The notes under the pieces were generated by a model. It saw only the letters and a list, made by a program, of their open reading frames with translations, did no database searches and had not been told where the DNA came from. Below are positions 1 through 34,746 of a stretch of 34,746 bases of DNA, piece after piece. The DNA lies in IMG/VR virus record IMGVR_UViG_3300047551_002253, positions 1 to 34,746 of that record; one strand, written 5' to 3'. Origin of the DNA: a virus. Within the stretch, counting starts at the first letter, position 1; every line of letters begins with the position of its first letter. The translations under genes were made by a program, and so were the position numbers.

Positions 1-8
1 CAACGCCC

Positions 9-154
9 CTAAGCCCCCACGCCCTCACACCACACAGCTACCAAGTTGCCACGCCACTAAGCCCTCACGCCCCCACACCACACAGCTACCAAGTTGCCAC
101 GCCACTAAGCCCTCACGCCCCACACCACACAGCTACCAAGTTGCCACGCCACTT
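9..154. repeat. Three-copy ~48-bp tandem repeat at the left end
   Basis: A 33-bp core beginning CACACCACACAGCTACC starts at 26, 74 and 121, giving periods of 48 and 47 bp. The linker between cores contains CTAAGCCCTCACGCC (57-71 and 105-119), and a related CTAAGCCCCCACGCC lies at 9-23. The array is C-rich on this strand and has no open frame of note. There is no unique spacer between copies, so it is not CRISPR. A TAA at 10-12 could be the stop of a gene entering from the left, probably terminase. Function is unknown. Confidence 0.9.
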
Positions 155-206
155 ACAAAACAACGCAACCCTTACCACCTACACTTAAACAAAATGCTTA
201 CGGGCA

Positions 207-755
207 ATGGCATTACCGCCCCAAATATACGCAGGCGATACAGTCAAGTGGACCGATACCACTGCACTTACCGCCACCACTTACACCTATTACTTTCGCA
301 CTAACGATGCGTCCGGCGCAACTGCAGCCGGCACCCTCAGCGGTGGTACGTGGAACTTCACCCTCGCCGCCAATACCACCGCCGCCCTCGCCCTCGGCCA
401 GTGGTACTACCAAGCCATAAGTGTCAGTAACAGCGAACCAACAACACAAAGAACAGGCGGCTTAGTTGTTCTGCGCTCCCTGACTTACTCAGGCCAAGCC
501 ACCGCCCTCGACTTGCGCAGCCAAGCCGAAACCGATCTCATCGCAGTCGAGGCCGCAATCCGCGCCCTGGTCAGTGGCGCCCAGGAGTACCGCATTGGCA
601 CACCTACCGGTGGCCGCCTAGTCAAGCGTGCCGAACTCGCACAGCTCATCGCTTGGCGCGACCGCCTCAAAGCGGACATCGCCCGCGAAAAGCTCGCCGA
701 GAACGTGGCCAACGGCAAAGGCGATGGCCGCTCCCTCTACATCCGCTTCCAGTAA
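207..755 (+). CDS. Head-tail joining protein with C-terminal gpW-like domain
   Basis: 182 aa. The last ~80 residues (about 100-182) form a helical segment with an ETDLIAVEAAIRALVSG stretch, a short beta-like turn (EYRIGTPTGGRLVKR) and a second helix ending in GRSLYIRF. This resembles the helix-hairpin-helix layout of lambda gpW, which plugs the filled head below the portal. Residues 1-95 are Thr/Ala-rich and beta-like, starting with a GDTVKWTD motif that suggests an Ig/BppU-like fold. Such two-part proteins are familiar directly upstream of lambda-type portals, and here the gene ends 6 bp before the portal gene. The ATG at 207 follows the repeat array. The gpW assignment is by pattern and position. 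Confidence 0.7.
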   Translation: MALPPQIYAGDTVKWTDTTALTATTYTYYFRTNDASGATAAGTLSGGTWNFTLAANTTAALALGQWYYQAISVSNSEPTTQRTGGLVVLRSLTYSGQATALDLRSQAETDLIAVEAAIRALVSGAQEYRIGTPTGGRLVKRAELAQLIAWRDRLKADIAREKLAENVANGKGDGRSLYIRFQ

Positions 756-761
756 CTCGTC

Positions 762-2432
762 ATGGGACTGCGCACCTGGCTCCGCACTCAGCTCAACGTC
801 GTCCGCAACGGGCGCCGTGCTTATGACGCTGCCCGCTGGAATCGCTTCACCGCCGACTTCCTGGCCTCAAACACCAGCGCCGACGCCGAACTGCGCGGCA
901 GCCTCAAGGTGCTGCGCAACCGCAGCCGTGCGCTGGTCCGCGACAACCCCTACGCCCGCCAGGCCAAACGCACCACCCAGATCAACGTCGTCGGACCACG
1001 CGGCATCCAGATGCAGCCGCAGATCCTCCGCCCCAACGGCCAAGAAAAGGACGAACGCCGCAACACCGCCCTAAGCCTCGCCTGGAACCGCTGGTGCCGT
1101 GCCGACTCCTGCGATGTCACCGGCCGCCTCAGCTTCCACGGCATCGAACTCTCCATCGTCGGCGCCCTCCCCGAATCCGGCGAGATCGGCATCCGCCTGG
1201 TCCGCCAGCCCATGGGCCGCAGCAAGGTGCCCCTCAGCCTCGAACTAGTCGAATCCGACCAGATCGACGACGACTACACGGGAGTCAGCGATCGCCCTAA
1301 GCACTACTGGCGTATGGGGGTCGAGCTAAATGAGTGGGGGCGCCCCACCCGCTACGCCATCCTCCGCAAGCACCCCGGCGACGCCGAACTCGGCACCTAC
1401 ATCGACGGCACCGCCAAGCACCTCTTCATCGACGCCGCCGACTTCATTCACGTTTACATGCCGGACCGCGTAGGTCAGACACGCGGCGTGCCCTGGTTCG
1501 CCCCCGTCATCACCACCTCCTGGAACCTCGGCAAGTACGAGGAGGCCCACTGGACCCGCAAGCGCGTCCAAGCCAACAGCCTCGGCTGGATCCAGACCCC
1601 CGAGCCCGACCAATTCGGCAGCCTCAACACCGACGGCAGCCCCGCCCTCGAAGGCGACAAACGCCTCTGGAACACCGAGCCCGGCTCCTACAACTTCCTC
1701 CTGCCCGGCGAAACCGCCATCCCGCCCGATTTCGGCCCCGACGACGGCCAGTACGAAGCGGTGGTCCGCACCCTGGCCCGCCGCTTCGCCGCCGGCTACG
1801 GCTGCTCCTACGAAACCATCAGCCGCGATTTCTCCGACACCAACTACAGCAGCTCCCGCCTAAGCATCTTGGAGGACCGCGATCACTGGCGCGTAATCCA
1901 GTCGATCCTCATCCAACAGGTACACCAGCGCATATTCGAAGAGTGGCTCATGGCCGCAGCGCTTACCGAGCTGCCCATGCCCATGTTCTCCGATGTGTGG
2001 ACCCGCCCCGACCGCTACAACACCCCTCACTGGCAGGCCCGCGCCTGGAGCTGGGTCGATCCCGCTAAGGAGATGAAGGCGATGGAGCAAGCCCGCGCCC
2101 TCCAACTCCAGACCCACGCCGAGCAAATCATGGAGTACACCGGCAACGATTTCATGAGCACGATGACCACCATCAGCAAGGAAAACGAAATCAAGGTCGA
2201 TCTCGGCCTCCGCCGCCCCAACACCAACACCCCGAGCAACGCCACCCCCAACAGCAACGGCAACGCCACCCCACCCCAGCCCAACCGCTCCATCGACTTC
2301 GCCGAAGACCTCGAAGCCGACTATCCGCCCGACGACTCAATCGAACTCCACCTCGACGCCTCCGAACCCCCCATCCGCCTCCGCACCGACCTAAGTCGCC
2401 TGGCCCGCGCCACCACACCCCTCGACCCCTAA
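762..2432 (+). CDS. Portal protein, lambda gpB family
   Basis: 556 aa, close to the usual size for the lambda gpB type (phage_portal_2). The portal forms the dodecameric ring at one capsid vertex through which DNA is packaged and ejected. Family features are the N-terminal region with RSRALVRDNPYARQAKR followed by NVVGPRGIQMQP, the VESDQIDDDY segment near residue 165, IHVYMPDRVGQTRGVPWF near 230, and a FAAGYGCSYETISRDFSDTN segment near 345. The C-terminal tail (about 490-556) is Asn/Pro/Asp-rich and low-complexity. The gene follows the gpW-like gene and precedes the protease-capsid gene, as in lambda. Its TAA stop lies inside a copy of the dispersed CTAAGC repeat. Confidence 0.95.
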   Translation: MGLRTWLRTQLNVVRNGRRAYDAARWNRFTADFLASNTSADAELRGSLKVLRNRSRALVRDNPYARQAKRTTQINVVGPRGIQMQPQILRPNGQEKDERRNTALSLAWNRWCRADSCDVTGRLSFHGIELSIVGALPESGEIGIRLVRQPMGRSKVPLSLELVESDQIDDDYTGVSDRPKHYWRMGVELNEWGRPTRYAILRKHPGDAELGTYIDGTAKHLFIDAADFIHVYMPDRVGQTRGVPWFAPVITTSWNLGKYEEAHWTRKRVQANSLGWIQTPEPDQFGSLNTDGSPALEGDKRLWNTEPGSYNFLLPGETAIPPDFGPDDGQYEAVVRTLARRFAAGYGCSYETISRDFSDTNYSSSRLSILEDRDHWRVIQSILIQQVHQRIFEEWLMAAALTELPMPMFSDVWTRPDRYNTPHWQARAWSWVDPAKEMKAMEQARALQLQTHAEQIMEYTGNDFMSTMTTISKENEIKVDLGLRRPNTNTPSNATPNSNGNATPPQPNRSIDFAEDLEADYPPDDSIELHLDASEPPIRLRTDLSRLARATTPLDP

Positions 2433-2517
2433 GCCCCCACGCACCCACGCCACTAAGCCCCCACGCCACTGCACCCCCACACCACGTACTTACGCTCCAC
2501 TTACCGCCCCGCAACTC
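2429..2517. repeat. Intergenic C-rich repeats between portal and capsid genes
   Basis: This 85-bp gap plus the portal stop holds two copies of the dispersed element: CTAAGCCCCCACGC at 2429-2442, which includes the portal TAA, and CTAAGCCCCCACGCC at 2453-2467, which is identical to 9-23. It also has CCACACCAC motifs like the left-end array. No clear Shine-Dalgarno sequence is visible before the ATG at 2518. Confidence 0.75.
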
Positions 2518-5400
2518 ATGGCCAACGTGAACGGCACCGAAATTGACCTCACGCCGACCAGCGGTATGCGGGAGGAGGCCGAGCGCTACCGCGCCTGGAA
2601 GGACGAGGGCCAAGCGGGTGGGACGGACGTAGCCAGCACCCGCGCCACTCAAATCCTCAGTGGCAACGAGCTAAGCCCCGACACCGTGATCACCATGAGT
2701 GCGTGGTTCGCCCGCCACGAAGTTGACAAGCAGGCCGAAGGCTTCAGCCCCGGCGAGGCCGGCTACCCCTCTCCCGGTCGGGTCGCCTGGGCCGCCTGGG
2801 GCGGTGATCCCGGCAAACGCTGGAGCGACAGCCTCTCCGACCGCATCAAACAGGCCGAAGACCGCACCGCCCCCACGCCGCCAAGCAGCTTGCGGGCAGC
2901 CCCCGGCGCACTCAGCGAGGGCGACTTCGTGGCGTGGAACAGCTCAGGTGGCACGGCCCGGGGCCGCATCGAGCACATCATGCGCGAGGGCGTGCTCGGC
3001 ATCCCCGACAGCGACTTCAGCATCACCGCCACCCCCGACGATCCCGCCGCCCTAATCCGCATCTACCGCCCCAGCGGCGACGGCTGGGACGAAACCGAAA
3101 CCCTCGTAGGCCACAAGTTCTCCACGCTGCGCAAAATAAATCCGCTAAGCAGCGCGGATGACGAGGACGACGATAAACGGGGCGCCGAGCCGCGCAACCT
3201 AGAGCAACGCCCTTACCCCAACGAACACGCCGCCCGCCTACTCGACCCCGACCAATTCGAGCGCTTTCGGCGCAGTGCCAATGAGTTCGGCCAGGGCATC
3301 GACGCAATCTACGGAATAAGCGGCAACGAGCCGGTGCAATTACAGGCACTAAGGTTCGATGCTGCCCGCTTTACAGTGAGTGAAGCCAAAGATTGGCTAG
3401 GCGAACACGATTACAAGCCCATCCTCTTCGAGCCCGCTACCGGTAAGTCCATGGAGACCGCAACTGCTATCGACGTCAAGGCACTTAGCAAGGAGGTGCA
3501 CCGCCGCGAAGCCCCCCAAGGACTCCGCATCGAGGACACCGACGCCACGGGGCTCACCTTCAGCTTCAGCTCCGAAGCACCCGTGGAGCGTTGGTGGGGC
3601 CGCGAGGTGCTGCTGCACGACGCCGAGTCCATGGACCTGGCCCGCATGAACGATGGCGGCCCCTGGCTCTGGAACCACAACCGCGACGTAGTTCTCGGCG
3701 TCGCCGAGAAAGCCTGGCTCGGTGACGACCGCCGCCTCTACGTCAAAACAAAATGGAGCCCCAACACCACCGAAAAGGGCACCGAGGAGTACAAGCGCAG
3801 ACGCGACATCGAAACCGGCATCGTCCGCAACGTATCCTTCGCCTACGAAATCAACGACGTACGCGAAGCACCTAACGGCGATATGCAAGTAACACGCTGG
3901 AACGTACTGGAGGTGTCATCCGTCAGCGTCCCAGCTGACCAGAGCGTCGGTCTAGGCCGCGCATTAAGTTCCACCGAACCAACAGAACCAACATCCGTGC
4001 CCGTACAAGAAACGCATCAACCCGAATCTTCTACACTTCAAACTAAGCAGACCGCCGAGCGCGGAACTGACACCCCCCAAGCAATTCCTTCCATGGAACA
4101 ATCCATCAACGTCCAGGAGGTGCAAACCGCCGCTCGGCAGTCCGAGCGTGAGCGTGTTGCCGCCATCCGTGCCATGTGCGACCAACACCAAGTCGGCGCC
4201 GATCTGGCCACCCACCTCATCGACACCGACGCCTCCCTCGACCAAGCCCGCGAGGCTGTCCTGAAGCAACTCGGCCGCACCCGCACCGAGTTCCAGGGAC
4301 GCGTCCACGATGACGGCGCCGCCTCCATCGGCCTGACCCCCCAAGAGGTCAAGCGCTACAGCCTGATGAACGTGATCCGCCACCTGGCCGATCCGTCCGA
4401 TCGCAGCGCCCGTGAAGCTGCCTCCTTCGAGCTGGAGTGCTCCAAGGCCGCCGAAACCAAGCTGGGCCGCGCCGCCCGTGGCGTCGTCATGCCCTGGGAC
4501 GTGATGGCCGCGCCCCAACTCCGCGCCCCCCAATCCGTAGGCACCGCCTCTGCCGGCGGCTACGTGGTCGATACCCAGCTGCTCACCGGCTCCTTCATCG
4601 ACCTGGTGCGTAACCGCTCCGCCCTGCTCGGCCTCAACGTCACCACCCTCACCGGCCTGGTCGGCAACGTTGATATCCCGAAAAAGACCGGCAACACCAC
4701 CGCCTACTGGGTCGGTGAGGACGTGGCCGTCAGCGAGACCAACCTCACCCTCGGCCAAGTCTCCATGACCCCCAAATCCCTGGGCGGTTACGTGGACATC
4801 ACCCGCCGGCTGATGATCCAGCAGTCCATGGACGTGGAAGCGATGGTCCGCGCTGACCTCGCCGAGTCGATCGCCCTCGCCATCGACTCCTCCGCTGTCT
4901 ACGGCCTCGGCGGCGCCTCCGCCCTCCTCGGCCTCAAGAACATCACTGGCGTGGGCACCGAAACCCTCACCAGCGACGCCAACACCAACAAGTCCATCGG
5001 GGGCGTCACCTACTACTTCGGCAACTTCGCCGACTACGTGAACATGGAGACCACCGTCTCCGTGAGCAACCTCGACGTTGCCTCGATGTTCTACGTGGGC
5101 AACGCTCACGTGCGCGGCGCCCTCAAGCAGACGCTCCGCAACACCAACAGCGAGATGATGATCTGGGAGAACAACGAGGTCAACGGCTACGCCGCCCGCG
5201 TAAGCAACCAGCTCGTCGGCTCCAATGTGCTATTCGGCGACTTCTCCCAGGCCATCTTCGGCTTCTGGTCTGGCGTCGATGTCACCGTGGATCCCTATAC
5301 AAACTCCACCAAGGGAACCACCCGCATCGTGGCCTTCCAGGATGTGGACTTCGGAGTCCGCAACCCCGCCGCCTTCGTCTTCGGTTCCGGTAACGCCTGA
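2518..5400 (+). CDS. Prohead protease-major capsid protein fusion with N-terminal accessory domains
   Basis: 960 aa, one uninterrupted frame. Residues ~17-105 form a helical domain (AWFARHEVDK...VAWAAWGGDPGKRW). Residues ~134-207 look like a Tudor/SH3-type domain (GDFVAWNSSGGTARGRI). Residues ~231-311 carry the RPYPNEHAARL domain often linked to prohead proteases. Residues ~337-480 are an HK97-type (U35-like) prohead protease, with likely catalytic His387 (NHN), Ser440 (VRNVSFAYEI) and a conserved Glu465 (LEVSSVSVPAD). A linker at ~480-525 leads to a helical delta-like region (~527-585), then an HK97-fold capsid protein (~600-960; GGYVVDTQLL, DITRRLMIQQS, C-terminal VRNPAAFVFGSG). A Met at 526 (nt 4093) has no obvious ribosome site. 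The protein presumably self-cleaves to release the shell subunit. Confidence 0.92.
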   Translation: MANVNGTEIDLTPTSGMREEAERYRAWKDEGQAGGTDVASTRATQILSGNELSPDTVITMSAWFARHEVDKQAEGFSPGEAGYPSPGRVAWAAWGGDPGKRWSDSLSDRIKQAEDRTAPTPPSSLRAAPGALSEGDFVAWNSSGGTARGRIEHIMREGVLGIPDSDFSITATPDDPAALIRIYRPSGDGWDETETLVGHKFSTLRKINPLSSADDEDDDKRGAEPRNLEQRPYPNEHAARLLDPDQFERFRRSANEFGQGIDAIYGISGNEPVQLQALRFDAARFTVSEAKDWLGEHDYKPILFEPATGKSMETATAIDVKALSKEVHRREAPQGLRIEDTDATGLTFSFSSEAPVERWWGREVLLHDAESMDLARMNDGGPWLWNHNRDVVLGVAEKAWLGDDRRLYVKTKWSPNTTEKGTEEYKRRRDIETGIVRNVSFAYEINDVREAPNGDMQVTRWNVLEVSSVSVPADQSVGLGRALSSTEPTEPTSVPVQETHQPESSTLQTKQTAERGTDTPQAIPSMEQSINVQEVQTAARQSERERVAAIRAMCDQHQVGADLATHLIDTDASLDQAREAVLKQLGRTRTEFQGRVHDDGAASIGLTPQEVKRYSLMNVIRHLADPSDRSAREAASFELECSKAAETKLGRAARGVVMPWDVMAAPQLRAPQSVGTASAGGYVVDTQLLTGSFIDLVRNRSALLGLNVTTLTGLVGNVDIPKKTGNTTAYWVGEDVAVSETNLTLGQVSMTPKSLGGYVDITRRLMIQQSMDVEAMVRADLAESIALAIDSSAVYGLGGASALLGLKNITGVGTETLTSDANTNKSIGGVTYYFGNFADYVNMETTVSVSNLDVASMFYVGNAHVRGALKQTLRNTNSEMMIWENNEVNGYAARVSNQLVGSNVLFGDFSQAIFGFWSGVDVTVDPYTNSTKGTTRIVAFQDVDFGVRNPAAFVFGSGNA

Positions 5401-5633
5401 TGCCCTGGTACGAGCTGACAACTGACGTAATGGTCGCCGGAACTCCCCGCTCTGCCGGGGAGATCCTCGATCTCAGCATCAGCGATGGCCAGCTCCTGAC
5501 CGGCCTGGGACGCGCCAAGCCATCCCAGGCCCCTCAGCCTGCCGAGCCCGCGTCAGAACCTGCGATTGAGCAGCCTTCGGTAACTTCCCCGCGCCTCACC
5601 CGGCGTACCAAGTCCACATCTCCCAAGGAGTAG
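5400..5633 (+). CDS. Small protein after the capsid gene, function unknown
   Basis: 77 aa. Its ATG overlaps the capsid stop (TGATG at 5398-5402), so translation is probably coupled. The first ~40 residues (PWYELTTDVMVAGTPRSAGEI) look folded. The rest is Pro/Ser/Thr/Lys-rich and probably disordered. The position corresponds to lambda FI or other small head-completion proteins, but no motif proves this. A decoration or connector accessory role is an inference from position only. Confidence 0.65.
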   Translation: MPWYELTTDVMVAGTPRSAGEILDLSISDGQLLTGLGRAKPSQAPQPAEPASEPAIEQPSVTSPRLTRRTKSTSPKE

Positions 5634-5635
5634 TC

Positions 5636-6016
5636 ATGGCCCTCAGCCAACGCAACTTCGAGGCGCTGCAAACCTTTGCAGCCTTCGCCCCCGCCACCGT
5701 CACCGCCGTAACCGCCGCCTCCAGCGTCGATCTGCTCGGCTATGACGGCGACGTCGTTTTCGTGATGCAAGCCACCGCCGCAGGCGACGGCCACGCCCTC
5801 AAGGTGCGCCTTGAGCACAGCGACGAAAGCGCCGCCAACTTCACCGCCATCACTGGTGGTGCGTTCGCCGACATCGGCAACGCCGCCTACCTCAACAAGG
5901 TCACGATCTCCAAGGACGACGTGAAGCGCTACGTGCGCGTCAACATCTACGAGGAGACCGGCACCGCCAGCTCCATCGTCTCTGTGGTCGGCGTCGGCGT
6001 CAAGAAGTATCAGTAA
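5636..6016 (+). CDS. Putative head decoration or stabilisation protein
   Basis: 126 aa, preceded by a good ribosome site (AAGGAG about 7 bp before ATG). The sequence is beta-rich with alternating hydrophobics (DGDVVFVMQATAAGDGHALKVRLEHSD) and a C-terminal VRVNIYEETG segment. It has no signal peptide or membrane helix. Proteins of this size and pattern often follow siphophage capsid genes and coat the head, which is the basis of the call. It could also be a connector-associated protein. The strong ribosome site fits a high-copy structural product. Confidence 0.5.
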   Translation: MALSQRNFEALQTFAAFAPATVTAVTAASSVDLLGYDGDVVFVMQATAAGDGHALKVRLEHSDESAANFTAITGGAFADIGNAAYLNKVTISKDDVKRYVRVNIYEETGTASSIVSVVGVGVKKYQ

Positions 6017-6046
6017 GCCCCGCACTCCCCTCCGCGTGCTGGCCCT

Positions 6047-6322
6047 GTGCTCACTGACGACCCCACGATCTACCTGGCCGATTTCGGCGTCAGCGTCACA
6101 GCTGGCGCCGTTTCCGGCTTGGGCATCCTCGACATGCCCAGCGAACTAATTGTTGACAACCAAGTAATCACCACCGAATACACCCTTACCTGCGAAGCCT
6201 CAAAATTCGGCAACCTCGCCTACGACTCCAGCGTAAGGGTCAATGGCGTAGCCTACAAAGTACGCAACACCATCCAAATAACCGATGGTGCGTTCGTGCA
6301 GATAGCCCTACAAAAGGTGTAA
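6047..6322 (+). CDS. Putative head-tail connector protein (FII-like position)
   Basis: 91 aa, starting at GTG 6047; no upstream ATG in frame fits. The small beta-rich protein contains YLADFGVSVTAG, a GILDMPSE turn and VRVNGVAYKVRNTIQITDG, resembling small head-tail joining proteins of the lambda FII class that sit between the gpW-filled portal and the tail terminator. The gene lies between a probable head protein and the tail terminator, ending 4 bp before the next ATG. The assignment rests on pattern and gene order, not a diagnostic motif. Confidence 0.55.
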   Translation: MLTDDPTIYLADFGVSVTAGAVSGLGILDMPSELIVDNQVITTEYTLTCEASKFGNLAYDSSVRVNGVAYKVRNTIQITDGAFVQIALQKV

Positions 6323-6326
6323 GCGC

Positions 6327-6758
6327 ATGGCCACACGCCGCGAACAAATCCTGGTCGCGCTTACCAGCCAGTTGACGGGCACTACCGGCGTTGGTACGCG
6401 CATCTACCGCAGTCGTGTCGAACCGGTGGCCCGCGCCGAATCCAGCGCCCTAATTATCGAGCCGGTAAGTGATAACACAACACAGAACACCTCACTACCG
6501 ACCTTAGACCACAACTTAACGGTACGAGTCGTAGTCATAGTCAGAGCAACCGTTCCCGATCAGGCTGCCGATCCGATCATCGAGTCTCTGCACGCAAAAC
6601 TTATGGCCGACCTAAGCCTTGGCGGCTTAGCAATCGACATCCAACCGGTCTCCACCGAGTTCACCCTCGAAGCCGCCGACACTCCCGTAGGCGTAATCTT
6701 CTGCACCTACCGCGTCCTCTACCGCACAAAGGTCAACGATCTCTCTCAAGCGCCCTAA
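6327..6758 (+). CDS. Tail terminator protein (lambda gpU/Z-like)
   Basis: 143 aa. The layout is typical of tail terminators: an N-terminal helix with RREQILVALTSQL, an IYRSRVEPVARAESSALIIEPVSD strand region, a LTVRVVVIVRATVPDQAADPI block, LMADLSLGGLA, and a final strand with YRVLYRT. Terminators cap the tube once it reaches the length set by the tape measure and dock the tail to the head. It immediately precedes the tail-tube region, as expected. It could instead be the Z-type minor tail protein, since a single gene occupies the Z/U position here. Confidence 0.72.
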   Translation: MATRREQILVALTSQLTGTTGVGTRIYRSRVEPVARAESSALIIEPVSDNTTQNTSLPTLDHNLTVRVVVIVRATVPDQAADPIIESLHAKLMADLSLGGLAIDIQPVSTEFTLEAADTPVGVIFCTYRVLYRTKVNDLSQAP

Positions 6759-6821
6759 GACGCGTTACCGCACTTATTAGCACTCCCATTACCTAAGCTC
6801 TACTTATCCGCTCCGCAGCCT

Positions 6822-7040
6822 ATGGCCCGCGCCACGGCCCAGCCTTCCGACGCCCCCATGCCGCCCAGCAACGACGCCCCCACGCCGCTAAGCGACGCCC
6901 CCACACCACTCAGCGAAGAAGTGCAACCCGCACCACCTACGCTTATTGATGAATACAGCGGACAGGGTGGCTCGTACACTCTCGATCCAGCAACAGGTAT
7001 CCGCATCCTTGTGCAGCGGACCAAGCCTTCTGCCCCCTAA
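6822..7040 (+). CDS. Small Pro-rich protein upstream of the tail tube gene
   Basis: 72 aa. The first ~45 residues are Pro/Ala/Ser/Asp-rich with a repeated SDAPTPLS motif (probably disordered and variable). The last ~27 contain SGQGGSYTLDPATGIRILVQRT, a pattern I have seen in short proteins located just before tail-tube genes of other siphophages. Function is unknown. It ends in CCCTAAGC and is followed after 13 bp by the tube gene, suggesting co-expression. Confidence 0.6.
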   Translation: MARATAQPSDAPMPPSNDAPTPLSDAPTPLSEEVQPAPPTLIDEYSGQGGSYTLDPATGIRILVQRTKPSAP

Positions 7041-7053
7041 GCGGTGAATCTCA

Positions 7054-8217
7054 ATGGCCCTTCTTACTCGCAAGCGCCTCATCCTGGCCGAAATTGAGTC
7101 GCAGTACGGCACCGATCCGAACCCCGGCGCCGCTGACGCCATCTTGGTCCGCGACCTCAGCATCACGCCTCTGCAGAGCGACGTTGTAAGCCGCGACCTG
7201 GTACGCCCTTACCTCGGCGCATCCGAGCAGCTGCTGGCTAACACTCGCGTTGAATGCACCTTCAGCGTCGAACTGGCCGGAAGCGGCGCCGCTGGCACCG
7301 CTCCACGCTTCGGTTCGGTGCTCAAGGCGTGCGGTCTGGCCGAGACCGCCGTAACGCCCGCCGTAACCGGAACTGCCACTGCGGGCGCCCTCAACAGCAT
7401 CACCCTTGCTGCAGGCGCCAGCGGCACCAACGACTTCTACAAGAACCAGATCCTCCGCATCACGGCTGGCGCAGGCGCCGGCACAGTTGCGTTGATCACC
7501 GGCTACGTCGGCTCTACCAAGGTCGCCACGCTTCGTGCCGTTAACGGTTCCGTCACGCCGGACAACACCAGCGCCTACTCGATCGACGCCCACACCCTCT
7601 ACACCCCCGTAAGCTCCGCGTTCAGCTCCGTCACCATCCACTACAACATCGACGGTGTGCTGCACAAAGCCACGGGCTGCCGTGGAACGTTCTCGCTCAA
7701 CACCGCCGTAGGCGAAATCCCCACCATCGACTTCACGATGACCGGGATCTACAGCGCTCCTACGGACACCGCCGCTCCAACCCCCACCTACGCCAACCAA
7801 GCCACCCCCCAAATCTTCAAGGCCGGCAACAGCGGCGCCTTCAACCTCCTTGGCTACAGCGGATGCCTCCAGTCCGTCGCCATGGAAGTGGGCAACACCA
7901 TCGTCTACCGCGAGCTGGTGGGCTGCACTAAGGAAGTGCTGCTCACCGACCGCGCCAGCACCGGCACCGTCGTCATCGAAGCTCCCACCATCGCCGCCAA
8001 GGACTACTTCACCGCCGCCCTCACAGACGGCACCCTCGGCGATCTCACCTTCATCCACGGCACCACAGCCGGCAACATCGTCTCGATGATCTCCAACCGC
8101 GTAGACATCGGCGATCCCTCCTACTCCGATCAAGACGGCATCCACATGCTCTCCCTCCCCTACACCGCTGTCCCCTCCACAGCCGGCAACGACGAGTTCC
8201 GCCTCATCTTCGCCTAA
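7054..8217 (+). CDS. Major tail tube protein
   Basis: 387 aa. The N-terminal pattern LTRKRLILAEIESQYGTDP, then VSRDLVRPYLGASEQLLANTR and FSVELAGSGAAGTAPRFGSVLKACGLAET, matches the tail-tube family found in lambda-order siphophages. The subunits polymerise into the tail shaft around the tape measure. A Gly/Ala/Thr-rich segment at ~105-190 may be an inserted surface domain, since simple tube proteins are shorter. It sits between the terminator and the G/GT chaperones, as lambda V does. The stop codon lies in a repeat copy and is followed by a strong hairpin. Confidence 0.88.
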   Translation: MALLTRKRLILAEIESQYGTDPNPGAADAILVRDLSITPLQSDVVSRDLVRPYLGASEQLLANTRVECTFSVELAGSGAAGTAPRFGSVLKACGLAETAVTPAVTGTATAGALNSITLAAGASGTNDFYKNQILRITAGAGAGTVALITGYVGSTKVATLRAVNGSVTPDNTSAYSIDAHTLYTPVSSAFSSVTIHYNIDGVLHKATGCRGTFSLNTAVGEIPTIDFTMTGIYSAPTDTAAPTPTYANQATPQIFKAGNSGAFNLLGYSGCLQSVAMEVGNTIVYRELVGCTKEVLLTDRASTGTVVIEAPTIAAKDYFTAALTDGTLGDLTFIHGTTAGNIVSMISNRVDIGDPSYSDQDGIHMLSLPYTAVPSTAGNDEFRLIFA

Positions 8218-8269
8218 GCTGCCACGCCACCACGCCACCGCGCCGCCAAGCACTTAGCTGCTTGGCGGC
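8214..8269 (+). terminator. Repeat copy plus strong hairpin after the tail tube gene
   Basis: CTAAGCTGCCACGCC at 8214-8228 includes the tube stop codon and is identical to 15 bp of the 16-bp units at 31709-31756. Just downstream GCCGCCAAGCA (8242-8252) pairs perfectly with TGCTTGGCGGC (8259-8269) around a CTTAGC loop, an 11-bp GC-rich stem. No T-run follows, so it is not a classical intrinsic terminator. It may attenuate transcription or protect the 3' end of the abundant tube message. Confidence 0.55.
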
Positions 8270-8334
8270 TTAGCCACGCCGCAACTAAGCAGCCTATACT
8301 GCAAATGCACCCGCTTAGCGCAGCTGCGCAGCTT

Positions 8335-8661
8335 ATGGCATTTGTTCGGAAGAAGGTCAAAACGTTCAAGTGGCCCGTAACCATCGAAGAGCCCGCCGAT
8401 GGCGGCACCTTTGACACCAGCACCTTCGACATCACCTTCAAGCGCCTGGGCCGTAAGGAGTTCGGCAAGCTCAGCGAGAAGGGCGATCTACAGCTCCTCA
8501 AAGCCACAGTTCTGGGCTGGAACGGCATCACCGACGAGGATGCCACCGACGTGCCCTTCTCCATCGAAGCACTTACCGAATTTGCTGACGACCCTTACTG
8601 GGTACGCGGTGTCCTCAAGGCCTACACCGAAACCTTCGATGGGGCGAAAGAGGGAAACTAA
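8335..8661 (+). CDS. Tail assembly chaperone, short form (gpG-like)
   Basis: 108 aa from ATG 8335 (MAFVRKKVKTFKWPV); a longer start at 8305 adds ten weak residues. It holds the place and size of lambda gpG, which coats the tape measure before tube polymerisation. The final codons GGA AAC before TAA 8659-8661 form part of the slippery heptamer GGGAAAC, so a fraction of ribosomes should continue into the GT extension. The N-terminal pattern IEEPADGGTFDTSTFDITFKR is typical of tail chaperones. Confidence 0.85.
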   Translation: MAFVRKKVKTFKWPVTIEEPADGGTFDTSTFDITFKRLGRKEFGKLSEKGDLQLLKATVLGWNGITDEDATDVPFSIEALTEFADDPYWVRGVLKAYTETFDGAKEGN

Positions 8662-9011
8662 CCGGCGCCGCCGTTTGCTGGGCCCGAGGCGGTAAGCAGG
8701 TTGAGGACAAAACGCAGGATGACGCCAAGGCCTTCGGTCTCGCCCTTCCTGCCGCCCCGAAGTCGGAAGACGACGATGCCTATGTTGTGTGGGACGAGAA
8801 CTGGGATACGTTACTTATGTTCCTGCGTATGCAAACGCAATGGAACACAACAATGGCAGGCTACTTAGGCCTGAAATACGAAGTGCTGCTTATGCAGGGC
8901 GGTCTCTTCGACCTATACTGCGTACAGGACCGCCCCACCATGCTGGAGGACTTACGCAAGATGGAAGCGGCGGCCCTGAGCGAGCTGAATAAGTCGAAGG
9001 AGGATAAGTAG
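8335..9011 (+). CDS. Tail assembly chaperone, frameshifted long form (gpGT-like)
   Basis: After a -1 shift at 8652-8658 the reading frame continues without stops from codon CTA at 8658 to TAG 9009-9011, giving about 225 aa. The extension contains VVWDENWDTLLMFLRMQTQW and GYLGLKYEVLLMQGG, matching the DUF1799-type T domain common in siphophages. In lambda the GT fusion recruits tube protein through T. No convincing independent start exists for the T part: it opens at a GTG (8787) in the middle of the domain. The 2-bp spacing to the tape measure start fits a chaperone-tape operon. Confidence 0.87.
8652..8693 (+). promoter_or_regulatory. Programmed -1 ribosomal frameshift site
   Basis: G GGA AAC at 8652-8658 is in the X XXY YYZ register relative to the gpG frame, so both tRNAs can re-pair on GGG AAA. 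Lambda uses GGGAAAG at the same point. The zero-frame stop follows directly. A possible stimulatory stem pairs GCCGCC 8667-8672 with GGCGGT 8688-8693, eight bases downstream. The heptamer is clear; the stem is tentative. Confidence 0.88.
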
Positions 9012-9012
9012 C

Positions 9013-12000
9013 GTGGCGAGGCAAGTTGAAGACATATTTATACGCTTAGGCGTTCAAGGTTTTGAAAACCTGGATCGCGTAAAAAGCTCGTTTCGTGACT
9101 TAGGTAAAGTCACAAACATGGCTGAAGCGGACGTTATGAGCGTCCGTGACCGCCTGCTCGAATACGCAAAGATTGCAGGCAACACCGAGGCCGCAAACAA
9201 AGGCCTTATATCCGCGTTCCAAGGCTTGCGTAGCCAAGCGGATATGTGCGGCTCCGCCTACAGCGAACTGACCGAGGACATACGACGGCTTGGCGAAGTC
9301 CAGCAGGGCGCTACCACCGCCTCTATGCGCAACCGCGATGAGCTGGTGCGCAATTTTAGTGAAACTACCCGTAATATCCGCGCACTTAGAGAGCATCGGG
9401 ATGCCCTTATTGCTATTCAGGCTGAGACACGGCAATACTCGCGGGCATACGATGTACTAAGTAATGATATTGCTCAGGTACGCGAGCGCATTGAAGAAGT
9501 AACAGCGGTAACCAGAACGTATAATCAGGTACTCACACGGGTTGCGCCGGGCACAGCCGCTGGTGCGAGTCGCAGAAACGAGCAGCTGAAAGAAGGCATT
9601 CAGCTACAGCGTGCCATTATCAACGAAATAGACCTACTGCCTTCTAAAGAGCGAAAAGCGGCTGCAGCAGTAAACGAACGCGCCGCTGCGGTAGAGAAGC
9701 TGAATCAAGGCCTCGCTCAGCAGCGCATACTCAGCTTCCAAGAACGTGCTCGTGCCGGCAGGGAATCTGTACGTGCTGGGGCAGCCGCATTCGCTGACGA
9801 AGAGTTAACTGTAGGCTACTTATCTGCAGGTAAGATTCAGCGACGCTTAGGCGAACTTCCCAACACAACCGCAGGTCTAAATCAAGAGCTGAGTGAACTA
9901 AGTGAACGCTTAGTTAACACCACAAGACATACAGATGGATACATTGCTGTAGCTCTGCGTATGGCAACAGTGCAGCGCGAACTTAAAGAGTCAACACTGG
10001 GAGTAGCGGCGGCCCATGTCCAGCAACTAAGAGCAGGCGAAATCGCCCCATCCCTAACGAACCTGCGGGAAGTCATATCTTCTGTACGCACTGAGCAGGG
10101 ACTGCTCGACACAAGCAGCACGGGCGGTGCTCGCGCATTCCAACTGCTGGAACTCCAAGCCCGTTCGCTGGAGCAGCAGCTACGTGCACTGCAATCTACG
10201 CAGGCAAACCTTGCTGCCACGCCCACAAGTGGATTCGCAGCGTTCTCGCAATCCATTACCGCTTCCGAGGCGGATCGTCCTGTTAGGCGCTCAATCGAGC
10301 GTGCCCGTAAAAAGCGGGGAATCCTGAGCCCTGAAGATACTGCAGCAGTAGAAAGCGTAATCGATGCGGTAGCGAAGGCCGAGATTCAAGCTGATAATGC
10401 TATACGTGAAGCTACTGCACGCAACACGGATCTGTGGGTAAAAGATCAACAGCGTAAAAACGAGGAAGCTGATCGCTTATCTAAAAAAATAATTGAAAAT
10501 AGCCAGCGCGAAGCCGATGAGCAGGTCGCTGCGTTCGATCGAGTTTTAGCAGCGCGTGACCGCTTTAATGTAAGCAAGCAATTTACTAAGCAGTATTTAG
10601 GGCTTTCGGGGCAAGAACTAAGCCCATTCTACGAACAGGTCGTCAATCTAGGAGTCGGTCAGGCAGGAACTGCGGCATCAAAATACCAAAAACGCGACTT
10701 TAGCCGCGTACTGACCGACACTGTTGAAGCGTTTAACTTACAGCTGACTGAGGCCAGCCGTACTGCCGTAGAGGGCATGGGGCAGTTCAAGGAGAGCGCT
10801 ATCGCTTATGCCGGCGGGTCAAAGCGCGTCAGAGCTGTGCTGGACCGATACGAGGCAAACGCTATACCCGAACACATGTTTCCGTTTGTCGGAGAAACAG
10901 GGAAGCAATATGAAAAGCGGATCACAGAAGACGTAAATCTATTTTCGCGTGCAGTTTCGGCTTTTAACCGCATTTTAGATAGGTCTGGGGATTCATTAAG
11001 CGCCTCCACTAACGACATTCGCACGGCTGCTGTCGATTTTGCGCAGCAGGCCGGTCGCGGACCTGAAGTCAGCGCAGTGCTCAAACGCTACGGGGCTGCT
11101 GGCGCTATGCCAATGCACATGTTGCCGAAAGAAGGCGACACGCCTGAAGCATATACATCACGTATCCTGGGCGATAAGCCCGTTACCTTGCCCGAGTTAG
11201 GCGACGTTCGGCAGTCGTCTTTGACAAAACTGCAAAATCTCCGTGGCTTACTGGAAGAAATACGTGGAGACATACCCCCGATAGCGCGAGAGTTTAGCGC
11301 TGTAGAAAAGCAAATTACACGAGACTTAGGATCCATAGATGCAGAGTTATCCCGCCGTCAACGACGTACTGGTAGGCGCACACCGCTCAGTGGAATGCAG
11401 CTCGCTCAGGGCGTCGGTGCAGCACTTAGCGGCGGCATCTTCGGTGGACCGGCCGGCCTGGTCGGCGGCCTTGGCGGCTTAGCGGTAGGCGGAGTGGGTG
11501 GTGCGTTTGCTGGCGCCGCCTACGGCGCCCAGATCGGCATGTTCGGCCAGCAGCTTGCGGCAACCGCCGACTACTCAGCCCAGATCGACAAGCTGCAGAT
11601 CGCCTTGCGCGGAATTGTGGGCACCCAAGATGCCTACAACAGCGCGATGGCCGCCGCCACGGCTGCTACACAACAGCTCAACGTTCCACAGGAGACCGCA
11701 ATCCAAGGCATGACCCGGCTCAGCGCCGCCGTGCTGGGGGCAGGTGGAACGGTAAACGACTCGGCCTTCGCTTTCCGCACCATTAGCGAGGCCATCAAAG
11801 CTACAGGCGGCAACGCCGAGCAAGTCGATGGCGCCCTCCTCGCCCTGACCCAGGTCTTCTCGAAAGGCAAGGTCAGCGCCGAAGAACTCAACCAAATCGC
11901 AGAACGCCTACCCGGCACCTTCACCCTGTTCGCCCAAGCTGCAGGTAAATCTGGCCCTGAACTACAAAAAGCACTGCAGCAAGGTCAAGTAGGTTTAGCT

Positions 12001-14889
12001 GACCTTATGGCGTTCATGCAGTTATTAAGTAATAAGTACAAGGACACAGCTCTTACTATTGCGCAGTCCAGCCAAGATGCGGGTGCTCGTCTGTCTATCG
12101 CATTCCAGCAAATGCGCTTAGAGATAGGCGCCGCTATACAGCCTATGGGTGCCGAAATACAAACCACATTTGGGGCTTTTATTAAAGATATAACGCCCGC
12201 TGCAGTGGCTAGTGTTAAAGCTATAAGTAGTGCTTTTGAATTTTTTACCGGTAATCAGGCAGTAGCTGGTATAGGTAGTTTTGCCTTAAAATTAGGCGCT
12301 GTTGCGCTTGCTGTTGCTGGAGTTAGAGCAGCGTTTGCAGCATTAACTGCTATAAATGTTTCTGGGTGGTTTGCAGGTGCAAGTGCGAGTGCAAAAGTTA
12401 CTGGTGACACGATGGCGGTTACCTCGGCACGAGCTGCAGGTCTATTGACTGCAATAAAAGGCTTAGCCGCTATAGGGGCACTAACCATTGTAGTAGACAT
12501 TTTTATTAAAAACTACATGCAGCTTATGGCCGCTAAAGAAGCGCTCGATAAACTGCGCGGCCAACGTGACCCCGTAGGCCCCCAAGGTCCACGTCTGATT
12601 ATGACCGCAGAGCGGCGGTATGCGGGTGCGTCAAAAGAAAAAGTTATCCAAGATATAGAACTCCAAAGAGAATATGTAGCAAAACTGCGCAAAGATTTGC
12701 AGAAACTTGAAGAAGACACACGCCTTACTTCGCACTCAACTAAATTAGACGCCGCAGGCAAGCTACAAGCGGATTTAATTAGAGAGCAAATTAGAAACGC
12801 CGAAGAAGTGATAAATCTTGATGTAAGAAAATTTAAGACTCGTGAACAAATAGAACAAGACTACTTAGCAGGTGTGCGCAGGCGTTTTGCTGCCCCAGCC
12901 GCTGACGGTGAAGCTAAGGACAAAGCAGCCAAGAAAGCGAAAAGTGATGCTGATAGCATCGCGGCGCACCAGCAGCGCCTGGCCGAGACTGAGCTAGACC
13001 AGCGGCTCCGTCTTGAGGACACGATCTATAAGCACGGCGTCGAGCTGGACCGTAAGCGCTACGAACTCCAGAAAAACCTAAGCGATCTGCAGGCACAGAA
13101 CAGAATTGCAAAGGAAACAGGTGTAAGCCGCGACATCCTGTCGAACTTCTACCAATTCCAGCAAGACCTCAGAGCACTTACCGAGCGCCGTCTCGACGCC
13201 GAGCGGGCAGTAGAAGACGCCAAGCGTGCGGCCAGCTCAGCTGCTGCACGCGCCGCCTTAAGCGGTCAGATGCCGCCATCGGTAAGCGGCACTGGGGCGT
13301 ACAAGCCTGGTGCTTTTAGTAGGCGAGTGAGGGATCCGGACGCAGAGCGCACTGGGTACGACATTGTGCATCCTGGAGGCCTGGGTGCCCCCGTCCGCAC
13401 ACCTGTAGCCTTGACCATCACAGGAACTGGCTTTCAAGGGCGTGGTGCTGGTCCCAAAGGAAAAGGGTATGGCAACTGGATTTCAGGAGAATTTGAGTTA
13501 GGTGGCAAGAAATACGAAATGGTAGTTGGTCATTTTGGGCAAATTGATGTTGCCCCAGGCATGAAAGTACCTGCAGGCGGCTCGTTAGGTACACAGGGTA
13601 TTACTGGGCGTGCGTTCGGTGCACACGCCACTACACATGTCAATCCTAAAGCCGGTGCGACAACAGCAGATGCCTGGAACGCACTCGACTCCATTACCAC
13701 TGCCCTACAACAAGGTCGCACTTTGGGCGCTACCAAGCTGCCAACCGGCGTCGGCGCCCAGCAGCTCCGGGCCATCAAGCAGGGCGGCAAAGCAGGTGTT
13801 GAGCAGGCAGACGTTGCGAAGGCCGAGGCAGACCTGGCCCTTATCAAGCAGAACGAAGCAGCCGAAGCCGCCGCCTTAGCCGAGAAGTTCACCATATCCA
13901 TCACACAAAACCTACGCGAACAAAACCAAGCCCTTACCGAAAGCAACCAACTCCAAGCCCTGAAGAACCGACTCAGCTACGAGGGCTTCTCCCCCGAACG
14001 CATCGAACTCGAACTCTCCCTCGAACAGAAACGTCTAGAGCTGAACAAAGCTAACGCCGCGTTTGATCTGCGGAGGACTGAGCTGCTGGCACGCACAGAT
14101 ATAACTACAGAAGATCGTAATAGACTATTAGAGGGAATAAACACCACGCAAAGCGCTTACAACGAAAACCTACGCACATACATCCAATTACTCAACGAAG
14201 CCTATATTGCCAATCAAAACTACAATCAAAGTGTTGGAACCGGCTTCCGCGAAGGCCTATCTAAGTATGTGGAGAGCGTGGGCACCATGCGTGAAGCAAC
14301 AGCGCAGCTAACGCAAACCGGCGTAAAGGGCCTGGAGGATGCGTTGTTTAGTCTCGTCACCACTGGCACCGCTAACTTCCAGGAGTTTGCCGCATCAATT
14401 CTGCGTGATACCGCACGCATGATCCTCCAGCTGACGATTCAGAAGGTGATCATGCAAATCCTTGGTGCTATTAACCCCGCCCCAGCGGCCGGACTGAATT
14501 TCGCAGATATGGCAAAGTACAGCGCACCGTTGCCGGGCTTCGCCAACGGTGGTGCGTTTGGCAAGAACGGCATTGTGCCCTTCGCCTATGGCGGTATCGT
14601 CAACAAACCAACGCTTTTCCAGTTCGCTAACGGTGGCACGGCTGCCACTGGGCTCCTCGGGGAAGCTGGCCCAGAGGCAATCCTTCCACTTCGCCGTGGA
14701 CCTTCAGGCCGCTTAGGTGTTGAAACATCAGGTGCAGCGTCATCCATGAATGTCACGGTAAACGTCGATGCATCGGGTACTAAGGCTGAAGGTGATGGCG
14801 GCAGAGCTGAACAGCTTGGTCGTGTTGTATCGCAAGCAGTCCAAGCTGAGCTAATAAAACAGAAGCGCCCTGGTGGACTGCTTGCGTAA
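9013..14889 (+). CDS. Tail tape measure protein
   Basis: 1958 aa from GTG 9013, one base after the chaperone stop. It sets tail length and is ejected ahead of the DNA. Residues 1-790 are helical and coiled-coil-like. Gly-rich hydrophobic stretches lie at ~795-850, 1086-1118 and 1140-1165. A tape-measure core at ~859-1046 has LSAAVLGAGGTVNDSAFAFR and LNQIAERLPGTFTLFAQAAG. A degenerate M23-like region lies at ~1440-1546. A lambda gpH-like C-terminal region follows at ~1740-1816, then the typical tail with FANGG, FAYGGIV and LGEAGPEAILPL. Base use is uneven: about 11395-11960 is GC-rich while much of 9013-11380 and 12000-12900 is AT-richer, suggesting mosaic origin. Confidence 0.95.
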   Translation: MARQVEDIFIRLGVQGFENLDRVKSSFRDLGKVTNMAEADVMSVRDRLLEYAKIAGNTEAANKGLISAFQGLRSQADMCGSAYSELTEDIRRLGEVQQGATTASMRNRDELVRNFSETTRNIRALREHRDALIAIQAETRQYSRAYDVLSNDIAQVRERIEEVTAVTRTYNQVLTRVAPGTAAGASRRNEQLKEGIQLQRAIINEIDLLPSKERKAAAAVNERAAAVEKLNQGLAQQRILSFQERARAGRESVRAGAAAFADEELTVGYLSAGKIQRRLGELPNTTAGLNQELSELSERLVNTTRHTDGYIAVALRMATVQRELKESTLGVAAAHVQQLRAGEIAPSLTNLREVISSVRTEQGLLDTSSTGGARAFQLLELQARSLEQQLRALQSTQANLAATPTSGFAAFSQSITASEADRPVRRSIERARKKRGILSPEDTAAVESVIDAVAKAEIQADNAIREATARNTDLWVKDQQRKNEEADRLSKKIIENSQREADEQVAAFDRVLAARDRFNVSKQFTKQYLGLSGQELSPFYEQVVNLGVGQAGTAASKYQKRDFSRVLTDTVEAFNLQLTEASRTAVEGMGQFKESAIAYAGGSKRVRAVLDRYEANAIPEHMFPFVGETGKQYEKRITEDVNLFSRAVSAFNRILDRSGDSLSASTNDIRTAAVDFAQQAGRGPEVSAVLKRYGAAGAMPMHMLPKEGDTPEAYTSRILGDKPVTLPELGDVRQSSLTKLQNLRGLLEEIRGDIPPIAREFSAVEKQITRDLGSIDAELSRRQRRTGRRTPLSGMQLAQGVGAALSGGIFGGPAGLVGGLGGLAVGGVGGAFAGAAYGAQIGMFGQQLAATADYSAQIDKLQIALRGIVGTQDAYNSAMAAATAATQQLNVPQETAIQGMTRLSAAVLGAGGTVNDSAFAFRTISEAIKATGGNAEQVDGALLALTQVFSKGKVSAEELNQIAERLPGTFTLFAQAAGKSGPELQKALQQGQVGLADLMAFMQLLSNKYKDTALTIAQSSQDAGARLSIAFQQMRLEIGAAIQPMGAEIQTTFGAFIKDITPAAVASVKAISSAFEFFTGNQAVAGIGSFALKLGAVALAVAGVRAAFAALTAINVSGWFAGASASAKVTGDTMAVTSARAAGLLTAIKGLAAIGALTIVVDIFIKNYMQLMAAKEALDKLRGQRDPVGPQGPRLIMTAERRYAGASKEKVIQDIELQREYVAKLRKDLQKLEEDTRLTSHSTKLDAAGKLQADLIREQIRNAEEVINLDVRKFKTREQIEQDYLAGVRRRFAAPAADGEAKDKAAKKAKSDADSIAAHQQRLAETELDQRLRLEDTIYKHGVELDRKRYELQKNLSDLQAQNRIAKETGVSRDILSNFYQFQQDLRALTERRLDAERAVEDAKRAASSAAARAALSGQMPPSVSGTGAYKPGAFSRRVRDPDAERTGYDIVHPGGLGAPVRTPVALTITGTGFQGRGAGPKGKGYGNWISGEFELGGKKYEMVVGHFGQIDVAPGMKVPAGGSLGTQGITGRAFGAHATTHVNPKAGATTADAWNALDSITTALQQGRTLGATKLPTGVGAQQLRAIKQGGKAGVEQADVAKAEADLALIKQNEAAEAAALAEKFTISITQNLREQNQALTESNQLQALKNRLSYEGFSPERIELELSLEQKRLELNKANAAFDLRRTELLARTDITTEDRNRLLEGINTTQSAYNENLRTYIQLLNEAYIANQNYNQSVGTGFREGLSKYVESVGTMREATAQLTQTGVKGLEDALFSLVTTGTANFQEFAASILRDTARMILQLTIQKVIMQILGAINPAPAAGLNFADMAKYSAPLPGFANGGAFGKNGIVPFAYGGIVNKPTLFQFANGGTAATGLLGEAGPEAILPLRRGPSGRLGVETSGAASSMNVTVNVDASGTKAEGDGGRAEQLGRVVSQAVQAELIKQKRPGGLLA

Positions 14890-14951
14890 GCCATGCACAC
14901 TACCCTGCACACCGGTCTATGCTGTAAGCAGCGTTTAGGCGGAGCAATACG

Positions 14952-15287
14952 ATGAGTACGTTCACATTCACACCTAGCTTCGAGGCTACAGAAGCCAGCA
15001 AGCCGCGCACTCGTAAGTTTCAGGCAGGCGACGGATATGAACAACGCATTAGGTTTGGCCTGCATACCGATCCCAAGGAGTGGACGCTGCAGTTCTCTAA
15101 TCGCACCGACACCGAACGTGATCAGATCGCTGCATTCCTTGAAGCACGCGCTGGTGTTGAATCCTTCGACTGGACGCCACCACGCGGCAGTGCTGGTAAG
15201 TACGTATGCGAAGACTGGCAGATCACACTAAGTAACTGCAATAACAATAAAATCCGCGCCACATTCCGTGAAGTATTCGAGCCGTAA
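14952..15287 (+). CDS. Minor tail protein M
   Basis: 111 aa, the size of lambda gpM. It has FTPSFEATEASKPRTRKFQ, the GDGYEQRI motif, and an aromatic region FDWTPPRGSAGKYVCEDW near the C-terminus, the pattern of the phage_min_tail family. gpM forms part of the distal tail ring joining the tube to the tip. It follows the tape measure with a 62-bp gap and precedes gpL, as in lambda. GGCGGAG at 14939-14945 is a usable ribosome site. Confidence 0.9.
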   Translation: MSTFTFTPSFEATEASKPRTRKFQAGDGYEQRIRFGLHTDPKEWTLQFSNRTDTERDQIAAFLEARAGVESFDWTPPRGSAGKYVCEDWQITLSNCNNNKIRATFREVFEP

Positions 15288-15315
15288 TATGCACACCATT
15301 ACCGCGCAATAACTT

Positions 15316-15996
15316 ATGCCAATACCGGTCTCCGAGCTGCAAGGCATCGCCCCGAGTGCGATCATCGAGCTGTTTGAACTGCAGCTCAATACCGCGCAGC
15401 ATGGTACGAATGACATCTATCGCTTTCATGCTGGTGCAAACCTCAACAGCAATGGCGAACTAATCTGGGCGGGTAATAGCTACATGCGGTTCCCGCTCGA
15501 AGCTGAGGGCTTTGAGTACAGCGGAAACGGCCAGCTGCCACGGCCTAAGATCCGCGTAAGCAACATTTTTGGCACAATCACCGCACTATTGCTAAGCCTG
15601 CCGGAAGGCCTAGAAGGCGCGAAGGTCACACGCATCCGCACCTTGGCACGTTACCTAGATGCCGCAAACTTCCCCGGTAACGTAAACCCGCTTGGCACAC
15701 CAGATAGCACGGCCGAGTTCCCACGTGAAATTTATTTCGTCGATCGCAAGTCAACCGAGACACGTGATGTCGTTGAATACGAACTTGCGGCGAGCTTTGA
15801 CTTAGCTGGTATCCGCAGCCCTAAGCGTCAATGCGTATCGAATATCTGCCAGTGGGTGTACAAGTCGGCTGAGTGCGGCTACACGGGCTCACTGCCGACA
15901 TGCACAAAGACACTTAATGCCTGCAAGGATCACTTTGGCTACACGTCAGAATTACCCTTCGGCTCATTCCCAGGCATCGGCGCTTATTTCGCGTGA
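15316..15996 (+). CDS. Minor tail protein L with iron-sulfur-type cysteines
   Basis: 226 aa, matching the lambda gpL family. The N-terminus has [19 protein letters not shown]. The C-terminal part carries five cysteines at about residues 173, 178, 187, 196 and 203. Lambda gpL is known to bind a [4Fe-4S] cluster through a comparable Cys set; binding here is inferred. The [13 protein letters not shown] segment near 75 is also typical. gpL connects the distal ring to the tip. Its stop overlaps the next start by four bases (GTGA). Confidence 0.92.
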
Positions 15997-16712
15997 CATT
16001 ATTACTCTGGCAACAGCACGCATTAGAGCACGCGAAAGCGGATGATCCCCGCGAAGCCTGCGGGCTTGTGGTGGTGATCAAGGGTCGTAAGCGGTACTGG
16101 CCCTGCAAGAACCTCAGCAGCACCAGTGATCAATTCATCATGGATCCCGAGGACTATGCCGCCGCCGAAGATGCTGGTGAGATCGTGGCCATCGTCCATT
16201 CGCATCCAAGTACCCCACCGATCGCCAGTCAGCCTGATCTAGTGGCCTGCGAACGCAGTGGGTTGCCATGGCACATCGTTAACCCCAAGCTTGAAGCATG
16301 GGGCAGCTGCGAACCATCGGGCTACAAAGCACCGCTGATCGGCCGCGAATGGAGCTGGGGTGCCACGGATTGCTGGGCGCTGGCACGCGACTGGTACACC
16401 GAGCACGGCCTAGTGCTGCCCGACTGGCAGCGACCGCTAACGCCTGAGCAGTTCGAGGCAGACCCATTGTTTGACCGCTACTGGAAGGACGCAGGCTTCC
16501 GCGAACTGGACGAAGACGAAGATCTAATGCTGGGCGATGCGCTGCTGATGAATCTGCAGGGCCTTGGCCTGAATCATGTCGGCGTTTTCCTAGGTGATCA
16601 GATGGTGCTCCACCACGTCAGGTATCGCCTGTCAAGTAGAGATATTCTGGGAGGGTGGCTCTTGAAATGTGTCGGCCGCCGGCTACGCCACGACGGTTTT
16701 GTAAGGAGTTGA
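15993..16712 (+). CDS. Tail tip assembly protein K: JAMM plus NlpC/P60 domains
   Basis: 239 aa, start GTG 15993 overlapping the gpL stop. Residues 1-~100 are an Mpr1/Pad1 (JAMM) metalloprotease-like domain with all canonical residues: Glu21, His69, His71, Ser79 and Asp82 (HxHx7SxxD). Residues ~115-235 are NlpC/P60-like with Cys127 (TDCWALA), His195 (NHVGVFL) and a distal His207/208. Lambda gpK has this architecture and is needed for tip maturation; the P60 part may cut peptidoglycan peptides during entry. Both active sites look intact. It lies between L and I as expected. Confidence 0.92.
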
Positions 16713-16715
16713 CCC

Positions 16716-17294
16716 ATGCTGCGTAAGATCCGCCTTTACGGCCAACTCGCAAAGTTCATCGGGCAGCGTGTGCTTGAAGCCGACGTGGAGACTGCTGCCG
16801 AGGCCGTGCGATTCCTGGTCACCAACTGGCCAGAGCTGGAACGCCACATGGCGGATCAGTATTACCGAGTGAGCGTGGGTAAGTACGACCTTGCGGCGGA
16901 AGAACTGCATGACCCAGCCGGCCAGCAGGACATCAAAATCGTGCCCGTCGTTGCCGGAGCGGGTGACTTCGGGAAGATTCTGTTGGGTGCCGTCTTGCTT
17001 GTGGCTTCGATCTTTATTCCAGCTACAGCGCAGATCGCAGGCATCTTCCTTAAAGCAGCCGTTGCGAACATCGGTGTCGTGATGGTCCTTGGCGGCGTCG
17101 CGCAGCTCTTATCGCCTGTACCAAAGCTGCCGCAGGGTAGCGACAGCCCAGACGATCCCCGCCGGTCGTTTTCGTTCTCGGGTATCCAGCAAACATCCAG
17201 ACAGGGTGTTCCTGTCCCAGTGGTCTACGGCGAAATGCTGGTCGGCTCTGTTGTGATTAGCGCTGGCATCGACACTGTGCAGGTTGCCGTCTGA
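16716..17294 (+). CDS. Tail assembly protein I
   Basis: 192 aa. It begins with a ubiquitin-like beta-grasp pattern (RKIRLYGQLAKFIGQRVLEADVETAAEAVRFL written across residues 3-34), followed by DIKIVPVVAGAG, then two hydrophobic Gly/Ala-rich segments (about 87-105 and 115-137), and a C-terminal SRQGVPVPVVYGEMLVGSVV motif. This is the order seen in lambda gpI, which works with K and L in tip assembly. The stop overlaps the gpJ start (TGATG at 17292-17296). Confidence 0.92.
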   Translation: MLRKIRLYGQLAKFIGQRVLEADVETAAEAVRFLVTNWPELERHMADQYYRVSVGKYDLAAEELHDPAGQQDIKIVPVVAGAGDFGKILLGAVLLVASIFIPATAQIAGIFLKAAVANIGVVMVLGGVAQLLSPVPKLPQGSDSPDDPRRSFSFSGIQQTSRQGVPVPVVYGEMLVGSVVISAGIDTVQVAV

Positions 17295-20200
17295 TGCCTG
17301 ATCTCATCGCTGGGGCAATGGGTGGCGGAGGCAGCGGCAAGGGCGGCGGCGGTGGAGAACAACGCACGCCCATCGAGGAGCGCGACAGTCTTGATTCCAG
17401 ACAATATGCACAAATCGTTGACCTCATTAGCGAGGGTGAAATCCAAGGCCTGAAAAATGGGCTGCAGTCGATCTTCCTTAACAACACCCCACTGCAAAGT
17501 GCAAACGGCGGATTTAATTTCAAAAGCGTCGAAATTCAGACCCGTAATGGTACGCAGAACCAAGCGTACATTCCTGGCACGTCTGACATCGAGGACGAAA
17601 AACCTGTAAGCATCACGGTTGAAGCCTCAACGCCTATTACGCGGACGATCTCGGATACAACTACCAATGCAGTGCGGGTCACGATTACAGTCCCGCAGCT
17701 GCAGCAGATTCAGGATAATGGTGACATCGTTGGCACGTCGGTCAGGCTACAGATTCAGATTCAATACAACGGTGGTGGTTACTTTGTCGCCATTGACGAT
17801 ACGATTAGCGGTCGTACAGGCGACGCCTACCAGCGTGATTACCTGATCGGCCTCGGCGGTGCCTTCCCGGTGGATGTGCGTGTCGTACGTGTCACGCCTG
17901 ATAGCACCAGCGCAAAGCTATCCAATGCCTTCAGCTGGACCAGCTACACCGAAATCACATGGGCCAAGCTGCGCTATCCCAACAGCGCTTTAGTCTCACT
18001 GCGTGTTGATGCTGAACAGTTCAACAGCATTCCAAGCCGTAGCTACCTGATCCGTGGGATCAAGGTACAGATCCCCAATAATGCAACCGTTGATCAAAGC
18101 AATGGCCGGTTGATTTACAACGGCATCTGGAATGGTACGTTCGGCGCTGCGCAATGGACATCCGACCCCGCTTGGGTGCTGTGGGATTTGCTGACCAGCA
18201 AGCGCTACGGGTTCGGGGATCATATCAGCGCCAGCCAGCTGGACAAGTGGGCATTCTTTGCCGCATCGCAGTACGCCTCAGCTCTAGTGCCTGATGGGTT
18301 CGGCGGTTACGAACCCCGCTTCTCCTGTAATGTCAACATCCAGACGCAAGAAGAAGCCTACAAGCTAATCAACGATTTGTGTTCTGTGTTCCGGGTGATG
18401 CCCTACTGGAGCACGGGCACGCTAACGATCAGCCAGGACAAGCCATCCGATCCAGCCTATCTGTTTACGCTGGCGAATGTATCCGAAGAAGGGTTCCGCT
18501 ATGAATCCAGCAGCCTGAAAAACAGGCCAACGGTCGCTGTTGTTAGTTACTTCGACATCGCTGCCAAGGACAAAGCCTATGAGGTGGTCGAAGACGCAGC
18601 CCGCATTGCGAAGTACGGAGTCGTCAAGACCGAGATCGACGCCTTTGCCTGCACCTCCCGTGGCCAGGCTAAGCGCCTCGGAGAGTGGCTGATTTATACC
18701 GAATGGGAAGAAGCCGAGACCGTTTCCTTTGTGGCGTCGATTGATGCCGGTGTGCTGGTCCGTCCTGGGCAGGTCATTGAAATCAGCGACCCTGTGCGTG
18801 CTGGATCGCGGCGTGGTGGACGGATCAATACTGCGACCACCACCACCGTCACGGTCGATGATGCCACCGGCATCACGCTGGGCACTGCAGCGCAGCTCTC
18901 GGTGATCCTGCCGACCGGAACCGTTGAAACCCGTGCAGTCAACAGCATTGCCGGCAATGTCTTTACGGTGGCGAGTGCGTTCAGCGCAGCACCCAATCCG
19001 AACAGCGTTTGGATTTACCAGACCAGCAACATCCAGACCTCGACGTGGCGGGTGCTGGCAATTCAAGAGCAGGAAGAGTGTAAATATGCAATTTCTGCAT
19101 TGGCCTACAACGCCAGTAAGTACGACTACATCGAACTTGATCGCCCGCTGCAGCAGCGTGACATCACCGACCTAAACATCATCCCAGAGTCACCCACAAA
19201 TCTAAGCATTATCGAAGCTCTCTACAAATACCGGGATCAAGTCAGGTCTAAGATAATTATCTCATGGGTGGGCGTTCAAGGGATCAATCAGTATATTGTT
19301 AAGTTCCGGAAAGACAGCGGTAATTGGTCGTCTGTTACACGGCAGCAGCAGGACTTTGAGATCCTCGACACTACTCCTGGATTCTTTGAAATTGAAGTTT
19401 ATAGCGTTAGTGCTGGTTTCAAAACCTCAGTCACTCCGCTATCTGGCAGCATTGCAGCTCTTGGCAAAACAGCACCACCAAGCAATGTCACAGCGTTTTC
19501 TGCTGCGCTGGATCCTGACGTCGGCGTCACACTTAACTGGACTGCAGTAAGTGACCTTGATTTACAGGGATATGAGATTTGGCAAGGCAGCGCTTGGGGC
19601 GGTGGAACACGAATCGGTCTCTTCGCCGCAACCAGCAAAAAGCTAGGCCTTATCTCCACTGGAACTACTACATGGTGGATTAAAGCACTTGATACTTCCG
19701 GCATCTACTCAACAACTGCCACAAGCACTTCACTAACAATTACAGGCGCATCCGCGCCAACAACTAGCGGATCATTTGCTGGCGAGAATTTTACCTTTGC
19801 GTGGAGTGCAGTAACCGGCAGCCTTAGTACGGCATTTTACGAAGTCCGATACGGCACGACATCAAGCACTTGGGATACAGCCACACTGATCAGTACCGTA
19901 AAAGGTACAACATTTACGACAAAAGCAGCATGGAGCGGAACACGACGTTTCTTTGTGGCAGCAGTAGACATTGTTGGAACCTACGGAACAAGCAATTACT
20001 TTGATGCGATTGTCATTGTTCCCACTGCCCCAACGATCACTCAGCAGGTGGTCGATAACAACGTGCTGCTCAAGTGGAACGACTGCACGCAGACCCTACC
20101 GCTCGACAGCTACGAGCTACGGCGCGGCAGCACTTGGGCGGGTGCGACAGTAATCGGCACCAAGAAAGGTGAGTTCACCACGGTCTTTGAAACAACTTCA

Positions 20201-21004
20201 GGAACCTACACCTATTGGCTGGCGGGAATAGACTTAGCGGGTAACTATGGCATACCCGGCAGCGTTTCAGCCCAGGTCAACCAGCCGCCTGACTATGTAC
20301 TCCAGCTTGATCTAAACAGTACCTTCTCAGGAGTCAAGACCAACGTTGTAAGCGATAGTGGCCACCTGATTGCTACGGTCAATACCACCGAAACGTGGCA
20401 AAGTCATTTTACAAGTCGTGGATGGACGACACCTCAAGACCAAATCAATGCAGGCTACGCATACTACGCAATGCCTACGCAAACATCCGGACAATACTAC
20501 GAAGAAATTGATTATGGCACAGTATTACCGGGAACCAAGGTCTCCATGACACTTACTGATAATCACGTCGCAGGCGCTACCACAATTACACCGACAATTA
20601 GCGTAAAAACACTAAGCACAGATGCGTGGACAGTTTACGCTGGCGTGGATTCAGTGTACGCCACGAATTTTCGATACATTAAGGCGCAATATGACTTTGC
20701 TAGCGCTGGTGGCAATGACCTACTTGAAATCACTGCTTTGAATGTCCGGCTAGACTCTAAGCAAAAGACTGACCAAGGAACAGGTACGGCAAATGCAAGC
20801 GATGCAGGAGGTACGGTAGTGAACTTCAACATACCCTTTGTGGATGTCGATGCAGTTTCCGTAACGCCAGCCACGACCACCCCCGTGTTTGCCGTCTATG
20901 ATTTTGTTGATGCACCTAATCCCACGAGCTTCAAAGTGCTGCTCTTCAACACCTCTGGGGCACGGGTAAACGGTAATTTTAGCTGGAGCGCAAGAGGAGT
21001 CTGA
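17294..21004 (+). CDS. Tail tip / host specificity protein J
   Basis: 1236 aa, similar in size to lambda gpJ. The Gly-rich N-terminus is followed by DSRQYAQIVDLISEGEIQGL, the typical J opening. The central region contains FVASIDAGVLVRPGQVIEISD and the related ring/hub domains. Three Fn3-like repeats occupy about residues 726-815, 818-905 and 910-1000, sharing a YE..xG.xW pattern and a C-terminal A.D..G.Y motif. The C-terminus (1160-1236; VNFNIPFVDVDAVSVTP, FSWSARGV) is the usual J end, here presumably the tip or receptor-contacting part. Translation is coupled to I and to the downstream fibre by TGATG overlaps. Confidence 0.93.
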   Translation: MPDLIAGAMGGGGSGKGGGGGEQRTPIEERDSLDSRQYAQIVDLISEGEIQGLKNGLQSIFLNNTPLQSANGGFNFKSVEIQTRNGTQNQAYIPGTSDIEDEKPVSITVEASTPITRTISDTTTNAVRVTITVPQLQQIQDNGDIVGTSVRLQIQIQYNGGGYFVAIDDTISGRTGDAYQRDYLIGLGGAFPVDVRVVRVTPDSTSAKLSNAFSWTSYTEITWAKLRYPNSALVSLRVDAEQFNSIPSRSYLIRGIKVQIPNNATVDQSNGRLIYNGIWNGTFGAAQWTSDPAWVLWDLLTSKRYGFGDHISASQLDKWAFFAASQYASALVPDGFGGYEPRFSCNVNIQTQEEAYKLINDLCSVFRVMPYWSTGTLTISQDKPSDPAYLFTLANVSEEGFRYESSSLKNRPTVAVVSYFDIAAKDKAYEVVEDAARIAKYGVVKTEIDAFACTSRGQAKRLGEWLIYTEWEEAETVSFVASIDAGVLVRPGQVIEISDPVRAGSRRGGRINTATTTTVTVDDATGITLGTAAQLSVILPTGTVETRAVNSIAGNVFTVASAFSAAPNPNSVWIYQTSNIQTSTWRVLAIQEQEECKYAISALAYNASKYDYIELDRPLQQRDITDLNIIPESPTNLSIIEALYKYRDQVRSKIIISWVGVQGINQYIVKFRKDSGNWSSVTRQQQDFEILDTTPGFFEIEVYSVSAGFKTSVTPLSGSIAALGKTAPPSNVTAFSAALDPDVGVTLNWTAVSDLDLQGYEIWQGSAWGGGTRIGLFAATSKKLGLISTGTTTWWIKALDTSGIYSTTATSTSLTITGASAPTTSGSFAGENFTFAWSAVTGSLSTAFYEVRYGTTSSTWDTATLISTVKGTTFTTKAAWSGTRRFFVAAVDIVGTYGTSNYFDAIVIVPTAPTITQQVVDNNVLLKWNDCTQTLPLDSYELRRGSTWAGATVIGTKKGEFTTVFETTSGTYTYWLAGIDLAGNYGIPGSVSAQVNQPPDYVLQLDLNSTFSGVKTNVVSDSGHLIATVNTTETWQSHFTSRGWTTPQDQINAGYAYYAMPTQTSGQYYEEIDYGTVLPGTKVSMTLTDNHVAGATTITPTISVKTLSTDAWTVYAGVDSVYATNFRYIKAQYDFASAGGNDLLEITALNVRLDSKQKTDQGTGTANASDAGGTVVNFNIPFVDVDAVSVTPATTTPVFAVYDFVDAPNPTSFKVLLFNTSGARVNGNFSWSARGV

Positions 21005-23256
21005 TGCCCAACGCAAACTGGTCTAATCCGACCCTCACCAGCACTTACACCAACTTCGTCAACGAGGTGAAGAACCGCGACGAAGATCTGGCGTTGCAGT
21101 TTGACGGAACAACAAGCACCAGCTTGCCAGTTAATACGATCCGGTGGGATTCTAGTGCAAATAGATGGAAGAAGTGGAACGGCTCAGCGTGGGTTGAACT
21201 AACAGGAACGTATGCGTTGACGGGGTTAACTGTCACGGGCAATATAGCTTTAACAACATCAGAACAAGCAACAATTACAGTAGGCTCTCCCAGTCAATCT
21301 GGTCCTCACAAAGTAAACGTTATTGGTGGTGGTGGTGCTGCTAACTTTGGCTATTACTTGAATGGAACTGCGCGCTTATTTTCTAACACTAGTGATACGG
21401 CTATTACTAGCATTGCTTGTAATGCCGGTAGTGCAATTACATTCTTTAATGGCACAAGTGAAGTTGCACGACTTGATAGCTCTGGCCGCGTGGGGATTGG
21501 GCTAACGCCGGTTACTCAACTTGATGTCCAAGCCGGTACAACAGCCTCGTCTTCTTTTGGCTTGCGTGTAGCGGCTGGAACTAATACTTCAGACTATTGC
21601 GTCAGATTTAATAGCGCGACTGGTGCGTTTTTAGCGGGCATTGACGGCTCCGGCCGCGTGGGGATTGGGACGAGTAGTCCTGGGGCTAACCATATTTTGG
21701 AAATTGAGGGCGGACAAAAGTATTTGGCGGTACGCACTAATGCAGGTGCAGGTGGCGCCGCAAATCCCTCTAGTTCAGATGGCCTATTCTTTTCGTGGAA
21801 CCGCAGCAATGGCGGTGGAGAGAGCAACATTGTATACGGCACGGGACTTGGCACATCACCCGGTTTAACATTTGGCTCATGGAACGGAACAACTTATGCC
21901 GAACGAATGCGCCTCACAGGCGATGGCCGGCTGGGGCTGGGAACGAGTAGTCCGCAGGCGCCGCTCCACGTTATTGGCACAGAGGGCGTGCGCGTTGAAT
22001 CGACGACTTCTTCTGATGGCCATATCCGTTTTATTAACACGAGCGGCTCTATGTCAATTGGCATGAGCGGAGCAGTTGGAAACAATTTGTTGATTTATGA
22101 TCGGACCAATAATCAAAGCGTCTACAACTACATAGGAGGTGCCAGTGGTTACCATGCTTGGAACGTTAACAACACCGAACGCCTCCGCATCGACAGCTCT
22201 GGCCTCGTAGGGATAGGAACGAGTAGTCCCTCTGCCCTATTGCATGTGGCAGGTGATGCGCAGATTCAGTCTCTCAACGGTGGGCCGCTTGCTGGCTCCC
22301 GTAACCGCATCATCAATGGTGATATGAGGATTTCGCAGCGTGGCACAAGTTTTGCGGCGCTTGCAGCAGGCGGTGCAATCACTCTTGACCGATGGGGGTG
22401 GGCCAGCAGTGGTGCAATGGTTTGCACTATTACGCAAGCCACTGATGTGCCAAATAACACTTTTCAGAGTTCATACAAAGTAGACGTGACGACTGCCGAC
22501 ACTTCTATTGCTGCTAGTGATTATGCGCATATCATGCAAAGAATTGAGGGCTACAACGTTCGTGATTTAATCGGCACCACTTTCACCCTTTCGTTTTGGG
22601 CGAAGAGTTCAAAAACTGGCACGCATTGTGTTTCATTTAGAAACGTTGGCACGGGATCTCCCGCTGCTGCTGACCGAAGTTTCATTAAAGAGTACACAAT
22701 TGCAGCAGCAAACACTTGGGAATATAAAACCGTTACAGTTGCTGGTGGTTTGATCACTGCTGGCACCTGGGACTGGACTAATGGTGCTGGATTGGATGTT
22801 GTATTCACTCTCGCTACCGGCACTACACACCAAACCACTGCTGATACATGGCAAACAGGCAACTTCATGGGTACTGCCAATCAAGTGAATGTGATGGACA
22901 ACACGGCCAATGACTTCTTCCTTACTGGCGTCCAACTTGAAGCCGGCAGTGTCGCCACTCCGTTTGAACGTAGGAGCTACGGGCAGGAGCTGGCGTTGTG
23001 TCAGAGGTATTTCGAGACTGGATTCGGAAGAATCGCAGGGTATGGCGTAGCTGGCACAGCTATGGTCAACAGCGTGTATTGGAAGCAGTCAAAAAGAGCC
23101 ATACCCACTCTGACTTATGCTCAAATGCTCAACGTGAACACTCAATCTGCCGATATTCGTAATGCAACCCATGATTCTGCAGAATGGTTTGCGTCACTCG
23201 GTGCCACTACTGGTTTCATCTGGGTCGGCACCTGGACCGCCTCTGCCGAACTGTAA
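21004..23256 (+). CDS. Tail fibre protein with GIGTSSP repeats and a C-terminal jelly-roll-like domain
   Basis: 750 aa. The N-terminus (VNEVKNRDEDLALQFDG) likely anchors to the tip. The shaft has four copies of a motif close to DSSGRVGIGTSSP followed by a LxVxG strand, around residues 155, 214, 306 and 398, a hallmark of trimeric fibre shafts. From ~432 a NRIINGDMRISQRGTSF start leads to a beta-rich region with FTLSFWAKSS and GVQLEAGSVATPFERRSYG, a carbohydrate-binding-like fold frequent in fibres. The last ~95 residues have no recognised motif. The start overlaps the J stop. A receptor-binding role is likely. Confidence 0.85.
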   Translation: MPNANWSNPTLTSTYTNFVNEVKNRDEDLALQFDGTTSTSLPVNTIRWDSSANRWKKWNGSAWVELTGTYALTGLTVTGNIALTTSEQATITVGSPSQSGPHKVNVIGGGGAANFGYYLNGTARLFSNTSDTAITSIACNAGSAITFFNGTSEVARLDSSGRVGIGLTPVTQLDVQAGTTASSSFGLRVAAGTNTSDYCVRFNSATGAFLAGIDGSGRVGIGTSSPGANHILEIEGGQKYLAVRTNAGAGGAANPSSSDGLFFSWNRSNGGGESNIVYGTGLGTSPGLTFGSWNGTTYAERMRLTGDGRLGLGTSSPQAPLHVIGTEGVRVESTTSSDGHIRFINTSGSMSIGMSGAVGNNLLIYDRTNNQSVYNYIGGASGYHAWNVNNTERLRIDSSGLVGIGTSSPSALLHVAGDAQIQSLNGGPLAGSRNRIINGDMRISQRGTSFAALAAGGAITLDRWGWASSGAMVCTITQATDVPNNTFQSSYKVDVTTADTSIAASDYAHIMQRIEGYNVRDLIGTTFTLSFWAKSSKTGTHCVSFRNVGTGSPAAADRSFIKEYTIAAANTWEYKTVTVAGGLITAGTWDWTNGAGLDVVFTLATGTTHQTTADTWQTGNFMGTANQVNVMDNTANDFFLTGVQLEAGSVATPFERRSYGQELALCQRYFETGFGRIAGYGVAGTAMVNSVYWKQSKRAIPTLTYAQMLNVNTQSADIRNATHDSAEWFASLGATTGFIWVGTWTASAEL

Positions 23257-23261
23257 TCCTC

Positions 23262-23705
23262 ATGTATCAACTAACCACCAGCAACAGCATCAAGCTGACC
23301 CTGCCTACCGGCAGCACCATGGTCCTGCCTGCCGAGAACAACGGCACCCCTGAATGGCATGAATATCAAGCCTGGCTCGACGCCGGCAACACGCCCGAGC
23401 CCGCACCTGCTCCACCGCCGCCTCCCCCCAGCTACACCGCCTTCTGGGATGCGCTACTGGTCAGCTCCGTCTACGCCTCCATCCGCACGCAGTCGATGGC
23501 CTCGCTGCCTATGAACACGCTGGCCACGGAGTTCATCGCGCTCATCGGTGATGCCAAAGCCGGCCGCCCTAACGAAGCTGCCATCCAGGCCAGCATGAGT
23601 GCTGTATTCGCCACCGGAACCTTCACCGAGGACGACGCCGAGGAGTTCACCGCTGCCCTCGCCGCTGGACGGCTTGACGACGTGTACTCCTTAGCCGCGC
23701 CCTAA
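23262..23705 (+). CDS. Putative fibre-associated chaperone, paralogue 1
   Basis: 147 aa from ATG 23262, six bases after the fibre gene; a longer frame to 23184 would overlap the fibre gene and is less likely. A short beta-like N-terminus (YQLTTSNSIKLTLPTGST), a Pro-rich linker (PEPAPAPPPPPP) and a helical domain (FWDALLVSSVYASI to DDVYSLAAP) are visible. The helical domain is paralogous to the C-terminus of the 28533 gene. Both follow adhesin genes, so an assembly-chaperone role is inferred, not shown. The stop sits in a degenerate copy of the dispersed repeat (CTAAACCGCCACGC, 23702-23715). Confidence 0.7.
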   Translation: MYQLTTSNSIKLTLPTGSTMVLPAENNGTPEWHEYQAWLDAGNTPEPAPAPPPPPPSYTAFWDALLVSSVYASIRTQSMASLPMNTLATEFIALIGDAKAGRPNEAAIQASMSAVFATGTFTEDDAEEFTAALAAGRLDDVYSLAAP

Positions 23706-23755
23706 ACCGCCACGCATCGCTTCAAGTTCACTTACATTCACTCCGGATTGACCAA

Positions 23756-23926
23756 ATGCCCTGCACCAAAGAACAACTCATCACCGCCATCAACAGCTAC
23801 GCCAGCGCTCGCACCACTGGCGATGCACCTCTGATTCAACTGGCTGCGCAAGCTTTGACCGAGGTGGTAGACACACTTGAGTTCAGCGAGCCCGAAGTAG
23901 CCGAGAACAATGGCGGTCAAGAGTAA
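23756..23926 (+). CDS. Small acidic helical protein, unknown function
   Basis: 56 aa, from ATG 23756 (MPCTKEQLITAIN) to TAA 23924-23926. It is predicted to be two helices with an acidic C-terminus (EFSEPEVAEN). It overlaps the next small gene by 17 bp in another frame. Such short proteins occur beside fibre genes in cyanophages. The coding assignment rests on compact spacing and sensible composition. Confidence 0.55.
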   Translation: MPCTKEQLITAINSYASARTTGDAPLIQLAAQALTEVVDTLEFSEPEVAENNGGQE

Positions 23927-24059
23927 AACCGGCGTTGCCCGCATCGACCACCAGCCCGGTAAGCCCAAGCGCACGCGGCAAGGTAAGTCGCTACGCACCA
24001 AGCTCGCGGCAACCAGCCGCAACGGCCCCGGTAAACGCTATCGAGGGCAGGGCAGATAG
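23910..24059 (+). CDS. Small highly basic protein ending in RYRGQGR
   Basis: 49 aa from ATG 23910 to TAG 24057-24059. It is rich in Lys/Arg/Gly/Thr (KPKRTRQGKS, GKRYRGQGR) with almost no acidic residues. I recognise the general pattern (AVKSKTG, IDHxPGKPKxTRQG, RGQGR) from short conserved cyanophage proteins of unknown function. The charge suggests nucleic-acid binding, but this is inference. The start lies inside the preceding gene, implying coupled translation. Confidence 0.65.
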   Translation: MAVKSKTGVARIDHQPGKPKRTRQGKSLRTKLAATSRNGPGKRYRGQGR

Positions 24060-24068
24060 AATCCAGCC

Positions 24069-24407
24069 ATGGCGATCAGTCCCGGCCGATACGATCCAAA
24101 TGTCCAGCGACGTGCGGACTACAGCATCACTCTGCAATTCAAAGACAGCAATAACGTCGCAATCAACTTAACGAGCTGGACCGTAGCCGCTCAAGTATGG
24201 AACCAGGCACGCATCATAAAATACGCTGACTTTGCCGTAACATACACAAATCGCATTGCCGGCACCGTAGAGATTGCACTTACCGACGAACAAACTGCCA
24301 CCCTCCCAAACCAAGCCTGGTACGACGTACTCCTTACAAATCCCGCAGGCCTTAAAGAATACTACTTAGAGGGTATAATGTATGTCAGCGAGGGATACAC
24401 CGCATGA
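24069..24407 (+). CDS. Beta-rich structural protein of the fibre region (BppU N-terminal-like)
   Basis: 112 aa. The pattern is RRADYSITLQFKDSNNVAINLTSW, then VEIALTDEQTATLP and ends YYLEGIMYVSEGYTA, an Ig-like layout resembling N-terminal domains of BppU-type baseplate proteins. It begins nine bases after the basic protein and overlaps the next gene by four bases (ATGA at 24404-24407). Likely a virion component attaching fibres; the exact role is unknown. Confidence 0.65.
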   Translation: MAISPGRYDPNVQRRADYSITLQFKDSNNVAINLTSWTVAAQVWNQARIIKYADFAVTYTNRIAGTVEIALTDEQTATLPNQAWYDVLLTNPAGLKEYYLEGIMYVSEGYTA

Positions 24408-24634
24408 CATCCGTAAACGTTACTGAAGGCGACGCAACCGTCGTAACAATCGTAACAGCTGGTCCGCAAGGCCCCTCCGGTACCAGCAACATCAACGTAC
24501 TTAACGACTTAGCCGATGTCGATACAACATCAAAAGTAGATAAGAGCGTTCTTTATTACGACGCATCTACCAACTTATTCAAAGCGGATGCTATTTGGAC
24601 TACAAGCGAACTAACCGACGGCGGGAACTTCTGA
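24404..24634 (+). CDS. Short fibre-region protein with collagen-like GPQGPSG
   Basis: 76 aa. A short beta N-terminus (TSVNVTEGDATVVTIVTAG) leads into GPQGPSG and a LNDLADVDTTSKVDKSVLYYDAS segment typical of repetitive fibre proteins. It may be a small tip-attached peptide, or a truncated remnant of a longer collagen-like fibre. It overlaps the upstream gene by four bases. There is no gene in the 75 bp that follow. Confidence 0.6.
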   Translation: MTSVNVTEGDATVVTIVTAGPQGPSGTSNINVLNDLADVDTTSKVDKSVLYYDASTNLFKADAIWTTSELTDGGNF

Positions 24635-24709
24635 GACTCCTGCCAAGGTGCGCTGCCTAGATCTGCATTGAGGCGTCTTCGCTAAGATTCCGGTAATGCC
24701 CCGGTCGTC

Positions 24710-26017
24710 ATGAGCAACAACATCCGTATCAAACGGCGTGCCAGTGGTAATGCTGGAGCGCCCAGTAGCCTTCTGAATGCTGAGTTGGCCTTTAACGAGG
24801 TTGACGATACCCTGTATTACGGCAAAGGCTTATCGGGCGGATTAGCTGCAACCGTCGAAGCCATCGCAGGTAAAGGTGCGTTCGTCAATCTGACCGGAAC
24901 GCAAACCATTAGCGGCACAAAAACCTTCACCGGTACGCTCAACCTCGGCTCTGCCACACTCAGCGGCAACGCCACGTTCAGCAATAACCTGACAATTTCA
25001 GGCGACCTTACCGTTAACGGTACAACCACCACCATTAACTCGACTACCGTAACCACAGATGATAAGAATATCGTCTTAGCTGATACTGCCACACCTTCTG
25101 ACGCTACGAGTGACGGTGGCGGCATCACCCTTCGCGGAACCACCGACAAACTGTTCCGCTGGCTAGATGCCACAGATGCGTGGACAAGCTCGGAGCACAT
25201 GGATCTTGCCTCTGGCAAGGCCTACTACATCCACGGCAACCAAGTGCTCAACGGCACCACGCTAGGCAGCGGTGTGACCGCGAGTTCGCTCACCAGCGTC
25301 GGCACGCTGACCAGTGGCGCTCTCGGTAGCGGCTTTACCACGGTGGGCGTGGCCCAGGGTGGAACGGGCCAGACCACCTACACCGATGGCCAACTGCTGA
25401 TCGGCAACTCCACGGGCAACACGCTCACCAAAGCCACGCTGACCGCTGGCACGGGGATTTCGATCTCTAACGGCTCCGGCTCCATCACGATCTCCAGCAG
25501 CGGCGCCAACTTCACGGCTGGCGACGGCCTCGATCTGATTGGCAGCGAGCTGAGTCTGGACCTCAAAGCCAATGGCGGCTTGGTGATTGAGAGCACCGAG
25601 CTGGCCCTGAATCTCGGCGCATCGTCGATCACCGGCACACTCGCTATTGCGGATGGCGGAACGGGCGCGACGGATGCCGGCACGGCTCGCACCAACCTTG
25701 GCTTGGCCGTCGGCACCAACGTTCAGGCCTACGACGCTGATCTCGACGCCCTATCGGGAATGCAGACCGGCGCCGCTACGGCCCTGGCCCTGCTGACCTC
25801 GACCGAGATCGCCATTCTCGACGGGGCACTGGTCACTACCGCCGAGCTGAACATCATCGATGGCACCACCACTGCCACAGCCACCACCCTGCAGGCAACC
25901 GACAGGATGGTGATTAACGATGCCGGCACGATGGTGCAGGTGGCCCTAAGCGACTTGGTGACATTCTTCGAGGATGGCACGACATCCGGCTTTGATATTG
26001 ACGGCGGCACGTTCTAA
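24710..26017 (+). CDS. Tail fibre-like structural protein of cyanophage type
   Basis: 435 aa. The N-terminus (SNNIRIKRRASGNAG, then LLNAELAFNEVDDTLYYGKG) is a signature I associate with cyanophage structural proteins. Further features are the repetitive TISGTKTFTGTLNLGSATLSG region, an AQGGTGQTTYTDGQLLIG motif, and IADGGTGATDAGTARTNLGL followed by LDALSGM, a common fibre repeat. It has no enzymatic motif. Probably a trimeric fibre or spike; whether it sits on the tail or the head is not visible. Confidence 0.8.
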   Translation: MSNNIRIKRRASGNAGAPSSLLNAELAFNEVDDTLYYGKGLSGGLAATVEAIAGKGAFVNLTGTQTISGTKTFTGTLNLGSATLSGNATFSNNLTISGDLTVNGTTTTINSTTVTTDDKNIVLADTATPSDATSDGGGITLRGTTDKLFRWLDATDAWTSSEHMDLASGKAYYIHGNQVLNGTTLGSGVTASSLTSVGTLTSGALGSGFTTVGVAQGGTGQTTYTDGQLLIGNSTGNTLTKATLTAGTGISISNGSGSITISSSGANFTAGDGLDLIGSELSLDLKANGGLVIESTELALNLGASSITGTLAIADGGTGATDAGTARTNLGLAVGTNVQAYDADLDALSGMQTGAATALALLTSTEIAILDGALVTTAELNIIDGTTTATATTLQATDRMVINDAGTMVQVALSDLVTFFEDGTTSGFDIDGGTF

Positions 26018-26062
26018 GCAGCGCCGCTAATTGCCCGCTACATAGCACTCTGAGGCAGCCAC

Positions 26063-27823
26063 ATGGCAAACACAATCAAACTCCGTCGTAGTGCTGTTCA
26101 AGGCACGGTACCAACCACCAGCCAGCTAGCGCTGGGCGAGTTAGGCATCAACACGTATGACGGCAAGCTATTTCTGAAGCGCTCAACGTCTGGTGCCGAG
26201 ACCGGTGCTGGCACATCCATCGTTGATGTCACAGCCGTCGCCGGGTCCGATGGGCAGCTTATTTACAACAACGCTGGAGCCTATGCAGGACTCAGCACAC
26301 TTACTGCAGACGGCAGCGGCAATGTAACGCTGACAGCGCGGTGGACCAATAGCACAAATGGTGCGGCGTCCGCTCCACCCGGCGCATTTACCGGCACGTG
26401 GTTTACAGGTGGCACGGCGACGACCACCAAGCCGCAGTTCCTGATCGAGCCCACCGGCACCACGTCAACAGCCTGGAGCACCAACGGCACGGGCTTTGGC
26501 GTCAACGCTCCTAGTGGCTTTACCGGAAACCTGCTGGATTTGCAGGTGAATGGGACGAGTCAGCTTAGAGTGAATAATGCAGGAACTATAAACAATAGTT
26601 TTAGTATAAGTAACGAACAAATTATCGGTGGTGGGAACGCTGGCCGAATTACCTTAAGCAGTTCTAACGCTGCGATCCTCCTTGGAACAACCCTTAATTC
26701 CAGCAGGTGCGGATATGTATCTACAGCGGCTGGGTGGGTTGAAGGATTTTCTCTGTCCAACGATATTCCACTGCGGTGGAGTTCTACAACTAACGCTGTA
26801 CAGACTCCAGACGTTTTACTTTTCCGCGACGCCGCAGGCATCCTCGCCCAACGCAACGGCACCGCTGCTCAAACTTTCCGCGTCTACAACACCTACACCA
26901 GCGCCACCAACTACGAGCGGGGCAAGCTGGAGTGGAGCGGTAATGCGTTCCGCATTGGAACCGAGAAAGGTTCCGGCGGCGGTACGGCCCGCACGGTTGA
27001 AGTCCATACCGACTCGATTGCTCGCCTCGCCCTTGACACCGTTGGTTCAGTTCGGGTTGTCACCGGCCTGACTGTTGCAACCCTCCCCGGCACTCCTGCT
27101 GTCGGGATGATTGCTCGCGTCACAGACGCCGCATCGCCAGTCGTTGGTGCAACAGTGACCGGTGGCGGAGCCACAGAAGCTCTGGTCTGGTACAACGGCA
27201 CAGCGTGGGTAGTGATCGGTGGCACGACTGGCGGTGGTGTCAGCGACGGCGACAAGGGCGACATCACTGTTTCAAGTGCAGGCGCCACTTGGACAGTTGA
27301 CAACAGCGCAATAACCTACGCCAAGATCCAGAACGTCAGCGCAACTGATCGTCTGCTGGGGCGTTCCAGTGCTGGTGCGGGCGCCATCGAAGAAATCACC
27401 TGCACGGCTGCTGGCCGAGCACTGATCGATGATGCCGACGCCGCCGCTCAGCGCACCACCTTGGGACTGGGCACCGCCGCCACATCAGCCAGCGGCGACT
27501 TCCTGCCAACAACCTTCACCGCCAACACGATCACCTACGGCGCCACCGTCGATCTGGACATGGCGGCTCGAAACGGCGGGTACTTCACGATCAGTCTCAC
27601 CGGCAACCTGACGTTCACCACCTCGAACCGTGCTGCAGGTCGGACGGTAACGCTGCGTTTGATCTGTGATGGCACGCAGCGGACGCTAACGGTGCCAGCC
27701 GGCTGGGTCTTTGTTGGCACCAAACCAGCCAACATTGCGGCATCGAAAACCGCCATCCTCAGCCTGTCGTTCTTCGGCACTGCTGATAGCGATTGCGTCG
27801 CAGCCTATGGGGTGCAGACATGA
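26063..27823 (+). CDS. Tail fibre-like structural protein
   Basis: 586 aa. The N-terminus (ANTIKLRRSAVQGTVPTTSQL, ELGINTYDGKLFLKR) resembles that of the preceding gene, so the two may share an attachment mode. A middle part has GTSQLRVNNAGTI and a GKLEWSGNAFRIGTEKG block typical of fibre shafts. The C-terminal ~90 residues (LDMAARNGGYFTISLTGNLTF and VTLRLICDGTQRTLTVPAGW) form a beta-sandwich-like tip. The region 26570-26820 is more AT-rich than its surroundings, a possible swapped segment. Its stop overlaps the lectin start (ATGA at 27820-27823). Confidence 0.8.
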   Translation: MANTIKLRRSAVQGTVPTTSQLALGELGINTYDGKLFLKRSTSGAETGAGTSIVDVTAVAGSDGQLIYNNAGAYAGLSTLTADGSGNVTLTARWTNSTNGAASAPPGAFTGTWFTGGTATTTKPQFLIEPTGTTSTAWSTNGTGFGVNAPSGFTGNLLDLQVNGTSQLRVNNAGTINNSFSISNEQIIGGGNAGRITLSSSNAAILLGTTLNSSRCGYVSTAAGWVEGFSLSNDIPLRWSSTTNAVQTPDVLLFRDAAGILAQRNGTAAQTFRVYNTYTSATNYERGKLEWSGNAFRIGTEKGSGGGTARTVEVHTDSIARLALDTVGSVRVVTGLTVATLPGTPAVGMIARVTDAASPVVGATVTGGGATEALVWYNGTAWVVIGGTTGGGVSDGDKGDITVSSAGATWTVDNSAITYAKIQNVSATDRLLGRSSAGAGAIEEITCTAAGRALIDDADAAAQRTTLGLGTAATSASGDFLPTTFTANTITYGATVDLDMAARNGGYFTISLTGNLTFTTSNRAAGRTVTLRLICDGTQRTLTVPAGWVFVGTKPANIAASKTAILSLSFFGTADSDCVAAYGVQT

Positions 27824-28527
27824 GCCGGCTAACCCTCCGCGATCCAGCATTCTTAGCCGCCACGGCCCCAGCAGCCGGCGGGGGCGGCATCGTGACCAGT
27901 GGGCTCATTGTGCATCTTGATGCAGGTAACTCGGCTTCGTATCCTGGCTCAGGCTCGACCTGGACCGACCTTAGTGGCAATGGAAATAATGCAACGCTTA
28001 TCGGATCGCCGTCCTTCACCGCATCCCCGGGATTCTTTGATATTACAAGTGACAGCACTTACGTAAGGCTTAACAAGTACAGCCACGGAACTAATCCTTT
28101 CACCTATTCACTGTGGGTGAACTTCGATACCAACAAAACCTGGAATACATTAGTTGAAAACGGCAACTGGTCTGATTCTTTTTTGTTTCGAGCGCAATTT
28201 GGGCTTCAACTAGCAGTCTATGCCAAAGGCAGTGAAATCGGGAACCGCTCCTGGACGCCAAGTACCGGCACCTGGTACAACGTTGCGTACACCAGATCAG
28301 GATCGACTAATACCTTGTATATCAATGGATCCCAGCTCGGAGCTACATTTACGGATCAGACCAATATGACTTTTGCTGATCAATACATGTTTCTAATGAG
28401 GTCTCAACACACAGGCGACCAGTACGTGGATGGCAAGTTCGCGCAGTTTGCAATTTACAGCACTGCGTTGTCAGCTTCGCAAGTCACACAGAACTTCGAC
28501 GCCCTCAAAACTCGTTACGGCTACTGA
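27820..28527 (+). CDS. LamG/concanavalin-like lectin protein
   Basis: 235 aa from ATG 27820, coupled to the upstream fibre by ATGA. After a short linker, GLIVHLDAGNSASYPGSG and WTDLSGNGNNATLIG open a LamG-like jelly roll, with YSLWVNFD, WYNVAYTRSGSTNTLYINGS and a final FAQFAIYSTALSASQVTQNF, all hallmarks of LamG_3-type domains. Such domains bind glycans, so this may be a separate adhesin at the fibre tip. Base use is more AT-rich than the flanking genes, consistent with exchange of receptor-binding modules. Confidence 0.85.
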   Translation: MSRLTLRDPAFLAATAPAAGGGGIVTSGLIVHLDAGNSASYPGSGSTWTDLSGNGNNATLIGSPSFTASPGFFDITSDSTYVRLNKYSHGTNPFTYSLWVNFDTNKTWNTLVENGNWSDSFLFRAQFGLQLAVYAKGSEIGNRSWTPSTGTWYNVAYTRSGSTNTLYINGSQLGATFTDQTNMTFADQYMFLMRSQHTGDQYVDGKFAQFAIYSTALSASQVTQNFDALKTRYGY

Positions 28528-28532
28528 TCACC

Positions 28533-29108
28533 ATGACCCAACTGCTCCGCCTCCTGCCTACTGGTCCGCTCTGGCCCTATTCCGTGACTCAGTTTCGGCG
28601 GGATGAGCCGTGGCTGAGTATCAGCGATGCCCCGCACGACGGGGAACTAGCCAGCTATGGCGAGCTGGATCCGCCGATCCTGGTGCGACGTGTTATCCCT
28701 GTCGATCCACCCGAGTTCGACCCCACGACCCACTACGTCCAGGAGGTAGCGCCGACCGAGATAGACGGTGCCTGGCTGCAAACCTGGCAAGTGCAGCCCC
28801 TGCCGCCAGTGCCACCGCAGCCCGACTACCGAGGGTTCTACGACGCCCTGCTCGTGAGCGGCACCTACAGCGCGGCTCTCCAACAGGTCATGGCAGCACC
28901 TACGCCTGGCCCGGCGGCTGCGCTCGCTGTGCTCATCTCCGCTCTCCAAGATGCACTCAATAGTCGGCCCAATCCTCCGGCCTTGCAGTCTGCGATCTGG
29001 CTGCTGCTCGGCCAGCTCACGCTTCCCCCCGAAGCCACCGCCGAACTGCAGGGCCTGCTCGATGCCGCGAACTTGGCGGAGCTTTACAGCCTCGCGCCCC
29101 CGGCTTAA
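28533..29108 (+). CDS. Putative fibre-associated chaperone, paralogue 2
   Basis: 191 aa, five bases after the lectin gene. Residues ~45-90 contain PPILVRRVIPVDPPEFDPTT and a IDGAWLQTWQVQ motif, patterns common in small cyanophage proteins beside fibres. A Pro-rich linker (LPPVPPQPDY) then leads to a helical domain (FYDALLVSGTYSAALQQV to AELYSLAPPA) clearly related to that of the 23262 gene. Two copies, each behind an adhesin gene, suggest a fibre-folding or attachment role. That function is inferred. Confidence 0.68.
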   Translation: MTQLLRLLPTGPLWPYSVTQFRRDEPWLSISDAPHDGELASYGELDPPILVRRVIPVDPPEFDPTTHYVQEVAPTEIDGAWLQTWQVQPLPPVPPQPDYRGFYDALLVSGTYSAALQQVMAAPTPGPAAALAVLISALQDALNSRPNPPALQSAIWLLLGQLTLPPEATAELQGLLDAANLAELYSLAPPA

Positions 29109-29236
29109 TCCCGCTGCCGCCAGTCTTCGCGCTCATCCCGTGGTGCGTTCGACTAATTATGGCGACTTAGCCCACAGGCATAATTGCCTAAAAGCACCAG
29201 TCTGGCTGGCTAGACTGCGATGGATGCTGCCCACCC
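29109..29236. other. 128-bp gap between fibre and lysis modules
   Basis: No convincing open frame. A weak inverted repeat pairs CAGTCT and AGACTG around an 8-base loop just upstream of the next gene. No clear promoter or terminator can be called. The position between modules makes a promoter plausible, but the sequence alone does not settle it. Confidence 0.3.
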
Positions 29237-29485
29237 ATGGTCGAAATCTTGGCTGCCGTTGCCGGCGCATCTATTTCAGTTGCCGCAATGGGCGCCATGG
29301 GATTCACCCGCCGTAGCGATGAAGCGAGAGACGCTGTAATACGTTTGACCGAAGCAGTCGAACACATTGCAACACAACTAAGCGTGCTGCACGAAGACAT
29401 TAAAATTGATCGCAAGGAAACCTATACACGTATCGGATCTGTTGAGCAGCGTGTGTCTCGACTCGAAGGAAAGAGTCGCGCATAG
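29237..29485 (+). CDS. Small membrane protein with coiled coil, holin candidate
   Basis: 82 aa. One hydrophobic segment covers residues ~3-23 (EILAAVAGASISVAAMGAMGF). It is followed by a charged helical region with heptad-like spacing (AVIRLTEAVEHIATQLSVL, SVEQRVSRLEGK). XhlA-type lysis proteins have a coiled coil before the membrane helix; here the order is reversed. Its place at the start of the lysis region supports a holin or holin-partner role, but no family is certain. Confidence 0.6.
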   Translation: MVEILAAVAGASISVAAMGAMGFTRRSDEARDAVIRLTEAVEHIATQLSVLHEDIKIDRKETYTRIGSVEQRVSRLEGKSRA

Positions 29486-29518
29486 GCCCTACACTGATAC
29501 TGGACCCGCCCTCGTCCC

Positions 29519-29668
29519 ATGGACTTCGCCAGCATCATCAGTCACCCCGCATTCTGGGTAATTGTCGCGGCCGCCAGTGAACTGATCGCCCTCAGTCCGC
29601 TAAAGAGCAACTCAATCATACAACTGCTTATGCAGGCAATCTTCTCGCTTAAGCCCGGAAAAAAGTAA
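29519..29668 (+). CDS. 49-aa membrane protein, holin candidate
   Basis: 49 aa from ATG 29519 to TAA 29666-29668. It has a hydrophobic segment (AFWVIVAAASELIALSPL) followed by a second amphipathic helix (NSIIQLLMQAIFSL) and a basic tail (KPGKK). The pattern resembles small conserved cyanophage membrane proteins. Length, topology and position two genes before the endolysin suggest a pinholin- or holin-type protein. That role is inferred. Confidence 0.65.
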   Translation: MDFASIISHPAFWVIVAAASELIALSPLKSNSIIQLLMQAIFSLKPGKK

Positions 29669-29672
29669 GTGT

Positions 29673-29689
29673 TGGCGGTAACGCCGCCA
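29673..29689 (+). other. Hairpin directly before the 29692 start codon
   Basis: TGGCGG (29673-29678) pairs with CCGCCA (29684-29689) around a 5-base loop, ending two bases before ATG 29692. It would cover the place where a ribosome site should be, and could slow initiation at the next gene. No T-run follows, so it is not a classical terminator. Confidence 0.4.
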
Positions 29690-29691
29690 TA

Positions 29692-29916
29692 ATGGTCCCG
29701 ATCCTTGGCAAAAAGGACTTAGCGCAGCAGTACAAAAACGAAGCACTCTTGGAAGTGCGTCTCGACGCTGCGATCGAGGACTGGCACGAAACCCAACCCC
29801 CGGCCACACCAATGCCGGTTGTCATCGAAGAGCCTGTTAACCCCGACTTACAGACTGGCGACAGCGCTCTACTAGGCGGCGCCATCAGTATCCACGCACC
29901 ATGGGAACGTGACTAA
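29692..29916 (+). CDS. Small soluble protein upstream of the endolysin, unknown function
   Basis: 74 aa, acidic, with an N-terminal helix (KKDLAQQYKNEALLEVRLDAAIEDW) and a Pro-rich middle. No signal peptide, lipobox or membrane helix is visible, so a spanin role is not supported. It overlaps the endolysin start by eight bases, so the two are probably co-translated. Confidence 0.55.
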   Translation: MVPILGKKDLAQQYKNEALLEVRLDAAIEDWHETQPPATPMPVVIEEPVNPDLQTGDSALLGGAISIHAPWERD

Positions 29917-31120
29917 GCAACCTGTTCGCCTGCTCGATCTATTCCGGTATTACAAAGGCGCTCCACACCAGATGGCCGCCATCAGCGAACTGGAAGCAGC
30001 CATCAACAAAGCCGATCCGGAGTCCCTTAGCCGCGAAACAGCCTGGTTCCGCACTTGGTCCCAAGCCGGTAAGACGCCAGCACCGACGTGGATGGAACCT
30101 GCCAAACGGATCATCAAGGAGTTCGAGGGCTGCCGCCTAATCGCCTACAAATGTGCCGCAGGTGTGTGGACAATCGGCTTTGGTACCACCACCATCAACG
30201 GCAGGCCGGTCCAGCAAGGCGACAAACTGACCGAACAACAGGCCGAGGATCTGCTGGAGATGCAGATCGAGCACTTCGCCAAGGGCCTGTTCAAGCTGCT
30301 GCCACTGGCGCGGGACTGGAACGGCAGCCGAGTTGCAGCACTCATCAGCTGGGCGTTCAATGTGGGCCTTGGAGCGCTGGAGGAATCAACGCTTAGGCAA
30401 CGGCTTCTCACCGGCCAGGATCCCAACCAAGTGATCCGCGAGGAGTTGCCGAAGTGGGATAAGGCCAACGGTCAGCCACTAGCCGGGCTTACCCGCCGCC
30501 GAGAAGCTGAGGTGCGCCTCTTCTTAGGAGCGGCAGCTGCAAAAAAGCCTCCTAGCCACGGCAATCCACTCCAGGTGCCGTGGCTTTCGCAGCTTGATTC
30601 AGCGACTGATCAGGCCGAACGGATGTGTTTTTCAAGCAGCTGCGCAATGCTGCTGGCCTACCTGCGCCCTGGCACGATCAGCGGACCCAATGCCGACGAC
30701 CAATACCTCAAGCGTGTCCAGACTTACGGCGACACCACTGATGTCAACGCGCAGATCCGTGCACTGAGCAGCTTCAACGTCAAAGCACGCTTCGTTTCTT
30801 CCGCCACGATCCAGACACTCAAATCACAGATCGACCAAGGTATCCCTGTCCCTTGCGGCTACATCCATCGTGGACCGCTCAGCCGACCATCAGGCGGCGG
30901 CCACTGGCTCATTGTCGTGGGTTACACCGCTGATCAGCTGATCGTTCACGACCCTTACGGCACCATGAACTTGCAGACAGGAGAACGTGCCAGCAGCGTT
31001 GCACGATTTGCTAAGTACGACATGAACGACTTTGTGCTGCGCTGGAGCGTCGAGCCTGTAGGCCCCGCCGCTTACAAGCATTCACCCAACAAAGGATGGG
31101 CGCTGATCGCCACCCGTTAA
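29909..31120 (+). CDS. Bifunctional endolysin: GH24 lysozyme plus C39-like peptidase domain
   Basis: 403 aa from GTG 29909. Residues 1-~52 (LLDLFRYYKGAPHQMAAI) are an N-terminal extension of cyanophage/cyanobacterial type. Residues ~62-207 are a T4/P22-type lysozyme with the E-8aa-D/C-5aa-T triad: Glu73, Cys82, Thr88 in an EFEGCRLIAY and WTIGFGTT context. Residues ~222-380 look like a C39-like cysteine peptidase, with Cys240/245 (MCFSSSCAMLLAYL), His332 (GGHWLIVVGY) and Asp348 (VHDPYG). It should cut the glycan and perhaps the stem peptide of host peptidoglycan. No signal sequence is seen, so export needs a holin. The stop overlaps that of the convergent small gene. Confidence 0.9.
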   Translation: MTKQPVRLLDLFRYYKGAPHQMAAISELEAAINKADPESLSRETAWFRTWSQAGKTPAPTWMEPAKRIIKEFEGCRLIAYKCAAGVWTIGFGTTTINGRPVQQGDKLTEQQAEDLLEMQIEHFAKGLFKLLPLARDWNGSRVAALISWAFNVGLGALEESTLRQRLLTGQDPNQVIREELPKWDKANGQPLAGLTRRREAEVRLFLGAAAAKKPPSHGNPLQVPWLSQLDSATDQAERMCFSSSCAMLLAYLRPGTISGPNADDQYLKRVQTYGDTTDVNAQIRALSSFNVKARFVSSATIQTLKSQIDQGIPVPCGYIHRGPLSRPSGGGHWLIVVGYTADQLIVHDPYGTMNLQTGERASSVARFAKYDMNDFVLRWSVEPVGPAAYKHSPNKGWALIATR

Positions 31121-31299
31121 CGGTGCTTTGTTCTAAGTAGGTGCTCCATTACAGCCACAGCACTGTGTCCAGATGCGCATTCAATAACAACATCCCGATC
31201 TACAACTAACCAGCAAACGCTTCCTCGTTTGTCTGTACTGACAGTTACAAAAGGTTTGAGATCTGACTGCCTAAGCTGAGGTAGCTCCTGTGGCGCCAT
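31117..31299 (-). CDS. Inverted 60-aa protein wedged between two rightward genes
   Basis: 60 aa starting MAPQELPQLRQS; a TTG-initiated frame would reach 31368. The region VTVSTDKRGSVCWLVVDRDVVIE followed by SGHSAVAVMEHLLR (split here at residue ~43) reads like a compact alpha/beta protein. Its stop shares bases with the endolysin stop (TTAA, 31117-31120), and its ATG overlaps the ATG of the next rightward gene in the palindrome CCATGG (31296-31301). It thus fills the gap exactly, which supports coding. No ribosome site is obvious. Confidence 0.55.
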   Translation of the reverse strand: MAPQELPQLRQSDLKPFVTVSTDKRGSVCWLVVDRDVVIECASGHSAVAVMEHLLRTKHR

Positions 31300-31585
31300 G
31301 GCTGCTGATTGGCTAGTCCCAGACCTCAGTCTGACAAGGCAACTTGAGCAAGAGGTCGATCGACGCAAAGCAGCGGGTCTATGTCGAGACGATGCTGCAA
31401 TCCTGGTTGATAAGTTAATTGTTGATTGGTATCTACATACGGCGCTAATCGACCAACTGCTCGGTCAGGTACGTCGATTAGAAGTGGATATTGCGTTAGC
31501 CAACCCAAAGAGAAGCAGAGAAGAACCATCTAAGGAGCACTACCAGTGGGCTACTGAACTGCTAAGCACCCTGAAGCATGAATAA
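31298..31585 (+). CDS. Small helical protein, possibly NblA-like
   Basis: 95 aa. The segment SLTRQLEQEVDRR then DDAAILVDKLIVDWYLHTAL and IDQLLGQVRRLEVDIA suggests a helical hairpin. The spacing loosely recalls NblA-type phycobilisome-degradation adaptors and related short cyanophage proteins. Key NblA residues cannot be confirmed, so this is only a suggestion. The C-terminus is charged. Its start overlaps that of the inverted gene, and its end overlaps the next gene by eight bases. Confidence 0.6.
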   Translation: MAADWLVPDLSLTRQLEQEVDRRKAAGLCRDDAAILVDKLIVDWYLHTALIDQLLGQVRRLEVDIALANPKRSREEPSKEHYQWATELLSTLKHE

Positions 31586-31712
31586 AGAAAGTGTAGAACT
31601 GCTTATTGCGCAAGCCATAAGGGCTCACGAGCTTAGAGTCGCCGTGTGGTCCGGCTGCCTCGGCGCCATCCTACTCCTGGGCACCTGGCACGCCATCTGG
31701 CTAAGCCGCTAA
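31578..31712 (+). CDS. 44-aa membrane protein
   Basis: 44 aa from ATG 31578 to TAA 31710-31712. An amphipathic N-terminal helix (NKESVELLIAQAIRAHELR) is followed by one membrane segment (VAVWSGCLGAILLLGTWHAIWL), an XhlA-like order. It could be a further lysis protein or an unrelated small membrane protein. Overlap with the upstream gene and the exact meeting with the repeat array at its stop support it as coding. Confidence 0.55.
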   Translation: MNKESVELLIAQAIRAHELRVAVWSGCLGAILLLGTWHAIWLSR

Positions 31713-31772
31713 GCTGCCACGCCGCTAAGCTGCCACGCCGCTAAGCTGCCACGCCGCTAAGCTGCCATGCCG
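31709..31772. repeat. Four tandem 16-bp repeats in the convergent intergenic region
   Basis: CTAAGCTGCCACGCCG occurs at 31709, 31725 and 31741, and with one change (CATGCC) at 31757. The first unit contains the stop of the 44-aa gene and the array ends two bases before the stop of the convergent gene at 31774. It lacks spacers, so it is not CRISPR. It replaces a normal bidirectional terminator at the junction of the two arms. Confidence 0.92.
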
Positions 31773-31773
31773 C

Positions 31774-32052
31774 TCAGCGACCTAGCCAAAACGCCGCACA
31801 GTCCCTGGCGTGCTTACCCCCCGTTCGCTTTCCTTCCGGGAAGCCGAGCCCACACACCCCGCCTACAAAATCCCAGTGCACGCACTGCTGACACCGAGCT
31901 TTCTTATTAGCGATAACGCAGGCATCAGCATAGATTTGCTCTGCCTGCATTACAGCTTCCTCTAAGCAGCTGGCACGAATATCTAACTCAATTATATCAC
32001 TCTTTGTCTTCAGCCTCAGTAGCCACCCATAATCTTTGGGAATCAAAACCAT
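31774..32052 (-). CDS. Small four-cysteine protein, probably zinc-binding
   Basis: 92 aa from ATG 32052; an upstream ATG at 32082 would add ten residues and lengthen the overlap with the kinase. The N-terminal half (WLLRLKTKSDIIELDIRA and an EEAVMQAEQIYADA helix) is alpha/beta. Cys54, Cys57, Cys67 and Cys85 (CQQC, GVCGLGFPE, ARDC) form a likely zinc site. Similar short Cys proteins are found in phages, with no known function. It overlaps the kinase gene by 56 bp. Confidence 0.7.
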   Translation of the reverse strand: MVLIPKDYGWLLRLKTKSDIIELDIRASCLEEAVMQAEQIYADACVIANKKARCQQCVHWDFVGGVCGLGFPEGKRTGGKHARDCAAFWLGR

Positions 32053-32596
32053 CTTGCCGGAGTGGTAGCGAAGTGACGGCATTAGTTAATTGCTGGAGCG
32101 TCCCATCATTAACAATACAAGCATCGAAATGCGGCCATGTGTCCAAACCTCCTTCAGATGCGTGTTCGCTGGCCCGCTCCACCCCAGGCCTAACCACCTT
32201 CCACATGCTGCCACCCATCTTCTTTATTAAATCAGCCTCGTTCTCAAACCGCACATCATCCACCACGATATACGTGTATTGAGTGGCACGCAGCCTCCAA
32301 TGCGTAAGCCACACATCAGGACTAATACATGCTCTGCCCCACTCTGTACCTAATGTGCGCAGCATGTGCCGTGCCGTAACCCCAAATTCAGGAATAAGCT
32401 GCTCTTTGTCTTCGTGCGTAAGTTTGAATATCTCAAACTCGCTATACCCGACACTATCTAGCATGGCAGCTATCATCTTTTTTAATGGGCTAGCAAACGG
32501 CAACACAACAAACCCACAAGAGCGCAAGATATTTGCAATCGCAGTCTTACCACTACCGGGCGCAGACGAGTACAAACCTATAAGCTGTGTAGACAT
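31997..32596 (-). CDS. Deoxynucleoside monophosphate kinase (T4 gp1-like)
   Basis: 199 aa from ATG 32596 (MSTQLIGLYS); a further 11 residues upstream are less likely. A P-loop is present (SSAPGSGKT, residues 10-18). The MLRTLGTEWGRACISPDVW segment (about 78-96) and VVDDVRFENEADLI (about 111-124) match the dNMP kinase family of T4 gp1, which phosphorylates dNMPs for phage DNA synthesis. It lies downstream of the sigma gene on the leftward arm, probably an early gene. Substrate range cannot be read from sequence. Confidence 0.85.
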   Translation of the reverse strand: MSTQLIGLYSSAPGSGKTAIANILRSCGFVVLPFASPLKKMIAAMLDSVGYSEFEIFKLTHEDKEQLIPEFGVTARHMLRTLGTEWGRACISPDVWLTHWRLRATQYTYIVVDDVRFENEADLIKKMGGSMWKVVRPGVERASEHASEGGLDTWPHFDACIVNDGTLQQLTNAVTSLPLRQDGFDSQRLWVATEAEDKE

Positions 32597-32631
32597 AAGA
32601 TCAGAAGTGCAAAGAAGGCTAGCGTACAAAT

Positions 32632-32651
32632 GTAGGATGTATAAATCCTAC
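32632..32651 (-). other. Hairpin at the sigma gene 3' end
   Basis: GTAGGAT (32632-32638) and ATCCTAC (32645-32651) form a perfect 7-bp stem with a 6-base loop, overlapping the first base of the sigma stop codon. On the minus strand it is followed by ATTTG and not a T-run, so a weak terminator or RNA-processing site is possible but unproven. Confidence 0.4.
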
Positions 32652-33562
32652 TAAAACTTATCGCATCGACTTACTAATCTGGCCTTGTAAGCGTTTACAC
32701 GCATTTTGCTATGCAGCACCTGCATTTTGTGGCGTAGCCGCTCCCGCGTGATCCCGCACTCCTTCGCCAGAACCGATAAGGCTGCCGGCGGATTCCCGTC
32801 TAAGCCGTACCGCTTCTTAATAAGGTGCGTCTCCTCCTCGCTCAGGCACGCCAACGCGAGCTGGAGCGTTGCCTTGTTTTCTACCTGTATCTCGAAATCG
32901 TGCTGCGCATCGACTGCGTTCTCGTCCAGCACAAAATCAATCATCGTTCCATCGCCCTCTGCAACACACGAATCCAGACTGCAGTGCCGTGCAGATCGCG
33001 TAAGCATTAGCAGCACATCGTCATAACGTGAATGCACGTGCTCTGCGAGTTCTTCTATGGTTGGTGCGCGTCCATGTTCAGTCATAAACGTACGCTTATA
33101 CCGCTCAATCTTATACACTTTATCTACACTGTGTTGCGGTATGCGTATAAGACGTTCTTTCATATCAATGCCGCGTGTAATACCTTGCTTTATCCACCAG
33201 TAGGCATAAGTGGAAAACTTGTAGCCACGTGTGTGATCAAACAGCTCGGATGCACGCGCAAGACCCAACGTACCTTCCTGTATAAGATCCATCAACTCCA
33301 TATTAGTACCACTAAGCCTAGTCCCATACTGCTTAGCAATGTATACAACAAGACGTAAGTTAGAAGTAACCAGCGTCTGCTTAGCTTTGTGGCCGCGCTT
33401 GAGCAGTCGTTTTTCCGCAAGAGTCAGATCCTGCTTGTCTTCTAAAAGCCGCGCCTCCGCTATTGTTCTGGCCAGTTCAATTTCTTGACTAGCTGTAAGC
33501 AGGGGGTAGACACTGATTTCATTTAGGTACTGCTGAACCCCGTCAGCCCTTAATTTGGCCAT
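32651..33562 (-). CDS. Phage-encoded sigma-70 family factor, cyanobacterial group-2-like
   Basis: 303 aa from ATG 33562 (MAKLRADGVQQYLNEIS); the open frame extends upstream to 33760 but that part is not protein-like and crosses a hairpin. Region 1.2 is residues ~7-40 (YLNEISVYPLLTASQE). Region 2 is 66-138 with NLRLVVYIAKQY, LMDLIQEGTLGL and YKFSTYAYWWIKQGITR. Region 3 is ~139-215. Region 4 is ~236-290, with LSEEETHLIKKRYGLDG and TRERLRHKMQVLHSKMR. The domain order lacks region 1.1, as in group-2 sigmas. The region 4.2 helix departs from the usual TRERIRQIEAKALRKLR, so it may read altered -35 sequences. It probably directs host RNA polymerase to phage promoters. Confidence 0.9.
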   Translation of the reverse strand: MAKLRADGVQQYLNEISVYPLLTASQEIELARTIAEARLLEDKQDLTLAEKRLLKRGHKAKQTLVTSNLRLVVYIAKQYGTRLSGTNMELMDLIQEGTLGLARASELFDHTRGYKFSTYAYWWIKQGITRGIDMKERLIRIPQHSVDKVYKIERYKRTFMTEHGRAPTIEELAEHVHSRYDDVLLMLTRSARHCSLDSCVAEGDGTMIDFVLDENAVDAQHDFEIQVENKATLQLALACLSEEETHLIKKRYGLDGNPPAALSVLAKECGITRERLRHKMQVLHSKMRVNAYKARLVSRCDKF

Positions 33563-33577
33563 TGTCGGTGTGTGTGT

Positions 33578-33611
33578 AAGAAAAAATAAAAGTGTGCGCT
33601 GGTGTACGCAC
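33578..33611 (-). terminator. Minus-strand intrinsic terminator or attenuator upstream of sigma
   Basis: On the minus strand GTGCGT pairs with GCGCAC (33611-33606 with 33599-33594, the last pair G-T) around a 6-base loop, followed by a T-rich run (33591-33580, TTTTATTTTTTC). It lies between the 46-aa gene and the sigma gene. It could end transcripts from the right or attenuate sigma expression. Confidence 0.5.
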
Positions 33612-33618
33612 GGAACAA

Positions 33619-33627
33619 ATTGTAACA
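33619..33627 (-). promoter_or_regulatory. Possible extended -10 promoter for sigma
   Basis: The minus strand reads TGTTACAAT, an extended -10 with hexamer TACAAT at 33624-33619. No good -35 is seen 16-18 bp upstream. The start site would fall at about 33612, at the base of the hairpin. Weak evidence. Confidence 0.3.
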
Positions 33628-33651
33628 TAAGCGCAGTCACGCATCCGCGCA

Positions 33652-33792
33652 CTAATCGCTTTGCTCGATGCAGCTCATGAACTCGGCGCCTGGTCCGGCC
33701 AGCTCCAGCCCAGATCGAATCGCATGACCCACGCTGTACGCCATCACGTCGAGCACGCAATGGCGAAACGTCACTCGATAAGTTTTCAACAT
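33652..33792 (-). CDS. Small protein, unknown function
   Basis: 46 aa from ATG 33792 (MLKTYRVTFRHCVLDVMAYSV); the frame runs further upstream to 33897 but that part overlaps the next gene and looks non-coding. A short strand and helix are followed by LELAGPGAEFMSCIEQ. It has a sensible composition and I recall similar short cyanophage proteins, but no function is known. Confidence 0.55.
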   Translation of the reverse strand: MLKTYRVTFRHCVLDVMAYSVGHAIRSGLELAGPGAEFMSCIEQSD

Positions 33793-33818
33793 GTCAGCAG
33801 GCACCAAGCGCCCACAAA

Positions 33819-33968
33819 CTAACCGCCGAAGCAGAACAGCTGCGCAACTGGATTGGAGTAGAGCAGCTGGCACGCTGCCCACTTCTGCGGCAGCCACCAG
33901 ATCAGCAGCGCGATGGCATTGAACGCAAGGACAGCTGCAATCAGCAGCTCAACGGGGACACGTTTCAT
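33819..33968 (-). CDS. 49-aa membrane protein
   Basis: 49 aa from ATG 33968 to TAG at 33821-33819. One membrane segment (VELLIAAVLAFNAIALLIWWL) follows a basic start (MKR), so the N-terminus probably faces the cytoplasm; the rest has two Cys and aromatic residues. Its ATG overlaps the stop of the upstream gene (ATGA at 33965-33968). Function is unknown. Confidence 0.6.
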   Translation of the reverse strand: MKRVPVELLIAAVLAFNAIALLIWWLPQKWAACQLLYSNPVAQLFCFGG

Positions 33969-34132
33969 GAGCTGATCTGCCGTTGTAGTTGAATAATCCG
34001 CTCCTCAACGAGGTGAGCGCTGCTAACAATCGAACTAAGGTTGCCGACGCTTATGGCGTAGCAATCATGGCCGTGCGCGTCGCGGTAATAGACGACAACG
34101 GGCTCGGGGGTGGGGTGAGGCGGCTCAGTCAT
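33965..34132 (-). CDS. Small soluble protein, unknown function
   Basis: 55 aa from ATG 34132; a longer TTG frame to 34174 is less likely. A Pro-rich start (TEPPHPTPEP) is followed by a beta segment (VVVYYRDAHGHDCYAISVG) and a helix (AHLVEERIIQLQRQIS). It overlaps its neighbours at both ends, which points to a translationally coupled leftward operon. Confidence 0.6.
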   Translation of the reverse strand: MTEPPHPTPEPVVVYYRDAHGHDCYAISVGNLSSIVSSAHLVEERIIQLQRQISS

Positions 34133-34178
34133 CGGCGCCCTCCAGCTCGGCGGCGATGGCGAGGATGTAATCAATCAT
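34125..34178 (-). CDS. 17-aa mini-ORF, possibly the remnant of an interrupted gene
   Basis: ATG at 34178 overlaps the HNH stop (ATGA), and its TGA at 34127-34125 overlaps the next start. The peptide MIDYILAIAAELEGADD resembles the C-terminus of the truncated gene beyond the HNH gene (VILLSLADELEQ). It may be a real short peptide or what is left of a gene split by HNH insertion. Confidence 0.35.
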   Translation of the reverse strand: MIDYILAIAAELEGADD

Positions 34179-34666
34179 GGATTCCAGTAGTGTTCAAGGC
34201 GATGAGCAAGTGCAGCGATGTGCGCGGCATGTGGGTGCTTGTAAGTTCCACAGTTAATCATGGTACTTCCCTTGTGCGGCCTGTATCTCGCCTCATAGGT
34301 GCCATTGCTCCTGGCGGTTACAAACCTAAAACCAGTAGCGCCCATCTTGCTACTGTTTTTAATGTTTTGAGCATGTGTTAGCCATCTTAAGTTCTTTATG
34401 TTGTTGTTCCTTGTATTCCTGTCGATGTGGTCCGCAACCTGACCCGGTGCAGGGCATAGTCCGTGCAAAACCAGAATTACTCTGCTGCACTGGTAGTAAT
34501 GCCCATTGAGTCTTACTCGGTAGTAACGCCCAGCCCATGTAGCGCAATGATCGCCAGCCTGAACCGGAGAGCGACGTGGGCGCTTTCGCCAAGAAAGACA
34601 GGAAGGGCTGTCGGTGTCATAAGTAAACCATTCGGAAAGATAGTCAAAAGATTCGTCTTTTTTCAT
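34175..34666 (-). CDS. HNH endonuclease
   Basis: 163 aa from ATG 34664-34666. The HNH motif is VADHIDRNTRNNNIKNLRWLTH followed by AQNIKN (about residues 78-104), with His80, Asp82 and Asn residues near 88 and 101. The C-terminal ~55 residues (GATGFRFVTARSNGTYEARYR) look like an AP2-type DNA-binding repeat, a pairing seen in phage homing endonucleases. Base use is more AT-rich than both neighbours. It overlaps adjoining genes by ATGA at both ends. It nicks or cuts DNA, probably at the site where it inserted; the target is not known. Confidence 0.88.
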   Translation of the reverse strand: MKKDESFDYLSEWFTYDTDSPSCLSWRKRPRRSPVQAGDHCATWAGRYYRVRLNGHYYQCSRVILVLHGLCPAPGQVADHIDRNTRNNNIKNLRWLTHAQNIKNSSKMGATGFRFVTARSNGTYEARYRPHKGSTMINCGTYKHPHAAHIAALAHRLEHYWNP

Positions 34667-34746
34667 TGCTCCAGCTCATCAGCGAGGCTTAGCAGGATGA
34701 CCGAATCGCGCTTGCAGTACAGCGCAGCAGCTCGCAGGGCGGCGGC
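34663..34746 (-). CDS. Truncated gene at the right edge (C-terminal end only)
   Basis: Only the last 27 residues are in the window, ending in a helix-like KRDSVILLSLADELEQ and TGA at 34665-34663. The stop overlaps the HNH start. The family cannot be named. It is useful mainly for comparison with the 17-aa mini-ORF beyond the HNH gene. Confidence 0.5.
   Translation of the reverse strand, partial: AAALRAAALYCKRDSVILLSLADELEQ

Follow-up and report, generated by a model that had tools for sequence, protein, structure and literature searches.

A phage protease-capsid fusion gene with shuffled N-terminal modules and a conserved internal methionine as a probable nested start

The window, namely the whole 34,746-base virus record analysed here, carries on its plus strand a single unbroken frame (ATG to TGA) encoding a 960-aa protein directly downstream of a portal gene (Table 1). 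Pfam searches assigned Phage_capsid (PF05065) to residues 680-956 (8.8e-37) and Peptidase_S78 (PF04586) to residues 363-475 (27.1 bits against a cut-off of 21), and Hva1_TUDOR (PF11160) matched residues 135-180 with 21.6 bits in the whole protein and 26.5 bits in the segment alone, the cut-off being 24.1. The phrog_617 'major head protein' family spanned residues 340-958 (6.6e-139), with protease, delta and capsid collinear in one frame, and the capsid part matched the solved HK97-fold capsid 8gta (E 6.5e-48). The NCBIfam model 'prohead protease/major capsid protein fusion protein' (NF045541) matched residues 341-595 with 133 bits, which is below its full-length cut-off of 525 bits; R4C, Arya, VP882 and S-CBS1 likewise score under this cut-off. 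The frame is not a chance one, because dozens of relatives keep it whole and, in all three N-terminal modules, nonsynonymous changes per site are rarer than synonymous ones (pN 0.12-0.24, pS 0.42-0.85). The ORF check, Pfam and phrog_617 bore out the coordinates given in the initial annotation and its reading of protease, capsid and accessory domains in one frame.

The catalytic His and Ser that had been named at the outset were also confirmed: H387 and S440, together with E465, are unchanged in 47 of 47 diverse relatives. The AlphaFold model of the protease (pLDDT 90) aligned to T4 gp21 with Z 10.2 (rmsd 3.1, 128 residues) and to herpesvirus proteases with Z 7-9, and Foldseek by itself returned no match to it at E<=0.001. 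From profile match, invariant residues and this model, the domain is predicted to be an S78/herpesvirus-fold prohead protease.

Table 1. Features of the fusion locus in the window
Feature	Position	Strand	Basis or remark
Portal protein, lambda-type	762-2432	+	PF05136; directly 5' of fusion ORF
Fusion ORF: modules A-B-C, S78 protease, delta segment, HK97-type capsid	2518-5400	+	960 aa
Module A, aa 1-116, all-helical	2518-2865	+	phrog_2859 1.2e-29; AlphaFold
Module B, aa 125-215, Tudor/KOW/SH3-like barrel	2890-3162	+	PF11160; VIA-align
Module C, aa 225-318, RPYPNEHAARL..IRFDA..WL domain	3190-3471	+	Sequence comparison; AlphaFold
S78 prohead protease, aa 333-485	3514-3972	+	PF04586; invariant residues; fold
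Protease residues H387, S440, E465	3676-3678, 3835-3837, 3910-3912	+
Linker	3973-4092	+	Protein poorly conserved; low GC3; high synonymous conservation adjoining 4093
Conserved block CAGACCGCCGAGCGCGGA, 18 nt	4048-4065	+	Starts 45 nt upstream of internal ATG
Possible long-range stem, 5' arm	4050-4052, 4054-4061, 4062-4064	+	Within 4048-4065
Proposed internal start codon, Met526	4093-4095	+	Would open nested 435-aa delta-capsid product
Delta/scaffold segment, aa 526 to ~669	4093-4524	+	Homology to delta of phrog_617-type fusions; 3' end estimated
Possible long-range stem, 3' arm CCG.CGCTCGGC.GTC	4127-4142	+
Alternative hairpin CGCTCGG-CAGT-CCGAGCG	4131-4148	+	+38 to +55 after internal ATG; excludes long-range stem
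Mature capsid, from ~aa 670-680 to 960	4525-5397	+	PF05065; 8gta aligned from aa 680

Protease-capsid fusion is known and common, hence not new in itself. A tblastn search matched 92 phage records, two IMG/VR scans for relatives each yielded at least 560 loci, and the commonest architecture in our HMM census was the protease-capsid fusion without modules (at least 106 non-redundant complete ORFs). Such fusions have been reported in Arthrobacter and Microbacterium phages, and the passages that deal with them in those two papers do not mention an internal start (PMC5513430, PMC9671004). The initial annotation was right that fusions are known elsewhere; the interest it attached to the fusion as such was misplaced, since more than 100 non-redundant loci and these two papers show it to be common rather than exceptional. 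Behind the portal gene, the NF045541/PHROG 617 proteins of R4C, VP882, Arya and ep3 likewise run protease-linker-delta-capsid in a single frame, with further examples in Arthrobacter phages Circum (gp12) and Maggie (gp7) and in Microbacterium cluster EE; unlike these, the window protein adds 332 residues of N-terminal modules. The closest named relatives are gp04 of Synechococcus phages S-CBS1 and S-CBS3 (47% identity), which contain modules A and C, protease and capsid and are annotated merely as 'major capsid protein', but lack module B as well as two features of the window's clade, the hairpin and the conserved block. The window also encodes, on the minus strand at 32654-33760, a phage sigma-70 family RNA polymerase sigma factor with regions 1.2, 2 and 3, which together with the S-CBS and S-LBS relatives suggests a cyanobacterial host.

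Several loci deviate from the one-frame arrangement. Protease and capsid lie in different frames in L406, which was rejected as a natural split gene and reads like an indel within delta. In Roseobacter phage CRP-823 (L083, 3656-3696) the module part and the protease-capsid part occupy two overlapping frames; the break amounts to one extra T compared with CRP-831, and the split may be natural or a sequencing error. Two frames of about 1000 aa (L327, 3486-6464; L328, 3465-6482) carry modules A and B, plus E in L327, before an HK97-type protease (TIGR01543), and their C-terminal part is missed by capsid models and reads like a divergent capsid.

AlphaFold with a 49-sequence alignment resolved residues 1-332 into three confident domains (mean pLDDT 85), of which A is helical, B a barrel and C mixed. 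Module B aligned to KOW/Tudor/SH3 barrels with a middling VIA-align Z of about 7, and a barely sampled PDB search gave no convincing match for the fold of module A. The census of complete ORFs recorded at least 15 arrangements before the protease: A-B-C, A-C-B, A-B, A-C, A, C, C-B, B, A-D-B-C, A-D-C-B, A-D-C, A-C-D, D-B-C, A-E-C and A-E, where D (four-Cys) resembles HIPIP and E resembles DUF5824, each match falling under the Pfam cut-off. One close relative (L038) is 81% identical from residue 317 on, yet lacks all modules, and a short stretch after its portal gene still resembles, in a different frame, the last part of module C; in S-LBS1 only the initial residues, MANVNG, are left of the module part. 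By sequence comparison, modules A-C are thus a shuffled, dispensable kit.

Module A, with tblastn matches in 40 phage records, is also found outside the fusion. It occurs on the prohead proteases of phiPsal1 and DSL-LC01, on a haloarchaeal virus portal and on MuF-type proteins (L295, L329), and it stands alone in S-CBS4; a fold search gave the same link to proteases and portals. Since its carriers are mostly proteins of the prohead lumen or portal vertex, lumen cargo would be the simplest common factor. The module-A protease gene of Actinomycetia phage DSL-LC01 is immediately preceded by a gene whose annotation is high-potential iron-sulfur protein (L100, 2012-2746); compare the Cys-rich module that is fused in other phages.

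An alignment of 51 fusions placed a Met where the variable linker meets delta, and this Met is present in essentially all fusions of the cyanophage-type, roseophages and gammaproteobacterial phages, although the linker itself is unconserved. Met526 of the window is kept in 22 of 22 aligned close relatives, and the flank preceding it ranks with the least conserved parts. As a Met is often expected by chance in a 50-residue linker, the weight falls on Shine-Dalgarno and synonymous-site tests. The first cultured phages examined have strong in-frame Shine-Dalgarno sites before the Met (cggagga in R4C, agaggtg in VP882, aaggag and ggagg in CRP phages), and the matches in some relatives (MQ-4, M29) are weak. 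The border Met occurs in 40 of 41 non-redundant proteobacterial-type fusions, where the mean Shine-Dalgarno energy is -5.33 kcal/mol compared with -2.92 kcal/mol at the remaining in-frame Mets (p=1.5e-9); the contrast with non-Met linker codons is likewise significant (p=2.3e-9). In a held-out set of 37 loci, from which everything resembling the exploratory set was excluded, the Met was found in 36 and the two tests gave p=1.4e-7 and 4.3e-7. The averaged profile of the proteobacterial-type loci has its minimum at -11 nt, where such a site belongs.

The window's clade retains the Met and a nucleotide constraint around it, and the Shine-Dalgarno signal resides in the proteobacterial-type relatives, so that an internal start is supported only indirectly in the window's clade. 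No Shine-Dalgarno site precedes 4093, as the initial annotation had remarked. This absence is no argument against Met526: a site is equally missing from the starts at 207, 762 and 2518, which have leaders that are C-rich, G-poor and weakly folded as at 4093. C-rich imperfect direct repeats at 13-174 and 2401-2475, which precede the genes at 207 and 2518, share CCACGCCACTAAGCCC. A Shine-Dalgarno-like AGGAGGTG at 4115-4122, whose GAGGT is invariant in 18 relatives, lies 22-29 nt after the internal ATG; it was rejected as a ribosome site, since it follows the ATG and no further start codon lies close enough behind it. An internal promoter was likewise rejected, as 3900-4250 holds no sigma-70-like site, and no promoter- or terminator-like site was found near 4093.

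In the window's clade, synonymous codon conservation reaches its two highest values in the ORF at -15 and +14 codons from Met526, and the gammaproteobacterial type has no such peak near the Met. The 18-nt block has 45 exact matches in IMG/VR, 44 of them in this gene, and all 44 fusion loci carry an in-frame ATG exactly 45 nt from its start. The block has a core, GCCGAGCG, complementary to CGCTCGGC at 4131-4138; in this pairing 93% of cells are paired and the core does not vary, and the alternative hairpin is 100% paired with a variable loop. The region folds more stably than synonymous shuffles in the window (z -2.8) and to varying degrees in relatives (-0.1 to -3.3). RNAalifold, run on 18 sequences, failed to find the long-range stem, and covariation consists of one A-U/U-G exchange, probably a single event; as the arms hardly vary, covariation is unable to prove a structure. 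Around the Met itself (-30 to +20 of 4093) structure is weak, at the mean 8.5th percentile of codon positions, but only mildly so relative to synonymous shuffles, and it was given no weight as evidence. The element belongs to one clade and is absent from S-CBS, S-LBS1, L066 and the gammaproteobacterial type.

The number of protease copies bears on how such a gene could be used. In HK97, some 60 proteases accompany 415 capsid subunits (PMC12749128). With lumen radii of 18.5-21 nm by our own estimate, and assuming an HK97-size T=7 prohead with the N-terminal part inside, 415 full-length subunits would fill 0.96-1.40 of the lumen, and full length at one in seven would fill 0.31-0.46, compared with 0.23 for HK97. 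Under these assumptions, the volume of the lumen speaks against shells made entirely of full-length protein. The cryo-EM chain of the R4C capsid (8gta) comprises residues 362-629 of a 629-residue fusion, and as it begins at residue 362 the shell there is the C-terminal part alone. By alignment, the mature shell of the window's phage should begin near residue 670-680 rather than at 526, with a putative cleavage site near R669. R4C (L078) reportedly packs its DNA loosely relative to the size of its capsid, at 0.44 bp/nm3 (PMC10276861), and it may be speculated that retained cleavage fragments are one reason.

The fusion, the catalytic residues and fold, the conserved Met, the Shine-Dalgarno sites of proteobacterial relatives, the synonymous constraint and the shuffling and loss of modules are read from the sequences; we infer that the internal start is used, in what ratio the products arise, where they are cleaved, and what the modules do and become. 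The locus is probably a nested head gene, in which internal initiation at Met526 yields abundant delta-capsid and full-length protein is the minority. Translation from 2518 would give a 104-kDa polyprotein containing modules A-B-C, protease, delta and capsid, and a start in the same frame at 4093 would give, in excess, a 46-kDa delta-capsid protein equivalent to HK97 gp5. Both products would co-assemble through their common delta-capsid part, so that the full-length minority takes the protease, together with the modules, inside the prohead. There the protease would cut delta off the capsid near residue 669 and most likely free itself and the modules, leaving a shell protein of roughly 280-291 residues. 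The modules, with the same probability as the nested gene as a whole, would be optional prohead-lumen cargo swapped among phages. The S78-type protease, the delta domain and the proposed cleavage after assembly are as in HK97 gp4/gp5, which are separate genes. Nested protease-scaffold genes in which the shorter 3' same-frame product is the abundant component exist in lambda (C/Nu3) and herpesviruses (UL26/UL26.5); there the nested product is scaffold, and in the window it would be scaffold plus major capsid protein. The likeness to UL26 extends to the predicted herpesvirus-like protease fold, the nesting being deduced here from sequence alone.

The initial annotation held that cis cleavage must set the stoichiometry of protease and shell, or else that Met526 supplies extra capsid. 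The former is the weaker branch, given the lumen that full-length shells would need and the support for Met526; the latter is favoured by the conserved Met, the relatives' Shine-Dalgarno sites and the clade's nucleotide element. In its strict form, a polyprotein made only as the 960-aa product would be cut in cis or trans shortly after it is made, ahead of assembly or in its course, with surplus protease and modules staying in the cytoplasm or leaving the prohead. The intact frame of most relatives and the invariant catalytic residues agree with this, and cleavage alone would also yield an R4C shell chain without the N-terminal 361 residues. We consider it unlikely, as it leaves the conserved Met with its Shine-Dalgarno signal and the synonymous peaks around 4093 unexplained; if subunits assembled 1:1 and uncleaved, a T=7 lumen would be overfilled, and if they were cut beforehand, the delta scaffold would be lost too soon, barring a separate site between protease and delta. 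It is similarly improbable that the nucleotides around 4093 serve RNase processing, mRNA stability or a DNA signal, or reflect codon bias of a recently spread haplotype, with the Met kept for the protein. The restriction of the element to one clade and the invariance of its core pairs, which leaves the structure unproven, speak for such a role, but the 45-nt spacing to the ATG is constant, homologous Mets in other clades have independent Shine-Dalgarno evidence, and nothing like a promoter or terminator lies nearby.

The modules could instead be effectors or DNA-binding proteins that are ejected into the next host with the genome, rather than transient assembly factors. The Tudor/KOW-like barrel and the presence of modules on lumen-facing head proteins would fit this idea, which is rather unlikely, though not far-fetched, given that close relatives dispense with the modules. 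If mosaic recombination at the portal/protease junction maintained them as inert or selfish passengers, the many arrangements and losses would be accounted for; the confident AlphaFold folds and pN/pS well under 1 in all three modules make this decidedly unlikely. Against these readings, a nested gene with optional lumen cargo is preferred. A broader proposal is more doubtful, though possible: that fusion phages generally use a nested start to set the protease:shell ratio, that in the clade lacking Shine-Dalgarno sites a cis RNA element with two exclusive pairings (4048-4148) tunes initiation, and that modules serving as prohead-lumen cargo plug in at the N-terminus.

What is new here is the conservation of Met526 together with the Shine-Dalgarno sites of relatives, the clade's synonymous constraint and complementary arms, and the shuffled modules; a search of open papers found none describing an internal start in such fusions, although this does not prove that none exists. 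One frame implies one protease per shell subunit, about seven times the proportion in HK97, and the nested start, if true, would solve this stoichiometry problem of fusion phages. Database entries named 'major capsid protein' would then hide a second, shorter product, and a natural cargo-loading site would be marked in an HK97-type capsid.
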